Positions 1 through 64,000 of a DNA stretch of 64,000 nucleotides are shown one piece after another; position 1 is the stretch's first letter, and each line of letters opens with the position of its first letter. A model generated the notes under the pieces. The model was given only the letters and a program-made list of their open reading frames with translations, ran no database searches and was not told where the DNA came from. A program made the position numbers and the translations under genes. The stretch is taken from assembly GCF_004324755.1 (NCBI RefSeq), contig NZ_SDMQ01000002.1, positions 1-64,000 on the forward strand, written 5' to 3'. The DNA comes from Propioniciclava sinopodophylli (GTDB lineage Bacteria; Actinomycetota; Actinomycetes; Propionibacteriales; Propionibacteriaceae).

Positions 1-74
1 CTGGCACCGGCTCGGGGCATCAACGGCGCCAACCGAGCCCAGTCCTCATCGGTCAACACCGGCATCCGACTCAC
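1..74 (-). CDS. IS5-family transposase, N-terminal fragment (continues beyond window)
   Basis: Only the first ~24 residues are present. After a GTG start the protein reads SRMPVLTDEDWARLAPLMPR. The V-L-T-D-E-x-W-x-x-L-x-P-L-x-P pattern is the hallmark start of IS5-family (DUF4096-type) DDE transposases. The GTG at 72-74 is preferred because an AGG-containing ribosome-binding site lies about five bases upstream and an in-frame stop is three codons further up; an internal ATG at 63-65 is the alternative. The catalytic DDE residues lie outside the window, so activity cannot be judged. Confidence 0.7.
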   Translation of the reverse strand, partial: MSRMPVLTDEDWARLAPLMPRAGA

Positions 75-122
75 GGGACCTCACCCTGCCCGAGAAGCCC
101 CTGCAGGGTAACGAGACACGCC
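1..122 (-). mobile_element. IS5-family insertion sequence, one end (cut by window edge)
   Basis: One terminus of an insertion sequence whose body lies left of the window. On the minus strand the element would begin at about 122 with GGGCGTGTCTCGTTA, a plausible terminal inverted repeat, and a transposase reading frame opens about 50 bases inside. The outer boundary is placed here because the next four bases are CTAG, a target type used by many IS5-family elements, and because the neighbouring prepilin-peptidase frame stops exactly in that CTAG. The other terminus and the second copy of the target duplication are outside the window, so the boundary is inferred, not proven. Confidence 0.65.
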
Positions 123-126
123 CTAG
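123..126. repeat. CTAG target site at the IS junction
   Basis: The four bases CTAG sit exactly between the presumed IS terminus and the interrupted gene. CTAG is a common duplicated target for IS5-type elements. Read on the minus strand it provides the TAG that now ends the prepilin-peptidase frame. The second copy would lie at the far end of the element, outside the window. Confidence 0.45.
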
Positions 127-500
127 GTGGCTGAGGCGCTGAGGGGGGCGGTGGTAAGCCCGATGAGGCCGGCGAGGCGGACGTCGCCGTAACCGAGACC
201 ACCCCGACCGGCCTTGTTCAGGACCCAGAACAGGCCGTAGCTGAGCGCCCAGCCGAGCGCTGCGGCCGCCGCGAGCGGCCACGCGCCGGTCAGCGCGGCG
301 GTGGCCACGACGCCGAGGACGCTGGCGACGAGGGTGAGCATGGTGGTGCGGTAGGGCAGGCGGTGCACGTCGGCGTCGACGGCAACCAGCCACGGTGCGG
401 CGATCGCGAGCGGGTACAGGTGGAGCAGGTGGACGGCTTCCCCCGTGGCGATGTAGCGCAGGGTGAGCGCCCCGAGGACGCCTGCCAGAGCGAGGGGCAC
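123..500 (-). pseudogene. Prepilin peptidase (peptidase A24 family) remnant, 3' end removed by IS
   Basis: A 125-residue membrane-protein fragment of the aspartyl prepilin-peptidase/leader-peptidase family (A24), which cleaves and methylates type IV pilin-like precursors in the inner membrane. It has about four hydrophobic segments, a first-aspartate motif VDADVHRLP near residues 40-48, and a second motif GYGDVRLAGL near 102-111. A24 proteins usually continue 40-70 residues past this second motif, but here the frame ends ten residues later, in the CTAG abutting the IS element. A GTG at 498-500 would be the nominal start but has no good ribosome-binding site. GC3-rich coding switches to another frame just upstream, suggesting the 5' part is also broken. 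Unlikely to be functional. Confidence 0.65.
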
Positions 501-619
501 CCATCGGCGGGGTCGGTGATGCCGGAGTCGGAGTTGACGTAGCCGTTCTCGCGGGCGCCGGCGGCATTGTCGTCCAGGATCGCCGCGGCGATGCCCCTGG
601 CCGCCGGGGAATACGACAA
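501..619 (-). pseudogene. Coding remnant of unknown identity upstream of the A24 fragment
   Basis: A 40-codon stretch with about 93% G/C at third positions, clearly coding-like, in a different frame from the A24 fragment it runs into near position 500. It encodes a peptide containing ARENGYVNSDSGITDPADG, which I do not recognise. It has a TTG as its only possible start, placed immediately after the rpmA terminator with no ribosome-binding site. It is best read as a gene fragment: either the 5' part of the A24 gene joined by a frameshift near 500, or a separate gene cut by an old deletion. Function unknown. Confidence 0.4.
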
Positions 620-620
620 A

Positions 621-656
621 GCACGAGGGCGGCCCCGGGTGGGGCCGCCCTCGTGC
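621..656 (-). terminator. Terminator of the rplU-rpmA operon
   Basis: A perfect 16-bp inverted repeat (GCACGAGGGCGGCCCC and its complement) with a four-base loop, starting 18 bases after the rpmA stop. On the minus strand a short TTTG run follows. It is palindromic enough to work in both directions. In many actinobacteria obgE follows rpmA directly; here this hairpin closes the operon. Confidence 0.85.
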
Positions 657-674
657 GTGTGGTGCGGGTGTGGG

Positions 675-941
675 TCAGGCGTCCTGTGCCAGCGCCAGCG
701 CCACGTTGACGACTTTGCGGCCGCGACGCTCGCCGAACTCGACGGTGCCCGCCTTGAGCGCGAACAGCGTGTCGTCCTTGCCGCGGCCGACGTTGTCGCC
801 CGGGTGGAACTTGGTGCCGCGCTGGCGGACGAGGATCTCGCCCGCGTTGACGTCCTGGCCGCCGAAGCGCTTCACGCCGAGGCGCTGCGCGTTCGAGTCA
901 CGACCGTTGCGGGAGCTCGATGCGCCCTTCTTGTGTGCCAT
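675..941 (-). CDS. rpmA: 50S ribosomal protein L27 (bL27)
   Basis: 88 residues, the normal length for bL27, a basic large-subunit protein whose N-terminus approaches the peptidyl-transferase centre. The start [20 protein letters not shown] and the G-V-K-R-F-G-G-Q and T-K-F-H-P-G-x-N-V-G motifs are diagnostic. It follows rplU by 12 bases on the same strand, the usual actinobacterial operon order, and is closed by a strong hairpin terminator. The Firmicutes-type cleaved N-terminal extension is absent. The usual next gene, obgE, is not adjacent; the downstream DNA is a damaged region ending in an insertion sequence. Confidence 0.97.
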
Positions 942-953
942 CTTGGTTCTCCC

Positions 954-1265
954 TCAGCTCTCGATGCCGGTGACCTTGACACGGGTGTAGCGCTGGCGGT
1001 GGCCCATGCGCTTCTTGTACCCGGTCTTGTTCTTGTACTTGAGGATGCGGATCTTGGGGCCCTTGTGCTCGGCGATGACCTCCGCCGTCACGGACACCTT
1101 GGCCAGCTTGTCCTCCTCAGTGGTGATGGCATCGCCATCGACCAGCATGAGCGGGGTGAGGTTGACGGTGGAGCCGACCTCGGCGCCGACGATCTTGTCG
1201 ACGGTGAGGAGATCACCGACAGCCACCTTGTGCTGGCGTCCGCCGCTGCGCACGATCGCGTACAC
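954..1265 (-). CDS. rplU: 50S ribosomal protein L21 (bL21)
   Basis: 103 residues beginning [18 protein letters not shown], typical of bL21, a large-subunit protein that binds 23S rRNA. The GTG at 1263-1265 is chosen because it gives the conserved Y-A-I-V-x-S-G-G-x-Q start, standard length and an AGG-containing ribosome-binding site; the frame stays open further upstream, but that extension is basic, unconserved sequence. The basic C-terminal region [19 protein letters not shown] is also characteristic. First gene of the rplU-rpmA operon; the promoter should lie in the ~140 bases upstream (1266-1406). In relatives rne sits directly upstream; here it is about 7.5 kb away. Confidence 0.96.
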
Positions 1266-1406
1266 GCCTGACCTGCTTTCCTGAATGTGTCGTCTGTGTC
1301 GAACACGGCGACGAGACGCCGCATTCACGCGGTGCCGGAGGCGCCGAATCGACGCACGCCCGCTCGGGCACCGGGGATCAAGACTACGTGCACCGGCCCG
1401 GACGGG

Positions 1407-2045
1407 TCAAACCGAGCGCCCCGCCAGCCAGTCGGCCACCGCGCCCGTGAGCACCTGCGCCGTCGGCTTCGGGAACGAGTGGGTGGCCCCGGGCATGACG
1501 ACCAGCTCGCGGGGGCCGCCCTGCGGCGTGGCGAGGGCGTCCGCCAATTCGGCCGGCGATCCGAAGGGATCGCGCGCACCGCTGATGAGCAGCACCGGGA
1601 CGCCGACCGGCGTCAACTCCCCCAGCCGGGACGCCTCGGGCCTGCCCGGCGGGTGCAGGGGGAAGGACAGGGCCAGGACGCCGGCCAGGTCGGCGTCCCA
1701 CGTGCGGCAGGCGATGCGCGCCCCGGCCGAGCGCCCGCCCGTCACCAGCGGCAGCCCTGGCCAAGCCGCGCGCACGGCGTCCACCCCGGCCGACCAGGCG
1801 GGGTCGGACGCCGGGGGCCGCGGCCCCACCTTCCGGCCGGCCACACGCCACGGCAGCTCATACCGGACGACGGCCCACCCGAGCCCGGGAAGCGCGCAGG
1901 CCAGGGCGTCCAGGTCGACGGTGCGGACCTGGCCCGAGTGTCCGCCCCCGAGCAGCAGGACGCCGCGGGGCTCGGCCGGGGCGTCCACGTGGAGGCGGCC
2001 GGGCCCGTCCGGGGTTGCCAGGTCGAGGAGGGCGGTCGGCGTCAT
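1407..2045 (-). CDS. Alpha/beta-hydrolase, dienelactone hydrolase / KANSL3-Tex30-like
   Basis: A 212-residue single-domain alpha/beta-hydrolase. Visible elements are the first beta strand and oxyanion region (GVLLLGGGHSG), the nucleophile elbow GGRSAGARIA near residue 116-125 (G-x-S-x-G), an acid in SGARDPFG, and the catalytic histidine in PGATHSF. This set matches the small KANSL3/Tex30-type hydrolases, whose substrates are mostly unknown. The ATG at 2043-2045 is chosen because the sequence before it is unconserved. It is divergent from the transglutaminase-like gene, with only 41 bases between starts, so the promoters overlap. Specific reaction unknown. Confidence 0.8.
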   Translation of the reverse strand: MTPTALLDLATPDGPGRLHVDAPAEPRGVLLLGGGHSGQVRTVDLDALACALPGLGWAVVRYELPWRVAGRKVGPRPPASDPAWSAGVDAVRAAWPGLPLVTGGRSAGARIACRTWDADLAGVLALSFPLHPPGRPEASRLGELTPVGVPVLLISGARDPFGSPAELADALATPQGGPRELVVMPGATHSFPKPTAQVLTGAVADWLAGRSV

Positions 2046-2086
2046 GCGCTGTATCCTCTCACCGCGCAAACAAGAACCGGAGCAGC

Positions 2087-2923
2087 ATGGACACCCGCAC
2101 ACTGGCCCTCGGGGCCCGCTTCACCCACGTGGCCCAGTGGCCCACCTCGAGCTTCACCCTCGTCGAGGCCCCCGATCAGGAGGGCGTGGTGCTGGCCGAT
2201 CGCCGTTGGTCCACCAGCGACGACGCGATGGAGCTGCGGCCCTGGACCGACCTGTACGGCAACCGCGGCCAGAAGCTGACCCTCCCCGCGGGCGAGTCGG
2301 TGTTCGAGTGGTCGGCGACGGCGACCGTCCCCGACAACGTCGACGAGCAGGACCCGGCGGCCGAACAACTCGCACCCGAGGACCTCCCCGACGACGTCCT
2401 CACCTACCTGTGGCCCTCGCGCTACTGCCAGTCGGACGTGCTGAGCTCGGACGCGTGGCGCCTGTTCGGCGCCGGGCCGCGCACCCTGCAGCGGGCCCTC
2501 GACGTGTCCGACTGGGTGCACTCCCACGTCCAGTACCGCACCGGCAGCACGATGTCGTGGTGGTCGGCGGTCGACACCTTCAACAACGGCTACGGCATCT
2601 GCCGGGACATCTCCCACACCTTCGTCGCCCTCTGCCGGGCCCTCAACATCCCCGCGCGCTACGTGTCGGGGTACCTGCCCGACATGGACGTGACCGAGGT
2701 GGACCCCGCCGAGATGGACTTCCACGCGTGGTCGGAGGTCTTCTACGGCGACCGTTGGTGGACGATCGACGCCCGCCACAATGTGCCGCGCAAGGGGCAC
2801 GTCACGATCGCCCACGGGCGGGACGCCGCGGACGTACCGCTGGTGACCAACTTCGGCAACCCGTGGCTCAAGCGGATGATCGTCACCTGCCACGAGGTGG
2901 ATGCGGCCGGCAACGCGGCCTGA
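2087..2923 (+). CDS. Transglutaminase-like cysteine protease family protein
   Basis: 278 residues. The N-terminal ~140 residues resemble the bacterial transglutaminase N-domain (beta-rich, 'TRTLALGARFTHVAQWPTS'), followed by a papain-like transglutaminase core. The triad is visible: Cys about 172 in GYGICRDISH, His in MDFHAWSEV and Asp in WWTIDARHN. Such proteins act as proteases or amidases on peptides, often beside circularly permuted ATP-grasp proteins, but no such partner is adjacent here. No signal peptide is visible, so it is probably cytosolic. A GGAG ribosome-binding site lies four bases before the ATG. It is 36 bases upstream of the histidine-kinase gene and may be co-transcribed with it. 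Confidence 0.88.
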   Translation: MDTRTLALGARFTHVAQWPTSSFTLVEAPDQEGVVLADRRWSTSDDAMELRPWTDLYGNRGQKLTLPAGESVFEWSATATVPDNVDEQDPAAEQLAPEDLPDDVLTYLWPSRYCQSDVLSSDAWRLFGAGPRTLQRALDVSDWVHSHVQYRTGSTMSWWSAVDTFNNGYGICRDISHTFVALCRALNIPARYVSGYLPDMDVTEVDPAEMDFHAWSEVFYGDRWWTIDARHNVPRKGHVTIAHGRDAADVPLVTNFGNPWLKRMIVTCHEVDAAGNAA

Positions 2924-2959
2924 CCCGCCCCTGACGGCCGCCTATGGCACGATGAATCC

Positions 2960-4417
2960 ATGCCCCCCGACGCCAGCCCACCCGCCCGGCCGGGTAGGGG
3001 CAGCATCCGCTGGCGGCTGATCGGGGGCCTGTTCCTCATCCTCCTGGGCACCCTCGGCTTCGTCGGGGGTGGCCTGTACGCGGTCGTGCGCGGCCAGATC
3101 GACGAGCGCGTGCGGGCCGAGCAGGAGCTGATCGCCAGCCAGTTCGAGATCCTGGCCACCCAGGGGGTCAACCCCGACACCGGGCAGCCCTTCACCGATC
3201 CGGAGCCCCTCCTGGAGGTCATGCTCGAGCGCGCGGCCCTCCCCCCGTCCGCGGGCATCCTGGGCATCGTCGGCGACGGCGTCCGTTGGGAGGCCCCGAC
3301 CGGCGTGCGGCTGCGCCTGGAGGACGACCCGCAGTTGGAGGAGCACCTGGTCAGCCTGGCCGGCGGCGCCGACGTCGTCACCGGGGGGCTGCGGACCGAG
3401 CAGCGCGAGTACCGCTACATGGTGGCCCCGGTCCGGTTCGCGGGCAGCCCGCAGACGGGCGCGCTGGCGTACGCCACCGACATGGACGCCGAGCGCGCGA
3501 CGCTGCACCAGATGATCGTCGACTACCTGTGGGTGGCCCTGGCCAGCCTGGTGCTGACCTCGGTCGTGGTCGCCGCCTGGGTGCGGCGCCTGCTGCGGCC
3601 CATCGCCCTGCTGCGCGAGACGGCGACCGCCATCTCCGAGCATGACCTCTCCGATCGCGTGCCCGTGCGGGGCAACGACGAGCTGGCCGCCCTCACCACG
3701 ACCGTCAACCAGATGCTCGACCGCATCGAGACCGGCGTGAGCCAGCAGCGGGCCCTGCTGGACGATGTCGGCCACGAGCTGCGCACCCCGATCACGGTCG
3801 TCCGGGGCCACCTCGAGCTCATGGACACCGACGACCCCGAGGACGTCCGGAACACCCGCGCCATCGCCATCGACGAGCTGGACCGGATGGGCGGCCTCAT
3901 CAGCGACCTGCTCGTGCTCGCCAAAGCGCACCAGCCCGACTTCCTGAGCAGGCGGCCCACCGAGCTGGCCGAGCTGACCGACTCCGTCCTCACCAAGGCC
4001 AGGGCCCTGGGCGAGCGCACGTGGGTGATGTCGCGCGTGGCGGACGAGGTCGCCGACATCGACCCCGACCGGATCACCCAGGCGTGGCTCCAGCTCGCCG
4101 CCAACGCGGTGAAGTACTCCGAGCCCGAGACCCCGATCCAGATCGGCAGCCGCGCCTCGATGGGCGAGGCCTACCTCTGGGTCGCCGACCGCGGCATCGG
4201 GATCCCGGCCGACGAGCTCGAGGTCGTCCGGGGCCGGTTCGGCCGCGCCAAGGGCGTCCGGGGGCGGTTCGAGGGGTCCGGCCTGGGCCTCAGCATCGTG
4301 GACTCCATCGCGGCGGCCCACGGCGGCCACCTCGACATCGTGTCCGAGCCGGGCGTCGGCTCGACCTTCACCATCGTCATCCCCCTGCACCCCAGCCACC
4401 CCCGAGGAGAGTCATGA
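2960..4417 (+). CDS. Sensor histidine kinase (HAMP, HisKA, HATPase_c)
   Basis: 485 residues, membrane-bound sensor of a two-component system. In order: membrane segment about 20-43; extracellular domain about 45-180; second membrane segment about 185-208; HAMP to ~260; phosphoacceptor His272 in DDVGHELRTPITV; N box (LAANAVKYS), G1 box (VADRGIGIP) and G2 box (GSGLGLSIV). The extracellular signal is unknown. Its stop overlaps the start of the response-regulator gene (ATGA), indicating translational coupling. The architecture resembles actinobacterial OmpR-type kinases such as TrcS/TcrY. The neighbouring poly-aspartate membrane protein is a possible target or accessory, by position only. Confidence 0.95.
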   Translation: MPPDASPPARPGRGSIRWRLIGGLFLILLGTLGFVGGGLYAVVRGQIDERVRAEQELIASQFEILATQGVNPDTGQPFTDPEPLLEVMLERAALPPSAGILGIVGDGVRWEAPTGVRLRLEDDPQLEEHLVSLAGGADVVTGGLRTEQREYRYMVAPVRFAGSPQTGALAYATDMDAERATLHQMIVDYLWVALASLVLTSVVVAAWVRRLLRPIALLRETATAISEHDLSDRVPVRGNDELAALTTTVNQMLDRIETGVSQQRALLDDVGHELRTPITVVRGHLELMDTDDPEDVRNTRAIAIDELDRMGGLISDLLVLAKAHQPDFLSRRPTELAELTDSVLTKARALGERTWVMSRVADEVADIDPDRITQAWLQLAANAVKYSEPETPIQIGSRASMGEAYLWVADRGIGIPADELEVVRGRFGRAKGVRGRFEGSGLGLSIVDSIAAAHGGHLDIVSEPGVGSTFTIVIPLHPSHPRGES

Positions 4418-5082
4418 GCACCATCCTGATCATCGAGGACGAGGCGCGCATCGCCGACTTCGTGGCCAAGGGCCTGAAGGCCGCGGGCTTCACCACCCAC
4501 GCCACGGCGTCCGGGCTGGAGGGCGTCGCGCTGGCGACGCACGGCAATTTCGACCTCGTCATCCTCGACGTGGGGCTGCCCGACCTCGACGGCTTCCAGG
4601 TGCTGGAGCAGCTCCGCGGCCAGGGCGTCCGGGTGCCGGTGATCATGCTGACGGCCCGCTCGTCGGTGACCGACACGGTGGCCGGCCTGCAGGGCGGTGC
4701 GGACGACTACATGGCCAAGCCGTTCAGCTTCGAGGAGCTGCTGGCGCGCGTGCAGCTGCGCCTGCGGGCCGACCAGCCCGCCGGGGCCACCGACCCCGGC
4801 GCGGTGCTCAAGCACGACGGCCTGACCCTCGACCTGCGGACGCGCCGGGCGGAGGTCGACGGGAAGTCGATCGACCTGTCCGCACGGGAGTTCACCCTCG
4901 CCGAGACGTTCCTGCGCAACCCGGGGCAGGTGCTGAGCCGCGAGCAGCTGCTCTCCAACGTGTGGGGGTACGACTTCGAGCCCGGCTCGAACGTCGTGGA
5001 CGTGTACGTGCGCTACCTCCGCCGCAAGCTCGGCGCGGAGCGCTTCGAGACGGTGCGCGGCATGGGTTACCGGCTCGTCTGA
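4414..5082 (+). CDS. OmpR/PhoB-family response regulator
   Basis: 222 residues: receiver domain 1-118 with acidic pocket E8/D9, phosphoacceptor Asp52 in LVILDVGLPD and conserved Lys in YMAKPFSF, then a winged-helix DNA-binding domain (about 125-222) with LSAREFTLAETFLRNPGQVLSREQLL and VDVYVRYLRRKLG. The ATG overlaps the kinase stop by four bases, so the pair is one unit. The reading frame stays open far upstream within the kinase gene, but the conserved start STILIIEDEARIADF fixes this ATG. Partner of the preceding kinase; its regulon cannot be read from the sequence. Confidence 0.95.
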   Translation: MSTILIIEDEARIADFVAKGLKAAGFTTHATASGLEGVALATHGNFDLVILDVGLPDLDGFQVLEQLRGQGVRVPVIMLTARSSVTDTVAGLQGGADDYMAKPFSFEELLARVQLRLRADQPAGATDPGAVLKHDGLTLDLRTRRAEVDGKSIDLSAREFTLAETFLRNPGQVLSREQLLSNVWGYDFEPGSNVVDVYVRYLRRKLGAERFETVRGMGYRLV

Positions 5083-5094
5083 GCCGGGACGCTG

Positions 5095-5532
5095 TCAGTC
5101 GTCGTACTCGTCGTCGTCATCGTCGTCCCATTCGTCATCGTCGTCGTCATCGTCGTCGGCACGGTAGACGGGCTTGGGGGCGGCCTTCTTCGGGCCGGCC
5201 TTGACCTGCTGCGCGGAGCGCTGGGCAGCCGCGGCGGCGGCCTCGGCGGCCAGGCGCTCGGCCTCGGCGCGCTCGGCGGCGGCCTGGTCGAGTGCGGCCG
5301 ACCACGAGCCGTCGGCCGGCAGGAGGTAGCCCTCGGCGCCGGGGGCGTCGGCCTGCTCCTGCGGGGCGTCGGCGTCCGCCGAGCCGTTCGTCACGGCGCC
5401 GCCACCGACGACGATGGAAGGGCGCACGCTGCGCTGCTTCTCCGGGCCGCCCATCATGCCCATCACGGCCCCCATCCCGGCGCTGCCGGCCAGGATCATG
5501 GCCACCACCAGTCCCGTGAGCTTCTTCCCCAT
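5095..5532 (-). CDS. Small membrane-anchored protein with Ala/Glu-rich stalk and poly-aspartate tail
   Basis: 145 residues, not recognised as a known family. Residues 1-25 (MGKKLTGLVVAMILAGSAGMGAV) form a signal-anchor or signal peptide. An Asp/Gly/Ser linker follows, then an Ala/Glu/Arg segment (about 70-110) likely to form a helix or coiled coil, a basic patch (KAGPKKAAPKP), and a C-terminal tail in which 19 of the last ~22 residues are Asp, Glu or Tyr/Trp, including an unbroken run of eight Asp. An AGGGGGGA ribosome-binding site six bases before the ATG fixes the start. It lies convergent to the two-component system, 12 bases from its stop. The exported acidic tail suggests cation binding or electrostatic attachment, but this is inference. 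Confidence 0.72.
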   Translation of the reverse strand: MGKKLTGLVVAMILAGSAGMGAVMGMMGGPEKQRSVRPSIVVGGGAVTNGSADADAPQEQADAPGAEGYLLPADGSWSAALDQAAAERAEAERLAAEAAAAAAQRSAQQVKAGPKKAAPKPVYRADDDDDDDDEWDDDDDDEYDD

Positions 5533-5626
5533 CAAGAGTCCCCCCTGTCTTCGCCCTCCAGTGAACACGGTGCGCATGAGGCGTCCTTGAGGTCTGGATG
5601 AGAGAGTCCTCATCCGCCGCCACGAC

Positions 5627-6418
5627 TCAGGCGAACGGCCACCCCACGACCATGCCGACCGGGCGGCCCTCCTCGCGGAAGTGCTCGGTGCCCATCATCG
5701 CGGCGAAGGCCTGCTCGGGCATCTGGAGCATCCCCGCGGCGTCCGGCTGGGAGGCGTGCGCGGCCAGCGCCCGGCGCTTGTGGTCCAGCCACGGCATCAC
5801 GTCGACCGCCCAGTGGATGTCGGCCTCCGGCGTCCCGAGGGGGTTGCCGTCGTCGAGGGGTCCGTCGACGTCCCAGGCATGCTCCGCCGGGAGCTGCCCG
5901 GCCTCGACGGCCGCGGAGAAGAGCCGGCGCATGGCGTCCCGGTTCATCGTCACCTCGAGGTAGCGTGGGCGGCGGGCGGCGAGCTCGACGGCGCGGGCCG
6001 TCACCCGGTGCACCTGCACGTGGTCGGGGTGCCCGTAGCCGCCGTGCCAGTCGTAGCCGACCACCACCTCGGCGTCCTCCTCGTCGAGGACGGCGGCGAC
6101 CTGGGCTGCGGCCTCCTCCACGTCGGCGCGCATGAACGCGAGCTCGGCCGCGTTGGTGTCCCAGCCCGTCATCCCGGAGTCGCGGTAGTCGAGCCACACG
6201 AGGCGCTGCGCACCCGTCACGGCGGCGGACGCCTCGGCCTCGGTCCGGCGGAGCTCGGCGAGGTCGCCCTCGTGGCCGTCAGGGATGGTGCCGTGGTCGC
6301 CACCGGTGGCGTAGACGACCACCACGCGGTGGCCCTCGGCTGCGAGGCGGGTCATCGAACCGGAGGTCTGGCTGGCCTCGTCGTCGGGGTGCGCATGCAT
6401 GAACACGATGGTGGACAC
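5627..6418 (-). CDS. LmbE-family (PIG-L) deacetylase, mycothiol S-conjugate amidase-like
   Basis: 263 residues of the zinc-dependent LmbE/PIG-L family. The family signature HAHPDDEAS near the N-terminus and HGGYGHPDHVQVHR at about residue 130 carry the metal-binding Asp and His residues. In actinobacteria this family includes MshB (mycothiol synthesis) and Mca (mycothiol S-conjugate amidase); the 'ATGGDHG' and 'LDYRDSGMTGW' segments fit that group, but Mca and MshB cannot be told apart safely. The GTG at 6416-6418 gives the usual S-T-I-V-F-x-H-A-H-P-D-D-E start, although no clear ribosome-binding site is present. Divergent from the DUF445 gene. Confidence 0.85.
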   Translation of the reverse strand: MSTIVFMHAHPDDEASQTSGSMTRLAAEGHRVVVVYATGGDHGTIPDGHEGDLAELRRTEAEASAAVTGAQRLVWLDYRDSGMTGWDTNAAELAFMRADVEEAAAQVAAVLDEEDAEVVVGYDWHGGYGHPDHVQVHRVTARAVELAARRPRYLEVTMNRDAMRRLFSAAVEAGQLPAEHAWDVDGPLDDGNPLGTPEADIHWAVDVMPWLDHKRRALAAHASQPDAAGMLQMPEQAFAAMMGTEHFREEGRPVGMVVGWPFA

Positions 6419-6473
6419 GAGCACACAGGATAGGCCGTTGTGGGCGACGTGGAATGCTGGGTGGGTGCAGCTG

Positions 6474-7721
6474 ATGTCGATGTCCGCCGGGGACGAGGAG
6501 CGCCTGAGGCGCCTTCGTCGCATGAAGGCGATCGCTCTGTCCCTGCTCGTGTTCGCCGCCGTGGTCTATTTGGCCACCCTGCGCCTGGACCACTCGGGCG
6601 TGTGGGGCTACGTGAACACGATGTCCGAGGCGGCCATGGTGGGCGCGCTGGCCGACTGGTTCGCGGTCACCGCCCTGTTCCGGCACCCGCTGGGCATCCC
6701 CATCCCCCACACGGCGATCATCCCCCGCAAGAAGGACGAGCTCGCCGGCTCCCTGCAGTCGTTCTTCGCCAGCAACTTCCTCACCGAGGAGGTCGTCCGC
6801 GAGCGCATCTCCGACGCCGGCCTCTCCCGCCGCTTGGGCGGCTGGCTGCGCGAGGAGGCGCACGCCCGCCGGATCGTCGCCGAGGGCGTCCGGGTGGCGC
6901 GGGCGCTGCTGGGCCGGATCAAGGACGACGACGTGCGGGCGCTGGCCGTGGACGTGGTGCTCCCCCGCCTCGACCGCGAGCCCATCTCCCAGATCACGGG
7001 CGCCCTGCTGGACGGCATCGTCTCCGACAAGGCCCACAAGGGGTTCGTGGACCTCGTGCTGCGCGAACTGCACACCTGGCTGACGAAGAACCCCAAGGCC
7101 TTCGTCGCGATCCTGCACGACCGCGCGCCGAAGTGGTCGCCCCAGTTCGTGAACCAGCGCGTCGTCTCGGCCCTGTACTGGCAGGCGCTGGACTGGGTCG
7201 CGGCCGTGCGCGACGACCCCGACCACACCGCCCGCAAGGGGCTGGACGACCTTCTCCTGCGCATCGCCGGCGATCTCCAGGCCGACGAGCAGGTGCGGGC
7301 CCGGTTCGAGGCCCTGAAGACCCGCCTGCTCACCCATCCGCAGATCGGCCACACGGTCGTGTCGCTGTGGGCCTCGGTGCGGGCCAGCCTCGAGTCCGCG
7401 CTCGATGAGGAGGACTCCGGCCTGCGCGAGCGCGCGATCCGCGGCGTGCAGGAGCTGGGCGATGCCCTCCTGACGGATGCAGCGATCGTCGAGCGCGTCG
7501 ACTCCACGGCCTCGGACGCCGCCGCCTGGGCGGTCACCACCTACGGCCACGAACTCAGCTCGGTCATCAGCCACACCATCCAGCGCTGGGACGGCCGGGA
7601 CGCCTCCAAGCGCATCGAGCTCTACGTGGGCCGCGACCTCCAGTTCATCCGCATCAACGGCACCGTCGTCGGTGCGCTGGCCGGCCTGGTGATCCACGCC
7701 GTCAGCCAGCTGGTGCTCTGA
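6474..7721 (+). CDS. DUF445 family membrane protein
   Basis: 415 residues. An N-terminal basic helix is followed by a membrane segment (about 18-38), the family-defining SEAAMVGALADWFAVTALFRHPLG and HTAIIPRKKDELAGSLQSFFASNFL, a long helical cytoplasmic region, and a C-terminal membrane segment (INGTVVGALAGLVIHA). DUF445 proteins (YjiN-like) have no established biochemical function. The start is uncertain: ATG 6474 is chosen, with ATG 6480 and an upstream GTG as alternatives, because no strong ribosome-binding site separates them. Divergent promoter region shared with the LmbE-type gene. Confidence 0.87.
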   Translation: MSMSAGDEERLRRLRRMKAIALSLLVFAAVVYLATLRLDHSGVWGYVNTMSEAAMVGALADWFAVTALFRHPLGIPIPHTAIIPRKKDELAGSLQSFFASNFLTEEVVRERISDAGLSRRLGGWLREEAHARRIVAEGVRVARALLGRIKDDDVRALAVDVVLPRLDREPISQITGALLDGIVSDKAHKGFVDLVLRELHTWLTKNPKAFVAILHDRAPKWSPQFVNQRVVSALYWQALDWVAAVRDDPDHTARKGLDDLLLRIAGDLQADEQVRARFEALKTRLLTHPQIGHTVVSLWASVRASLESALDEEDSGLRERAIRGVQELGDALLTDAAIVERVDSTASDAAAWAVTTYGHELSSVISHTIQRWDGRDASKRIELYVGRDLQFIRINGTVVGALAGLVIHAVSQLVL

Positions 7722-7741
7722 CCTGCCGCGTGGCCTGAGCC

Positions 7742-8752
7742 TCAGCCGGCGGCCAGTTCCGCCTTCAGGGCGAAGCTGACCAGCCAGTGGGTGGCCATGA
7801 AGTCACCGTCGGTGATCTCGGCGGCCACCGCATCCACCTGCAGGGCGGACGCCTCGTCGATGCGTGCGGCCGCCCCCGGATCGAGGACGGGCGCCAGCGC
7901 GCGCAGGTGCCAGGCCCGCGACAGCGCGAGCCCGAGCAGGTGCGCCGCCTGGCCGTCGGAGGCGTCAACCCCGGTCGGAGCGGTGAGCAGGGGGTCCCCC
8001 TCGTCGGCGAGACCAGGCAGGAAGGCCCCGATCCAGTCGCGGAAGTCGTCGTCGGCCAGCACGCGCCGCATGAGCACGGCCTCGCTCAGCCCGGCCGACA
8101 GGAAGTCGTGCCCGCTGGGTTCCCAAGCGATCGGGTAGCCGCGGTCGGCCCCGAACCACTGCCGGGCGTGGGCATCCACCACCTCGACCAGCGTGGTCGA
8201 CCCCACGCCGTCCGCCGCGTCGCGGGCCAACAGCAGCGCGAACGCCGTGTTGGCGTGGACGCCGTGGCGGATGGGTGCGTGCAGGCGCGGCAGCCAATCG
8301 GTGAAGCGCTCGGCGAGCAGGACCCCCAGCGGCCGGGTCGCCCCGGCCCAAGTGGCGTTGCCCGAGGCGTCCGCCGCGGCGGCGAGCTGGAGGGCCCAGC
8401 CCCAGCCGTAGGGGCGCTCGAAGCCGGGACGCCGGCGCAACATCTCCACCTCGGCGGCGACGTTGTCGGCCGTCAGGCGCTCGTCGAGCAGGGCGACGAG
8501 GTCGTCGCGCGTGGCCGGCGACAGGTGGTCGGACGCCTCGGCCAGCAGCGTCAGGCCCGACCACAGCATGTGGACGCAGCTGTGCCAGTCGAAGCTGCCG
8601 TGAAACGCCGGGTGCAGGCGCTGGGGCGTCGCGTCCGTGTCGTCGGGGCCGGTCACCGTGTGCTGGGCCGCCCACGGGTACGTCTGGCGGACTGCGGCGA
8701 CGACGGTCCGCGCCCACCCCTCGGCGTGCGCGGACCGCCAGTCAGACCGCAT
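7742..8752 (-). CDS. DUF2891 family protein
   Basis: 336 residues, cytosolic, no membrane segment. It carries the DUF2891 signatures LHPAFHGSFDWHSCVHMLW near residues 47-64 and EPSGHDFLSAGLSEA in the middle; the fold is an alpha/alpha toroid like that of glycan-processing enzymes, and the function is unknown. The ATG lies one base after the rne stop on the same strand (TGACATG), so it is probably translated by coupling from the rne transcript. That placement downstream of RNase E is not the usual rplU-rpmA arrangement. Confidence 0.85.
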   Translation of the reverse strand: MRSDWRSAHAEGWARTVVAAVRQTYPWAAQHTVTGPDDTDATPQRLHPAFHGSFDWHSCVHMLWSGLTLLAEASDHLSPATRDDLVALLDERLTADNVAAEVEMLRRRPGFERPYGWGWALQLAAAADASGNATWAGATRPLGVLLAERFTDWLPRLHAPIRHGVHANTAFALLLARDAADGVGSTTLVEVVDAHARQWFGADRGYPIAWEPSGHDFLSAGLSEAVLMRRVLADDDFRDWIGAFLPGLADEGDPLLTAPTGVDASDGQAAHLLGLALSRAWHLRALAPVLDPGAAARIDEASALQVDAVAAEITDGDFMATHWLVSFALKAELAAG

Positions 8753-8753
8753 G

Positions 8754-11576
8754 TCAGGCCTCCGCGGGGCCCTCGGTGTCGACCTGCTCGCCGGGGGTCA
8801 CAACCTCGACCTCGTGGGGCCCGTCGGCCGGGGCGTCCGCCAGGGTCGGCTCGGCGGCCTGCTCCTGCTGCGGCTGCTCGGGCGCCTGCTCCTGGGGCGC
8901 CACCTCCGCGGGCTCGGGGGCCTGCTCCGGCTCGACCGGCGAGACGGCGGGCGGTGTCGGGTGCGACGGCGGGCTGGGTACGCGCGTGGTCGGCGGGACC
9001 GGCGCCGCCGGGGCCTGGTTGTCCGGGCGTCCGCCGCGCGAGCGGCCACCGCGGGAGCGTTGCTGCCCACGGCGTCCGCTGTCGCGGTCGCCACCGTCGG
9101 CGGGCGCCTGCGACGTCACGGGGGCGTCGTGGACGTGGTAGCCGCGGCCCGAGCAGGTCTCGCAGGTGACGGTGAACGCCTCGGCCAAGCCGGTGCCGAT
9201 CCGCTTGCGGGTCATCTGGACCAAGCCCAGCGAGGTCACCTCGGCGACCTGGTGGCGGGTGCGGTCGCGGCCCAGGCACTCCACCAGGCGGCGGAGCAGC
9301 AACTCGCGGTTGGCGGGCAGGACCATGTCGATGAAGTCGATGACGATGATGCCGCCGATATCGCGCAGGCGCAGCTGGCGGACGACCTCCTCGGCCGCCT
9401 CCAGGTTGTTCGAGGTCACGGTGGCCTCGAGGTTGCCCTGGTTGCCGGTGAACTTGCCGGTGTTGACGTCGATGACGGTCATCGCCTCGGTGCGGTCGAT
9501 CACCAGCGAGCCACCCGAGGGGAGGTGCACCTTGCGCTCCAGCGCCTTGGCCACCTGCTCGTGCACGCGGAATGTGTCGAAGATGTCGCCCTCGGTCGAG
9601 CGGTCCCAGCGGCGGAGGCGCTCGGACAGGTGCGGGGCCACGTGGGTGACGTAGGCCTCCATGGCGTCCCAGGCGTCCTCGCCCTGGCCGTTGCCGTCGA
9701 CGACGAGCGCGCTGAAGTCCTCCGTGAAGAGGTCGCGGACGATGCGGACGGTCAGGTCGGGCTCGGTGTAGAGCTGCTGCGGGGCGTTGCCGCCCTTGAC
9801 CTTCTTCTCGATGACCTCCCACTGGGCGCGCAGGCGGCTGACGTCGCGCTCGAGCTCCTCCTGCGAGGCGCCCTCGGCGGCGGTGCGGACGATCACGCTG
9901 GCGTCCTCACCGACGGCGTCATCGAGGATGCCCTTGAGGCGGGCGCGCTCGTTCTCGGGCAGCTTGCGGCTGATGCCGGACAGCTGGCCGCCCGGGCAGT
10001 AGACCACGTAGCGGCCGGGGATGGAGATGTGCGCGGTGAGACGGGCGCCCTTGGCGCCGATCGGGTCCTTGGTGACCTGCACGAGGATCGCCTGGCCCGA
10101 CTTGAGCACCTTCTCGACCTTGCGGTCGTCGCCGGTGACGCCGAAGGCGTCCCAGTCGATCTCGCCGGCGTAGATCACGGCGTTGCGGCCGCGGCCGATG
10201 TCGACGAAGGCGGCCTCCATCGAGGGCAGCACGTTCTGGACGCGGCCCAGGTAGATGTTGCCGATCATGGACGCCGAGCTGTCGCGGTCGACGTAGTGCT
10301 CCACGAGGACGCCGTCCTCCATGACCGCGATCTGGGTGTAGTCGTCGGCCTGCCGGATGAGCATCTGGCGCTCGACGGCCTCGCGGCGGGCCAGGAACTC
10401 GGCCTCGGACAGGATCGGGGCGCGGCGGCGTCCGGCGGCCCGACCCTCGCGGCGGCGCTGACGCTTGGCTTCCATGCGGGTGGAGCCCTCGATGCTGGTG
10501 ATCTCGTCGGCGGCGGACTTCGTGCGGGACGCGCGGGGCTCGCGCACCTTCACGACGACGTCGACGCCCTCCTCGTTGTCGGCGCCGGTGTCCTCGCCGC
10601 GACGGCGGCGGCGACGACGGCGACGGCTGGACGTCGTCGACTCGCCGGAGTCGGACTCGCCGTCGCCCTCGGCGGAGTCGGCGTCGCTGTCGTCGTCGGA
10701 CGCCTCGGCGTTGTCGTCGGAGTCGTCCGACTCGTCGTCGCTGTCGCTGTCGCTGTCGCTGTCGTCCTCGTTGTCCTCGTCGTTCTCGCCACCCCGGCGA
10801 CGGCGGCGGCCCCCGCGGCGGCGGCGCCGGCGGCGCGGGGTCGCATCGTCGGAGCCCTCACCGTCGGCGTAGTCGTCGGAGTTGTCGCTCTCGGTGTCGT
10901 CGCCGTTCGCGTCGCTGTCGGCGTCGCCGCTGATGGCGGCGGCCAGGTCGTCCAGGGCGGCAGAGACGTCGTCGCGGTGCGCGGGGGCGTCGGCGTCGGC
11001 GTCTTGGGCGCGCTCGGCGGTCAGGTGGGCGAGTTCCGCGCCGACGGGGTCAAAACCCTCGGCGGCGGGCTCCTCGTGAGCCGGCTCGATCTTGCGGGTG
11101 CGGCGGCGCGGGGCACGGCGGCGGGGTGCGGGGGCCTGCTCCTCGGCGGGCGCCTCGTCCGCGACGGGCTCGGCGGGGGCCTCCGCGGCCGATACTTCCT
11201 CGACAGGGGCGTCCTCGACGGGGGCGTCCTCGACGGGGTTCTCCTCGGTGAGGGCGAGCTCGGCGTCCAGCTCAGCCTCGTCGGCATCGAGGGCGGCCTC
11301 GACTTTGGTCATCTGGTCGGCGGGGGCGTCCACCTCCTCGGCCACGGGCTCGGGCGCGCTCTCCACGACGGGGGCGTCCACGGGGACCTCGCTCCACTCG
11401 GCCTCGACGGACTCGGGCTCGGGCGTGGGTGCGATCTCGGCGGGTGCGGGGGTCGGCTCAATGGCCTTGGGCGGGCCGGCGGGGCGGCTGGCGGAGCGAC
11501 GGCGGCGACGGGGCGCCGGGGTGCTTGACTCGGGGGAGTCTGCGGGTGCGCCGATGTGGGCATCCGAATCGAGCAT
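8754..11576 (-). CDS. rne: Ribonuclease E/G family endoribonuclease with long acidic N-terminal arm
   Basis: 940 residues, main single-strand endoribonuclease of RNA turnover. Residues 1-~400 are low complexity: Pro/Arg/Ser-rich, then Glu/Asp/Ala-rich, then runs of Asp/Ser and Arg. The S1 domain begins about 410 (QMLIRQADDYTQIAVMEDG, with GNIYLGRVQNVLPSMEAAFVDIG). The catalytic DNase-I-like part has MTVIDVNTGKFTG near 700, with metal-binding Asp. The zinc link is CETCSGRG near 810, then a basic/Pro-Glu tail. A GAGGAG ribosome-binding site five bases before the ATG fixes the start. Actinobacterial RNase E proteins share this flanking-arm design. In most relatives the next genes are rplU-rpmA; here DUF2891 follows. 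Confidence 0.96.
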   Translation of the reverse strand: MLDSDAHIGAPADSPESSTPAPRRRRRSASRPAGPPKAIEPTPAPAEIAPTPEPESVEAEWSEVPVDAPVVESAPEPVAEEVDAPADQMTKVEAALDADEAELDAELALTEENPVEDAPVEDAPVEEVSAAEAPAEPVADEAPAEEQAPAPRRRAPRRRTRKIEPAHEEPAAEGFDPVGAELAHLTAERAQDADADAPAHRDDVSAALDDLAAAISGDADSDANGDDTESDNSDDYADGEGSDDATPRRRRRRRGGRRRRRGGENDEDNEDDSDSDSDSDDESDDSDDNAEASDDDSDADSAEGDGESDSGESTTSSRRRRRRRRRGEDTGADNEEGVDVVVKVREPRASRTKSAADEITSIEGSTRMEAKRQRRREGRAAGRRRAPILSEAEFLARREAVERQMLIRQADDYTQIAVMEDGVLVEHYVDRDSSASMIGNIYLGRVQNVLPSMEAAFVDIGRGRNAVIYAGEIDWDAFGVTGDDRKVEKVLKSGQAILVQVTKDPIGAKGARLTAHISIPGRYVVYCPGGQLSGISRKLPENERARLKGILDDAVGEDASVIVRTAAEGASQEELERDVSRLRAQWEVIEKKVKGGNAPQQLYTEPDLTVRIVRDLFTEDFSALVVDGNGQGEDAWDAMEAYVTHVAPHLSERLRRWDRSTEGDIFDTFRVHEQVAKALERKVHLPSGGSLVIDRTEAMTVIDVNTGKFTGNQGNLEATVTSNNLEAAEEVVRQLRLRDIGGIIVIDFIDMVLPANRELLLRRLVECLGRDRTRHQVAEVTSLGLVQMTRKRIGTGLAEAFTVTCETCSGRGYHVHDAPVTSQAPADGGDRDSGRRGQQRSRGGRSRGGRPDNQAPAAPVPPTTRVPSPPSHPTPPAVSPVEPEQAPEPAEVAPQEQAPEQPQQEQAAEPTLADAPADGPHEVEVVTPGEQVDTEGPAEA

Positions 11577-11820
11577 GGTGCTCTCCTCTACACGGCAGGC
11601 GGACCTGCCGGACATGCGCCATGTCCTGGAAATCGTGACCAGGCACGACGAAGCTTGCGGTTTGACAGGGCCCGCCGCGGTCGACTGTCTCGTCGCGGCT
11701 ACGGCCCGGTCAGGCGCCGGGGACGGCGTCCAACCTGTTGGTCATTCTTTCACACCCGGGCTCGAAACCCCAGCCGGGAGGCCGGCGCGTGTTGCCGCCA
11801 CGGCGAAGCGGGAGGCACGC
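11577..11820. other. Intergenic region upstream of rne, no gene seen
   Basis: About 240 bases between the rne start and the tandem-repeat block. It should contain the rne promoter and 5' leader; no promoter with a good -35/-10 match was picked out with confidence. Open frames here lack coding-type third-position bias and continue into the repeats. Confidence 0.5.
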
Positions 11821-11950
11821 CGAGGGCTTGGGTCCGGTCCGCCGAGGGCTTGGGTCCGGTCCGCCGAGGGCTTGGGTCCGGTCCGCCGAGGGCTTGGGTT
11901 CGGTCCGCTGAGGGCTTGGGTTCGGCCCGCTGAGGGCTTGGGTTCGGCGC
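11821..11950 (+). repeat. 22-bp tandem repeat array 1, block A (six units, plus orientation)
   Basis: Six consecutive 22-bp units starting at 11821, 11843, 11865, 11887, 11909 and 11931, with no spacers. Each starts (C/T)GAGGGCTTGGGT and ends in a more variable CCGGTCC-like part; units 1-3 are identical, 4-6 drift and the last is shortened. The core GCCGAGGGCTTGGG recurs at 52.7 kb and 63.0 kb. All three minus-strand frames stay open through the block because the unit lacks stop codons, but a 22-base period rotates frames, so this is not a protein repeat. Confidence 0.95.
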
Positions 11951-12104
11951 TCTCGGCGCGCAAGGCCGGGGCTCTCGGCGCGCACGGCCGGGGCTCTCGG
12001 CGCGCAAGGCCGGGGCTCTCGGCACACAAGACCGGGGCTCTCGGCACACAAGACCGGGGCTCTCGGCACACAAGACCGGGGCTCTCGGCACACAAAGCCG
12101 GGGC
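11951..12104 (-). repeat. 22-bp tandem repeat array 1, block B (seven units, minus orientation)
   Basis: Seven exact 22-bp units (starts 11951, 11973, 11995, 12017, 12039, 12061, 12083) plus a degenerate eighth. Read on the minus strand each gives GCCGAGAGCCCCGG followed by CTTGYGY, so the block faces block A head-on. Three units carry the GCGCGC form and four the GCACAC form, suggesting stepwise duplication within the array. It ends 16 bases from the DUF2344 stop codon and, on that gene's transcript, forms the 3' untranslated region before rne. Confidence 0.95.
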
Positions 12105-12120
12105 TGTCGGCGGGGAGGGG

Positions 12121-12846
12121 TCAGGTGGTGGGGCGGGGTTCGAAGGGTCCGACGATGCGGGTGCCGTCCCAGTCGCCCTGGGCGAGGCGGGTCAGCAGCG
12201 GCGGATCTGCCGGGGCGAACGACTCGTCCGCGCGGCCCAGTGCCTGCAGGACGTCGTCGGGGCGGACCAGGGGCGTCCCGTGCAGGGAGACCAGGCGCAA
12301 CGTGTCGTCGGCAGTCACCGTCAGGTCGATGACCGCGGCGCGGGCGTCGAAGGTGCGCATCCCGGTCTTGGTCATGCGCTCGACCTCGACGGATTCGGCC
12401 GCCAGCAGGGCGGCCACCGCCTGCTCGAGCATCGCACGCGGCAGCCCGGCGACGCGGATCTCCCAGATCGAGGCGTTGAGCCGGTCGGCGATGCCGCCCG
12501 GCGGCGAGGGGACCACCTCCAGGATGTCCATTCCCTCGGGCAGGGCAGCGTCCAGGGCCGCGCGCACGGCGTCCGGCTCGACGACCTCGCGCAGGGCGAG
12601 TTCGAGGTATTCGGCCTCGGTGGCCGCGCCGGTGGGCGACGCGTTGGAGAAGGAGATGCGCTGGTGCGGGTTGTAGCCCGAGCTGTACGCCATCGGGACG
12701 CCCGCGCGCCGCAACGCGCGCTCCAGCGCCCGGTGGAAGTCGCGGTGGCTGGTGAAGCGCGCCCGCCCCCGCTTGGCGTAGCGGACCTGCAGCTTCTGGG
12801 CCGGCGGCGCCTGCTGCTCCGGCTGCTGGCGAGGAGTGTTCGTCAC
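12121..12846 (-). CDS. TIGR03936/DUF2344 family radical-SAM-linked protein
   Basis: 241 residues. The motif KLQVRYAKRGRARFTSHRDFHRALERALRRAGVPMAYSSGYNPHQRISF near the N-terminus is diagnostic of the DUF2344/TIGR03936 family, normally encoded beside or fused to a B12-binding radical SAM protein (TIGR03960) and, in actinobacteria, just upstream of rne. Here it precedes rne in the same orientation, but no radical SAM gene is adjacent: the next gene upstream is an acetyltransferase on the other strand. Function is unknown; a role linked to RNA or tRNA processing is often supposed from context. The GTG at 12844-12846 is the start that keeps the conserved N-terminus; its ribosome-binding site is weak. 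Confidence 0.85.
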   Translation of the reverse strand: MTNTPRQQPEQQAPPAQKLQVRYAKRGRARFTSHRDFHRALERALRRAGVPMAYSSGYNPHQRISFSNASPTGAATEAEYLELALREVVEPDAVRAALDAALPEGMDILEVVPSPPGGIADRLNASIWEIRVAGLPRAMLEQAVAALLAAESVEVERMTKTGMRTFDARAAVIDLTVTADDTLRLVSLHGTPLVRPDDVLQALGRADESFAPADPPLLTRLAQGDWDGTRIVGPFEPRPTT

Positions 12847-12885
12847 GCCGTGGAAGCCTACCGCCCGGCGGCTAGGGTGGCGCGG

Positions 12886-14136
12886 GTGAACATCGCCCAC
12901 CGTAGCTTCACCGTCCCCCCGACCGTCACCGACGAGCTCCGCGGCTGGTACGAGGCCGTCGGGCTGGGCTTCGGACAGGGCCGCGCGCAGGATGAGTCTG
13001 TCGCCCGCTGGCGCGAGGAGATCGCCCGCGACGGGTGGCGCCTGGATGGCGCCTACGCGGACGCCGCCGGCTTCGGCCTCGGCGAGCACACCCCCGTGGC
13101 CACCTTCGCCACCACGACCCAGACGATCAACACCGGCGCAGGCCACCTCGAGCCTGCCTGCTTCATCTCCGATGTCACAGTGCGCACGACGCACCGCCGC
13201 CGCGGGCTGCTGACCCGCATGATGGGCGACGCCCTGACCCGCGCCCGGGACGAGGGCCTCACGCTGGCCGCGCTGACCGTCACCGAGGGCGGCATCTACG
13301 GACGGTTCGGGTTCGGCGTCGCCACCACGTCCGTCGCTGCCGAGCTCGACTCCGGCCCCCGGTTCCAGTTGGCGCGCGACATCGAGCCTCGGGTCGAGCT
13401 GGCCACGCCCGAGGCGTCCGTGGAGGCGCGGCGGGCGGTGTTCGACGCCTTCCACGCCGGCAACCGCGGTTCGCACCAGCGGCTCGCCTTCTACGACGCC
13501 TTCCTCTCCGGGCTCTGGGACCACGAGAAGGCCGCCCCGAACCGCGACGTGCGCAGCGCCGTCCACCTGGACGCCGATGGGAAGCCCGACGGCGTCGTCT
13601 CCTACCACTTCGAGAACGACGGCGAGAAGGTCCGCGTGCGCGACATCATCGCGACGAACCCGGAGGCCGAGCTGGCCCTGTGGCAGTTCCTGGCCTCGAT
13701 CGACCTGGTCGAGAAGGTCGTGTTGCGCCGCCTCTCCCCCACCTCGGCGCTGCCGTGGGCGCTGGCCGACCCGCACCGGCTCACCATCACCAAGGTCGCC
13801 GACTTCACGTGGCTCCGCGCGCTCGACGTCCCCGGCGCGATCGCCGCACGCGGCTTCGAGTCTGACGGGGAGGTCGCCTTCACCGTCGACGACCGGCTGG
13901 GGCTGGCGTCGGGTTCGTACCGCTTGGTCGTCCGCGACGGACGCGCCGAGGTCACCCCCGTCTCGGGCGCGAGCCTGCGGTTGGACGTGCGCGCCCTGGG
14001 CAGCCTCCACCTCGGCCTGGCCGACGCCTGCGTGTTGGCCGGGGCGGGCCAGATCAGTGGCCCGGCCAAGGACGTGCACGCCCTGTCCCGCCTGTTCCGG
14101 ACCGCCCTGCCCCCGGTGAACGCGTCGGGCTTCTGA
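12886..14136 (+). CDS. Eis-like GNAT-family N-acetyltransferase
   Basis: 416 residues with the Eis layout: two GNAT-like domains and a C-terminal sterol-carrier-like domain. The acetyl-CoA site is FISDVTVRTTHRRRGLLTRMM near residues 86-106; the catalytic tyrosine is expected in GGIYGRFGFGVATT; and the protein ends in phenylalanine (NASGF), whose terminal carboxylate is the general base in Mycobacterium Eis. Eis enzymes acetylate many amines, including aminoglycosides; the natural substrate here is unknown. A GTG start is required, since the frame upstream runs through repeats and rne. Divergent from DUF2344 with 39 bases between starts. Confidence 0.9.
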   Translation: MNIAHRSFTVPPTVTDELRGWYEAVGLGFGQGRAQDESVARWREEIARDGWRLDGAYADAAGFGLGEHTPVATFATTTQTINTGAGHLEPACFISDVTVRTTHRRRGLLTRMMGDALTRARDEGLTLAALTVTEGGIYGRFGFGVATTSVAAELDSGPRFQLARDIEPRVELATPEASVEARRAVFDAFHAGNRGSHQRLAFYDAFLSGLWDHEKAAPNRDVRSAVHLDADGKPDGVVSYHFENDGEKVRVRDIIATNPEAELALWQFLASIDLVEKVVLRRLSPTSALPWALADPHRLTITKVADFTWLRALDVPGAIAARGFESDGEVAFTVDDRLGLASGSYRLVVRDGRAEVTPVSGASLRLDVRALGSLHLGLADACVLAGAGQISGPAKDVHALSRLFRTALPPVNASGF

Positions 14137-14140
14137 CGCG

Positions 14141-15871
14141 TCAGCCAGGCAGGCCGGCGGGCGGGCGTCCGACCTCGGCCGCGTAGGCGGCCACGGCGGT
14201 CGGCAGGGTCGGGTGGATGTTCTCCGGCCCGACCGCCGCGGTCAGCCCCGCGTTGTCGAACAGCTCGCGCACCTCGGCCTTCACCCGCGCCAGCGCCAGC
14301 ACGATGCCGTCGGCGGCCAGGTCGGCGCGGAGCTCCTCCAGTGTGTCGACCGCGGTCAGGTCGGGGTCGATGTTGGCCTCGGCGTTGATGAGCACGCACC
14401 GCACGGGCGGGGGCGACTCGCGCACCGCTCGGCGGACCCGGGCCAGAAAGTTGGACGCGTTGGCTAAGAACAGCGGCGCGTCGTAGCGGAAGACGAGCAG
14501 CCCCTCGACCTGCGTGGTGCCCGGGTGGTCGTCGATGTCGTGCATGCCGGCCAGGCCGGGCACATAGCCGAGGACGCCCGCGTGCGGCTGGGCGATCCGC
14601 CGGATGAGGTCGAGCAGGCTGAGCACCACCGCAACGCCGATGCCCTCGAGGACACCCAGGGCGACCACGCCCAGCGCCGTCGCCGCGGTGAGCACGATCT
14701 CGCTGCGGCGGAACCGGGCGATACGGGCCAGGGCGTCGGCGTCCACCAGCCGGGTGGCGGCGAAGATGATGATGGCGCCCATGGCGGCGCTCGGGAACGT
14801 CGACAGCACCGGTCCGGCCACCAGCAGGACGAGCACGACGCCGGCCAGGGCGGCGAGTGAGTGCACCTGCGAGCGGCTGCCCATCGCGTCGCCCAGCACC
14901 GTCCGGCTGCCGCTGGAGCTGACCGGGAACGCCTGGGTGAGGCCGGCCGCGATGTTGACCGCGCCGAGGGCGAACAGCTCCTGCCCGGCGTCGACGTCCT
15001 GCCGGTGGCGTGCGGCGAAGGCGCGCCCGGTGAGCACGTTGTCGGAGTACCCGACCAGGGCGATGCCGACGGCCCACGGCAGCACCGCGAGCAGGTCGAT
15101 GCCGGAGGCGTCCGGCAGCCGCGGCCAAGGCAGGCCGAGCGGCACCTCGCCGATGGTCACCAGCCCCCAGCCTGACGCGAACGGCAGGGCCGCGACGGCG
15201 CCGGCGGCCAGCATGACCAGCAGCGGGCCCGGCCACTTCGGCAGCCACGCGGCGAAGGCGAACACCGCCACCAGCGTCGCGACGGCCACCGCCAGCGTCG
15301 GGACGTGCACCGACCCGAGCTGGGCGGCCAGCGAGGCGGCCTCGTCGGCGGGGTGGTCGCCGGTCACCTCGAGCCTGGTGACCCGGCCCAGTTGCGAGGT
15401 GATCATCAGCACGGCCACCCCGATCAGGTAGCCCTGCAGGACGGGCTTGGACAGCAGGGTGGCGAGGAAGCCGAGGCGGGCCACCCACCCCACGAGGGCC
15501 ACCAGGCCGACGGCGAGGGCGAGCAGCGCCGCAACATCAGCCCAACGGTCACGCCCGACCGTCGCGGTGAGGGCGCCGACCGCGGCCGCGGTCATCAGGG
15601 CTGTGGTGGACTCAGGGCCGACCGAGAGCTGCCGCGACGAGCCGACCAGCGCGTACACGGCCAACGGCGCGAGCATCCCCCACAGGCCGACGACCGGCGG
15701 CAGCCCGGCGATCTGCGCGTACGCCATCACCTGCGGGACGAGGTAGGCGGTGACGGTCAGCCCCGCCATCAGGTCCGGACGCAGCCACGCGCGGTCGTAG
15801 TGGCGAAGCACGTACAACCCAGGCAGGAGGCCGCCACGGGGAGAGCCGTTCGACCCGTTCAACCCCGCCAT
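14141..15871 (-). CDS. SulP-family anion transporter with STAS domain
   Basis: 576 residues. Residues ~25-420 form the SLC26/SulP membrane domain with about 12-14 helices; family motifs include LMAGLTVTAYLVPQVMAYAQIAGLPPVVGLW and NIAAGLTQAFPVSSSGSRT. Residues ~440-560 are a STAS domain (EGLLVFRYDAPLFLANASNFLARV, CVLINAEANIDPDLTAVDTLEEL). SulP proteins carry sulfate, bicarbonate or dicarboxylates; specificity cannot be told from sequence. No carbonic anhydrase or sulfur-assimilation gene is adjacent. Its stop is five bases from the convergent acetyltransferase stop, leaving no room for a separate terminator. Confidence 0.92.
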   Translation of the reverse strand: MAGLNGSNGSPRGGLLPGLYVLRHYDRAWLRPDLMAGLTVTAYLVPQVMAYAQIAGLPPVVGLWGMLAPLAVYALVGSSRQLSVGPESTTALMTAAAVGALTATVGRDRWADVAALLALAVGLVALVGWVARLGFLATLLSKPVLQGYLIGVAVLMITSQLGRVTRLEVTGDHPADEAASLAAQLGSVHVPTLAVAVATLVAVFAFAAWLPKWPGPLLVMLAAGAVAALPFASGWGLVTIGEVPLGLPWPRLPDASGIDLLAVLPWAVGIALVGYSDNVLTGRAFAARHRQDVDAGQELFALGAVNIAAGLTQAFPVSSSGSRTVLGDAMGSRSQVHSLAALAGVVLVLLVAGPVLSTFPSAAMGAIIIFAATRLVDADALARIARFRRSEIVLTAATALGVVALGVLEGIGVAVVLSLLDLIRRIAQPHAGVLGYVPGLAGMHDIDDHPGTTQVEGLLVFRYDAPLFLANASNFLARVRRAVRESPPPVRCVLINAEANIDPDLTAVDTLEELRADLAADGIVLALARVKAEVRELFDNAGLTAAVGPENIHPTLPTAVAAYAAEVGRPPAGLPG

Positions 15872-15957
15872 GTCGCGGAGGGTATCCCTGCTGGCCGGGC
15901 TCTCCGTTGTGCCACGCGCGTCGTGGTGCTACATTGCCGTTCGAGCTCACCGGCTCA

Positions 15958-15988
15958 CAGGGTTGTTACCCGTAAGGGGCAAGACCTG
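15958..15988 (+). promoter_or_regulatory. RAT: BglG/LicT-type ribonucleic antiterminator site
   Basis: The sequence CAGGGTTGTTACCCGTAAGG followed by GGCAAGACCTGAG matches the ribonucleic antiterminator (GGNTTGTTACTG...CAGGCAAAACC in LicT/BglG systems). It can form the two-internal-loop hairpin bound by the CAT domain of BglG-family proteins. Its 3' strand overlaps the 5' strand of the next terminator, so only one can form. The downstream operon encodes a PTS permease and a BglG-family protein, which strongly supports the call. Confidence 0.9.
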
Positions 15989-16020
15989 AGGTGCGACCAT
16001 GGCATCTCGGGTCTTTTTTT
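15982..16020 (+). terminator. Conditional terminator in the PTS operon leader
   Basis: The stem AGACCTGAG / CTCGGGTCT (nine pairs with one G-U) with a 15-base loop is followed by a seven-T run, one of the few classic U-tract terminators in this GC-rich window. Its first arm overlaps the RAT hairpin. Without antiterminator it should stop transcription about 45 bases before the PTS gene; binding of the BglG-family protein to RAT would release it. Confidence 0.92.
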
Positions 16021-16062
16021 GTTTTCATGGGCCAATCAGGCCCTCACAGACAGGGGATCATC

Positions 16063-18192
16063 GTGGAACCCACCACCACGTCCGCCGCGCAGGCCATCGT
16101 CGATGGCGTGGGCGGGGCGGACAACATCGCCTCCCTCACCCACTGCGCCACTCGGCTGCGCTTCGAGCTGAGGGACGCTTCCAAGGTCGACGCGGCGGCG
16201 CTGGACGCCAACCCGGTCGTTCTGGGCTCGGTACCGCAGTCGGGCGACCGCCACCAGGTCGTCATCGGCGGCGCCGTCCAGAGCGTCTACACCGACATCA
16301 TGAACCTGCCCAGCATGCGGTCGATGGGCTCGGCGTCCCTGTCGGACGCCGACGTCAAGGCCGCCGCCCGCGCCAAGGCGCGCGGCAAGGTCGCCTGGGT
16401 CGACGCCTTCTTCGAGTACCTCTCCGACAGCTTCCGCCCGCTGCTGGGCGTGCTGCTGGGCGGCTCACTCATCATCGCCATCGCCGCCGTGCTGGACGCC
16501 CTCGGCATCGTCCCCTTCCAGGGCGTTGACCGCGCCACCGAGGCCGGGGCGACCTGGATCTTCTGGGACGCCATGTGGCGCTCGGTGCTCTACTTCCTGC
16601 CCCTCATGGTCGCCTACAACGCCGCCAAGAAGCTCAACGTCGATCCGTGGTTGGGCGCCACGATCATGGCGGCGCTGTTCACGCCGGAGTTCATGAGCCT
16701 GACCGACACGGAGAAGTTCCCCAGCACGGTCTGCACCACGAACCCGACGCTGGGCACTGAATCCTGCGTGGCGACGATCTTCGGCCTGCCGATGCAGCTC
16801 AACGGCTACGGCGGCCAGGTGTTCGTGCCGCTGATGATGGTCGCGCTGCTCGCGGTCGTCTACAAGTTCCTGAAGAAGGTCTTCCCCGAGAACGTGCAGA
16901 TGGTGTTCGTGCCGTTCCTCTCGATGTTGGTCATGATCCCGCTCACCGCCTTCCTCATCGGTCCGCTGGGCATCTGGCTCGGCACCGGTCTCGGCGCGGG
17001 CCTCGCGTGGCTCAACACGTCGGCCCCCCTGGTGTTCGCGATCATCATCCCGCTGATCTACCCGTTCCTCGTCCCGCTGGGCCTGCACTGGCCGCTGAAC
17101 GCCCTGATGCTGGCCAACATCCAGACCCTGGGCTACGACTTCATCCAGGGCCCCATGGGCGCGTGGAACTTCGCCTGCTTCGGCGCCACCGCCGGCGTCC
17201 TGTACCTCGCCAGCCGCGACAAGGACATGGTCATGCGGCAGACCGCCTCCGGCGCCCTCGCAGCCGGCCTGTTCGGCGGCATCTCGGAGCCCTCGCTCTA
17301 CGGCATCCACCTGCGCTACAAGCGCATCTACCCGCGCATGCTGGCCGGCTGCCTCGCCGGCGGCCTGACCATCGGCATCCTCGGCACGCTGTTCACCTCC
17401 GGTGACGTGCGTGGCGTCACCACCGGTGCGTTCGCCTTCACGTCGCTGCTGACCATCCCGGTCTTCAACCCGATCTGGATCTACGCGATCTCCATCGCCG
17501 TCGCCTTCGTCGTCGCCATGGTCGCGGTCATCTTCTCCGGTTACAAGGACCCGGCCGCCACCGCCGAGGTGACCGCCACCGAGGGCAACCTCGTCCCGGC
17601 CGCCGCCGGAGCGGGCGCTGCCTCCGGTGCGGTCGTCGCCGCCCAGGGTGCCACCGGCGCCCCGGCCGCCACCGCGACCGCAACGCCCGCCGCTGCCGAC
17701 GCCCCGAAGTCAACGCTCGCCCAGGGCACGACCACGATCGGCGCACCCGTCGCGGGCCGCGTCGTCAGCCTGGACGACGTCGAGGACAAGGTGTTCAGCT
17801 CCCGGACGCTCGGCGAGGGCGTCGGCGTGGTCCCGGCCGAGGGGCGCTTCGTCTCCCCCGTCTCGGGCACCGTCGCGACCATCACCAAGACGGCGCACGC
17901 CTACGGCATCAAGTCCGACTCCGGCGTCGAGGTGTTGGTGCACATCGGCATCGACACCGTCCGGATGAAGGGCGAGGGCTTCACCGGCCGCGTCGAGAAG
18001 GGCCAGCGCGTGGAGGCCGGCGACCTGCTCGCCGAGGTCGACCTGGACGCCGTGCGTGCGGCCGGGTTCGACACCACCACGCTGGTGACGGTCACCAACA
18101 CCAAGGCGATCCGGAACGCCGAGGGCGTCGTCACCCCGCTGGCCGGGCGCGACGCGGCGGCCGGTGACACCGTCATTGAGGTCACCCGCTGA
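16063..18192 (+). CDS. PTS beta-glucoside-type transporter, EIIBCA fusion
   Basis: 709 residues in the order EIIB (1-~90, phospho-Cys28 in SLTHCATRLRF), EIIC (~105-490, about ten membrane helices, with GGISEPSLYGIHLRYKR typical of the glucose superfamily), an Ala/Pro linker (~510-560), and EIIA (~570-709, phospho-His in VLVHIGIDTVRMKGEGF). It imports and phosphorylates a sugar using HPr. The BCA order and RAT/BglG control point to a beta-glucoside-family permease (BglF/BglP-like); sucrose or trehalose relatives cannot be excluded. An AGGGGA ribosome-binding site six bases before the GTG at 16063 fixes the start. No phospho-glycosidase gene is adjacent. Confidence 0.95.
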   Translation: MEPTTTSAAQAIVDGVGGADNIASLTHCATRLRFELRDASKVDAAALDANPVVLGSVPQSGDRHQVVIGGAVQSVYTDIMNLPSMRSMGSASLSDADVKAAARAKARGKVAWVDAFFEYLSDSFRPLLGVLLGGSLIIAIAAVLDALGIVPFQGVDRATEAGATWIFWDAMWRSVLYFLPLMVAYNAAKKLNVDPWLGATIMAALFTPEFMSLTDTEKFPSTVCTTNPTLGTESCVATIFGLPMQLNGYGGQVFVPLMMVALLAVVYKFLKKVFPENVQMVFVPFLSMLVMIPLTAFLIGPLGIWLGTGLGAGLAWLNTSAPLVFAIIIPLIYPFLVPLGLHWPLNALMLANIQTLGYDFIQGPMGAWNFACFGATAGVLYLASRDKDMVMRQTASGALAAGLFGGISEPSLYGIHLRYKRIYPRMLAGCLAGGLTIGILGTLFTSGDVRGVTTGAFAFTSLLTIPVFNPIWIYAISIAVAFVVAMVAVIFSGYKDPAATAEVTATEGNLVPAAAGAGAASGAVVAAQGATGAPAATATATPAAADAPKSTLAQGTTTIGAPVAGRVVSLDDVEDKVFSSRTLGEGVGVVPAEGRFVSPVSGTVATITKTAHAYGIKSDSGVEVLVHIGIDTVRMKGEGFTGRVEKGQRVEAGDLLAEVDLDAVRAAGFDTTTLVTVTNTKAIRNAEGVVTPLAGRDAAAGDTVIEVTR

Positions 18193-18195
18193 GCC

Positions 18196-19044
18196 GTGGA
18201 GATCCTCCGCGTCTTCAACAACAACCTCGTCCTCGCCCGTGACCCGGGCGGGGACGAGGTGATCCTCACCGGGCGGGGCCTGGGCTTCCAGGCCAGGCCC
18301 GGCCAGGTGGTCGATCCCGCCCGGGTCGTCCGCCGTTTCGTACCGTCGGACGGGCGCGACCCCGACCACCTGGCCGAGCTGCTCGCCGGCATCCCGCCCG
18401 AGCACATCCAGCTCGTGAGCGCCGCCCTCGCCGGGGCCGGGGTGGCGCCCGCGGCGTCCGGCGGGTCGACCACGCTCGTCATCGCGCTGGCCGACCACGT
18501 GAACTTCGCGCTCCACCGACAGGACGTGGGCATGGAGGTCACCTATCCCCTGCTGGCGGAGGTGACCAACCTGTACCCCGCCGAGTACGCCCAGGCTCTC
18601 GCCGTGCTGGACGCGCTGAACGCGCGCCTGGAGACGCCGCTGCCCGAGGGCGAGGCGGTCGCGATCGCGCTGCACCTCGTGAACGCGGGCATCGCGACCG
18701 GCGACCTCTCCTACACCTACACGATGACCGGGATCATCCAGCAGATGGTGGGCGTCATCGAGCAGACCTACGGGGTGCTCCTGCCCCCGACCTCGGTGAG
18801 CGTCGGACGCCTCATCACCCACCTGCGCTACCTGTTCGTGCGCATCCACCAGCACGCGCAACTGCACGAAGAACGCTCGGCCATCGGGGCCGCGATCCGC
18901 GACAGCTACCCTCACGCGCTGGAGTGCGCCCAGCGGCTGGCACACGTGGTCGAGCTGCGGCTGGGGGCGGCCCTCAGCGACGACGAGGTCTCCTACCTCA
19001 CCCTCCACGTGGCCCGGGTCGTCCAGGAGTGCCCCGCACCCTGA
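18196..19044 (+). CDS. BglG/LicT-family transcriptional antiterminator
   Basis: 282 residues: RNA-binding CAT domain about 1-57 (EILRVFNNNLVLARDPGGDEVILTGRGLGF), PRD1 about 70-170 and PRD2 about 175-282. Conserved phosphorylatable histidines are visible in LADHVNFAL and ALHLVNAG (PRD1) and in RLITHLRYLFVR and LTLHVARVV (PRD2). It should bind the RAT element before the PTS gene when sugar is present, and be held inactive when the PTS permease phosphorylates PRD1. The GTG start is three bases after the PTS stop, so it autoregulates through the same leader. The N-terminal E-I-L-R-V-F-N-N-N fixes the start. Confidence 0.95.
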   Translation: MEILRVFNNNLVLARDPGGDEVILTGRGLGFQARPGQVVDPARVVRRFVPSDGRDPDHLAELLAGIPPEHIQLVSAALAGAGVAPAASGGSTTLVIALADHVNFALHRQDVGMEVTYPLLAEVTNLYPAEYAQALAVLDALNARLETPLPEGEAVAIALHLVNAGIATGDLSYTYTMTGIIQQMVGVIEQTYGVLLPPTSVSVGRLITHLRYLFVRIHQHAQLHEERSAIGAAIRDSYPHALECAQRLAHVVELRLGAALSDDEVSYLTLHVARVVQECPAP

Positions 19045-19108
19045 CCCGCGTGCGTCAACCCGTGGCGCGACCTACGCATCCGTAGGGTGGCGCCGTAGAG
19101 TGACCCGC

Positions 19109-20830
19109 ATGACCTACCCCGGCCGCCCCGCCACCGACGCGACCCGAGCCGTCCGCGCAGCGCGCGACTTTCTGCTCCACCACCCGCACGACTACGACAC
19201 CGTCGTGCGCAACTTCGCCTGGCCGCAGCTGGACGACTTCAACTTCGCCCTCGAATGGTTCGACGTGGTCGCCGGCGAGCACCCTGACCGCCCCGCGGTG
19301 ACGATCGTCGAGGAGACCACCGGCCAGACCAACTCCTGGACCTACGGCGAGGTGGCCGCCCGCTCCGACCAGGTGGCCTCGTGGCTGGTGGGCCTGGGCA
19401 TACGCCCCGGCGACACCATGATCGTGATGCTCAACAACACCATCGAGCTGTGGGAGATCCTCATGGCCCTGATGAAGGTCGGCGGCGTGGCGATCCCCAC
19501 CTCGACGCTGCTCGGCGACGCCGACCTGGCGTGGCGCATCGAGACAGCCGACGCGCGGTTCGCCATCGCGCCGGCCTCGCTCGCCGAGCGGTTCCACCTG
19601 GTCCGCGAGGGCACCACGGTCATCGCCGTCGGCGACGACGTGGACGGCTGGCAGCGCTGGGGCGACTCGCTCGCCGCCCCCACCCCCTTCGAGCCGGACG
19701 CCGCCACCCCGGCCGACTCCACCTCGCTGCTGTACTTCACCTCGGGAACCACCGCACGCCCGAAGCTCGTTCGGCACACGCAGGTCTCCTACCCCATCGG
19801 GCACCTGTCGACGATGTACTGGCTCGGCGTCCGCCCCGGCGACGTGCACCTCAACATCTCCTCCCCCGGTTGGGGCAAGCACGCCTGGAGCAACTTCTTC
19901 TCGCCGTTCCTCGCCCAGGCGACCGTGTTCATCGTCAACTACGACCGCTTCCACGCCGAGACCCTGCTGGACATCATGGACAGCCACGAGGTCTCCAGCT
20001 TCTGCGCGCCCCCGACCGTGTGGCGCATGCTCATCCAGGCCGACCTGACCCGGCTCAACCGTCCGCCCCGCGAGCTCGTGGGCGCCGGCGAGGCCCTGAA
20101 CCCCGAGGTCATCAACAAGGTGCGCGCCGCCTGGGGCAACACCATCCGCGACGGCTACGGCCAGACCGAGATGACGTGCGCGATCGGCAACTCGCCGGGC
20201 CAGCCCGTCCGCACCGGCGCCATGGGGCGTCCGCTGCCCGGCTACCGGGTCGCGCTCGTCGACCCCCACACCGACGAGGTCGTCGCGGGCCCCGGCGAGG
20301 GTGAGATCTGCCTCGACCTCTCCTACGACCACCTCGGCCTGATGGGCGGCTACCACGAGGCGCCTGACATCACCGCCGAGGCCTGCCGCGGCGGGTACTA
20401 CCACACCGGCGACATCGGCTCGCGGGACGCCGACGGCTACATCACCTACGTGGGCCGCGCCGACGACGTGTTCAAGGCGTCCGACTACAAGATCTCCCCG
20501 TTCGAGCTCGAGTCGGCGCTCATGCTGCACGACGCCGTGGCCGAGTGCGCGGTCGTCCCCTCGCCGGACGCCGTGCGCGGCGCCGTGCCGAAGGCGTACG
20601 TCACGCTCGCGGACGGCCACGAGGCCGGACGGGACGTCGCGGCGTCCGTGTTCGCGCACTGCCGCGAGCACCTCAACGGCTACCAGTTGGTGCGCATCAT
20701 CGAGTTCTCGCCGGCGCTGCCGAAGACCATCAGTTCGAAGATCCGCCGCGTGGAACTGCGTGCCGCCGAAGCGCAGCGCGTGGCGTCCGGGCAGGATGAG
20801 GGGCAGTTCTTCTACCGCGACTTCCGATGA
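19109..20830 (+). CDS. AMP-forming acyl-CoA synthetase (acetyl/medium-chain ligase-like)
   Basis: 573 residues of the ANL adenylating family. Visible: the P-loop-like LLYFTSGTTARPKLVRHT, the A5 motif DGYGQTEMTCAIG, the GGYYHTGDIGSRDADGYITYVGRADDVFKASDYKISP hinge and A8 region, and the C-terminal catalytic lysine motif LPKTISSKIRRVELR. The overall pattern, including the N-terminal NFAWPQLDDFNFALEWFD, fits the AcsM / medium-chain acyl-CoA synthetase group rather than long-chain FadD; benzoate-like or short/medium fatty acids are candidate substrates. ATG 19109 is chosen; GTG 19100 is a close alternative. It is followed eight bases later by an MFS gene. Confidence 0.9.
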   Translation: MTYPGRPATDATRAVRAARDFLLHHPHDYDTVVRNFAWPQLDDFNFALEWFDVVAGEHPDRPAVTIVEETTGQTNSWTYGEVAARSDQVASWLVGLGIRPGDTMIVMLNNTIELWEILMALMKVGGVAIPTSTLLGDADLAWRIETADARFAIAPASLAERFHLVREGTTVIAVGDDVDGWQRWGDSLAAPTPFEPDAATPADSTSLLYFTSGTTARPKLVRHTQVSYPIGHLSTMYWLGVRPGDVHLNISSPGWGKHAWSNFFSPFLAQATVFIVNYDRFHAETLLDIMDSHEVSSFCAPPTVWRMLIQADLTRLNRPPRELVGAGEALNPEVINKVRAAWGNTIRDGYGQTEMTCAIGNSPGQPVRTGAMGRPLPGYRVALVDPHTDEVVAGPGEGEICLDLSYDHLGLMGGYHEAPDITAEACRGGYYHTGDIGSRDADGYITYVGRADDVFKASDYKISPFELESALMLHDAVAECAVVPSPDAVRGAVPKAYVTLADGHEAGRDVAASVFAHCREHLNGYQLVRIIEFSPALPKTISSKIRRVELRAAEAQRVASGQDEGQFFYRDFR

Positions 20831-20837
20831 GGTGAGC

Positions 20838-21995
20838 ATGGCCCCCTGGCAACGCGTGGCCGCAGCGCTCGTGGCCGCCGGCTGGGGTGCCAACCAGTTC
20901 GCACCCATGCTGTTGGTCTACCGGGCCGAGCGCGGCCTGACCGAGCAGATGGTCACCGGCATCTTCGCCAGCTACGTCGGCGGATTGGTGCCGGCGTTGC
21001 TGTTGTCGGCCTGGTGGTCCCAGCGCCACGGCAAGCGTCCGATGCTGCGGGTCTCGACCGTGTTGATGCTGGTGGGGTCGATCCTGCTCCTGATGGGCGC
21101 GGACGCCCCCTGGCTGTTGTTCGCCGGCCGCGTGGTGGGCGGCGTGGGGATTGGCTTCGCGATGGGGCCCGGCACCGCATGGGTGAAGGAACTGTCGACG
21201 GACGGTCCGCCGGGGACGGGGGCTCGGCGCGCCGCGCTGGCGCTGACCGCCGGCTTCGCGCTGGGGCCTCTGGTGTCGGGCCTGCTGGCCCAATGGCTGC
21301 CGGGACCCCTGCACCTGACGTATGCAGTGCACTTGGTGGTGCAGACACTGGCCACCGCGCTGGTCTGGAACGCCCCCGAGGTCGACCCGGGCGACCACCC
21401 CACGCCGACCGTCGCCCGGGTGGTACACACCGTGACGCAACCGTGGTTCCTGCGGACGGTGCTGCTCACCGCACCCTGGGTGTTCGGCTGCGCCTCGGTG
21501 TCGTTCGCTGTGATGCCGTCAGTGATCGGGCCGCTGCCCGGACTGCCTCGGATCGCTGCTGCAGGGGCGCTGGCGGGTCTGACCCTGGGCACGTCCGTCT
21601 TGTTGCAGCCGTCGATGAAACGCTGGGCGTCAGCCCACACGACTCGTGTGACAGCGGTCGGACTGGCCGTGACGGCCGTGGGGATGGGCCTGGCGACGGC
21701 TGCCGCGCTTGCCCCCGCCTGGTGGTGGTTACCGCTGATCGCAGTGGTGCTCGGTTCGGCCCACGGCCTGGTGCTGGTGGGCACGATGACGACGGTGGAG
21801 CTTCGCACACCGGCAGAGCTCTTGGCAGCCACGACGGCCATCACCTACTGCCTGACCTACATCGGGTTCCTGTCGCCCTACCTCATCGCCGTGCTGTCGC
21901 TGGCCGGACCCGCGTGGCTCGCGTTGGCCGCGGGCGCCGGCATCGCCCTGATCACCACCGCATGGCTGGCCGGGCAGCGACACCCCACCACATGA
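20838..21995 (+). CDS. MFS transporter
   Basis: 385 residues with about 12 hydrophobic segments. The inter-helix motif SAWWSQRHGKRPML (the G-x-x-x-D-R-x-G-R-R-x-x class loop 2-3) and the helix-5 region GVGIGFAMGPGTAWVKEL mark the major facilitator superfamily. Substrate unknown. Its ATG follows the acyl-CoA synthetase stop by eight bases with a GAGGTGAG ribosome-binding site, so the two are probably an operon. The C-terminal half shows lower GC than the synthetase, a trend that continues into the next gene. Confidence 0.85.
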   Translation: MAPWQRVAAALVAAGWGANQFAPMLLVYRAERGLTEQMVTGIFASYVGGLVPALLLSAWWSQRHGKRPMLRVSTVLMLVGSILLLMGADAPWLLFAGRVVGGVGIGFAMGPGTAWVKELSTDGPPGTGARRAALALTAGFALGPLVSGLLAQWLPGPLHLTYAVHLVVQTLATALVWNAPEVDPGDHPTPTVARVVHTVTQPWFLRTVLLTAPWVFGCASVSFAVMPSVIGPLPGLPRIAAAGALAGLTLGTSVLLQPSMKRWASAHTTRVTAVGLAVTAVGMGLATAAALAPAWWWLPLIAVVLGSAHGLVLVGTMTTVELRTPAELLAATTAITYCLTYIGFLSPYLIAVLSLAGPAWLALAAGAGIALITTAWLAGQRHPTT

Positions 21996-22016
21996 TCCCC
22001 TTTTTCGGAGAGTAGA

Positions 22017-23063
22017 TTGCATCAGCCACGAAACAACAAGATCTCGGCGCCAGCACTGATGTGCCTCAGCCTCACGCTGCTGTTTCTCATCTTCGCCCTG
22101 ACCCACGTCCTGGCCCCCGCATCCGCCATCAACACCGGCCTGACTTCCATGCTGGGAATGGCGCAATTCTTGGCGTTTCCGGCTCTCGTCGGGGGATTCA
22201 TTTCCCTCATTGCCCTGGTGGCCGTCGCGCTGTGCCTTCGCAATCGATCGCGGTGGGGCTTGGCCGCGTCCGCACTCCTGACCCTTGCCGGCCTCGTCAT
22301 GGTTGCGGCCTCGACGAGTGTCGGCCTACCGACGCTGGCACAGGCTCAGGCAGACCCCACGGACCAGATCATGACCGTGGCCGAGTGGAATGCCGCTGAA
22401 TCCTTCGAACCGAGCGCAGCCAGGCACCTGTTCAAGGACCTCTCCGCCGATGTGGTCGTGCTCCCGGAGTTCGGGGATCATCGCGGCAGCCGGGCGGGTA
22501 CGTCACGGCTGCAAGAGGCCATCGAATCAGCAGGGCTGGTCTGGGCCGACTACGACGTCTTCGAGTCGCCCTTCACCGGCGGCTCCATCGGGCCGGTCAC
22601 GGTGATCGTGCGGAAGGGTTTTGCGCGCTACTCGACCGTGCCCGTCCAGCAGACCACTTTCGGGACGCTGCGCCTCGTGTCGGACGGAGCCCCTGACATC
22701 GTCGCTCTTCACACAGCCCCGCCTCTCCCCGCGTTGATGGGGGCCTGGTCGCGCGACCTGGAGGTGATCGCCCAGCTCGCGAGCACAACCGCACAGGAGG
22801 CCCTGATCGTCGGCGACTTCAATGCGACGCTCCGGCACGGCACCCTGGCCACGGTGCACAGTCACGCCGATGCCCTGCTCGCCAGTTCGCCCATGTCCCG
22901 GGGCACCTGGCCCACCGCCCTGCCTGAACCCCTACGCACGCCCATCGACCACATCCTCGTGCCCACCAATGGCTGGAAGGTTGTCGGGGCGCGCACGCTT
23001 TCCTTGGAAGGGTCGGACCATGTGGCCGTGGTGGCCTCGGTGAAGCGGGACGCGTCGCCGTAG
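22017..23063 (+). CDS. Membrane-anchored endonuclease/exonuclease/phosphatase (EEP) family protein
   Basis: 348 residues. Three membrane segments (about 12-35, 42-65 and 75-100) are followed by an extracytoplasmic EEP-fold domain: WNAAESF (N-terminal catalytic Asn region), DVVVLPEFGDH (catalytic Glu), VGDFNATLRHG (Asp/Asn pair) and the terminal GSDHVAVVA (catalytic Asp/His). Similar proteins occur widely in actinobacteria as exported nuclease- or phosphodiesterase-like enzymes of unknown substrate. The start is a TTG four bases after GGAGAG, the only good signal in the 21-base gap after the MFS gene. Base composition is noticeably less GC-rich than its neighbours, hinting at a more recent arrival. 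Confidence 0.82.
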   Translation: MHQPRNNKISAPALMCLSLTLLFLIFALTHVLAPASAINTGLTSMLGMAQFLAFPALVGGFISLIALVAVALCLRNRSRWGLAASALLTLAGLVMVAASTSVGLPTLAQAQADPTDQIMTVAEWNAAESFEPSAARHLFKDLSADVVVLPEFGDHRGSRAGTSRLQEAIESAGLVWADYDVFESPFTGGSIGPVTVIVRKGFARYSTVPVQQTTFGTLRLVSDGAPDIVALHTAPPLPALMGAWSRDLEVIAQLASTTAQEALIVGDFNATLRHGTLATVHSHADALLASSPMSRGTWPTALPEPLRTPIDHILVPTNGWKVVGARTLSLEGSDHVAVVASVKRDASP

Positions 23064-23142
23064 CCCCAGGGGTTACCAAGTCCCACCCTGCACGGCACAT
23101 GCGCCCACGAAGCGCCCGCGCGGCCGAACGGGGCTGAGAGCA

Positions 23143-23165
23143 CCGCCGCGTCATGGCTGCGGCGG
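23143..23165. terminator. Hairpin between convergent genes
   Basis: A seven-pair GC stem (CCGCCGC / GCGGCGG) with a nine-base loop lies between the EEP gene and the convergent DUF3017 gene, overlapping the last codons of the latter. No T-run follows in either direction. It could serve as a bidirectional terminator, with modest certainty. Confidence 0.4.
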
Positions 23166-23479
23166 AACCACCAGAGCGAGCGCCACGATGCCCACGCCCA
23201 ACAACCCCAGGCAGCACACGTCGACCCAACGCCGACGCACACCGAGGAGTCCGATGCGGTGCGCGGGCAGGAAGGCGCGCAAGACCATGCCGACGAGGAA
23301 GGAGACGCCGATGACGAATGAGCCCCGTTTCCAGTGCGTCAGCCCGACCCACGCGAGCCCGATGGACACCCCGAGCAGCACCACGAACAGCGGCCACTGG
23401 CCCAGGATCAACTGCCACCAGGGGCGCGGCGCGCGCGGCCCCTGGTCCACCGACCAGGATGCCTCAGGTTCGCGACCGC

Positions 23480-23483
<4 letters not shown>
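23151..23483 (-). CDS. DUF3017 family membrane protein
   Basis: 110 residues with three hydrophobic segments ([35 protein letters not shown] and [18 protein letters not shown]), matching DUF3017, a small actinobacterial membrane family of unknown function typically encoded next to folD. The GTG start overlaps the folD stop by four bases (GTGA), so it is translationally coupled. The frame extends upstream into folD, but the membrane-protein pattern begins only here. Confidence 0.85.
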
Positions 23484-24340
<857 letters not shown>

Positions 24341-24347
24341 GGTGCTC

Positions 24348-25907
<1,560 letters not shown>

Positions 25908-25921
25908 TCTTCTCTTCTCTC

Positions 25922-26509
25922 TCAGCGGGACGCGGCCAACGCGTTCACGGTGTCGACGAGCAGGCGCCGCTCGGCGACCTTGATGCGCTCGTGCAGGGAC
26001 TCCTCGTCGTCGCCGGGCTCCACCCGGACGGCGACCTGGTCGATGATGCGGCCTGTGTCGACACCGGCGTCCACCTCGAAGACGGTGCAGCCGGTCACCT
26101 TCACGCCGTGCTCGAGCGCGTCCCGGACGCCGTGAGCGCCCGGGAAACTCGGCAGCAGGGCCGGGTGGGTGTTGATCATGCGGCCGCCGAAGCGGGCCAG
26201 GAATGCTTCGCCCACCAGCTTCATGAAGCCTGCGCTCACGATGAGGTCGGGGTCGTGCTCGGCGCAGGCGCGCGTGAGGGCCTCGTCGAAGGACGCCCGG
26301 TCGACGGCACCCTCGGCGTCCCGGTGGTCGCCGAGGCGGACGGTGAAGGTGGGGACGCCTGCGGCGGCGGCGCGCTCCAGGCCGGTGCAGGCGCGGTCGG
26401 CCCCCACGGCCACGACGGCGGCGTCCAGCCTGCCGAACGCCTGCTCGTCCAGCAGCGCCTGCAGCAGGGTTCCCGAACCGGAGACCAGTACGAGGAGCCG
26501 CAACGTCAT
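25922..26509 (-). CDS. purN: Phosphoribosylglycinamide formyltransferase
   Basis: 195 residues, third step of purine synthesis (10-formyl-THF dependent). It has the N-terminal [13 protein letters not shown], the formyl-THF site [13 protein letters not shown], catalytic [21 protein letters not shown] (Asn/His) and the Asp in [10 protein letters not shown]. Fourteen bases upstream of purH and ten bases downstream of the perM-like gene, all on the minus strand. Confidence 0.97.
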
Positions 26510-26518
26510 GGGCTCACC

Positions 26519-27766
26519 CTATCCAGTGGGCGCGTCCTCCGCCGCCGGTGCCCGCCGCGAGAGCCACAGGGCGCGGCCGACCCCGTAGAGGCCGCCGGCG
26601 AGGGCCAGCGGGAGCGTCGCCCACAGCAGCAGGTCGGGGAAGCGCGGGCCGAAGCCGACCAGCCGGTCGACGCCGAGGTCGCCGGTCGACAGCCAGGCCA
26701 GCAGCAGCCAGCCGAGGCCGGGCGCCACGCCGGCCACGGCGCCCTGCCACAGGCAGGGCTGCCATTCCGGCGCGCTCTGGCGCAGCAGCCACCAGGCCGA
26801 CGCCGCCCCGGCGGCGACGCCGACCAGCGGCCAGGCCCAGTCGGCCACGCCGGGGACGCCGGGCACCGCGCCCAGCACGGGGATCGCGGGGAGCACCGTC
26901 GGGATGGCCACCCCGGGCGCCACGACGCCCGTGCCGCCGAGGGAGACCCCTGCGCCGAGCGCGAACGACCCGGCCCACACGATCAGGTTGGGCAGGTAGG
27001 CGAGCTGGACGAGGGTGAGGACGACCGCGCCCACGGTGTCCGGCTGGAGGGAGTCGTGCAGGGCGGCCACCTGCGGCCAGTGCGCCACCAGCGCGACGAT
27101 GCCGGCGAGCAGCCCCCCGGCCAGCAGGACTGCCAGGCCGAGGCCCGCCGCCCCCGGCAGGCGCCGGACCCATTCGGGCAGGCCGGCGAGCGGCTCCAGC
27201 CCCAGGCCGGAGAGGGCGCCGACGCCGCAGCCGACGAGGGGCAGCAGCACCAGCCCCGGTACGGCCGCGGCGAGTTGGGCGGGTCCGCCGAGCACGGCGG
27301 CGAGGATGACGCCGACGACGAAGTAGGCGCCCACGCCCGCACCGGTCACGCCCGCCCAGGCCAGCCACGCGGTGCGCGGCGGGGCGTCCGGGGCCAGGTC
27401 GTACTGGCCGGCGGCGTGGTGGGCTGCGAAGGCGCACGCGGCCGCCACGAGCAGCGCCAGACCCAGCGGCACCATCCCCAGGTGGACGCCGCCGATGGAC
27501 GCCGCCGCGCCGTGGAGGGCGAGCCACCCCTGCCCGATCGTGGCGAAGACGTCGGCCGCCGCGAGGTGGATGGCGGTCAGCCAGGAGACGCTGGCGAACA
27601 GGCCGACGACGACGAAGCCGAGCAGGGCGGCGCAGGCCGTCCAGACGAGGGCGGCGACGAGCCAGGGCACGTACGGGATGCGGGGGTTCTCGGGGGCCGT
27701 CGGCTCGGTCGGGGACGCCACCGTGAGGCTCACGGTGCTGCGTCGGGGTTCCAGGGGCGTGCGCAT
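26519..27766 (-). CDS. PerM-like (DUF6350) multi-spanning membrane protein
   Basis: 415 residues with about ten hydrophobic segments, rich in Ala, Gly, Leu and Val. The family is DUF6350, which includes Mycobacterium PerM, a divisome-associated membrane protein. The position immediately upstream of purN-purH, as in Rv0955-Rv0957, supports the assignment as much as sequence does. The ATG at 27764 gives MRTPLEPRRS; a GTG 12 codons later (VSLTVASPTE) is an alternative start. Divergent from the PknH-sensor-like gene with about 97 bases between starts. Confidence 0.75.
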   Translation of the reverse strand: MRTPLEPRRSTVSLTVASPTEPTAPENPRIPYVPWLVAALVWTACAALLGFVVVGLFASVSWLTAIHLAAADVFATIGQGWLALHGAAASIGGVHLGMVPLGLALLVAAACAFAAHHAAGQYDLAPDAPPRTAWLAWAGVTGAGVGAYFVVGVILAAVLGGPAQLAAAVPGLVLLPLVGCGVGALSGLGLEPLAGLPEWVRRLPGAAGLGLAVLLAGGLLAGIVALVAHWPQVAALHDSLQPDTVGAVVLTLVQLAYLPNLIVWAGSFALGAGVSLGGTGVVAPGVAIPTVLPAIPVLGAVPGVPGVADWAWPLVGVAAGAASAWWLLRQSAPEWQPCLWQGAVAGVAPGLGWLLLAWLSTGDLGVDRLVGFGPRFPDLLLWATLPLALAGGLYGVGRALWLSRRAPAAEDAPTG

Positions 27767-27863
27767 GATGCGTCCATCGTCGCCCGCGGTCGCGTCGCAA
27801 TCGTGGGGACACGCCCCGGCTTGGTAAAGTCGAGGAGATGTGATCCGTGAGCAAGGGGGGAAG

Positions 27864-29483
27864 ATGGACGAGCAGGATGGTCCGACGCCACGCCGGGCGC
27901 TACCCCCGCGCGATGAGGTTCCGGACACCGACGACGTCCTCGACGGCCCCGACCCGGCCGCCCACCGACGCGGGGCCTGGTCAGCCACCTCCGAGCCCGG
28001 GGGCCCGGCCCCGGCCACCGGCGGCACCCCGATCCCCCCGCCGGCCGTGCTGCCGGCCTCCGAAGACGCACCCGCGAGAGCGGGCCGTCGCTTCTCCGCC
28101 ATGGACCTGCCGGACGACGAGGAGCGCCCTCTGCCGCGGCGCTCTGCCCTCTCTCCCGACGCGACCCGCGCGATGTCACCCCGCACCCCCGACCCCGAGT
28201 TGGACCCCGCCGTGGGCGAGGCCGCGCAGCCGCGCAACCGCAAGCGCCTGGTCCTGGGCTCGATCGCCGCCATCGCCGCGGTCGCCCTGCTCGTCGCCGG
28301 CATCTGGTGGTTCGCCGGCGAGAACGGTCCCGGCGGGCCGCGCGCCACGCCGACGCCCACGATCGACCCCGTCGCCACCTACCTGATGCAGCCCGCCGAT
28401 CTGGCCGGCGTCCGCCCCGACACCACGTGGGAGGCCGTGACCACCGCCACCACGCTGGACGCCGCCACCCCGGCCCCCAAGTGCGTCACCCCCGTCCCGG
28501 AGCTCGAGGCCCAGCCGGCCGACACGCTGGTTCGGACTTTCTCGCCCACCGCCGGCGACGCGGGCGGGCTCCTCCACCAGGTGGAGACCTACGCCACCCC
28601 CGAGGAGGCCACCGCCGCCTACGCCGCGCGGGTCGCCCAGCTGGGCGCCTGCGAGCGGAACACCGCCTGGGTTCAGGGCGGCCTCGACATGGAGGGGCTG
28701 GGGGATGAGTCCACCGGTGCCACGATCGTTCTCCAAGCCGGCCAGCCGGAGTACCACTCCATCCTCGTGAGCCGGGTCGGCACGCGCGTCAACGTCGTGG
28801 ATGCCACCCAGGCGACCCAAGCCCCCGAGGTAGCCGGCCTGCTGGCGGCCCTGAACGCGACCTTCACCCGCCAGTGCGGGGACAACGGCACGTGCCCGTC
28901 CCCGTCGGCGACCATCGCCGACGGCGTCCCGCCGGCCGTCGAGCCCTTCGGCTTCCTCGCAGGAGTGGACGTGCCCCGCATCACCGCCGCCGCCGGCGAG
29001 TGGCGCGGAACCCCCGTCTCCACGACCGTCACCGCCCCCGGCACGCGCTGCGAGGGCGTCGACCTGACGCAGGCGCCGGGCGCGTCCGGCGCGCAGCAGC
29101 GAACGCTGCTGCTGCAGGACGACGCGGCGGCCCCCGCCGGCTTCGGCCTGGACGAGGTGGTCTACACGTTCGCCACACCCGAGGAGGCGGCCGGGTTCGT
29201 GGCCACGCTGGCGGCCAACTTCGACAGCTGCGCCGGCCGTACGGCGACGGCGGAGGTGGCCCGCACCGGCGACCTGACGGGTGCCGGGACCGGCACCGCG
29301 TTCGTCGTGACGCGGCAGGTCGACCAGGCGGAGACGCGCGCCCGATTCCGGGTCGCGGTGCTGGCGGCCGGGAACCACGCCATCTACCTGATGGCGAACC
29401 CGACGCCGGAGTTCGACTTCGCCGACGAGCCGTTCCACACCGTCGCCCTGCGTGGCGCGGAACGGCTCACCCAGCTGCCGTAG
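27864..29483 (+). CDS. Membrane protein with two PknH-type extracellular sensor domains
   Basis: 539 residues. A disordered, acidic and Pro-rich cytoplasmic N-terminus (1-~130) is followed by one membrane segment (LVLGSIAAIAAVALLVAGIWWFAG, ~134-157) and two related extracytoplasmic domains (~180-340 and ~355-539). The domains share MQPADLAGV / FLAGVDVPRI starts, Cys pairs and the repeated phrase (Y/F)ATPEEA...L...(A/D)SC, as in PknH C-terminal sensor domains. No kinase domain is present, so it may be a stand-alone sensor or substrate-binding protein. An AAGGGGGGAAG ribosome-binding site sits right before the ATG. It converges on sucD, leaving five bases between stops. Confidence 0.78.
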   Translation: MDEQDGPTPRRALPPRDEVPDTDDVLDGPDPAAHRRGAWSATSEPGGPAPATGGTPIPPPAVLPASEDAPARAGRRFSAMDLPDDEERPLPRRSALSPDATRAMSPRTPDPELDPAVGEAAQPRNRKRLVLGSIAAIAAVALLVAGIWWFAGENGPGGPRATPTPTIDPVATYLMQPADLAGVRPDTTWEAVTTATTLDAATPAPKCVTPVPELEAQPADTLVRTFSPTAGDAGGLLHQVETYATPEEATAAYAARVAQLGACERNTAWVQGGLDMEGLGDESTGATIVLQAGQPEYHSILVSRVGTRVNVVDATQATQAPEVAGLLAALNATFTRQCGDNGTCPSPSATIADGVPPAVEPFGFLAGVDVPRITAAAGEWRGTPVSTTVTAPGTRCEGVDLTQAPGASGAQQRTLLLQDDAAAPAGFGLDEVVYTFATPEEAAGFVATLAANFDSCAGRTATAEVARTGDLTGAGTGTAFVVTRQVDQAETRARFRVAVLAAGNHAIYLMANPTPEFDFADEPFHTVALRGAERLTQLP

Positions 29484-29487
29484 GGAC

Positions 29488-30369
29488 TCAGCGCCCCTTC
29501 ATCACCTGGCGCACGAGCGCGGCGGTCTCGGACGGCGTCCGGCCGACCTTCACGCCCGCCTTCTCCAGCGCCTCCTTCTTGGCCGCCGCGGTGCCCGAGG
29601 AGCCGGACACGATGGCGCCCGCGTGGCCCATCGTGCGGCCCTCGGGCGCGGTGAAGCCCGCCACGTAGGCGACGACCGGCTTGGTGACGTTCTCGCGGAT
29701 GAACGCGGCCGCCCGCTCCTCGGCGTCGCCGCCGATCTCGCCGATCATGACGATGCAGTCGGTCTCCGGGTCGGCCTCGAACGCCTCGAGCGCGTCGATG
29801 TGCGTGGTGCCGATGATCGGGTCGCCGCCGATGCCGATGCAGGAGCTGAAGCCGATGTCGCCCAGCTCGAACATCATCTGGTAGGTCAGCGTGCCCGACT
29901 TGCTCACCAGGCCGATGTGACCGGCGCGCGCGATGTTCGGCGGGATGATGCCAACGTTGGAGCGCCCCGGCGAGATGAGGCCCGGGCAGTTCGGCCCGAC
30001 GAGGCGGACGCCCTTCTCCTCAGCCGCCGCGCGGAACTCGGCGGTGTCCTTCACCGGGATGCCCTCGGTGATGACGACGACGAGCTCGATGCCCGCGTCG
30101 ATGGCGTCCAGGACGGCCTTCTTCGCGTGCGGTGGCGGCACGAACACGCAGGACACGTTGGCCCCGGTGGCGTGCCTGGCCTCGCGGACGGTGTTGAACA
30201 CCGGGATCGGGTCCTCCTCGAACGTCACCGACTGCCCGCCCTTGCCGGGCGTGACGCCGCCGACGACCCGCGTGCCGAACATCATCATGCGGTTGGTGTG
30301 CTTGCGACCCTCGGTGCCGGTCATGCCCTGCACGATCACCTTGCTGCGGTGGTCCAGCCAGATGGCCAT
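29488..30369 (-). CDS. sucD: Succinyl-CoA synthetase alpha subunit
   Basis: 293 residues, ADP/GDP-forming succinate-CoA ligase subunit of the TCA cycle. It has the CoA-binding Rossmann domain ([15 protein letters not shown]), [12 protein letters not shown], the [12 protein letters not shown] loop, SKSGTLTYQ and the phospho-histidine segment [15 protein letters not shown] near residue 247. The ATG is one base after the sucC stop. The enzyme also feeds succinyl-CoA to methylmalonyl-CoA metabolism in propionate-forming relatives. Confidence 0.98.
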
Positions 30370-30370
30370 G

Positions 30371-31555
30371 TCACTTCCCTTCCATGGCCGCGCTGGCCAG
30401 CTCCGCGGCCGTGCGGGCCGCCTCGTCCATCGTCTCGACCACCTTGACCAGCGGGTGCGCGTACTCCTCGAGCATCGCGCGCCCGACCTCGACCGCATTG
30501 CCGTCCAGGCGGACGACGATCGGCTTGGAGGCGCGGTGACCGAGCTGCTTGAGTGCCTCGCGGATGCCCTTGGCCACCTCGGAACACGCGGTGATGCCGC
30601 CGAACACGTTCACGAACACGACCTCGACCTGCGGGTCGGACAGGATGATGTCCAGGCCGTCGGCCATGACCTGCGCCGAGGCGCCGCCGCCGATGTCGAG
30701 GAAGTTGGCGGGCTTGGGGCTGCCGGGCAGGTCCTCGCCGGCGTACGCCACGACGTCGAGGGTGCTCATCACGAGGCCCGCGCCGTTGCCGATGACGCCG
30801 ACCTGGCCGTCGAGCTTGACGTAGTTGAGGTCCTTCTCGCGGGCGCGCAGCTCGAGCGGGTCGATCGCCGTGGCGTCCACCAACTCCTCGCGCTCGGGGT
30901 GCCTGAAGTCGGCGTTGTCGTCGAGGGTGACCTTGCCGTCGAGCGCGATGATGCGCCCGTCGCCGGTCTTGACCAGCGGGTTCACCTCGACGAGCGTGGC
31001 GTCCGCCTCGCGGTAGACGTCGCCCAGCCGGGTCAGCACCTCGGTGACCTGGCCCACGATGTCCTCGGCGAAGCCGACCTGCTCGACGATCTGGGCCGCC
31101 GCGGCCTCGTCCAGTCCGGTGCGTGGGTCGAGGTTGAGCCGGACGAGGGCCTCGGGGCGCTCCTCGGCGAGCTGCTCGATCTCGACGCCGCCCTCCAGGC
31201 TGCACATCGCCAGGTAGTCGCGGTTGGCACGGTCCAGCAGCATGGAGAAGTAGTACTCCTCCGCGATGTCGGCCCCCTCGGCGACCATGACGGCCTCCAC
31301 GAGGTGTCCCTTGATGTCCATGCCGAGGATCGCGCGCGCGTGCTGCTCCGCCTCCTCCGGCGACTTCGCGAGCTTCACGCCGCCTGCCTTGCCGCGACCG
31401 CCCACCTTGACCTGTGCCTTGACGACCACGACGCCGCCGCCCAGCTCCTCGGCGGCGGCACGTGCCTCCGCGGGCGTGCGGGCCACCAGGCCCCGCAGCA
31501 CCGGGACGCCGTGCGCCTCGAAGAGGTCGCGGGCCTGGTACTCGTATAGATCCAT
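30371..31555 (-). CDS. sucC: Succinyl-CoA synthetase beta subunit
   Basis: 394 residues, normal for SucC: N-terminal [22 protein letters not shown]-grasp, [16 protein letters not shown] (ATP site), [34 protein letters not shown] and a C-terminal CoA-ligase domain with [14 protein letters not shown]-like sequence. GGAGAG precedes the ATG. First gene of sucCD, divergent from the M23 peptidase gene with a 194-base shared upstream region. pcrA, M23 peptidase and sucCD occur in this order in Mycobacterium (Rv0949-Rv0952). Confidence 0.98.
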
Positions 31556-31705
31556 GCTCTCCGTCCTCGTGCGTGTCGCGTCGATGCGACACCTCGCGAC
31601 GAGGGTACCGGGAGTGGCAACCCCGGGATGGCAACAAGTCTGAGAAGATTTCTGAGAATCACACAGGAACTGCTAGTGTCCTTCGTGGCCCGGCAGCGGG
31701 CATCG

Positions 31706-31734
31706 GCCACCACTCGGTGGCTGAGATCTCTCAG
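31706..31734 (+). promoter_or_regulatory. Two adjacent small hairpins in the M23 peptidase leader
   Basis: Two back-to-back inverted repeats, GCCACC-ACTC-GGTGGC (31706-31721) and CTGAGA-TC-TCTCAG (31721-31734), lie just before the AGGGAAAGG ribosome-binding site of the M23 gene; the second hairpin takes up the first AG of that site. This could modulate translation. I found no match to the c-di-AMP (ydaO) riboswitch that sometimes precedes actinobacterial cell-wall hydrolase genes. Confidence 0.3.
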
Positions 31735-31749
31735 GGAAAGGCGCACAGC

Positions 31750-32622
31750 GTGGCACGGATCAACTCGGGCTCCTACCAGCCGCGTTGTGCCATCGTTGAC
31801 CCTGACGAGGCCTTCCTGCCCGAGGCGGGGCTCCCCCGCCGCATGGCCCGCCGCAGCCGCTTCGTGCGCGGTGGCATCGCGCTCGGCGCCGCCGCCACCG
31901 TGGGCGTCCTTGCCGTCATCACGCCGGGCATCGCGCAGAGCGTGTCGGCCGCCAACGCCGCCACCTCCGAGGTCGAGACCGCTCGCATCGGCACCACCGA
32001 CGCCTTCAGTGCCCGCGGCTCGGTGACCGACCGCAGCACGGACCGCCCCGAGATCGACGTGAACACCGCCGCCGTCGCCCGCGCCAGCTCGCTGGACGCC
32101 GTGGACCAGCAGGTCGCCGACACGCAGGCCTCGGTCGCCGCGCAGGCCCGTAGCCAGGCCCTGAGCACCACCGGTTCGGCCATCGACGCCGAGACCGAGC
32201 GCATCGCCTCCCAGGTCTTCTACTGGCCGACCGAGGGCGAGATCAGCTCCCCGTGGGGCATGCGCCTGCACCCGATCCTGCGCTACACCCGCCTGCACGG
32301 CGGCGCCGACATCGGCGGTGCCGTGGGCGCCCCGATCCACGCGGTCGCCGACGGCGTCGTCACCAAGGCGGCCCAGGGCTACAACGGTGGCTCCGGCAAC
32401 AACGTGCGCATCGACCACGGCACCATCCAGGGCAAGCCGGTCGAGACCTCCTACCTGCACATGCACACGATCACCGTCCGCGAGGGCGAGACCGTCAAGA
32501 AGGGCCAGGTCATCGGCTCGGTCGGCAACACCGGCCTCTCCACCGCCCCGCACCTGCACTTCTCGGTGTACGTCAGCGGCGTGAACAGCGACCCGGCGCC
32601 GTACCTGTACGCCGGTCGCTGA
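31750..32622 (+). CDS. Secreted M23 (LytM-type) peptidase
   Basis: 290 residues. A ~45-residue cytoplasmic head precedes a signal or anchor segment (FVRGGIALGAAATVGVLAVITPGIA, ~38-64), a helical linker (VASSLDAVDQQVADTQASVAAQ-like), then the M23 domain (~165-290) with zinc ligands in RLHGGADIGG and HLHFSVY and a conserved His in SYLHMHTITV. The set HxxxD plus HxH looks intact, so it is probably an active peptidoglycan endopeptidase rather than a degenerate regulator. The GTG at 31750 follows AGGGAAAGG by eight bases. Position between sucC and pcrA is conserved with Rv0950c. Confidence 0.88.
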   Translation: MARINSGSYQPRCAIVDPDEAFLPEAGLPRRMARRSRFVRGGIALGAAATVGVLAVITPGIAQSVSAANAATSEVETARIGTTDAFSARGSVTDRSTDRPEIDVNTAAVARASSLDAVDQQVADTQASVAAQARSQALSTTGSAIDAETERIASQVFYWPTEGEISSPWGMRLHPILRYTRLHGGADIGGAVGAPIHAVADGVVTKAAQGYNGGSGNNVRIDHGTIQGKPVETSYLHMHTITVREGETVKKGQVIGSVGNTGLSTAPHLHFSVYVSGVNSDPAPYLYAGR

Positions 32623-32641
32623 TCCTCCGGGGCGCTGGCCC

Positions 32642-35062
32642 CTACAGCTTCTCCATGGGTGCGTGCCGCACGGAGAGCTTCTTCAACCCCGCCGACCCGA
32701 AGTCCACGACGACCTTGAGGTTGTCGCCGGCGCCCTCCGTCGCGGTGACGGTCCCCATCCCGAACGTCGTGTGCAGCACGCGGTCGCCCGTGCCCAGCGG
32801 CGAGACCACCTTGGGTGCCGCCGGCTTGGCGCCGAACCCGACCGTGCTGCGCCACGACTGCTCCGTGCGCCGCGACGAGCCGGACGCCCACGACCCGACC
32901 TGGCTGCCCAGGCGGCGCCAGTCGAGCAGGTGCGCCGGGATCTCCCCGATGAACCGGCTCGCGGGGTTGTACTGCGGCTGTCCCCACATCACCCGGACGG
33001 TGGAGCGCGTCAGGAACAGCCGCTGCCGGGCGCGGGTGATGCCCACGTAGGCCAGGCGGCGCTCCTCAGCGAGCTCGTCAGGGTCGGACATGGCCCGCAT
33101 GTGCGGGAAGATCCCGTCCTCGAAGCCCGTCAGGAACACGACGGGGAACTCCAGCCCCTTGGCGGTGTGCAGGGTCATCAGGGTGACCACGCCGCGGTCG
33201 ACGCCCTCGCCCCCGTCCTCAGTTGCTGCCGGGATCTGGTCGGAGTCGGCCACCAGCGCGATGCGCTCCAGGAAGGCGGGCAGCGAGTCGTCCGGCTCGG
33301 GCGAGCCGAGCAGCCCGGACTCCCCCGGCCCGACGTCCTCGGTGTGGGCGGCCGCCACGAACTCGCCTGCGACGCTGACGAACTCGATGACGTTCTCCAG
33401 GCGCGTCTGGTCCTGCGGGTCGGTGGAGTTCTGCAGCTCGTCGAGGTAGCCGGACTCGTTCAGGATCGACGCCAGGATCTGGTCGGCGCTCACCCCGTCG
33501 GCGACGAGCTGCCGGTGCTCGGCCATCATCGCCGCGAAGGACGCCAGCTGCTTGGCCGAGCGGGGCGCCAGGCCGACGACCTCGTCGATGCGGTCCAGCG
33601 CGTGCCCGAACGGGATGCGATGTTCGGCGGCGAAGGCGTCCACCATCGCCTCGGCCCGGTCGCCGATGCCGCGCTTGGGCACGTTCAGGATGCGGCGCAC
33701 GCTCACGTCGTCGGCCGGGTTCGCGATGGCGCGCAGGTAGGCGATCGCGTCGCGCACCTCACGGCGCTCGTAGAAGCGGACGCCGCCGACCACCTTGTAG
33801 GGCAGCCCGACGCGGATGAACACCTCCTCGAACGCACGGGACTGCGCGTTGGTGCGGTAGAAGACCGCCACGTCGGAGTACCGGCCGCCGGCGTCAGCCA
33901 GCTTGTCCACCTCGCTCGCGACGAACTGCGCCTCCTCATGCTCGGTGTCGGCGACGTAGGCCGTGATGAGCTCGCCGTCGCCGGCGTCCGACCACAGCTT
34001 CTTCGCCGGACGCCCCTCGTTGCGCTCGATCACCGCGTTGGCGGCGGTGAGGATCGTCTGGGTGGAGCGGTAGTTCTGTTCCAGCAGGATGGTCCGGGCG
34101 CCGGGGAAGTCGGAGGAGAAGTCGAGGATGTTGCGGATCGTCGCCCCCCGGAACGCGTAGATCGACTGGTCCGAGTCGCCGACCACCATCAGCTCGGGCG
34201 GGTCGACGAGGTTGTCGTCGGCCACCGCGTCCGCGCCGCACAACTCGCGGACGAGCACGTATTGGGCGTGGTTGGTGTCCTGGTACTCGTCCACCAGCAC
34301 GTGCCGGAAGCGGCGGCGGTACTTCTCGCGCAGGTCGGGGTGCGCCTGCAGCAGGTGCACGGCGGTCATGATGATGTCGTCGAAGTCGAGGGCGTTGGAG
34401 GCGACGAGGCGGCGCTGGTACTCCGCGTACGCCTCGGCGTACACGGCGTCGTGGCCGCCGGTGGCCTGGCGGGCGGCCGACTCGAAGTCGACCAGTTCGT
34501 TCTTCCAGTTCGACACGGCGTTCATCACCGTGCGGACGGGATACCGCTTGGCGTCCAGGTTGAGGTCGCGGCACACGAGTGACATGAGGCGCTTGGAGTC
34601 GGTGTCGTCGTAGATGGAGAATGTCCGCGCCATGCCGAAGCGGTCGATGTCGGCGCGCAGGATGCGCACGCACGCGGAGTGGAACGTGGAGACCCACATC
34701 AGGCGTGCGCGGTTTCCGACGAGCTCCTCCACGCGGTGGCGCATCTCGGCCGCCGCCTTGTTGGTGAACGTGATCGCGAGCACCGACCCCGGGTGGACGC
34801 CCCGCTGGCCGATGAGCCAGGCGATGCGCCGGGTGAGCACGCGGGTCTTGCCCGAGCCGGCGCCGGCCACGACCAGCACGGGCGAGCCGGCGTGGATGAC
34901 GGCCTCGCGCTGCGGGGGGTTGAGGCCCTCCAGGAGCTCGTCGGCGCTGGGCTGACGGCGGCGGTCGGGCCGTTCCGCCACCGCCGCACCGACCTCGCGC
35001 GGCGCCCGTTCCACGGGGGCGGGCTCGGCGTTGAACGAGAAGAGGTCGGGCATGTCAGTCAT
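32642..35062 (-). CDS. pcrA: ATP-dependent DNA helicase PcrA/UvrD
   Basis: 806 residues, superfamily-1A 3'-5' helicase of DNA repair and replication restart. Motif I VVAGAGSGKTRVLT, Ia ITFTNKAAAEMRHR, II LVDEYQDTN, III VVGDSDQSIYAFRGA, IV ILLEQNYRST, V VTLMTLHTAKGLEFP and VI YVGITRARQRL are all present, followed by the PcrA-type C-terminal region (LGTGDRVLHTTFGMGTV and VVDFGSAGLKKL), an RNA-polymerase-interacting Tudor-like domain. The ATG at 35060-35062 is used; a second ATG three codons later is possible. Divergent from the cardiolipin-synthase-like gene. Confidence 0.97.
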   Translation of the reverse strand: MTDMPDLFSFNAEPAPVERAPREVGAAVAERPDRRRQPSADELLEGLNPPQREAVIHAGSPVLVVAGAGSGKTRVLTRRIAWLIGQRGVHPGSVLAITFTNKAAAEMRHRVEELVGNRARLMWVSTFHSACVRILRADIDRFGMARTFSIYDDTDSKRLMSLVCRDLNLDAKRYPVRTVMNAVSNWKNELVDFESAARQATGGHDAVYAEAYAEYQRRLVASNALDFDDIIMTAVHLLQAHPDLREKYRRRFRHVLVDEYQDTNHAQYVLVRELCGADAVADDNLVDPPELMVVGDSDQSIYAFRGATIRNILDFSSDFPGARTILLEQNYRSTQTILTAANAVIERNEGRPAKKLWSDAGDGELITAYVADTEHEEAQFVASEVDKLADAGGRYSDVAVFYRTNAQSRAFEEVFIRVGLPYKVVGGVRFYERREVRDAIAYLRAIANPADDVSVRRILNVPKRGIGDRAEAMVDAFAAEHRIPFGHALDRIDEVVGLAPRSAKQLASFAAMMAEHRQLVADGVSADQILASILNESGYLDELQNSTDPQDQTRLENVIEFVSVAGEFVAAAHTEDVGPGESGLLGSPEPDDSLPAFLERIALVADSDQIPAATEDGGEGVDRGVVTLMTLHTAKGLEFPVVFLTGFEDGIFPHMRAMSDPDELAEERRLAYVGITRARQRLFLTRSTVRVMWGQPQYNPASRFIGEIPAHLLDWRRLGSQVGSWASGSSRRTEQSWRSTVGFGAKPAAPKVVSPLGTGDRVLHTTFGMGTVTATEGAGDNLKVVVDFGSAGLKKLSVRHAPMEKL

Positions 35063-35110
35063 GGCACCGGCCAGCCTAGTTGGCGCGGGGGCGTCGGTTA
35101 GTCTGTGCCC

Positions 35111-36340
35111 ATGCTCATCGGTGGAGTGCGCACGGCGGTGCGGTGGGGCGTGGCCGGGCTGGCCACGGCGCAGGCCGGCGTCATCGCGACGTTGATGATC
35201 GCCGACCGCAGGCGCCGGCGCAGCCGCCAGCACGTGGCGTTCCCCACGATGCCACCACAGACGATGCCGGCCGACGAGACCGAGGTGACGGTCTACACCA
35301 AGGGCCGCGACCTCTACGACGACATGATCGCAGCCATCGATGCCGCCGAGCACACCGTGCTGCTGGAGACCTACATCTGGAAGGCGGACCGGACGGGCCA
35401 GCGGTTCAAGCGTGCCGTCACCGCGGCGGCCGAGCGCGGCGTGGCCGTCTACCTCGTCTACGACTGGTTCGCCAACCTCGTGGTGCCCCAGCAGTTCTTC
35501 AATTTCGACCCGCGCCTCAACGTCCTGCGGCACCGGCCGTGGACGGGCCTGCGCCGATTCCCCGTCCGGGCCCCCGGCCTCAACCACCGCAAGGTGCTCG
35601 TCGTGGACGGCGCGATCGGCTTCCTCGGCGGCTACAACATCGGCTCGGAGTACGCCACCCGTTGGCGCGACACGCACATGCGGCTCGTCGGCCCGGCCGT
35701 CGCCGACCTGGAGAACGTCTTCGTCGACTATTGGAACCAGACGCGTTCCAAGAACCACACGACGCTCGCACAACCGGACCAGCGGCAGTGGGACTCACCC
35801 ATCACGCTGGCCCGCAACGTGCCCAGCTTGGGCGTGTATCCGATTCGCTACATGTACCTGGAGGCCATCGACCGCGCCCGCGAACGCATCTGGCTCACCC
35901 ACGCCTACCTGATCCCCGACGACGACCTGGTCTTCGCCCTCGTGGAGGCTGTCGAGCGCGGCGTCGACGTCCGGATCATCGTGCCGGCCGAGTCGAACCA
36001 CGTGGTCGCCGACTGGCTGAGCCGGGTGTCCTACCACGCCCTGTTGAGCCGTGGCGTCCGCCTCTTCCTGTACCAGAACGCCATGGTGCACGCGAAGACG
36101 GCCACCATCGACGGCGTGTGGTCGACGATTGGCACGGCCAACATCGACCGCCTCAGCCTCGTTGGCAACTACGAGGTCAACGCCGAGGTGCTGAACGCCG
36201 ACATCGCGGCCATGATGGAGGGGATCTTCACCATGGACCTCGGTAACTGCCGCGAGCTCACGCTCGAGGAGTGGGAGCAGCGCCCTCTGGCCGCGAAAGT
36301 GTCCGAGGGGATCATCGCTCCGTTGCGACCGCTCCTGTGA
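35111..36340 (+). CDS. Phospholipase D-family protein, cardiolipin synthase-like
   Basis: 409 residues. One N-terminal membrane segment (TAVRWGVAGLATAQAGVIATLMIA) is followed by two PLD domains with HKD motifs: HRKVLVVDGAIGFLGGYNIG (~158-177) and HAKTATIDGVWSTIGTANID (~327-346). This matches cardiolipin synthase-type transphosphatidylases, but Propionibacteriaceae-like organisms may also use a CDP-alcohol-type enzyme, so 'phospholipase D-like' is the safe call. A GTG six bases upstream is an alternative start. Divergent from pcrA (48 bases between starts). Confidence 0.88.
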   Translation: MLIGGVRTAVRWGVAGLATAQAGVIATLMIADRRRRRSRQHVAFPTMPPQTMPADETEVTVYTKGRDLYDDMIAAIDAAEHTVLLETYIWKADRTGQRFKRAVTAAAERGVAVYLVYDWFANLVVPQQFFNFDPRLNVLRHRPWTGLRRFPVRAPGLNHRKVLVVDGAIGFLGGYNIGSEYATRWRDTHMRLVGPAVADLENVFVDYWNQTRSKNHTTLAQPDQRQWDSPITLARNVPSLGVYPIRYMYLEAIDRARERIWLTHAYLIPDDDLVFALVEAVERGVDVRIIVPAESNHVVADWLSRVSYHALLSRGVRLFLYQNAMVHAKTATIDGVWSTIGTANIDRLSLVGNYEVNAEVLNADIAAMMEGIFTMDLGNCRELTLEEWEQRPLAAKVSEGIIAPLRPLL

Positions 36341-36341
36341 G

Positions 36342-36373
36342 GCCCTGAGCCTGTAAAGCGCGTCTCTCAGGGC
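36342..36373 (+). terminator. Hairpin after the phospholipase D gene
   Basis: The perfect inverted repeat GCCCTGAG / CTCAGGGC with a 16-base loop starts two bases after the stop codon. There is no T-run. It is a likely transcription-end or RNA-stabilising structure. Confidence 0.5.
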
Positions 36374-36458
36374 TGACTTCCCGGGGTGCACCTGATTGAA
36401 CCCTGAACGGGCGGCGTGTGGCTAGCGCAAACGGGCAAAGCCCGGTTAGCCTCGAGCC

Positions 36459-36722
36459 ATGGGAATCATCGGTTGGATTGTTCTGGGCCTCCTCGCTGGG
36501 GCCATCGCCAAGGCCATCATGCCGGGCTCGCAGGGCGGCGGGTGGCTCGCCACCCTCGTCCTGGGTGTGGTCGGCGCCCTGCTGGGCGGCTTCATCGGTA
36601 GCGCCGTCTTCAACGTCGGCCTCGACACCTTCTGGAGCCTCCAGACCTGGATCGTCGCCATCCTCGGCGCGCTGCTGGTCCTGGTCATCTGGGGCTTCGT
36701 CACCAAGAACCGTCGCGCCTGA
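36459..36722 (+). CDS. GlsB/YeaQ/YmgE family stress-response membrane protein
   Basis: 87 residues with three hydrophobic segments and the family pattern MGIIGWIVLGLLAGAIAK...GG...TLVLGVVGALLGGFIG. These small Gly-rich membrane proteins (transglycosylase-associated family) are often induced by stress and have no known biochemical role. Expressed from its own promoter region and closed by a strong terminator; a small hairpin (CGGGC-AAA-GCCCG, 36432-36444) lies just upstream of the start. Confidence 0.9.
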   Translation: MGIIGWIVLGLLAGAIAKAIMPGSQGGGWLATLVLGVVGALLGGFIGSAVFNVGLDTFWSLQTWIVAILGALLVLVIWGFVTKNRRA

Positions 36723-36743
36723 CACGCGGCCTCGAGGAGGCAG

Positions 36744-36773
36744 AAGGCCCCCGGGAATCCTCCCGGGGGCCTT
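36744..36773. terminator. Bidirectional terminator between the GlsB-like and LuxR-type genes
   Basis: A 13-pair perfect stem (AAGGCCCCCGGGA / TCCCGGGGGCCTT) with a four-base loop ends in TTTC on the plus strand and has A/G-rich flanks for the other direction. It lies between two convergent genes and can serve both. Confidence 0.88.
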
Positions 36774-36792
36774 TCGCCGTCTACTGACGTGC

Positions 36793-37485
36793 TCAGACCA
36801 GCTTGCGGTCGGTCGCCCAGCGCGTCAGCTGGTGGCGGTTGGACAGCTGGAGCTTGCGCAGCACGGAGCTGACGTGGGTCTCCACGGTCTTGATCGAGAT
36901 GAACAGTTCCTTGGCGACCTCCTTGTAGGCGTAACCGCGCGCGATGAGGCGCAGCACCTCGCGCTCGCGCTGGGAGAGCCGATCAAGGTCCTCGTCGATG
37001 GAGGCGATGTCGATGGCGCCGGAGAAGGCGTCCAGCACGAAACCGGCCAGGCGCGGCGAGAACACGGCGTCCCCGTCGGCGACGCGGCCGATGGCCTCCA
37101 CGAGCTCGGCGCCGGAGATCGACTTGGTGACGTAGCCGCGCGCGCCGGCGCGGATGACGCCGATCACGTCCTCGGCCGCGTCGGACACCGACACCGCCAG
37201 GAACTTCACGTCCGGCTGGGTGGCGTGCACCTGCTTGATGACCTCCATTCCCCCGCCCCCGGGCATGTGCACGTCCAGCAGGACGACGTCGGGGGTGGTG
37301 CGGGTGATGGCCTCGACGGCAGTCGGGACGTCCTCGCCCTCGCCGACGATGGTCACGTACGGGCCAATGTCGTGCTTGACGCCGCTGCGGAACATGGCGT
37401 GGTCGTCGACCACGACCACGCGCCGCTGCCGGTTCGGCTGGCTCGGGGTCTCGGTGGTCTCGGGGCTGGTGGTCTCTTCGCTCAT
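36793..37485 (-). CDS. NarL/LuxR-family response regulator
   Basis: 230 residues: a 20-residue Ser/Thr/Pro-rich head, receiver domain with VVVVDDHAMFRSGV, phosphoacceptor Asp71 in VVLLDVHMPGG and Lys in GYVTKSISG, then a LuxR helix-turn-helix (LSQREREVLRLIARGYAYKEVAKELFISIKTVETHVSSVLRKLQ). Its ATG overlaps the stop of the upstream PspC-kinase gene (ATGA), so they form a two-component pair. The pairing of PspC-kinase and NarL-type regulator next to guaA is common in actinobacteria. Confidence 0.96.
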   Translation of the reverse strand: MSEETTSPETTETPSQPNRQRRVVVVDDHAMFRSGVKHDIGPYVTIVGEGEDVPTAVEAITRTTPDVVLLDVHMPGGGGMEVIKQVHATQPDVKFLAVSVSDAAEDVIGVIRAGARGYVTKSISGAELVEAIGRVADGDAVFSPRLAGFVLDAFSGAIDIASIDEDLDRLSQREREVLRLIARGYAYKEVAKELFISIKTVETHVSSVLRKLQLSNRHQLTRWATDRKLV

Positions 37486-38762
37486 CGCCTCATCTCCAGG
37501 GTCACTTCCGTTCCTCGCTCGGCCGAGGACCGGATCCTCGCCACGCCGTGGTGCCGGGCCATCCGGTCCAGGATGCTGCCGCGGACGCCCATCCGGTCGT
37601 CCGCGATGTCGTCGGTGTCGAAGCCCCGCCCGCGGTCGCGGACGAACACCTCGACGAGGTCCTCACCCACCTCAGCGTAGACGTCGACCAGCGGTGCGCC
37701 CGAGTGCTTGGCCGCATTGCGCATCGCCTCCCGCGCGGCGCGGACCAGTTCCCGCAGCGCCGGGGTCAGCTCGACGTCGTCCCCTACCGTGACTGTCTCG
37801 ACCGTGACGGGGAAATTGTCCTCGACCTCCAGGGCGGCCTCCAGCAACGCCCCGCGGAGCGTGTCGGCCTCCTCCGCCTCGCCGTAGAGCCACTCACGCA
37901 GCTCGCGCTCCTGGCGGCGGGCCAGCCGCGACACCTCGCGTGGGTCCGTGGACTGGCGCTGGATCAGCGCGAGCGTCTGCAGCACCGAGTCGTGCAGGTG
38001 GGCGGCCATGTCGGCGCGGGCGTCGCTCAGCAGCTTCGCCTCCCGCAGCCGGCCCAGCGCGCGGCGCGCGCGCAGCACCCAGGGCGCCGCAAGCAGCGCC
38101 AGACCGGCGACCAGCAGGCCTAGGCCCAGCAGCAGGACGCCGAGCGTGCCCACCTGCGGCAGCTGCAGCAGGACGAGGGTGATCGAGGCGCCGAGCGCGA
38201 CCACAGCGACGATGTGCGCCAGCACGATGGTCCAGTGGGCGGCCACCGTGCGGGCCCAACTGCGCCAGCCGTTCGCCTGCTCCGACGGCGTCCCCTGCGC
38301 CCGGTCGGCCTGCCACCACACCAGCCCGGCCGCCAGTGCGCCCAGGCCACCCGCCAACAGCCACGGGAGTTGGGGCCCCCAGCCGAGCACCTGCAGCAGC
38401 CACAGGCCACCCCCGGCCACCAGGCCGAGGGCGATCACCTGGCCGACGTCCGCGCCGCGCGGGCCGGACGCCTCGGCCGTCCGCAGGCCCCGGCGGGTGG
38501 CGGCCTCCACGCCGGGGGCGGCGCGGAGTCCGGTCGCCGGCGGGATCAGCAGCCACAGAATGAGGTAAGCGGCCACGCCGATGAGTTGCCACGCGGCGAG
38601 GACGGCGAACGCCGCCCGCAGCATCAGCGGGGAGACTCCGATGTGGTCGCCGAGGCCGGCCGCCACCCCCGCGACCTGGGCGCGCTCCAGCGGCCGCACC
38701 AGGTGCCGGGGGCCGGTGGGGATCACGCTCAACGAGTCGTCGTTCGCGGAGGCCTCGAGCAT
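37482..38762 (-). CDS. PspC-domain sensor histidine kinase (NarL-partner type)
   Basis: 426 residues. The N-terminal PspC domain (~20-75, HLVRPLERAQVAGVAAGLGDHIGVSPLMLRAAFAVLA) is followed by several membrane helices (~100-240), a dimerisation helix with phosphoacceptor His in MAAHLHDSVLQTLALIQRQ, and a compact HATPase (EAMRNAAKHSGA, VFVRDRGRGFD, MGVRGSILDRMARHHG). It is likely an envelope-stress sensor acting on the NarL-type regulator. ATG 38762 is chosen; an ATG three codons upstream (38771) is equally possible. Divergent from the larger PspC protein gene with about 85 bases between. Confidence 0.92.
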   Translation of the reverse strand: MLEASANDDSLSVIPTGPRHLVRPLERAQVAGVAAGLGDHIGVSPLMLRAAFAVLAAWQLIGVAAYLILWLLIPPATGLRAAPGVEAATRRGLRTAEASGPRGADVGQVIALGLVAGGGLWLLQVLGWGPQLPWLLAGGLGALAAGLVWWQADRAQGTPSEQANGWRSWARTVAAHWTIVLAHIVAVVALGASITLVLLQLPQVGTLGVLLLGLGLLVAGLALLAAPWVLRARRALGRLREAKLLSDARADMAAHLHDSVLQTLALIQRQSTDPREVSRLARRQERELREWLYGEAEEADTLRGALLEAALEVEDNFPVTVETVTVGDDVELTPALRELVRAAREAMRNAAKHSGAPLVDVYAEVGEDLVEVFVRDRGRGFDTDDIADDRMGVRGSILDRMARHHGVARIRSSAERGTEVTLEMRR

Positions 38763-38847
38763 GCACCCCATGCTAGGGCTCACAGCCCGGGGGACCCATC
38801 GGGGGAACCCTGATGGGTTTCGTGCCGACGCCGGGAAGAATGGGAGC

Positions 38848-40005
38848 ATGCCCAACCTCCCTGTGCGCGTGCGCACCGACGCCAAGCTCGCCGGCGTCTG
38901 TGCAGCCCTCGCGCGGGCGTGGTCGATCGACCCGATCATCGTCCGGGTCGCCTTCGTGTTGCTGGCGTTCTTCACCAACGGCTTCATTATCGCCGCCTAC
39001 GCCGCCCTGTGGGCCCTGCTGCCCGAGCGCGGCGGCCAGGCCCCCCTGCACCAGCTGTTCCCCGCCACACGGTCGTGGTCGTGGCCGACGCTGGTGACCG
39101 TCGTCGTCCTCGTCACCGCGACCGTGGGCGCGGCCGTCTCCGGCAGCGGACCGGGCGCGTTCGTCGTGCTCGTGCTGGCCTGGGTCATCCTGCGCTTCGG
39201 CTTGGCCGGCCGGCGCACCCCCGAGCCGCCCGCCGCCTCCGCCCCCCTGCCGCCGCCCACCACCCCGTTCGAGCGTGTGGCGCTGGCCTGGCAGCAGCGC
39301 CTCGACAACCTAGAGAACGGACGCCCCGCCGACTGGGTACCCCAAGTCGAGGCCGCCTCGTCGTCCCTGTACTCGCCCGCCGCGGGCCCCGTGTCGCGGC
39401 GCTCCCCCGCCGTCCGCCGCCGCGGCGCACGCACGTGGCTCGGCGTCGGCGTCGGCGTCGGCTCGGCATGGACCGGCCTGGCGATCGCATCCGCCCTGGG
39501 CGTCGTGGTCGAGCCGCTGGCATGGGCGGCGTCCGCCCTGCTGGTGTTGGCGGCCACGCTCGTGTGGTCGGCCCGCCCCGCCCGTGCTGCGTACGGACGC
39601 CCCCGCTTCCTTCTGCCGCTGGCGATCCTCGTGGGCCTGGGCACCATCCCGCTCCTCACCCCCGTCGCGGCACCCACGGTGGCGAACGTGACGGCTCCCG
39701 TCGCGATGCCCGGCACCGTCCAGAACCTGCCGATCGGCGAGAACGTCATCGACCTGGCAGCCAGCCCGACCGCCGACGAGACGCTCCGCTACCGCCTCGA
39801 CCTCGGCGACGTCGAGGTGCGCGTGCCCCGGGAGGGCAACGTCGTGGTGAACGCCCACGTCGACCTGGGCGAGATCAAGACCCCGAGCGGCGACCGCGAG
39901 GGCATGGACCTCGACCACACCTGGTCGCGGGTCGACGACCCAGCAGCGCCCACCCGAACGATCGAGGTCGAGGTCGGCCTTGGTGAGGTGGTGGTCCGCC
40001 CATGA
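38848..40005 (+). CDS. PspC-domain membrane protein with C-terminal DUF2154/LiaF-like region
   Basis: 385 residues. PspC domain ~8-60 (VRTDAKLAGVCAALARAWSIDPIIVRVAFVLLAFF), membrane helices ~70-110 and ~200-290, and a C-terminal beta-rich domain (~300-385) with repeated 'LDLGDVEVRVPREGNVVVNAHVDLGEI' strands, similar to the adhesin-like or LiaF-type domains that often follow PspC. GGGAG seven bases upstream fixes the ATG. First gene of a three-gene run (PspC protein, small membrane protein, small PspC protein) divergent from the PspC-kinase, so it probably belongs to its regulon. Confidence 0.88.
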   Translation: MPNLPVRVRTDAKLAGVCAALARAWSIDPIIVRVAFVLLAFFTNGFIIAAYAALWALLPERGGQAPLHQLFPATRSWSWPTLVTVVVLVTATVGAAVSGSGPGAFVVLVLAWVILRFGLAGRRTPEPPAASAPLPPPTTPFERVALAWQQRLDNLENGRPADWVPQVEAASSSLYSPAAGPVSRRSPAVRRRGARTWLGVGVGVGSAWTGLAIASALGVVVEPLAWAASALLVLAATLVWSARPARAAYGRPRFLLPLAILVGLGTIPLLTPVAAPTVANVTAPVAMPGTVQNLPIGENVIDLAASPTADETLRYRLDLGDVEVRVPREGNVVVNAHVDLGEIKTPSGDREGMDLDHTWSRVDDPAAPTRTIEVEVGLGEVVVRP

Positions 40006-40181
40006 AGCCCCGCACGGACGTCGTCGCCCTCGTCATCGGCCTGGTGCTGCTGGCCCTGGCCGGCGTCGGCCTCTGGGAGGCCTTCAGCGCCGTCGCCTGG
40101 TCGACGGTCGCCATCGCCGCCCCCGTCTGCCTCGTCGTGTTCGGCCTGATCGGGCTGTTCGCCTCGCGGGGCAAGGCCTGA
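40002..40181 (+). CDS. Small two-helix membrane protein in the PspC cluster
   Basis: 59 residues: a basic start MKPRTD, membrane helix ~7-27 (VVALVIGLVLLALAGVGLW), a short loop, helix ~33-53 (STVAIAAPVCLVVFGLIGLFA), and a basic end. The ATG overlaps the preceding stop (ATGA), and third positions are nearly all G or C, so it is coding. Small proteins of this design are frequent in actinobacterial PspC clusters; no function is known. Confidence 0.8.
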   Translation: MKPRTDVVALVIGLVLLALAGVGLWEAFSAVAWSTVAIAAPVCLVVFGLIGLFASRGKA

Positions 40182-40216
40182 GTTCACCGCAAGACCCCAA
40201 CGAAAGGAAGACCCCC

Positions 40217-40456
40217 ATGTCCAACGCCCTCGTTCGCAGCAGTTCCGACAAAGTCATCGCCGGTGTCTGCGGCGGGCTTGCCCGCCAGTTCGGCATCGAC
40301 TCCAACCTGCTCCGGGTCCTGTTCGTGCTCGGCGCGATCTTCCTGCAGTTCGGCTGGCTCATCTACGTGGCCCTGTGGCTGCTGCTGCCCGCCGAGAGCT
40401 CCGGTCGCACCGGCTTCGACGCGCTGAAGGACCAGTTCGGCTCCTCCAGCAACTGA
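40217..40456 (+). CDS. Small PspC-domain protein
   Basis: 79 residues: a stand-alone PspC domain (LVRSSSDKVIAGVCGGLARQFGIDSNLLRVLFVLGAIF, with a second hydrophobic stretch WLIYVALWLLLPAE). GAAAGGAAG precedes the ATG. Third PspC domain in 3 kb, after those of the kinase and the large PspC protein. Phage-shock-C domains sense or respond to membrane stress. Confidence 0.93.
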   Translation: MSNALVRSSSDKVIAGVCGGLARQFGIDSNLLRVLFVLGAIFLQFGWLIYVALWLLLPAESSGRTGFDALKDQFGSSSN

Positions 40457-40469
40457 CCCCTCGGCAGGC

Positions 40470-40685
40470 TCAGAGATCCTCAGCGGGCGGCGGTGCGGAC
40501 CGTCGCCCGCTCTCCACGCCCGCCAGCCCCCATCGCACCGTCGCGGTGGCCAGGCGTCCCACCACCCGACCCGGCCCGACCGGGACGCGCGTCCCGATCA
40601 TCGTGCGGGCCCACTCTGGCAGCGCGGCGATCCCGCCCGTGGTCAGGCCCGCGTAGCCGGCGCGGCCGGCGGGGATCGGCCTCAT
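40470..40685 (-). pseudogene. Probable C-terminal remnant of an MpaB/DUF2236-type oxygenase
   Basis: A 71-codon frame with strong GC3. Its peptide (AGYAGLTTGGIAALPEWARTMIGT followed by VGRLATATVRWGLAG) resembles the C-terminal helices of DUF2236 (MpaB-like latex-clearing oxygenase) proteins, which normally are 250-400 residues with a heme-binding core. The core is missing: on the minus strand the DNA upstream is the start of the acyl-CoA ligase gene. It may be a truncated remnant or a small independent protein; no clear ribosome-binding site precedes the ATG at 40683-40685. Confidence 0.4.
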
Positions 40686-40716
40686 GGATTCCATCCTGCC
40701 CGATGGGGGGAGGACA

Positions 40717-42381
40717 ATGGTCCCCGTGACCAATCCAGCATGGACCAACAACTACCAGCCGGGCGTCCCCGTCGAGATCGACGTCCCCGACGAGCCGCTG
40801 ACGGCCATGCTCGCCCGCGCCGCGCGCAAGGGCGGACGCCGCACCGCGTGCGAGTTCTTCGGCGCCGAGACGAGCTACCGCGACCTGGCCGACCAGGTCG
40901 AGCGTGCGGCGTCCGGCCTCGCCTCGCTGGGCGTGGGCCCCGGCGACCGCGTCGCGATCGTGCTGCCCAATTCCCCGCAGCACGTGGTGGCGTTCTACGC
41001 CGTCCTGCGCCTGGGCGCGGTGGTCGTGGAGCACAACCCGCTCTACACCGCGACCGAGCTGTCGACCATGTTCGCCGACCACGGCGCCCGCATTGCCATC
41101 GCGTGGGACATCGCGGTCCCCAAGTTGCCCGAGGTTGACCACGTCGTCGCGGTGAACCTGCTCGAGGCCTTCCCCGCCGCCAAGCGGCTCGCGCTGCACC
41201 TCCCCGTGCCGAAGCTGGCGGCCACCCGCAGGCGGCTGCACGCCAAGGCGCCGGGCACCATCGCGTGGCGGAAGCTGCTCTCCCACGCCCCGCTGGAGAA
41301 CTGGGCCGAACCCACGGCGTCCGACCTGGCGGTGATCCAGTACACCTCGGGTACGACCGGCGCGTTCAAGGGCGCCATGCTCACCCACCGCAACCTGTAC
41401 GCCAACGCGCTGCAGGGTGCAGCCTGGATGAAGGACGCGAAGGACGGCAAGGAGACGATCTACGCCGTCCTGCCGATGTTCCACGCGTTCGGGATGACGC
41501 TGTACCTGACCTTCGGGATGCTCAAGCGGGCCCGGCTGGTGCTGTTCCCGACGTTCGACGTCGACATGGTGCTGGATGCCGCCCGCAAGCGCCCGCCGAC
41601 GGTGTTCTGCGCCGTGCCGCCCATCTACGAGAAGACCGCACGGCGCGCGATCGAGCGGAAGATCTCGCTCAAGTCGGCGAAGTTCTGCATCTCCGGGGCA
41701 ATGAAGCTGACCGACCCCGTCGTAAAGCTGTGGGAGTCGGTCTCCGGCGGACTGCTCGTCGAGGGCTACGGCCTGACCGAGACCTCCCCGGTGGCCCTGG
41801 GCAACCCGTTCTGGCCGACGCGGCGCACCGGGACGATCGGCGTCCCGTTCCCCTCGACGCTGATGAGGGTGGTTGACCCCGACGACCCGACCCGCGAGGT
41901 GGCCCAGGGCGAGGAGGGCGAGCTGCTGCTCAAGGGCCCCCAGGTGTTCGTCGGCTACTGGAACTCCCCGCAGGAGACTGCCAAGTCCCTGCTGCCCGAC
42001 GGGTGGCTGCGCACCGGCGACATTGTCGTCACCGACGCCGAGGGCTTCACCACCATCGTGGACCGGCTGAAGGAGATCATCGTCACCGGCGGGTTCAACG
42101 TGTCGCCCTCGGAGGTGGAGCACGTGCTCATGGAGCACCCCGACATCGACGACGTCGCGGTGGTCGGGCTGCAGACGGAGTCGGGCGAGCAGGTCGCCGC
42201 CGCCGTCGTCCTCCGGCCTGGCGCGCACCTGGACGTCGCCGAGGTCCGCGCGTGGGCCAAGCATCGGCTGGCCGCCTACAAGGTGCCCCGCAGCTTCGTC
42301 GCGGTCGAGGAGCTGCCCAAGTCGCTGCTCGGCAAGGTGCTGCGCAAGCAGGTCCGGGAGTCGCTCACGCAGGCTGCGTGA
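40717..42381 (+). CDS. Long-chain fatty acid--CoA ligase (FadD-type)
   Basis: 554 residues, AMP-forming acyl-CoA synthetase. Motifs: IQYTSGTTGAFKGAMLTHRNL (ATP/AMP signature), PMFHAFGMTLYLTFG, VEGYGLTETSPVALGNP, GWLRTGDIVVTDAEGFTTIVDRLKEIIVTGGFNVSPSEVE (FACS signature) and a catalytic Lys in [16 protein letters not shown]. The pattern fits FadD long-chain ligases, different from the medium-chain-like synthetase at 19 kb. GGGGGGAGG ends four bases before ATG 40717; a GTG three codons later is also possible. Its last ~106 bases overlap, tail to tail, the phosphopantetheinyl transferase frame. Confidence 0.93.
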   Translation: MVPVTNPAWTNNYQPGVPVEIDVPDEPLTAMLARAARKGGRRTACEFFGAETSYRDLADQVERAASGLASLGVGPGDRVAIVLPNSPQHVVAFYAVLRLGAVVVEHNPLYTATELSTMFADHGARIAIAWDIAVPKLPEVDHVVAVNLLEAFPAAKRLALHLPVPKLAATRRRLHAKAPGTIAWRKLLSHAPLENWAEPTASDLAVIQYTSGTTGAFKGAMLTHRNLYANALQGAAWMKDAKDGKETIYAVLPMFHAFGMTLYLTFGMLKRARLVLFPTFDVDMVLDAARKRPPTVFCAVPPIYEKTARRAIERKISLKSAKFCISGAMKLTDPVVKLWESVSGGLLVEGYGLTETSPVALGNPFWPTRRTGTIGVPFPSTLMRVVDPDDPTREVAQGEEGELLLKGPQVFVGYWNSPQETAKSLLPDGWLRTGDIVVTDAEGFTTIVDRLKEIIVTGGFNVSPSEVEHVLMEHPDIDDVAVVGLQTESGEQVAAAVVLRPGAHLDVAEVRAWAKHRLAAYKVPRSFVAVEELPKSLLGKVLRKQVRESLTQAA

Positions 42382-43055
42382 CCTCTCTGGGCGGCCCCCA
42401 CGGCGACGGCGGTGGCCAGCAGCCCCCCAGTCGCGTGCCAGCGGGCGGTCAGTTCGCCCAGCGTTCGGCCGTCGGCGACCAGCGGTTCGGCGAGCCGCAC
42501 GCGCGCGCAGCCGTCGGGGTGCAGGCGGACGTCGGCGTCCCCGAAGTCGAGCCAGACGCCCATCAGCGGGTGCCAGGCCTTGAACAGCGCCTCCTTGACG
42601 CTGAACAGGAGACGGTCCCAGGCCGGGCCTGGCGGGAGACCGGCCAGCGCCGCGCGTTCGGCGTCCGACGCGATCACGCCGAGGGTGTCGCCGGGCAGGG
42701 GCAGGTCGGGTTCGGCGTCGATCCCGAGAGCGGCCAGGTGCTCGCGGCGGGCGACCGCGGCGGCGCGGTAGCCCGCGCAGTGCGTGATGCTGCCCACCAC
42801 GCCGGGCGGCCACACCGGGGCGCGCATCGGCGCCGTGGGGAGGGCGACGGGCGCCACACCCAGTTCGGCCAGGGCCCGGCGGGCCAGATGGCGTCCGGTG
42901 GTGTACTCGGCGACGCGGTCGGCCGTGGCGTGGCGCACGGCGTCCGGTTCGGGCGGCAGGAGCGGGCCGGAGCCGGCGTCGCCCGAGGCGGCGGCGACGC
43001 GGACGCACTCGGGCAGGATCGCCTCGAGCAGCGCCGACGGGCCGGGGCCCGTCAC
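42276..43055 (-). CDS. 4'-phosphopantetheinyl transferase (EntD/Sfp superfamily)
   Basis: 259 residues. It transfers phosphopantetheine from CoA to carrier proteins. Motifs include [17 protein letters not shown], the metal-binding [13 protein letters not shown] (Asp and Glu) and [19 protein letters not shown] (catalytic Lys/Glu helix), in the EntD-like order. The core ends near residue 220; about 40 more residues of unusual composition run into the 3' end of the acyl-CoA ligase gene on the opposite strand, so a downstream frameshift that removed the original stop is possible. The GTG start overlaps the guaA stop (GTGA). No PKS/NRPS genes are nearby, so its carrier protein is elsewhere. Confidence 0.88.
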
Positions 43056-44620
43056 TCCCACTCGATGGTGCCCGGCGGCTTGCTGGTGATGTCGAGCACG
43101 ACGCGGTTTACCTCGCGCACCTCGTTGGTGATGCGGGTCGAGATCTTCTCGAGCAGCTCGTACGGCAGGCGCGACCAGTCGGCGGTCATGGCGTCCTCGC
43201 TGGAGACGGGGCGCAGCACGATCGGGTGGCCGTAGGTGCGGCCGTCGCCCTGGACGCCGACGCTGCGGACGTCGGCCAGCAGCACCACGGGGAACTGCCA
43301 GACGTCCTGCTCGTGGCCGGACGCCGCCAGCTCCTCGCGGGCGATCGCGTCGGCCTCGCGGAGGAGGTCGAGGCGCTCGCGGGTGACCTCGCCGACGATG
43401 CGGATGCCGAGGCCCGGACCGGGGAACGGGTGGCGCCACACCATCTCGTGCGGCAGGCCGAGCTCCTCGCCGACGGCGCGCACCTCGTCCTTGAACAACG
43501 TGCGCAGCGGCTCGATGAGCGTGAACTGGAGGTCGTCGGGCAGTCCGCCCACGTTGTGGTGGCTCTTGATGTTCGCCGCTCCCTCACCGCCGCCGGACTC
43601 GACGACGTCCGGGTAGAGGGTGCCCTGCACGAGGAACTGAATGTCTTCGGCGTCGTCGATCTCGCGAACGGTTTGCTCGAAGACACGGATGAACTCGCGT
43701 CCGATGATCTTGCGCTTCGTCTCCGGTTCGCTCACCCCGGCGAGCGCGGTCAGGAACTGCTCCTCGGCGTCCGCCACGACCAAGTTGATGCCGGTGATGC
43801 GGACGAAGTCGTCGCGGACCTGCTCGCGCTCCCCCTTGCGCAGCAGGCCGTGATCGACGAACGCACAGGTGAGCTGGTCACCGATGGCCTTGTGCACGAG
43901 CGCTGCGGCCACCGCCGAGTCGACACCGCCGGACAGGGCGCACAGGACCTTGGCGTCCCCGACCTCGGCGCGGATCGCGGCCACCGCCTCCTCGACGATG
44001 TTGGCCGCGGTCCAGTTGGGCTCCAGGCCCGCGACGTCATAGAGGAACTGCGCGATCACCTGCTGGCCGTGCTGGCTGTGCAGCACCTCGGGGTGCCACT
44101 GGACGCCCGCGAGGCGACGCTCGGCGTCCTCGAAGGCGGCGACGGGCGCGCCGGCTGTGTGGGCCAGCACGGTGAATCCGTCGGGGGCGACCTTCACGGC
44201 GTCGCCGTGGCTCATCCATGTGGAGAACGAGTCGGGAAGGTTGTGCAGCAGGACGCCGCGCTGGGTCACCGTCGTGGGGGTGCGGCCGAACTCGCTCAGG
44301 CCGGTCTGCGACACCTCGCCGCCGAGGCTGGCCGCCATCGCCTGGAAGCCGTAGCAGATGCCGAACACCGGGACGCCGAGCTCGAACAGGCGCGGGTCGA
44401 CCTGCGGTGCACCGTCGGCGTAGACCGACTGGGGCCCTCCCGACAGGATGATCGCCGCCGGCCGCCGGGCCGCGATGGCCTCGACGGACGCCGTGTGCGG
44501 CACGATCTCGGAGTACACCTTGGCCTCGCGGACGCGGCGGGCGATGAGTTGGGCGTACTGGGCGCCGAAGTCGACGACCAGGACCGGCGCGTGCGTGGTC
44601 TGCGTGGATGCCTGGGTCAC
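43052..44620 (-). CDS. guaA: GMP synthase (glutamine-hydrolysing)
   Basis: 522 residues, XMP to GMP. The class-I amidotransferase domain (1-~200) has Cys89 in [12 protein letters not shown] and His/Glu in [11 protein letters not shown]; the ATP-pyrophosphatase domain has the P-loop [15 protein letters not shown]; the dimerisation domain ends KPPGTIEWE. Followed with a four-base overlap by the phosphopantetheinyl transferase gene. Upstream, a 22-bp repeat array separates it from the sugar ABC permease. Confidence 0.98.
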
Positions 44621-44640
44621 GGCCGCGATCCTATTCCATC

Positions 44641-44728
44641 GCCGACAGCCCCGCTGTCGTGCGCCCAGAGCCCCGGTGTCGTGCGCCCAGAGCCCCGATG
44701 TTGTGCGCCGATAGCCCCTACTTCAGCC
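44641..44728 (+). repeat. 22-bp tandem repeat array 2 (about 3.5-4 units)
   Basis: Units start at 44641, 44663, 44685 and 44707 with no spacers. Each carries GCC(G/C)A(G/C/T)AGCCCC followed by a variable G(C/G/A)TGT(C/T)GTGC. These match the 'GAGAGCCCC' flavour of array 1 block B and of array 4. The fourth, most diverged unit contains the stop codon of the ABC permease gene (44718-44720), so the array is that gene's 3' end. All units point the same way; this is the one array without an inverted block. Confidence 0.9.
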
Positions 44729-45572
44729 CGCTGTTGGCGATACCCAGCACGATGTAGCGCTGCAGGAACAGGAACATCGCGATCACCGGCAGCATCGACA
44801 CCACGGACATGGCGAGGATGTAGTTGAAGGGCACCACCAGCTGGCTGTTGAACTGGGCCAGCGCCACCGGCAGCGTGTACTTCGACTGGTCCTGCGCGAT
44901 GATCAGCGGCCAGAGGAAGTCGTTCCAACGCCACATGATCGAGAAGATCGTCACCACCGCGATGGGCGCCCCGCACAGGGGGACCACCACCTGCAGGAAC
45001 GTCCGGAACTCCCCCGCCCCGTCGATGCGGGACGCCTCGATCAGCTCGTCCGGGATCGACAGCATGTACTGGCGCAACAGGAACACCCCGGTGGGGGTCG
45101 CCGCCGGCGGGATGATCATGCCCAGCAGGCTGTTGACCAGCCCCAGCTGCGCGGCCACCTGGTACACCGAGATCAGGATCACCTGCAGGGGCACCATGAT
45201 CGTCGCCAGCACGAGCAGGAACAGCAGGTTGCGCCCCCGGAAGTTGTACTTGGCCAGCCCGTACGCGCACATCGTGTTGATCACCAGCGTGAGGATGGTC
45301 GCCGCCACGGTCACGATGGTCGAGTTCATCAGGTACGTCCCGAAGGCGAAGCTCTCCAGGGCGCCGGTGTAGTTGTCGAGGTTCCACTGCGCGGGCAACG
45401 GACGCGGTGGGCGCGCGGCCAGCTCCACCTCGGTCTTGAAGGAGGACAACAGCGTCCACACGAGCGGGATGAGTATCACCAGCGTCGTCGCGACGAGCAC
45501 GGTGTAGCGGATGACGAGGCCGAGCGTGGGCGTCCGCCAGTGGCCGGTCGAGGTCCAGGTCGAGGTGCTCAT
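44718..45572 (-). CDS. Sugar ABC transporter permease, MalG-type
   Basis: 284 residues, six membrane segments, with the cytoplasmic EAA loop [27 protein letters not shown] that contacts the ATPase. The N-terminal '[33 protein letters not shown]' and the C-terminal [14 protein letters not shown] are typical of carbohydrate uptake transporter-1 MalG-like subunits. The start overlaps the stop of the MalF-type permease. Forms the pore with that subunit. The termination region lies in repeat array 2. Confidence 0.94.
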
Positions 45573-46498
45573 GCGGCGTCCTGACGGCGTCCGTTGAGGT
45601 AGTTGAGCAGGGTGAAGCCGAACACGCAGATGAACAGGATCACGCCGCCGGCCGAGGCGAGCCCGTAGCGGATCGGTGACTCGAAGGCCCGCTCGTAGAT
45701 GTACTGGACCATGAGCGTCGTGGCGCCGACCGGGCCGCCACCGGTGAGGGTCCAGATGAAGTCGAACGACTGGAAGCCCGAGATGGTCGCCAGGATCACC
45801 ACCACCAGCGTCGTCGGACGCAGCAGCGGCCAGGTCATCGAGAGGAACTGCTGGGTGGGGCTCGCGCCGTCGATGGCCGCGGCCTCGTAGACGCTCGGGT
45901 CGATGCCCTGGAGTCCCGACAGCATGATGAGGGTGTAGAAACCGACGTGGATCCACAGGCCGACGAAGATGATCACGACCATCGCGAGGCGTCCGTCGAT
46001 CAGCCAGCCCGGCTGGCCGAGGCCCACGGCGTCCAACCCCACGTTCAGCAGGCCGTTGGTGCGGTTGAGGATCCAGCCCCAGAGCAGGCCGACGACGACC
46101 GCCGACAACAGGCTGGGCAGGAACAGCACGGCCCGGAAGAAGCCACGGCCGCGGAAGGACTGGTTGAGCAGGATCGCGTACCCCGTGGCCAGGATCGTGG
46201 TGAGCACCACGAAGGCGACGGTGAACACGAGGGTGGAGGTGAACGCGCGCAGGAACGCCTGGTTGGAGGTCAGCTCCGCGTAGTTCTGGAACCCGACCCA
46301 GCGGAACGTGCGGCCGTTCGTGGAGTCGTAGAGCGAGATGTTGAACATGTTGATCGCGGGCCAGATCGTGAACAGGCCGAACACGATCATGTTGGGCAGC
46401 ACGAACAGGTAGGGCGCGATCTTGATCGGGCTCAGCCACCGGCGGCGGCTCCGGGTGGGAGCCGCCGTCGGGGCCGCGAGCGTGTCAGCCGGCAGCAT
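45569..46498 (-). CDS. Sugar ABC transporter permease, MalF-type
   Basis: 309 residues: N-terminal cytoplasmic head, six membrane segments, EAA motif DPSVYEAAAIDGASPTQQFLSMTWPLL, and the typical GLQGIDPS loop. Partner of the MalG-type subunit downstream (stop/start overlap). Its start overlaps the 3' end of the substrate-binding protein gene by 14 bases, indicating a tight operon. Confidence 0.94.
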   Translation of the reverse strand: MLPADTLAAPTAAPTRSRRRWLSPIKIAPYLFVLPNMIVFGLFTIWPAINMFNISLYDSTNGRTFRWVGFQNYAELTSNQAFLRAFTSTLVFTVAFVVLTTILATGYAILLNQSFRGRGFFRAVLFLPSLLSAVVVGLLWGWILNRTNGLLNVGLDAVGLGQPGWLIDGRLAMVVIIFVGLWIHVGFYTLIMLSGLQGIDPSVYEAAAIDGASPTQQFLSMTWPLLRPTTLVVVILATISGFQSFDFIWTLTGGGPVGATTLMVQYIYERAFESPIRYGLASAGGVILFICVFGFTLLNYLNGRRQDAA

Positions 46499-47786
46499 TC
46501 GTCTCGACGACCGTGCGGATCGCCTCGGACGCCTCTTGCGCCGTCTTGCCTCCCTGCATGACCTGGCCGATCTCGGCGATCACCTCGCGTCCGGTCGCGC
46601 CGAACACCGGCGAGAAGTTGGCCGGGTACGTGTCGTCCGGGGTGAGGGCGACGTCGGCGAGGAACACCTTCATGTCGTCACCGCGGTTGGTGTACTCGAT
46701 CCCCTGCTCGATGAGGTCGTTGCGGGTGGGCAGGAAGTTGGCCTCCACCGCCATGTGGGTCTGGGCCTCGGCGCTGTTCATGAAGGCGATGAACTCGGAA
46801 GCCAGCGGGACGTTCTTGCCCTGCTCGAACCCGACCATGAACTTTCCGCCCGGGAACCCGCCGCAGCGCTCGGCGCACGGGTTCGGCGCGGCCGCCCAGG
46901 TGAAGTTCGCCTTGCTCGACAGCGAGGCGACCTGCCAGTTGCCGGAGATGTAGACCGGCACCTGCTGGGCGAGGAACACGTCGGCGGGCGCCGCGTACTT
47001 CGAGCCGGCCTGCAGGAACACGTCCTTGGGCATGACCTCGTCGTTGTTCAGGGTCACGAACTGCTCGATCGCCGTGGCTCCCTTGGCGACGTCCCAGTTG
47101 GGCTCCATCCCGTCGCCGGCGAACAGCGTCGTGCCGTACTGGCTGAACATCGTCGAGAGGCGGTGTGCCGAGATGTCGATGGCGATGCCGTACTCGGTGC
47201 CCTGGCTCTCCTTGACCTGCTTGGCCGCGGCGACCATCTCGTCCCACGTCCACTTCTCGCCGAGCTTGGGGTACGACACCCCGGCCTTCTCGAAGAGGTC
47301 GACGTTGACGAGCGGACCGTTCATCGTGAGGTCGCTGAAGACCGCGATGGGGTTGCCGGACGCGTCGTGGGTGAACGCGTCGCTGCCGGCGATGAACTGG
47401 CCGTCGAGCTCGTCCTTGACGGCGCTGAGGTCGGCGAGGTCCTCCAGCCACGGGCCGAGGCCCGCGACGCGGGCCACGTCGGGGGCGTTGTTGCCCGCCA
47501 GGCGTGCCTGCAGGGTCTGCTCGAGGTTGGCGTACGGGACGACCTCGAGCGTCACCTTGGCGTCGTTGGCCTGCTCGAACTGGGCGATGAGGTCACGGGT
47601 CGCCTGCTCGTCCGGTCCGTCGGTGAAGTAGACGTAGGTGAGCTCGCGGGGGGCGTCGGGCGCCGCGCTCTGCGGGCCCGGCGCGGGTTCGGTGGTGGTG
47701 GCGGGCTGGCCCGGGGCGCACCCGGCCAGGGCGAGTGCACCGGCCGTCAGGAACGCTGCGAGTTGAAGGGTGCGTCTCTTGGTCAC
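46485..47786 (-). CDS. Sugar ABC transporter substrate-binding lipoprotein
   Basis: 433 residues. A lipoprotein signal peptide (KRRTLQLAAFLTAGALALAGCAPG, lipobox LAGC) is followed by an extracellular solute-binding type-1 fold (LTYVYFTDGPDEQATRDLIAQFEQANDAKVTLEVVPY, LAGNNAPDVARVAG). It binds the transported sugar, unknown here; a second Cys pair is present in NPCAERCGG. The GTG at 47784-47786 follows GGAGAGGGAG. First gene of a three-gene transporter lacking its own ATPase, glycosidase or regulator, so it probably shares an MsmX/MsiK-type ATPase encoded elsewhere. Confidence 0.93.
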   Translation of the reverse strand: MTKRRTLQLAAFLTAGALALAGCAPGQPATTTEPAPGPQSAAPDAPRELTYVYFTDGPDEQATRDLIAQFEQANDAKVTLEVVPYANLEQTLQARLAGNNAPDVARVAGLGPWLEDLADLSAVKDELDGQFIAGSDAFTHDASGNPIAVFSDLTMNGPLVNVDLFEKAGVSYPKLGEKWTWDEMVAAAKQVKESQGTEYGIAIDISAHRLSTMFSQYGTTLFAGDGMEPNWDVAKGATAIEQFVTLNNDEVMPKDVFLQAGSKYAAPADVFLAQQVPVYISGNWQVASLSSKANFTWAAAPNPCAERCGGFPGGKFMVGFEQGKNVPLASEFIAFMNSAEAQTHMAVEANFLPTRNDLIEQGIEYTNRGDDMKVFLADVALTPDDTYPANFSPVFGATGREVIAEIGQVMQGGKTAQEASEAIRTVVETNAAG

Positions 47787-47990
47787 GGTTCTCCCTCTCC
47801 GGGGCACCATCGCCCCGTCGTCGCGCGCCGCGGCCCGATCGTGCCATGGGAGGACCGCGGCGTCTCTTGAGCGCACAGTAGGCCGGACGCCGCGGGTGCA
47901 CAATGCTCTCGGCGGCACGCGCGGGGCGAACGGCCCCCGGCGAGGGAAATCTCCTGAAACCCCTTGCCACAGCGAACAAGGGAACGTATC

Positions 47991-48548
47991 CTACGCCCCT
48001 TGGAGGCTCGCGATGAGGTCTGGGCTGGTGGCCAGGGTGACCTGCGGCGGGTAGAGCCCCATCACCTGCACGGCGGCGGCGTGGTTCTCCGGGGTCGACC
48101 CGGCGCAGGCGTCCGTCACGACCGTGATCGTGGCGCCGGCGTCCGCCGCGGGGAGCACCGTGGAGATCACGCAGCAGTCCGTCGACACGCCGGTGATGAC
48201 CAGCTCGGCGGCCTCGCCGACCACGGGCGCCAGGACGTCCCACTTGCCGAAAGTCGGGGCGTCCAGGACCAGCGCGTCCACGTCGGCGAGGTCGTCGACC
48301 AGGTCGAAGTACGGGTCGGTCGGCGGACGGTCGGCGAACGGCCAGGCCTTCATGTAGGCGTCCCACGATCCCAACCGCCCGGACGCCTCGGGCGGCACCC
48401 AGCGGGTGATGATCGTGCGACCGGCGTAGTGCGGCAGGAGTTCGTTGATGCGGCGCACGGCGTCAGCCCACATCGGCGAGCCCCAGTCGGAGTCCGGGTC
48501 GGCGAAGATGCGCTGCGGGTCGATGACGACCAACCAGGGCCGGCTCAC
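47991..48548 (-). CDS. Isochorismatase-like cysteine hydrolase
   Basis: 185 residues with the catalytic triad of the family: Asp in VVIDPQRIFADP, Lys in TFGKWDVLA and Cys in ITGVSTDCCVISTV. The family includes nicotinamidase, N-carbamoylsarcosine amidase and ureidoacrylate or other amidases. The start GTG overlaps the stop of the NCS1 permease gene, so it probably acts on the nitrogenous compound imported by that permease; the exact substrate is unknown. Confidence 0.9.
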   Translation of the reverse strand: MSRPWLVVIDPQRIFADPDSDWGSPMWADAVRRINELLPHYAGRTIITRWVPPEASGRLGSWDAYMKAWPFADRPPTDPYFDLVDDLADVDALVLDAPTFGKWDVLAPVVGEAAELVITGVSTDCCVISTVLPAADAGATITVVTDACAGSTPENHAAAVQVMGLYPPQVTLATSPDLIASLQGA

Positions 48549-50062
48549 GCCCGCTCCTCCTGGCGGACGATGGTGCCGCGGCGCGCGATCAGCGTGACGA
48601 CAAAGCTCAGCACCAGCGCCAGCAGGACGCCGAGGTTGGCCCACGGCCAGACGCCGTCCCAGGCCTCAACGCCGTCGACGACGGTGCGGGTGCCCAGGCC
48701 GAGCGGCTCGAGCAGGTAGCCCTGCCAGTTGGCCCATGGCGCATCGCCGGCGAACTGGTTGATGACCAGGCCCCAGCCGATGATCGTGGCCACGACCAGG
48801 GTGCCGATCGAGACCCAGTCGAACGCCTGGTAGCGGCCGGTCGGCTCGAAGAGCGCGAGCTCGTCGTAGGGGCGCTTGCGGGTGACGATGTCGGCGATCA
48901 GGATGCCGGCCCACGACGCCATCGGGACGCCGAGGACCAGCAGGAAGCTCTGGAACGGGCCGAGGAAGTTCTCGGCGAAGAACACTACCCAGATGGTGCC
49001 GATGGTGAGGATGACGCCGTCGATGGCGGCCGCCGCCGGGCGCGGGATGCGGATGCCCAGGCTGAGCAGCGTCAGGCCCGAGGAGTAGATGCCCAGCACG
49101 GCGCCGGAGACCAGCGCGAGCACGGCGGTGATCCAGAACGGGATCAGCACCCAGATGGGCAGGATGGTGGCGAGCGTGCCGATCGGGTCGCTGGCGATGC
49201 CCTCGCTCAGGGCGGGGTCGGAGCCGGCGAGCAGCAGGCCGAACGTCACCAGGACCACCGGGGCGACCGAGCCGCCCAGTGTGTTCCACAAGACGATGGA
49301 GCCGTTGGAGGCGTCCCGGTGCTGGTAGCGCGACCAGTCGGCGGCGATGTTGATCCAGCCCAGGCCGAAGCCGGTCATCACCATGGTGAGGGCGCCCAGC
49401 AGCTGGCCCACCGAGCCCGACGGGATCGCCTGCACGGCCGCCCAGTCGATGTGGCTGACGGTGAGGAGCATGTACAAGATCGTGATCGCGCCGGTGATCC
49501 AGGTCAGCACGGACTGCAGCTTCATGATCGTGTGGTACCCGAGCACCGACGCGATGACGATGAGGGCCGCGACGGCGACCGCCGCGATGATCTTGGTCGT
49601 CGCGCCCCCGCCGATGCCCAGCCGGTCGAACACCGTCGCGGTAGCGAGCACGGCCATGATGGCGAGGAACGTCTCCCAGCCGATCGACAGCAACCAGCTC
49701 ACGATGCCCGGCAGCTTCTGCCCGTGGACGCCGAACGCGGCGCGGGACAGCACCATCGTGGGCACCGAGCCGCGCTTGCCGGCGATCGCTATGATGCCGC
49801 AGAGCACGAACGAGATCGGGATACCGATGAGCGCCACGACGAGCGCCTGCCAGAACGAGACGCCGAAGCCGTAGATGAACGCGGCATACCCCATGCCGAA
49901 CACGGACACGTTGGCGGCGAACCAGGGCCAGAAGAGGTCGCGGGGCTGCGCAGTCCGCTCGGACTCGCTGATGATGTCGATGCCGTTGGTTTCGATGAGG
50001 CGGCTCTTCGTGGCTTCGTCGAAGCCCGGGGCCGGCTGCTGCACCGGCTGTGATGCGGTCAT
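48545..50062 (-). CDS. NCS1-family nucleobase/cytosine permease
   Basis: 505 residues, about 12 membrane segments. N-terminal 'IDIISESERTAQPRDLFWPWFAANVSVFGMGYAAFIYGFG' and 'GSVPTMVLSRAAFGVHGQKLPGIVSWL' are typical of the cytosine-purine permease (NCS1) family, related to CodB/PucI/Fur-type transporters importing cytosine, allantoin, uracil or similar compounds. Coupled to the isochorismatase-like gene downstream, suggesting an uptake-and-cleavage pair for a nitrogen source. The ATG at 50060-50062 is directly preceded by GCGGGG. Confidence 0.92.
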   Translation of the reverse strand: MTASQPVQQPAPGFDEATKSRLIETNGIDIISESERTAQPRDLFWPWFAANVSVFGMGYAAFIYGFGVSFWQALVVALIGIPISFVLCGIIAIAGKRGSVPTMVLSRAAFGVHGQKLPGIVSWLLSIGWETFLAIMAVLATATVFDRLGIGGGATTKIIAAVAVAALIVIASVLGYHTIMKLQSVLTWITGAITILYMLLTVSHIDWAAVQAIPSGSVGQLLGALTMVMTGFGLGWINIAADWSRYQHRDASNGSIVLWNTLGGSVAPVVLVTFGLLLAGSDPALSEGIASDPIGTLATILPIWVLIPFWITAVLALVSGAVLGIYSSGLTLLSLGIRIPRPAAAAIDGVILTIGTIWVVFFAENFLGPFQSFLLVLGVPMASWAGILIADIVTRKRPYDELALFEPTGRYQAFDWVSIGTLVVATIIGWGLVINQFAGDAPWANWQGYLLEPLGLGTRTVVDGVEAWDGVWPWANLGVLLALVLSFVVTLIARRGTIVRQEERA

Positions 50063-50171
50063 CCCCGCAGTGTCGCACGGGCGAACCGCCCGGATCGCGC
50101 AGGAGCACCCGGCGCGCCGCGGCGCCTCCGGGGGTGGGTCAGGGTACCCTGCCGCGCAGGAGGTCTTCCCC

Positions 50172-51365
50172 ATGGCTCCCGTCCTCTTCCTTCGTGCCCT
50201 CGCCGCAGCGGGCATCGCCGGCGTCCTCGTGCTCGCCGTCAACGCCGTGGCCACCATCGGACCGGGCAGCTCCGGCTCCGCGCCGGGTGGGATCGTCCCC
50301 GCCCTCGCCGACCCGGGCCCCGTCCCCGGCCAGCCACTGGTCGGCGACGACCCGGTCACGATCGCCTTGGCCGGCGACGTCCACTTCGAGAATCAGCTCG
50401 CCCCGGTGGCCGCCGACCCGCAGGGGCTGGCGTCCCTCGCGCCGCACCTGGGCGCCGCCGACCTGACCATCGTCAACCTCGAGTCGGCCGTGACCGACGG
50501 GGGCGGGAGGCGGATGGCCGGCAAGCAGTTCACCTTCGCGACCCCGCCCTCGGGCCTCACCACGCTCTCCAACGCCGGCGTGGACGTGGTCTCCCTGGCC
50601 AACAACCACGGCGTCGACTTCGGCGCCAAGGGCCTGGAGCAGACGCTCGCGGCCCGGGCCGGCTCCCCCGTCGCCATGGTCGGCATCGGGGCGAACGCGG
50701 CCGAGGCCTTCGCGCCGTCCGTCCACACGGTCGACGGCATGTCGATCGCCGTGCTGGCGGCCACCCAGCTGCGCGACCACACGACGGTCTACTTCCGCGC
50801 CGGTGAGGACAAGGCCGGCGTGGCGAGCATGGAGGACCCCGAGCGGCTGCTGGCCGCCGTGCGCGAGGCGGCCATCACCCACGACGTCGTGGTGGTCGTG
50901 CCGCACTGGGGCGTGGAGAAGCAAACGTGCCCCTCCGCCAAGCAGGTCGCCGCAGCGAGGCAGCTGGCGGACGCCGGGGCCGACGTGGTCGTGGGAGGCC
51001 ACAGCCACCGCGTGATGGGAAGCGGCTGGCTGGGCGACACCTACGTCGGCTATGGGCTGGGCAACTTCGTGTGGTTCCGCAACACGACCTTCCCCGGGCG
51101 TTCCACTGGCGTGCTGACCATCGAGGTCGACAAGGGGCAGGTCTCGGCCAAGAGAAAGGCGCTCGCCCAGGGCGAGCCATCGCCCGGCCCCGTGGTCGTC
51201 CGGGACGCGTGGCAGCCGCTGTCGATCCCAACCTCCGGCATCCCGGCCCCCGACCCGGAGACGGCGCAGCAGATGCTGGCCGACCGGGAGAAGGCCGTGG
51301 CGTGCAGCGGCCTCGACGCCGCCCCGCGCTCAGCGCCCCTGGTCGCCACCGCCCCCGGCCGATAG
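50172..51365 (+). CDS. CapA/PgsA-type metallophosphatase-fold protein
   Basis: 397 residues with an N-terminal signal or anchor (LRALAAAGIAGVLVLAVNAVATIG), then a calcineurin-like poly-gamma-glutamate synthesis CapA domain: LAGDVHFENQ, TIVNLESAVTD, LANNHGVDFGAKGL, VVVPHWGVEK, VVGGHSHRVMG and GYGLGNFVWF. Metal ligands (Asp, His, Asn) are all present. CapA-like proteins in actinobacteria are extracytoplasmic with unknown substrates; no capB/capC genes are near, so polyglutamate synthesis is unlikely. AGGAGG eight bases upstream supports the ATG. Its 3' end overlaps the PfkB kinase gene by 36 bases, tail to tail. Confidence 0.87.
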   Translation: MAPVLFLRALAAAGIAGVLVLAVNAVATIGPGSSGSAPGGIVPALADPGPVPGQPLVGDDPVTIALAGDVHFENQLAPVAADPQGLASLAPHLGAADLTIVNLESAVTDGGGRRMAGKQFTFATPPSGLTTLSNAGVDVVSLANNHGVDFGAKGLEQTLAARAGSPVAMVGIGANAAEAFAPSVHTVDGMSIAVLAATQLRDHTTVYFRAGEDKAGVASMEDPERLLAAVREAAITHDVVVVVPHWGVEKQTCPSAKQVAAARQLADAGADVVVGGHSHRVMGSGWLGDTYVGYGLGNFVWFRNTTFPGRSTGVLTIEVDKGQVSAKRKALAQGEPSPGPVVVRDAWQPLSIPTSGIPAPDPETAQQMLADREKAVACSGLDAAPRSAPLVATAPGR

Positions 51366-52307
51366 CCCCGCCAGGAAGGCGTCGATCTCGGACGCCGTGG
51401 GTGCGGCCGCCGGGCCACGGCGGGTGACGGCGATGGCGCCGGCCACGTTGGCCCGCCGGCAGGATTCGACCCAGTCGGTGCCCCGCGCGCGCTCGGCCAG
51501 CAGGACGCCCGTGTGCGCGTCGCCGGCCCCGTTGGTGTCGACCGGCTCCTGCGGGAAGCCGGGCACGTCGGTGGTCGTCCCGCCGACCGCGACGGCGCAC
51601 CCGTGGCGCCCGTCGCGGACCACGACGACGATCCCGGGCAGCAGGCCCGTGAGCGCCTCGGCCGCGTCGGCCATGTCCGTGCCCGGGTGGTCGGCCCGCC
51701 GGACGCCGTGGGCGGCGAGCAGGTCGTCCGCCTCCTCCTGGTTCGAGGTCCACACGGTGGTGTGGCGCAGCATCGTGGCCCGGTCCCCGGGCGGGAGGGC
51801 GGCGAACGCCGCGCCGGGGTCGAGGACGACCTCCACCCCCTCGGGGAGGGTGTCGAGCCAGGTCAGGAGCGGCGCCCGGGTCGACTCGACCGCCAGCGAG
51901 TAGCCGGTCACGCAGACGAGGTCGCCGGCGGCGGGCCCGCTGGCGGCGAGGCTGTCGACGGTGATGCGGCGCTCGGCGCCCAGTGTGGTGACGAACGTCC
52001 GTTCGGCGCTGGGTTCGACGAGGACGACGCACAGGGCGGTGTCGGCGTCCGGGACCGCCGGGGCGGACCACACCACGCCCTCCCGCGTGAGCGCGGAGCG
52101 GATCAGGTCGCCGTTGGGTCCGGTGCCGATCGCCCCCGCGTGCACGCACTCGGCGCCCGAGCGGGCCGCGGCGGCGAGGATGTTCACCGCTCCCCCGGCG
52201 TGCTGGTTCCAGTCGACGGCCATCACGTTCTGCCCCCGGCGCGGCAGGGCGGGGATCATGGCGGTGGCGTCCACCAGCGCCTGGCCGGTGTGGATGATGC
52301 GGGGCAT
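51330..52307 (-). CDS. PfkB-family carbohydrate kinase
   Basis: 325 residues, ribokinase fold. Motifs: N-terminal HAGGAVNILAAAARSG (substrate-binding G-G region), the C-terminal signature DTNGAGDAHTGVLLAE (catalytic Asp, anion hole) and TSNQEEADDLLAAHG. Specificity (ribose, fructose, nucleoside) not readable. The start shares bases with the DUF2200 stop (TGATG), so the two are co-translated, an unusual pairing. Confidence 0.9.
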   Translation of the reverse strand: MPRIIHTGQALVDATAMIPALPRRGQNVMAVDWNQHAGGAVNILAAAARSGAECVHAGAIGTGPNGDLIRSALTREGVVWSAPAVPDADTALCVVLVEPSAERTFVTTLGAERRITVDSLAASGPAAGDLVCVTGYSLAVESTRAPLLTWLDTLPEGVEVVLDPGAAFAALPPGDRATMLRHTTVWTSNQEEADDLLAAHGVRRADHPGTDMADAAEALTGLLPGIVVVVRDGRHGCAVAVGGTTTDVPGFPQEPVDTNGAGDAHTGVLLAERARGTDWVESCRRANVAGAIAVTRRGPAAAPTASEIDAFLAGLSAGGGGDQGR

Positions 52308-52660
52308 CAGCCGGCCCGCAGGATGCTGGTCAGCTTCTTGCCCTTGGCGAGTTCGTCGACAAGCTTGTCCATCCAGCGGATCTGCTGCATGAGCGGGTCC
52401 TCGATGTCCTGGACCTTGTGGCCGCAGATCACCCCGGTGATGAGCGTGGCGTTGGGGTTCATCTTCGGCGCTTGGGCGAAGAACGTCTCCAGGTCGCGCC
52501 GATCGGCGACCGCCGCGGCGATGCCGGCCTCGTCGTAGCCGGTGAGCCACTCCAGCACCGTGTGGAGGTCCGCGACCGTGTACCCCTTCTTCTGCGCCTT
52601 GGTGACGTAGTGCGGGTAGATGTCGGCGAACGGGATGCCGAAGATGCGGTGTCGGGTCAC
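52307..52660 (-). CDS. DUF2200 family protein
   Basis: 117 residues matching DUF2200: HRIFGIPFADIYPHYVTKAQKKGYT, LEWLTGYDEAG and the C-terminal NATLITGVICGHKVQDIEDPLMQQIRWMDKLVDELAKGK. Small cytosolic proteins of unknown function. The start is GTG (52658-52660). Immediately upstream (on its own strand) begins repeat array 3, so its promoter must lie within or across the array. Confidence 0.88.
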   Translation of the reverse strand: MTRHRIFGIPFADIYPHYVTKAQKKGYTVADLHTVLEWLTGYDEAGIAAAVADRRDLETFFAQAPKMNPNATLITGVICGHKVQDIEDPLMQQIRWMDKLVDELAKGKKLTSILRAG

Positions 52661-52680
52661 GGCGGACAGCCTAGGTCCGC

Positions 52681-52790
52681 CGAGGGCTTGGGTTCACTCC
52701 GCCGAGGGCTTGGGCCCACTCCGCCGAGGGCTTGGGTTCACTCCGCCGAGCGCTTGGGTCCACTCCGCCGAGGGCTTGGGATCGCCGGGG
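52681..52790 (+). repeat. 22-bp tandem repeat array 3, block A (five units, plus orientation)
   Basis: Units start at 52681, 52703, 52725, 52747 and 52769: CGAGGGCTTGGG followed by a variable TTCACTCCGC-like part. One unit has GAGCGCTTGGG, and the last diverges at its 3' end into a GC hairpin. Same core as array 1 block A. Faces block B across a 27-base centre. Confidence 0.95.
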
Positions 52791-52802
52791 GCAGTGCCCC
52801 GG
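52785..52802. terminator. Small GC hairpin at the centre of array 3
   Basis: CCGGGG-GCAGTG-CCCCGG forms a perfect six-pair stem at the exact apex between the two opposing repeat blocks. If both blocks pair, this would be the tip of a hairpin with arms of about 90-110 bases. Confidence 0.5.
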
Positions 52803-52817
52803 ACGTCCGAGCCGCGG

Positions 52818-52905
52818 GCAAGCCCTCGGCGAGGTGAAGGCAAGCCCTCGGCGAGGTGAAGGCAAGCCCTCGGCGAGGTGTAGGCAAGCCCTCGGCGGTC
52901 AAGCA
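52818..52905 (-). repeat. 22-bp tandem repeat array 3, block B (four units, minus orientation)
   Basis: Units start at 52818, 52840, 52862 and 52884: GCAAGCCCTCGGCGAGGTGA-like, i.e. CGCCGAGGGCTTGC on the minus strand. The first two are identical. Pairing with block A covers roughly 18 of 22 bases per unit. On the MaoC-type gene's transcript this is the 3' untranslated region, 45 bases after the stop. Confidence 0.95.
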
Positions 52906-52949
52906 GGAGTCCTGCTCGTGCCTCCCGCTTCGCCGCGGCGAACGGAGGG

Positions 52950-53807
52950 TCAGGCGGGTGTGATGGAGCCGGTCAGGTAGGGCTTGCCGTCGCGGTTCGT
53001 GACCGCGAACGAGGAGCCGTCGGTGGCGAAACCCGCCTTGCCGGGCAGCAGGATCGGGCGCTTGAACTCCACGTCGACGGTGTACGCGTCGGGCAGCCGC
53101 GGCTCGAGGGCCGCAATCACGCGGGCGTGCGTCCACATGCCGTGGATGATCGGCCGCTTGAACCCGAACACCCGCGCGGTCAGCGCGTTGAGGTGGATCG
53201 GGTTCACGTCGCCCGACACCGCCGCGTACTGACGGCCCAGGTCGGCGGGCAGGCGCCACTGCTGGCTGATGGCCGGCAGCGCGACCTCGGACGCCGCGGG
53301 CTCGGCCTCCGCTGGTGCCGAGGCTCCCGCGACCTTGCCCCCGAGGGCGAGGTAGCTGCTGGTGCCCGTCCAGACGGTCTCGCCGCCGCGTCCACGCACC
53401 TCGCCCAGCAGGTCGAACAGCGCGCCCTTGCGGTGCGGGCGCGCGTTGCCGGCGCGCACCACCAGGGCGAGTTCCTCGCCGACCGACACAGGGCGGTGCA
53501 GCATCATCGAGTTCGACGCGTGCACGAGCCCGGCCAGTGCATACGGGAAGTCGCGCTCGGCCATCAGGGCCGCCTGCAGCGGGAAGGTCAGGACGTGCAG
53601 CCACGTCGGCGGCACGTGGTCGCGCAGCGTGAAGCCGCACACCCGGGCGTAGGCCGACAGCCGCGCGATGTCCTGGCGGTGGGACGCCACGATCGCTGCC
53701 CGCCCGGGCACCGGGCGCGCACCGCGACCGGCCCCGATCGAGCCGGCGACGCCGCGCGCGAGCAGCGGCCCGATGGACGGCAACTCGGGAAAGACGAGGT
53801 CGGCCAT
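52950..53807 (-). CDS. MaoC-like enoyl/3-hydroxyacyl-CoA dehydratase (HtdX-type)
   Basis: 285 residues in a double hot-dog arrangement. The C-terminal half has the hydratase motif YAAVSGDVNPIHLNALTARVFGFKRPIIHG (Asp/His pair of the R-specific hydratase), and the N-terminal half is a degenerate hot-dog. This matches mycobacterial HtdX-type dehydratases that act on 3-hydroxyacyl thioesters. It follows the FabG4-like gene by one base in the same order (thiolase, FabG4, HtdX) as Rv0243-Rv0241c, pointing to a complete keto-reduction/dehydration path. Followed by repeat array 3. Confidence 0.88.
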   Translation of the reverse strand: MADLVFPELPSIGPLLARGVAGSIGAGRGARPVPGRAAIVASHRQDIARLSAYARVCGFTLRDHVPPTWLHVLTFPLQAALMAERDFPYALAGLVHASNSMMLHRPVSVGEELALVVRAGNARPHRKGALFDLLGEVRGRGGETVWTGTSSYLALGGKVAGASAPAEAEPAASEVALPAISQQWRLPADLGRQYAAVSGDVNPIHLNALTARVFGFKRPIIHGMWTHARVIAALEPRLPDAYTVDVEFKRPILLPGKAGFATDGSSFAVTNRDGKPYLTGSITPA

Positions 53808-53808
53808 G

Positions 53809-55203
53809 TCAGCGCCCGATCAGGTTCTGTCCGCAGACGCGGATGACCTGGCCGTCGACGCCGCCGGAGGCGGGGTCGCACAGGTAGGCGATGGTCTCGG
53901 CCACGTCGACTGGCGAGCCGCCCTGCGACAGCGAGTTCGTCCGACGGAAGACCTCCCGCTGCACGTACGGGATCGCCGCCGTCATGTCGGTCTCGATGAA
54001 GCCGGGCGCCACGCCGTTGGTGGTGACCTGCGAATCCGCGAGTTCGTCTCGCATCGCCCAGACCAGGCCCATCACGCCGGCCTTGGAGGCCGCGTAGTTG
54101 GTCTGCCCCTTGTTACCGGCCCAGCCCGAGGTCGAGGCGATGCCGATGATGCGGCCGTCGGACGCCAGCGCGCCGGGCTGGCCGTGGTCGAGCAGGACCT
54201 CGTTGATGCGCATCTCGGCGGCGAGGTTGACGTCCAGCACGGATGCCCACAGCTTCTCGTCGAGGTTGGCCAGCATCTTGTCGCGGGTGATGCCGGCGTT
54301 GTGCACCATGGCGTGGATGCGGGCATCCGGCCCGTGCACGCGGGCGACGTGGGCGGCGATGCGGGCGCCGGCGTCCGGGGCGGTGATGTCGAGCTGCAGG
54401 GCCGAGCCGCGCAGTTCGTTCGCCACCTTGGCCAGCGCGTCACCGGCGGCGGGGACGTCCACGACCACCAGGGCCGCGCCGTCCCGGTGGAACGTCTGGG
54501 CGATGGACGTGCCGATGCCCCGGGCCGCGCCCGTCACGACCACGATGCGCCCCTCGAAGGGACGGTCGGACACCGAGCCGTCGTGGTCACCCTTGGCGGG
54601 ACCCACCCGCCAGACCTGGCCTGACACGAACGCCGAGCGGCCCTCGAGGAGGAAGGACAGGGTCGAGGCAAGGTCGGACGCCCGCGTGTCGGGCCCCACG
54701 AGCACCAGGTTGGCGGTCGCCCCGCCGCGGAGTTCCTTGCCGACCGTGCGCATGATGCCGTCGATGCTCTGGGCGACGGCCTTGGCCTCCAGCCCGTCGA
54801 CGAACTCGGCCTCGGTCGCCAGGAAGATGACGCGGCCGGACTTCTCCAGCCCCTTCATGACCGGGCGCAGCACCTGGCGGATGAGCTCGAGCTGGGGGAT
54901 CTCGCGCAAGCCGGTCGCGTCCACCACGAGCGCGCCGGGGCGGGTCGTGTAGCGCGGGGGCTGCGGGCGGCCCTTCTCGTCCGGCGTCCGGTTGTCGGCG
55001 ACGTCGAGCAGGGGCTCGACGGTCTCGACGCCGAGGTGGCCGAGCACGTCGGCGGCGATGCCGCCGCCGGGCAGGGACGCCAGCGCCACGGGCCCGGCGG
55101 CCGGCACGCGCCCACGGCGCAGGACCGGGGGCTCGGCGAGGCCGGCCTTGGCGGTGACCTTCTTGCCCAGGGGCGAGGTGAGGATGCTCTCGAGGATCGA
55201 CAT
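53809..55203 (-). CDS. Two-domain 3-ketoacyl reductase, FabG4-type (SDR)
   Basis: 464 residues, about twice a normal FabG. The N-terminal ~200 residues are a degenerate flavodoxin-like Rossmann domain; the C-terminal SDR domain has the cofactor motif VVVTGAARGIGTSIAQTF, NAG in MVHNAGITRDKM, the catalytic Ser in GIASTSGWAG and YAASK (Tyr/Lys), and PGFIETDMT. This is the high-molecular-weight FabG4 architecture (NADH-dependent in Mycobacterium). The ATG at 55201-55203 shares an A with the thiolase stop (TGATG). Middle gene of the thiolase-reductase-dehydratase operon. Confidence 0.93.
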   Translation of the reverse strand: MSILESILTSPLGKKVTAKAGLAEPPVLRRGRVPAAGPVALASLPGGGIAADVLGHLGVETVEPLLDVADNRTPDEKGRPQPPRYTTRPGALVVDATGLREIPQLELIRQVLRPVMKGLEKSGRVIFLATEAEFVDGLEAKAVAQSIDGIMRTVGKELRGGATANLVLVGPDTRASDLASTLSFLLEGRSAFVSGQVWRVGPAKGDHDGSVSDRPFEGRIVVVTGAARGIGTSIAQTFHRDGAALVVVDVPAAGDALAKVANELRGSALQLDITAPDAGARIAAHVARVHGPDARIHAMVHNAGITRDKMLANLDEKLWASVLDVNLAAEMRINEVLLDHGQPGALASDGRIIGIASTSGWAGNKGQTNYAASKAGVMGLVWAMRDELADSQVTTNGVAPGFIETDMTAAIPYVQREVFRRTNSLSQGGSPVDVAETIAYLCDPASGGVDGQVIRVCGQNLIGR

Positions 55204-56465
55204 CACACGGCCTCCAGGATCGCGGTGACGGCCATACCGCCGGCGGCGCAGATGGAGATGAGGCCCTTCGAACCCGCACCCTTCTCCGCGAGCATCTTGG
55301 CCAGGGTGGCGACGATCCGGCCGCCGGTGGCGGCGAACGGGTGGCCGGCGGCCAGCGAGCTGCCGTGCACGTTCAGCTTGGCGCGGTCGACGGTTCCGGT
55401 GCCGTTCTGCTCCAGCGCCGCCAGCGTGGCCAGCACGGTCGAGGCGAAGGCCTCGTGGATCTCGATGTAGGTGAAGTCGTCCAGCCCCAGCCCATTGCGC
55501 TCGAGCAACTCGGGGATGGCCCGGGCGCCGGCGAGCAGCAGGTCCTCGTTGCCGGTGACGTAGTCGGACGCCGCGACCTGGGCGTCCACCACCCTGGCCA
55601 GCACGGGCCAGTGGTGCTCACGGGCATACGACTCCTCGGCCAGCAGCACGACGGCCGCGCCGTCGGTCAGCGCGGTGGAGTTACCGGCGGTCATCGTGCC
55701 GTCCTGCCCGCCGAAGACCGGGCGCAGCTTGCCAAGCGCCTCGATGGTGGTCTCGGGGCGGAGGATCTTGTCCTTGGCGACCTTGAGGTAGGGGGTGACG
55801 AGGTCGTCGAAGAAGCCGGAGTCCCAGGCACGAGCGAGGTTCCGGTGCGAGGCGAGCGCCAACTCGTCCTGCGCCTGGCGGGTGATGCCCCACTTGGCGG
55901 TGGTCTGCGCCTGCGACTCGCCCATGGAGAGACCGGTGCGCGGCTCGACGACGGCCGGCGGCACGGGGGCGAGGTCGGCCGGGCGGACGGCGGTGAACGC
56001 CTTGACGCGGTCGAGCGGCTTGCGGGCGTAGGACGCCTTGAGCAGCGCGCGGCGCAGGCCCTCCTTGACGACGATCGGGGCGTCGGAGGCGGAGTCAACA
56101 CCGCCGGCGATGGCTGTGGTGGCCTGGCCGAGACGGATTTTGTTGGCCGCGTAGATGACGGCCTCCAGGCCGGTGCCGCAGGCTTGCTGCAGGTCGACGG
56201 CCGGGGTGTGCGGGTCGAGGGCGGAGCCGAGCACCGACTCGCGGGTGAGGTTGAAGTCGCGCGTGTGCTTCAGCACGGCGCCCGCGACGACCTCGTCGAC
56301 CTTCTGGCCGGCGAGGCCGAAGCGGGCCACCAGCCCGTCGATCGCGGCGGTCAGCATGTCCTGGTTGGACGCCGCGGCGTACGCGCCGCCGGACTTCACG
56401 AAGGGCGTCCGGTTGCCGCCGACGATGACGGCGTTGCGCAGCGACGCGCCTGGGGACTGGGGCAT
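55203..56465 (-). CDS. Acetyl-CoA acetyltransferase (thiolase, FadA2/FadI-type)
   Basis: 420 residues. Nucleophile Cys96 in LQQACGTGLEA, GGVDSASDAPIVV, the His in NVHGSSLAAGHPFAATGGR and the second Cys in ISICAAGGMAVTAILE: the full thiolase catalytic set. It condenses or cleaves 3-ketoacyl-CoA. GAGGAG precedes the ATG. First gene of the minus-strand operon, divergent from the TetR gene across an 85-base region carrying a palindrome. Confidence 0.95.
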   Translation of the reverse strand: MPQSPGASLRNAVIVGGNRTPFVKSGGAYAAASNQDMLTAAIDGLVARFGLAGQKVDEVVAGAVLKHTRDFNLTRESVLGSALDPHTPAVDLQQACGTGLEAVIYAANKIRLGQATTAIAGGVDSASDAPIVVKEGLRRALLKASYARKPLDRVKAFTAVRPADLAPVPPAVVEPRTGLSMGESQAQTTAKWGITRQAQDELALASHRNLARAWDSGFFDDLVTPYLKVAKDKILRPETTIEALGKLRPVFGGQDGTMTAGNSTALTDGAAVVLLAEESYAREHHWPVLARVVDAQVAASDYVTGNEDLLLAGARAIPELLERNGLGLDDFTYIEIHEAFASTVLATLAALEQNGTGTVDRAKLNVHGSSLAAGHPFAATGGRIVATLAKMLAEKGAGSKGLISICAAGGMAVTAILEAV

Positions 56466-56492
56466 GGGTGCTCCTCGACTGTCTGAGGTTTG

Positions 56493-56505
56493 CGGAAAGT
56501 TTCCG
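56493..56505. promoter_or_regulatory. Palindromic operator candidate between the thiolase and TetR genes
   Basis: The perfect inverted repeat CGGAAA-G-TTTCCG sits in the middle of the 85-base divergent region. A related, weaker site, CGAAGTTTCG (56527-56536), lies 34 bases away, near the TetR start. This is the expected arrangement for a TetR repressor controlling both the thiolase operon and its own tetR-oxidase operon. Confidence 0.55.
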
Positions 56506-56550
56506 GCACTCACGGTAGCAGGTACACGAAGTTTCGGATACCCTCGGTGC

Positions 56551-57189
56551 ATGACAACTTCCGTGGACGGCCGCGCGACCCGCTGGGCCCAGCACAACGC
56601 CGAGCGCCGGCGCGAGCTGGTCGAGGCGACCCTGCGCGCGATCCGGAAGCACGGGCACGGCATCGGCATGGACGACCTCGCGGCGGACGCGGGCACATCC
56701 AAGACCGTCTTCTACCGCCACTTCGGCGACCGCGCCGGGCTGTACACGGCGGTCGTCGAATCCGTGCAGGAGTTCATCCTCGGCAACTTCATCGGCCCCC
56801 TGGCCGCGGAGCTGCCGCCCGCCCAACTCGTCACCGAACTCGCCGACGCCTACCTGGCCGTCGTCGAGGCGGACGGGGAGATCTACCGGTTCGTCGCCAA
56901 CCGTCCCGGCGACTCCCCCGACCCGGTGCTCGGCATCACCAACCGCATCGGCGACGAGGTGTCGGCGGCCTTCCGCCGTTGGTTGGTCGCCGAGGGCCTC
57001 GACACCGAGCCCGCCAACATCTGGGGGCACGGCGCCGTCGGCTTCATCTGGGCCGTCGCCGACCGTTGGATCCTCACCGATCTCAGGCGTCCCCGCGCGG
57101 ACGTCGTCGCCTATGTCCACCAGTTCTTCGCCCCGGCGTTCGCCGGACAGCAGACCACTCGCACCACCGTCCCGACGAAGGAGTCCTGA
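56551..57189 (+). CDS. TetR-family transcriptional regulator
   Basis: 212 residues. N-terminal HTH ~20-66 (RRRELVEATLRAIRKHGHGIGMDDLAADAGTSKTVFYRHFGDRAGLY), C-terminal ligand domain of the fatty-acid-responsive type. It should control the divergent thiolase-FabG4-MaoC operon and the downstream acyl-CoA oxidase; acyl-CoA is the natural inducer guess from context. Five bases separate its stop from the oxidase ATG. Confidence 0.92.
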   Translation: MTTSVDGRATRWAQHNAERRRELVEATLRAIRKHGHGIGMDDLAADAGTSKTVFYRHFGDRAGLYTAVVESVQEFILGNFIGPLAAELPPAQLVTELADAYLAVVEADGEIYRFVANRPGDSPDPVLGITNRIGDEVSAAFRRWLVAEGLDTEPANIWGHGAVGFIWAVADRWILTDLRRPRADVVAYVHQFFAPAFAGQQTTRTTVPTKES

Positions 57190-57194
57190 CCACC

Positions 57195-59141
57195 ATGACG
57201 CTCACCGCTGACGCCCCCCAGACCAACCAGGCAGCACCCGCGGCGTCCGGCCGCGTCACCGCGACCGGCGAAGCACTGCGCAGGGCGCTCGACGGCCCGT
57301 TCCACGACGTCAAGCAGCGCTGGCGCACCGAGGTGACGGCCGAGGACTTCGTCCGCGACCCCGAGTGGGACATCCCGACCGCCCGCGCGTGGGCGCTGGA
57401 GAAGCTCGTCGACCTCGCCGGCCGCGAGTTCGCCATCGCCGGCTTCCCCGAGGCCCAGGGCGGCCGCGGCACGCAGGCACAGTCGGTGGCCCACTTCGAG
57501 ATGCTCGCCATGGGCGACCTGAGCCTGACCATCAAGTCCGGCGTCCAACACGGTTTGTGGGGAGGCGCAATCACGAACCTCGGCACCCGGTGGCACCACG
57601 AGACCTGGCTGCCCGACACCATCACCGGCAAGGCCACCGGCTGCTTCGCGATGACCGAGCTCGGCCACGGCTCCGACGTGCAGTCCATCGAGACCACCAT
57701 CACGTGGATCGCAGAGGACGGCGAGTTCGAGGTCCACTCCCCGACGCCCGGCGCGACGAAGGCCTACATCGGCAACGCCGCCCAGCACGGCAAGTGGGCC
57801 GCGGTCTTCGGCCAACTGATCGTCGACGGCGAGAACCAGGGCGTGCACGTGGCCGTCGTCCGCATCCGCGACGAGGACCTCTCCCCCGTCTCGGGCGTCA
57901 CCTGCGGCGACCACGGCCACAAGGGCGGCCTGCTCGGCGTCGACAACGGCACCATCACGTTCGACCACGTGCGCGTGCCCCGCACTCACCTGCTCGACAA
58001 GTTCGGCGGCGTCGGCGAGGACGGCGTGTACCACTCGGCCATCGAGTCCAAGAACGCCCGCTTCTTCACGATGCTCGGCACGCTGGTCCGCGGCCGCATC
58101 TGCGTCGGTGGCGGCGCGGCGTCCGCGACCCGCAAGGCCTTGTCGATCGCCACGCGCTACGCCCTGAAGCGGACGCAGTTCCGCCAGCCGGGCCTGGGCG
58201 AGGAGATCCTGCTGCTCGACTACCAGACACACCAGCGCAAGCTGCTGCCGAACATCGCCAAGGCCTACGCCTACGGTTTCGCGCAGAACGAGCTCGCCCT
58301 GCAGTTGCAGCGTGTGACGGACGCCGAGGGTGCGAACCCGGTCGCCGCCCGCGAGCTGGAGACCCGCGCCGCGGGCATGAAGTCGCTGCTCACACGCTGG
58401 GCCAACGACACCATCCAGGTCGCCCGCGAGGCCTGCGGCGGCGCCGGCTACCTGAGCGAGAACGGCCTGACCATGCTCCGCCAGGACGCCGACGTCTTCG
58501 CCACCTTCGAGGGGGACAACACCGTCCTGCTCCAGCTCGTCGCCAAGGCCCTGCTGCTGGATTACAAGAAGACGTGGGGCGACATGGACATGCGCGGCAC
58601 CGCGCAGGCCACGGCCCGCATGATCGGCGGGACGTTCCTGGAGCGCACCACCGCGCGCGCCGTGATCGACCGCATCCTGGCCGGCTCCAAGAGCAAGGAC
58701 GTGGGCTCCCGCGCCTGGCACATCGAGATGTTCGAGGACCGCGAGAAGCACACCGTCGAGGGCCTGGCCAAGCGCATGCGCGCGGCGGCCAAGGCGTCCG
58801 ACTCTTTCGCGGCCGTCAACGCGTGCCAGCAGCACATGCTCGCGGCCGCCCGCGCCCACACCGACCGCGTCGTGCTCGAGGCCTTCATCGAGGGCATCCA
58901 CCAGTGCGAGGACCGGTACATCGCCTCCATCCTCGGCAAGGTCTGCGACCTGTACGCGCTGGCCACCATCGAGGAGAACCGCGGCTGGTACATGGAGCAC
59001 GAGCGCTTCGACGGCGCCCGCTCCAAGGCCATCACCGAGGCCGTGGACGCGCTGTGCGTGGAGCTGCGCGGCAAGGCGCTCGAGCTCGTCGAGGGCCTCG
59101 GCGTCGAGGAGGCGTGGCTGAACGCGGCCATCCTGCGGTGA
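57195..59141 (+). CDS. Acyl-CoA oxidase/dehydrogenase family flavoprotein
   Basis: 648 residues, with the layout of peroxisomal-type acyl-CoA oxidases: GCFAMTELGHGSDVQSIETT, KAYIGNAAQHGKWAAVFGQL, RVPRTHLLDKFGGVGEDGVYHS, RFFTMLGTLVRGRI, EACGGAGYLSENGL and the catalytic-base segment ATFEGDNTVLLQLVAK, plus a long C-terminal helical domain. Oxidases pass electrons to oxygen giving H2O2, dehydrogenases to ETF; sequence pattern favours the ACOX group but reactivity with oxygen is not certain. Positioned like fadE5 in the mycobacterial locus. Two-gene unit with tetR. Confidence 0.92.
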   Translation: MTLTADAPQTNQAAPAASGRVTATGEALRRALDGPFHDVKQRWRTEVTAEDFVRDPEWDIPTARAWALEKLVDLAGREFAIAGFPEAQGGRGTQAQSVAHFEMLAMGDLSLTIKSGVQHGLWGGAITNLGTRWHHETWLPDTITGKATGCFAMTELGHGSDVQSIETTITWIAEDGEFEVHSPTPGATKAYIGNAAQHGKWAAVFGQLIVDGENQGVHVAVVRIRDEDLSPVSGVTCGDHGHKGGLLGVDNGTITFDHVRVPRTHLLDKFGGVGEDGVYHSAIESKNARFFTMLGTLVRGRICVGGGAASATRKALSIATRYALKRTQFRQPGLGEEILLLDYQTHQRKLLPNIAKAYAYGFAQNELALQLQRVTDAEGANPVAARELETRAAGMKSLLTRWANDTIQVAREACGGAGYLSENGLTMLRQDADVFATFEGDNTVLLQLVAKALLLDYKKTWGDMDMRGTAQATARMIGGTFLERTTARAVIDRILAGSKSKDVGSRAWHIEMFEDREKHTVEGLAKRMRAAAKASDSFAAVNACQQHMLAAARAHTDRVVLEAFIEGIHQCEDRYIASILGKVCDLYALATIEENRGWYMEHERFDGARSKAITEAVDALCVELRGKALELVEGLGVEEAWLNAAILR

Positions 59142-59173
59142 GCCGGCGGGCGGGGGCGGCGTAAGCTCGCGCC

Positions 59174-60301
59174 ATGGTGATGCTGCCCCGCCCTGAGGTC
59201 GATCCAGACGGACTGCTGGAGTACTCGGTCGTCTACACCGACCGCGCCCTCAACCACATGTCGGCACGGTTCGTGCGGGTGATGGCGGACATCGACACGG
59301 TGCTCACCCAGGCCCACGGCGCCCACACGGTCGCCGTGGTGCCCGGGGGTGGCACTTACGCGATGGAGTCCGTCGCGCGCCAGTTCGCGACCGGCGCGCG
59401 CTGCCTCGTCGTGCGCAACGGGTTCTTCAGCTACCGGTGGTCGCAGATCCTCGAGCAGGGCCGCATCGCCGAGTCCGTCGCGGTGTGCGCGGCCTCCCCC
59501 ACCTCGGACGCCGCGCGGCCAGGCTGGGCGCCCGCGCCCGCCGAGGAGGTCGCGGCCCGCATCCGGGCGACGCGACCGGACGTGGTGTTCGCCGCGCACG
59601 TCGAGACCGCGGCCGGCATCCTGCTGCCGGACGACTACCTGCGCACGGTCGGTCAGGCCGTCCGCGAGGTCGACGGGCTGTTCGTCGTCGACGGCATCGC
59701 GTCGGGCGCGCTGCTGGTCGACATCGCCTCCGTGCACGCCGACGTCCTGGTCGGCGCCCCGCAGAAGGGGTGGACGGGCACGCCCGCGGCCGGCTTCGTC
59801 CTGCTCGGCGACCGGGCCCGCGCCCGGCTGGACGGGACGACGTCCAGCAGCTTCGCCCTCGACCTGGCCCGCTGGGTCGGCATCGCCGAGGGCTACCGCG
59901 AGGGGCGTCCCGGCTACCACGCGACCATGCCGACGGACGCGTTGGCCATCAACGCCGCGCGCCTGCTGGAGACCCGCGACCTCGGCTTCGAGCTCCTGGC
60001 CGAGCGCCAGTGGGAGCTCGGGCGCCGCGTCCGCGCGCTGCTGGCCGAGCGGGGCTGGCCGTCGGTCGCCGCGCCCGGCTTCGAGTCCCCCAGCGTCGCG
60101 GTGGTGCACACCACCGACCCGGAGCTGAAGTCGGCCGCCGCGCTGAAGCGCGTCGGCGTCCAGGCCGCCGCGGGCGTCCCGTTGATGTGCGGCGAGCCCG
60201 ATGACTTCTCGACGTTCCGCGTCGGCCTGTTCGGCCTCGACAAGCTCACCGACGTGGATGGCGCCGTCGCCCGCCTGCGCGACGCGCTGGACCGCCTCTG
60301 A
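59174..60301 (+). CDS. Class-V aminotransferase (alanine-glyoxylate aminotransferase-like)
   Basis: 375 residues, PLP fold type I. PLP lysine about 198 in VGAPQKGWTG, VPGGGTYAMESVARQF near the N-terminus, and DGIASGALLVDIASVHADV before the lysine. It resembles the serine/alanine-glyoxylate aminotransferases; substrate not certain. Its stop overlaps the next start (TGATG), so it is co-translated with the NAD(P)HX repair gene. Confidence 0.85.
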   Translation: MVMLPRPEVDPDGLLEYSVVYTDRALNHMSARFVRVMADIDTVLTQAHGAHTVAVVPGGGTYAMESVARQFATGARCLVVRNGFFSYRWSQILEQGRIAESVAVCAASPTSDAARPGWAPAPAEEVAARIRATRPDVVFAAHVETAAGILLPDDYLRTVGQAVREVDGLFVVDGIASGALLVDIASVHADVLVGAPQKGWTGTPAAGFVLLGDRARARLDGTTSSSFALDLARWVGIAEGYREGRPGYHATMPTDALAINAARLLETRDLGFELLAERQWELGRRVRALLAERGWPSVAAPGFESPSVAVVHTTDPELKSAAALKRVGVQAAAGVPLMCGEPDDFSTFRVGLFGLDKLTDVDGAVARLRDALDRL

Positions 60302-61716
60302 TGGAACCGATCGCGACCGCCCAGGCCATCCGCGAGGCAGAGCAGGCGTGGTTCGACGCGCACCCCGGCGGCGACCTGATGGGCCGCGCCGCGGACGCCG
60401 TCGCCGCGGTCTGTGCCGAGGTGCTGCGCGGGCGTGACCTCGTCGGGGTGCTCGTGGTGGCCGGCCCCGGTAACAACGCCGGCGACGCCCTCTACGCGGC
60501 CGCCGAACTCGGTGGGCTCCTCGGCCGCACGGTGCCCCTGTGGGTGTGGCCCGTGCTGGAGCGCGCGCACGCCGACGGGCTGGAGGCGGCCCTGGCCGCG
60601 GGCGCGGTCGTGGTGGACGCCGCGGGTGCGCTCACGCACGTGGGCGGCGCGGGCCTGGTCATCGACGGGTTCTCGGGCCTGGGCGGACGCCCCGGCCTGC
60701 CGGACGCCGTGGCAGCCCTGGCGCGGGCGGCCGCCGACGCGCGGGTGCCCGTTGTGGCCGTCGACATGCCCTCGGGGCTGGTCGCCGACTCCCCCGTCGC
60801 GCACTCCTCCTTCGTTGCCGACGTGACCGTGACGTTCATCGCCCGCAAGCTCGCGCACGTGGCCGAGCCCGCGGCGTCCCGGTGCGGACGCGTGGAGCTG
60901 GTCGACATCGGGGTGGAGCCGCCCCAGTCGCCCTGGTCGGTCGTGACGGACGCCGACGCGCGCGCCTGGTACCCCTTCCCCACCGCAGCCTCCGACAAGT
61001 ACAGCCGCGGAGTCGTCGGCCTCGACACCGGTACGGACGCCTACCCGGGCGCCGCGGTGCTCGGGGTCTCCGGCGCTCTGCACGCCGGGGCGGGCATGGT
61101 GCGTTTCGCCGGTGCGGCCCGGGACGCCGTCCTGGCGGCCTTCCCGTCGGTGGTGGCGCCGCTCGACCCGGCCGCGCCCGGCCGCGTGCAGGCCTGGGTG
61201 GTCGGCTCCGGCTGGCCCGGCGCGGACGGCCCCCGCCTCAGCCGCCGGGTGGCCGACGGCGTCCCGCTGGTGGTGGACGCCGGCGCCCTGGACACGCTGC
61301 CGTGGCTGCCCTCGGCCCTGCCGTCGGGTTCGCTGGCCACGCCGCACGCCGGGGAGCTGGCCCGCCTGCTGGGCGTTGGGCGTCGGGCGGTGGAGTCCGA
61401 CCCGATCGCCCACGCGGCCGAGGCCGCCGGGGCGTTCGGCGTCACTGTGCTGCTGAAGGGAGCCACCCAGTACTGCGCGTCGCCCTCGGGCGAGGTGCTC
61501 GTCGTGCCGGCTGGGCCGGCCTGGACGGCGGTCGCCGGTTCGGGCGACGTGCTCGCGGGCATCGCCGGGGCCCTGCTGGCGGCCGGCGTCCCCGCGCTGC
61601 GGGCCGGGGCGCTCGCGGCCGCGCTGCAGGCGCGGGCGGCGTCCGCCCTGAAGGGTCCGCGCACGCCCGAGGAACTGGCGGCCCGCGCGCTGCCCGGGGT
61701 CATCGCCGCGCTGTAG
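60301..61716 (+). CDS. nnr: Bifunctional NAD(P)HX epimerase / ADP-dependent dehydratase
   Basis: 471 residues. The N-terminal YjeF_N epimerase (~1-205) has VLVVAGPGNNAGDALYAAAELG and DGFSGLGGRPGLP; the C-terminal carbohydrate-kinase-like dehydratase (~210-471) has LATPHAGELARLLG, VTVLLKGATQYC and AVAGSGDVLAGIAGALLAAG. It repairs damaged NADH/NADPH hydrates. The epimerase loop reads GNNAGDA rather than the usual GNNGGDG. Middle gene of a run with the aminotransferase and an M20 peptidase-like enzyme. Confidence 0.93.
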   Translation: MEPIATAQAIREAEQAWFDAHPGGDLMGRAADAVAAVCAEVLRGRDLVGVLVVAGPGNNAGDALYAAAELGGLLGRTVPLWVWPVLERAHADGLEAALAAGAVVVDAAGALTHVGGAGLVIDGFSGLGGRPGLPDAVAALARAAADARVPVVAVDMPSGLVADSPVAHSSFVADVTVTFIARKLAHVAEPAASRCGRVELVDIGVEPPQSPWSVVTDADARAWYPFPTAASDKYSRGVVGLDTGTDAYPGAAVLGVSGALHAGAGMVRFAGAARDAVLAAFPSVVAPLDPAAPGRVQAWVVGSGWPGADGPRLSRRVADGVPLVVDAGALDTLPWLPSALPSGSLATPHAGELARLLGVGRRAVESDPIAHAAEAAGAFGVTVLLKGATQYCASPSGEVLVVPAGPAWTAVAGSGDVLAGIAGALLAAGVPALRAGALAAALQARAASALKGPRTPEELAARALPGVIAAL

Positions 61717-61726
61717 GCTCGCGCGG

Positions 61727-62896
61727 GTGACCGACTCGCTGCTCGACAACCTGGTCGCCGGAATCGACGCCATCCTGCCCGATGCGGCGTCCCTGCGCCG
61801 CTCGATCCACGCCGACCCGCACATCGGCGGCGACGAGATGGACACCCGCGACTCCCTCACCCAGTCCATGGACTGGCTGGACTGGCTGCCGGTGGCCGAG
61901 ACCGGGGCGTACGCGCGGTTCGGGCCGGACGGCCCCGCCGTCGGGCTGCGCGCCGAGCTGGACGCCCTGCCCATCACCGAGGCGACCGGCGTCGAGTGGG
62001 CCTCCCAACGCCGCGGCATCATGCACGCCTGCGGCCACGACGTGCACATGGCGGCGCTGTGGGCGGTCGTCACCGCCGCCCGCGGGCTTGACCTTCCGGT
62101 CGCGATGGTGCCCCTGCTTCAGCCCCGTGAGGAGGACAACCCGCCCGGCGCGACCGACGTGGTGGCCTCCGGCGTCCTGGAGGACGTCGACGTGCAGGCC
62201 ATGGTGGGCGTCCACGTCCAGCCTCAGGTCGAGAAGGGCGTGGTGTCGACCGGTGCCGGCGCGGTCAACGCGGCGTTTGACTCGTTCGAGATCACCGTAC
62301 GCGGACGCGGCGGCCACGGCGCCTACCCGCACACGGCGCTGGACCCGATCACCGTGCTGTCCTCTATCGTCACCGGGCTGGGTGAGCTGCCGATGCGCGT
62401 GGTGAACCCGATCCACCCGTCAGTGGTCTCGGTGGGCACGTTCCAGGCCGGCACGGCCGCCAACGTGATCGCCGAGACGGCCACGTGCACCGGCTCCATC
62501 CGGACGTTCCACGAGGCCGACCGCGTCGCCCTGCACGAGGCCATCGCGCGGCTCGCCGAGGGCACCGCCCTGGCCCGCGGCGCCACCGCGACGGCGACGT
62601 TCGTCCGCGGCGGGCCCGCCCTGGTGAACCACCCGGAGCTGTCCCAACGCGCCGACCTGCTGCTGACCGGTCTGGAGGTGCCGGTGGCGACGGTGCCCTT
62701 CCGCTCGTGCGGCTCGGACGACTTCTCCGAGTACGGCCAGGTCGTCCCATCGCTGATGTCGTTCATCGGGGTCGGCTCCGACGGCGGCGTGGGGCTGCAC
62801 CACCCCAAGTTCCTCCCCGGACGCGGCGCGCTCCGCCTCGCGGCGGTCGCCCTGGCCGTCAACTACGTAGCCGCCGCGGACCTCCTGCGCGCCTGA
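61727..62896 (+). CDS. M20D amidohydrolase (IAA-amino-acid/N-acyl-amino-acid hydrolase-like)
   Basis: 389 residues: metal-binding catalytic domain with MHACGHDVHMAALW (His, Asp) and LLQPREEDNPPGATDVV (Glu), dimerisation lid (GRGGHGAYPHTALDPITV), and the second half of the catalytic domain with CGSDDFSEYG and LHHPKFLPG. M20D enzymes release amino acids from N-acyl conjugates. GTG start (61727), ten bases after the preceding stop. Repeat array 4 begins seven bases after its stop. Confidence 0.92.
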   Translation: MTDSLLDNLVAGIDAILPDAASLRRSIHADPHIGGDEMDTRDSLTQSMDWLDWLPVAETGAYARFGPDGPAVGLRAELDALPITEATGVEWASQRRGIMHACGHDVHMAALWAVVTAARGLDLPVAMVPLLQPREEDNPPGATDVVASGVLEDVDVQAMVGVHVQPQVEKGVVSTGAGAVNAAFDSFEITVRGRGGHGAYPHTALDPITVLSSIVTGLGELPMRVVNPIHPSVVSVGTFQAGTAANVIAETATCTGSIRTFHEADRVALHEAIARLAEGTALARGATATATFVRGGPALVNHPELSQRADLLLTGLEVPVATVPFRSCGSDDFSEYGQVVPSLMSFIGVGSDGGVGLHHPKFLPGRGALRLAAVALAVNYVAAADLLRA

Positions 62897-62902
62897 CCCT
62901 GC

Positions 62903-63034
62903 GCCGAGAGCCCCGGGTTTCTGCGCCGAGAGCCCCAGTGTTCGGCGCCGAGAGCCCCGACACGTGCGCCGAGGCCTTGGGTTCGTGATCGAACCCAAGC
63001 CCTCGGCGGACTGAACCCAAGCCCTCGGCGTCAG
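62903..63034. repeat. 22-bp tandem repeat array 4 (three plus-orientation, three hairpin-forming units)
   Basis: Three units of the GAGAGCCCC flavour (62903, 62925 and 62947; the third is 21 bp) are followed by GCCGAGGCCTTGGGTTCG (62968) and two opposing units with CGAACCCAAGCCCTCGGC (62989 and 63013). The fourth and fifth units form a near-perfect 18-bp stem with a four-base TGAT loop, sitting exactly between the two convergent genes; the last unit contains the stop codon of the OadB-type gene (63031-63033). Both flavours occur in one array. Confidence 0.95.
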
Positions 63035-64000
63035 CTGGCACCCATCAGGGCGAGCAGCACACCGCCGGCGACGACGGAGGCGACCTGGCCGGCCGCGTTC
63101 GCTCCCATGGCGTGCATCAGCAGGAAGTTGTCGAAGTTCTCCCGCTGCGCCTCACGCTGGACGACACGCGCCGCCATCGGGAAGGCCGAAATGCCGGCGG
63201 CACCGATCAGCGGGTTGAACTTGCCACCCGAGAACACGTTCATCAGCTTCCCGAACGAGACACCCATGACGGTGTCGAGCACGAACGCGATGAGGCCCAG
63301 CACCAGGATCATGAGGGTCTGCAGGTTGAGGAACTTCTCGCCGATCATCGTCGATCCGATGGCCAGGCCGAGGAACAGCGTGACGACGTTGGCGAGTTCG
63401 TTCGAGGACGCCCCCACCAGCCGCTCGACGACCTTCGACTCGCGCATCAGGTTGCCCAGCATCAGCATGCCGATCAGCGGCGTCGCGAACGGCACCAGCG
63501 TGCCGACGACGATCGTCACGATGATCGGAAACAGGATGCGCGTGCGCTGCGAGATCTCCCGCGACGTGTACGGCATCACGATGGCGCGCTCCTTGGCGGT
63601 CGTCAGCGCCCGCATGATCGGCGGCATGATGATCGGCACCAGGCTCATGTACGAGTAGGCGGCCACCGTGATGGGGGCGACCAGCTCGGGCGCGAGCTTG
63701 TTCGACACGTAGATCGACGTCGGCCCGTCGATGGCGCCGATGATGCCGATCGAGGCGGCCTGGTTGTGGTTGAACCCCAGGAACAGCGCCAGCAGCAACG
63801 TCAGGAAGATGCCGAACTGGCCGGCGGCGCCGAGCAGCACCATCTTCGGGTTCTCCAGCAGCGGCCCGAAGTCGGTCATGGCGCCGATGCCGACGAAGAT
63901 CAGCAGCGGGAACATCTCGTTGCCCACGCCCATGTCGTAGAGCGCCTGGAGCATGCCGTGCTCCCCCACCATCGGCGAGAGCGGCAGGTTCGCCAGGATC
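63031..64000 (-). CDS. Na+-translocating decarboxylase beta subunit (OadB/GcdB/MmdB-type), 5' end outside window
   Basis: 323 residues visible of about 380-430; the frame runs off the right edge. Multi-spanning membrane protein with DFGPLLENPKMVLLGAAGQFGIF, IIGAIDGPTSIYVSNKLAPEL, IVMPYTSREISQRTRILFPIIVT, VGASSNELANVVTLFLGLAIG and SGGKFNPLIGAAGISAFPMAARV, the signature of the beta subunits of oxaloacetate, glutaconyl-CoA and methylmalonyl-CoA decarboxylase sodium pumps. Which acid it handles depends on partner subunits upstream of the window. In a propionate-type metabolism methylmalonyl-CoA is the best guess. The gene ends inside repeat array 4. Confidence 0.95.
   Translation of the reverse strand, partial: ILANLPLSPMVGEHGMLQALYDMGVGNEMFPLLIFVGIGAMTDFGPLLENPKMVLLGAAGQFGIFLTLLLALFLGFNHNQAASIGIIGAIDGPTSIYVSNKLAPELVAPITVAAYSYMSLVPIIMPPIMRALTTAKERAIVMPYTSREISQRTRILFPIIVTIVVGTLVPFATPLIGMLMLGNLMRESKVVERLVGASSNELANVVTLFLGLAIGSTMIGEKFLNLQTLMILVLGLIAFVLDTVMGVSFGKLMNVFSGGKFNPLIGAAGISAFPMAARVVQREAQRENFDNFLLMHAMGANAAGQVASVVAGGVLLALMGAS

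What the first reader, a model, noticed from the sequence alone, without database searches (positions are those of the whole stretch)
52681..52905. Array 3 is a head-to-head pair of repeat blocks able to fold into one very long hairpin
Five plus-orientation units face four minus-orientation units across a 27-base centre that itself carries a perfect CCGGGG/CCCCGG hairpin. Opposing units match at about 18 of 22 positions, giving arms near 90-100 bases. Such a structure would be a strong RNA stem after the MaoC-type gene, an RNase III or RNase E substrate, or a DNA cruciform. Tandem duplication alone does not give this; an inversion or copying across strands is needed.
Basis: seen in the sequence. 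Interest (0 to 1): 0.78.

Follow-up and report, generated by a model that had tools for sequence, protein, structure and literature searches.

The report
Inward-facing tandem repeat arrays
A long inverted stretch of 22-letter repeats beyond the end of a metabolic gene belongs to a family of repeat blocks scattered through this bacterium and a few close relatives; neighbouring blocks point towards each other far more often than chance, but most blocks cannot form a hairpin, so the hairpin is probably not their purpose.

Summary
At 52678-52897 five plus-strand 22-bp units face four minus-strand units and fold into one very stable stem (z about -9 on either strand). It is one of 73 array islands studied in this genome (258 tandem unit pairs genome-wide, 0 in the control; 0 of 133 genomes outside the genus). 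Orientation is not random: neighbouring opposite blocks face inward 31 times and outward twice. But 54 of 73 islands hold runs of one orientation only and on average fold like shuffled DNA (mean z -0.4), arms of adjacent pairs are not matched to each other, no U-tract terminator is found, and the array is absent from this junction in G001, G012 and G007. I read it as a lineage-specific dispersed minisatellite that grows in 22-bp steps, settles after stop codons (59 stop contacts, 6 start contacts) and is copied locally in inverted form. A sister species uses an unrelated 20-bp unit with the same layout. No Y1 transposase was found in 13 genus genomes. A role for the stem in the MaoC transcript is possible but unsupported. 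Strangest is the inward-facing rule, including pairs that bracket whole native genes.

The parts
52678..52787 (+). Five plus-orientation 22-bp units (class A, TTGGG subtype); the -35 region of the likely DUF2200 promoter falls inside them
52788..52809 (.). Centre between the two runs; with its edges it carries the CCGGGG/CCCCGG hairpin at 52785-52802
   Evidence: read from sequence; fold
52810..52897 (-). Four minus-orientation 22-bp units (class A, TTGCC subtype)
52902..52916 (.). Small hairpin AGCAGGAGTCCTGCT between the minus run and the cap
   Evidence: read; folds
52917..52940 (-). Cap repeat (CGCCGCGGCGAAGCGGGAGGCACG) at the outer 5' end of the minus run
   Evidence: 0 mismatches over 19 bases at 52917-52935; extent to 52940 read from sequence
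52950..53807 (-). MaoC-like dehydratase gene whose transcript would carry the stem
   Evidence: PF01575, E 3.3e-13
52307..52660 (-). DUF2200 gene; TAGGCT, a possible -10 element, at 52668-52673, is kept in G001, G012 and G007
   Evidence: PF09966, E 8e-48; -10 by eye, not tested
11818..12112 (.). Array 1 of the same family: 6 plus class A units facing 8 minus units, 7 of them class B
   Evidence: z -8.0
44640..44727 (+). Array 2: 4 class B units, one orientation only
   Evidence: z -2.5
62902..63030 (.). Array 4: 3 class B and 1 class A plus units facing 2 class A minus units, between two convergent genes, stop to stop
   Evidence: z -6.3

Best explanation
Array 3 is one copy of a dispersed, non-coding minisatellite family that, in the genomes searched, is limited to this genus. 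Shown: 22-bp units in tandem runs; runs sit in intergenic DNA, often hard against stop codons; runs that lie near each other point inward; unit sequence and presence change between sister species while the layout recurs. Inferred: runs grow and shrink in 22-bp steps by slippage; a run is copied in inverted form over at most about 1.3 kb by template switching; spread to new sites uses an unidentified route. At array 3 the element lies between the MaoC stop and the likely DUF2200 promoter, so the MaoC transcript would carry an imperfect stem with arms of about 100 bases. That stem may pause RNA polymerase, protect the 3' end or be cut by RNase III, as a side effect tolerated at that place rather than the reason the family exists.
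For: 258 tandem pairs, 0 in the control. 88 of 91 runs outside predicted genes; 59 contacts (within 15 bp) with stop codons against 6 with starts. Inward-facing neighbours: adjacent 18 to 1, 151-2000 bp apart 13 to 1, with 1 plus-plus and 1 minus-minus. Bracketing partners resemble each other more than swapped arms: 9.37 against 6.61 of 12 (0 of 3000 permutations as high), and 9.37 against 8.45 within class (p 0.006); 4 of 13 share an identical 22-mer against 2.7% of random same-class pairs. One-orientation islands fold like shuffles on average, 54 islands, mean z -0.38. Absent at this junction in G001, G012 and G007; at the L053 site five relatives show five different states. Sister species G005 has an unrelated 20-bp unit with the same inward layout in 14 of 16 islands, the other 2 showing one arm. 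No Y1_Tnp in 13 genus genomes.
Against: No spreading enzyme or route was found. Slippage and template switching are inferred, not seen; no target duplication was found. The inward polarity is not explained by either. The invariant core in every class could equally mean a protein-binding site. The unit-family search outside the genus used one unit pattern, so related systems with other units are not excluded.
Confidence: 0.6

Rival explanations
1. The head-to-head arrays are kept because their RNA stem works: a two-way transcription terminator or an RNase III-processed or protected 3' end, here insulating the DUF2200 promoter from MaoC read-through.
For: Very stable folds; 19 two-orientation islands with mean z -6.9; position after stop codons; relatives carry unrelated hairpins at several orthologous 3' positions (G012 and G005 for array 3; G001 for L036, L037 and array 4; G006 and G007 for L053), read by eye without a control set.
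Against: 54 of 73 islands have one orientation only; no U-tract terminator site; arms of adjacent pairs not matched beyond swapped arms; the conserved centre in G005 shows no compensatory change beyond shuffles (80.0% paired against 80.9%); tail-to-tail pairs would fold as well (L011, z -9.9) yet are rare.
Confidence: 0.2
2. The runs are directional binding sites for an unknown protein (22 bp is about two helical turns), and inward-facing pairs form loops or roadblocks around genes.
For: Core nearly invariant in every class; strict polarity of neighbours, including around whole genes; same inward layout with another unit in G005.
Against: No candidate protein; arrays absent at most orthologous sites of the nearest relative examined, so the sites are not conserved; partner similarity points to copying rather than independent recruitment.
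Confidence: 0.1
3. REP/REPIN-type elements spread by a RAYT (Y1 HUH) transposase.
For: High copy number, intergenic position after stops, species-specific sequence, head-to-head doublets; L053 has inverted caps at both ends, like terminal inverted repeats.
Against: No Y1_Tnp (PF01797) match in any of 13 genus genomes, while the control rings in 5 of 14 named genomes; one-orientation units do not fold as palindromes and the consensus has no GTAG/CGTC tag; 22-bp tandem runs are not the REP layout described in the passages read.
Confidence: 0.05

Closest known systems
REPINs / BIMEs (REP doublets; PMC3116915, PMC3733652, PMC2817692)
   Same: Short intergenic repeats in high copy, species-specific, often as head-to-head inverted doublets that can fold into one large stem-loop; REP clusters and tandem arrays are described.
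   Different: Here the repeated unit is a non-palindromic 22-mer in direct tandem runs, most islands have one orientation, and no RAYT-type Y1_Tnp domain is found in the genus.
Dispersed bacterial satellite families (PMC6749651, e.g. Leptospira interrogans, Chloroflexus aurantiacus)
   Same: Non-coding tandem repeats of one sequence family scattered over one genome, species-specific, spread by an unknown route.
   Different: The sections read describe no inverted pairing, no stop-codon position and no polarity; their non-coding families with repeats over 30 nt are rare, and a 22-bp unit falls in their short-repeat class.
MIRU-VNTR of mycobacteria (recalled, only a search listing seen)
   Same: Actinobacterial tandem repeats between genes, recalled as lying at stop/start junctions.
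   Different: As recalled, MIRU units are longer (about 40-100 bp), run in one direction and form no inverted pairs.

Membership tests
REP / REPIN | Unit is a 20-40 bp palindrome with a GTAG or CGTC tag (PMC3733652 abstract and passages) | tested here: not met
   Consensus 22-mers of classes A and B carry no such tag; islands of one orientation have mean z -0.38
REP / REPIN | Associated RAYT (Y1 tyrosine transposase) gene in the genome | tested here: not met
   PF01797: 0 of 13 genus genomes at E <= 0.001; control rings in 5 of 14
REP / REPIN | High-copy intergenic doublets in inverted orientation | tested here: inconclusive
   High copy and intergenic: met. Doublets: 19 of 73 islands hold both orientations
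Dispersed non-coding satellite family | Tandem repeats of 10-200 nt, at least 4 copies, one sequence family at many unlinked sites, non-coding | tested here: met
   Period 22, many islands with 4 or more units though some have 2-3; 73 islands; 88 of 91 runs outside predicted genes
Intrinsic terminator | G+C-rich stem followed by a U-tract | tested here: not met
   0 sites in window 52300-53300
MITE | Terminal inverted repeats and target-site duplication | tested here: inconclusive
   L053 has inverted caps; no clean duplication visible at the L053 or L039 sites
Known Rfam RNA family | Match at gathering score | tested here: not met
   0 matches in the 64-kb window
MIRU-VNTR | Sequence relation to mycobacterial MIRU | not tested
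   MIRU is recalled; no sequence was compared

The most novel reading that the evidence does not exclude
A kind of bacterial mobile satellite without a Y1 transposase: short direct-repeat runs that are copied locally in inverted form so that partners point inward, either across a small centre or around a whole native gene, while the unit sequence is replaced wholesale between sister species and the layout persists. The constant polarity would mean a directional copying mechanism or a directional binding factor that has not been described.
Probability: 0.3. Interest if true: 0.8.

Novelty: new variant of a known kind. Interest (0 to 1): 0.55.

Why it matters
A survey of 119 bacterial genomes found that most have few tandem-repeat satellites, that dispersed families are usually species-specific, and that how they spread is unknown (PMC6749651, parts 1-3 of 5 read). 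Here one small genus offers two unrelated units with one layout, several states at one orthologous site, and a strict polarity (binomial 4e-5 for adjacent and 9e-4 for bracketing pairs). That would make the birth, inversion, spread and loss of bacterial satellites open to direct test in a few related genomes. It also warns that a very strong predicted hairpin can be a by-product of repeat dynamics.

Tried and rejected
REP/REPIN with RAYT: rejected as a membership, because the unit is no palindrome and no Y1_Tnp was found. Known RNA family: none at gathering score. Intrinsic terminator: no site. Assembly artefact: unlikely, since G001, held as one 3.43-Mb contig, has a head-to-head array (L064: 3 plus then 2 minus units), and G008 has one at the L053 site. 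Gene cassette between inverted arrays: the enclosed genes look ordinary (thiolase, glutamine amidotransferase, response regulator; named by eye from translations), and L040 is collinear with G001 through the enclosed gene. Selection against perfect palindromes in adjacent pairs: arms were less alike than random same-class pairs (7.4 against 8.4 of 12), but swapping arms among the same loci removed the effect, so I do not claim it. Compensatory changes in the G005 centre: none beyond shuffles.

Literature: 0 papers for '22-bp' + 'tandem repeat' + 'intergenic' + 'Propionibacteriaceae'; 9 for Propioniciclava + repeat, none about genome repeats by title; the listings named nothing that I recognised as this family. 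That is absence in these searches only. A look at 14 stretches of up to 20 kb from other genera of the family and 4 from this genus showed further tandem arrays of 16-26 bp with other units in some, not analysed.

Limits. Gene calls come from my own codon-usage caller trained on 28 window ORFs; it misses some genes (e.g. beside array 1), so contact counts are approximate, and a run can have two contacts. The first run filter wrongly dropped a 3-unit minus run in L012, which made L012 a bracketing pair; I redid the counts without that filter, and this moved the result slightly in favour of my reading. In one search, 6 runs inside predicted genes were left out; two of its 13 bracketing pairs (L021, L029) rest on weak two-unit partner runs, and the class of the L021 partner is ambiguous. 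sums calls of z. Loci were fetched from lists of which the tool shows only about the first 100 places, so the islands are a large part of the genome's arrays, not all. L017 and L046 came in through the inverted-pair search; L009 and L011 were also seen in the outward search. Neighbours further than about 1.4 kb were mostly outside the fetched stretches.

Full report
What is there. The window is G000:C22:1-64000 of a 3.07-Mb genome in 43 contigs. The exact tandem pattern finds outside hits only in MAG records titled uncultured Propioniciclava (5 stretches) and Propionibacteriaceae bacterium (1 stretch); their positions coincide with G008 hits, so the genus is close to Propioniciclava (inference). 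Array 3 is as described: 5 plus and 4 minus 22-bp units, folding to -156.4 kcal/mol with 0 of 200 shuffles as good, and to -198.3 on the MaoC strand with flanks, 0 of 100. It lies between the MaoC-like gene (stop at 52950) and a DUF2200 gene (start at 52660), both on the minus strand. A cap repeat extends the element to about 52940.

The family. Two main unit classes occur: A (CGCCGAGGGCTTG...) and B (CGCCGAGAGCCCC...). Across run consensuses (46 A, 41 B, 4 others) positions 1-13 are mostly fixed and the rest varies. Tandem pairs with up to 2 mismatches: 144 forward and 114 reverse, 0 in the control. Of 146 related genomes 7 have any pair, all among the 13 of the genus: 258 in the own genome, 36 in G001, 22 in G008, 5 each in G007 and G011, 3 in G012, 2 in G002, 0 in the other six; 0 of 133 outside the genus. 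I fetched a large part of the array loci and obtained 91 runs of two or more units in 73 islands.

Where arrays sit. 88 of 91 runs lie outside predicted genes. Counting contacts within 15 bp, 35 are with a stop codon with the run in sense, 24 with a stop codon with the run in antisense, 6 with start codons; 33 runs have none. Between convergent genes an array can fill the gap stop to stop (array 4; L045, L060). In antisense contacts the unit can supply the last codons and the stop, giving protein tails such as KPSAD or EPSAG (translations of L040 and L041).

Orientation. With the mended run list, adjacent opposite runs (gap up to 150 bp) are 18 head-to-head and 1 tail-to-tail (binomial 4e-5). 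Runs 151-2000 bp apart are 13 inward-facing, 1 outward, 1 plus-plus, 1 minus-minus (13 of 14 opposite pairs, 9e-4). By my arithmetic 73 islands spread at random over 3.07 Mb would give about 2-4 neighbours that close, about one or less per orientation class, so the excess lies in the inward class. Whole-genome patterns with exact cores at up to 61 bp agree: 25 inward matches against 6 outward, the latter at four places, of which two are known array loci. Inward pairs also occur in G001 (L062) and G008 (L065).

Are partners copies of each other? For the 13 bracketing pairs yes: all are of one class (the L021 partner being ambiguous), spacer similarity is 9.37 of 12 against 6.61 when arms are swapped among loci (0 of 3000 as high) and 8.45 when swapped within class (p 0.006), and 4 of 13 share an identical 22-mer against 2.7% of random same-class pairs. 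For the 18 adjacent pairs no: 6.08 against 5.98 swapped, none shares a 22-mer, 6 join different classes (first pass 5.98 against 5.93). Array 3 itself joins a TTGGG arm to a TTGCC arm. The innermost units pair somewhat better than mixed halves (0.453 against 0.378, p 0.01), on a list that includes some spurious centres.

Is the hairpin the point? 19 islands with both orientations have mean z -6.9; the 54 with runs of one orientation have mean z -0.38, 8 of them below -2, of which at least L010 and L035 carry a single inverted core. So the fold follows from having both orientations, and most islands lack it. Tail-to-tail pairs would fold just as well (L011, z -9.9), so folding does not explain the polarity either. 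No U-tract terminator or sigma-70-like promoter is found around array 3. On the other side, several relatives carry unrelated hairpins at orthologous 3' positions (G012 and G005 for array 3; G001 for L036, L037 and array 4; G006 and G007 for L053). I read these by eye and have no control set, so they keep the terminator reading alive without proving it.

History. At the array 3 junction G001 has an unrelated ORF of about 0.9 kb, G012 a gap of about 106 bp with its own hairpin, and G007 8 bp between the aligned flanks. In the stretches of G006, G005, G002 and G011 no DUF2200 alignment lies beside MaoC, so the junction is not comparable there. Along contig C22, 400 kb of G001 is collinear with the own genome. 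Of 13 other array runs or islands compared, L040 has arrays on both sides of one gene in both species, L039 has a single small palindrome in G001, and in the other 10 the G001 interval shows no tandem units, though scattered single near-cores occur in the three long intervals. At L039 the flanks are 96% identical and G001 has just CGCCGAGGGCTCGGCG where the own genome has a 176-bp pair: a seed or a collapse product. At the L053 site the own genome has a capped head-to-head element, G008 a head-to-head element of its own unit, G001 two units and a cap fragment, G012 one core, G006 a plain hairpin with the core, G007 an unrelated hairpin.

The cap. CGGCGAAGCGGGAGGCACG (up to 2 mismatches) occurs 5 times in the own genome and 15 times in G001, fewer or none elsewhere in the genus; the control pattern gives 0 and 2 there. 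In 11 of 12 held copies it runs straight into a unit; in array 3 a 19-base stretch with a small hairpin lies between. Some of those loci were fetched because they matched cap plus array, so 11 of 12 is not an unbiased figure.

Sister species with another unit. G005 has 44 exact pairs of an unrelated 20-bp unit, the own genome 0, G002 1, the other ten 0. All 16 islands of that list were held; 14 show both orientations, all 14 in the same inward sense, and 2 show one arm. 15 of 16 carry a close relative (26 or more of 34 bases) of a perfect 34-bp palindromic centre, with 0 hits of 25 or more in 700 kb of other genus members. The centre shows no compensatory change beyond shuffles. G011 has 22-bp units with another core, again inward-facing about 0.8 kb apart.

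Known kinds. REPINs are nearest in look (PMC3116915: abstract and sections 11-12 read; PMC3733652: passages; PMC2817692: abstract), but the unit is not a palindrome and no Y1_Tnp domain is found in 13 genus genomes. Dispersed satellites are nearest in kind (PMC6749651, parts 1-3 of 5 read). MIRU is recalled only.

Verdict. The stronger finding is the inward-facing rule of a dispersed satellite family whose unit changes between species while the layout returns. I cannot say how the polarity arises.

Noticed in passing
L015, L018, L019, L020, L040, L041, L042, L043, L054, L055, L058 (bracketing pairs): Runs 0.2-1.3 kb apart face inward around whole native genes or, in L019, what looks like a tRNA, and partners are of one class; arrays bracket the same gene in G001 at L040.
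   Followed up: partly
L144:10562-10799, L145:15602-15779, L169-L181 (G005): A sister species has an unrelated 20-bp unit family arranged head-to-head around a conserved 34-bp palindromic centre.
   Followed up: yes
L148:10262-10356 and 11116-11260 (G011): Another species of the genus has 22-bp units with core CGCCGAGGACTTCGG, again inward-facing about 0.8 kb apart.
   Followed up: partly
L152:4866-5117 (G016, another genus), L164:14283-14340 (G050): Tandem runs of 19 bp and 20 bp with other sequences in other genera of the family; layout and gene context not analysed.
   Followed up: no
L040:2117-2135, L041:1558-1584 and 2702-2729: Antisense units run into gene ends and supply the last codons and stop, giving C-terminal tails such as EPSAG, KPSAG and KPSAD.
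   Followed up: no
window 11801, window 52917, L053:1437 and 1615: Cap repeat CGGCGAAGCGGGAGGCACG at the outer 5' end of runs; L053 has it inverted at both ends, like terminal inverted repeats.
   Followed up: partly
L023 and L056 centres: Centres contain another hairpin-like stretch (GAGGTG...GCGAGCCTCGAAG) that may be a separate dispersed repeat.
   Followed up: no
G001 and G012 between the PfkB kinase and DUF2200 genes: Extra DNA of about 0.8 kb, with what look by eye like a membrane-protein gene and a small helix-turn-helix gene, is absent from the own genome.
   Followed up: no
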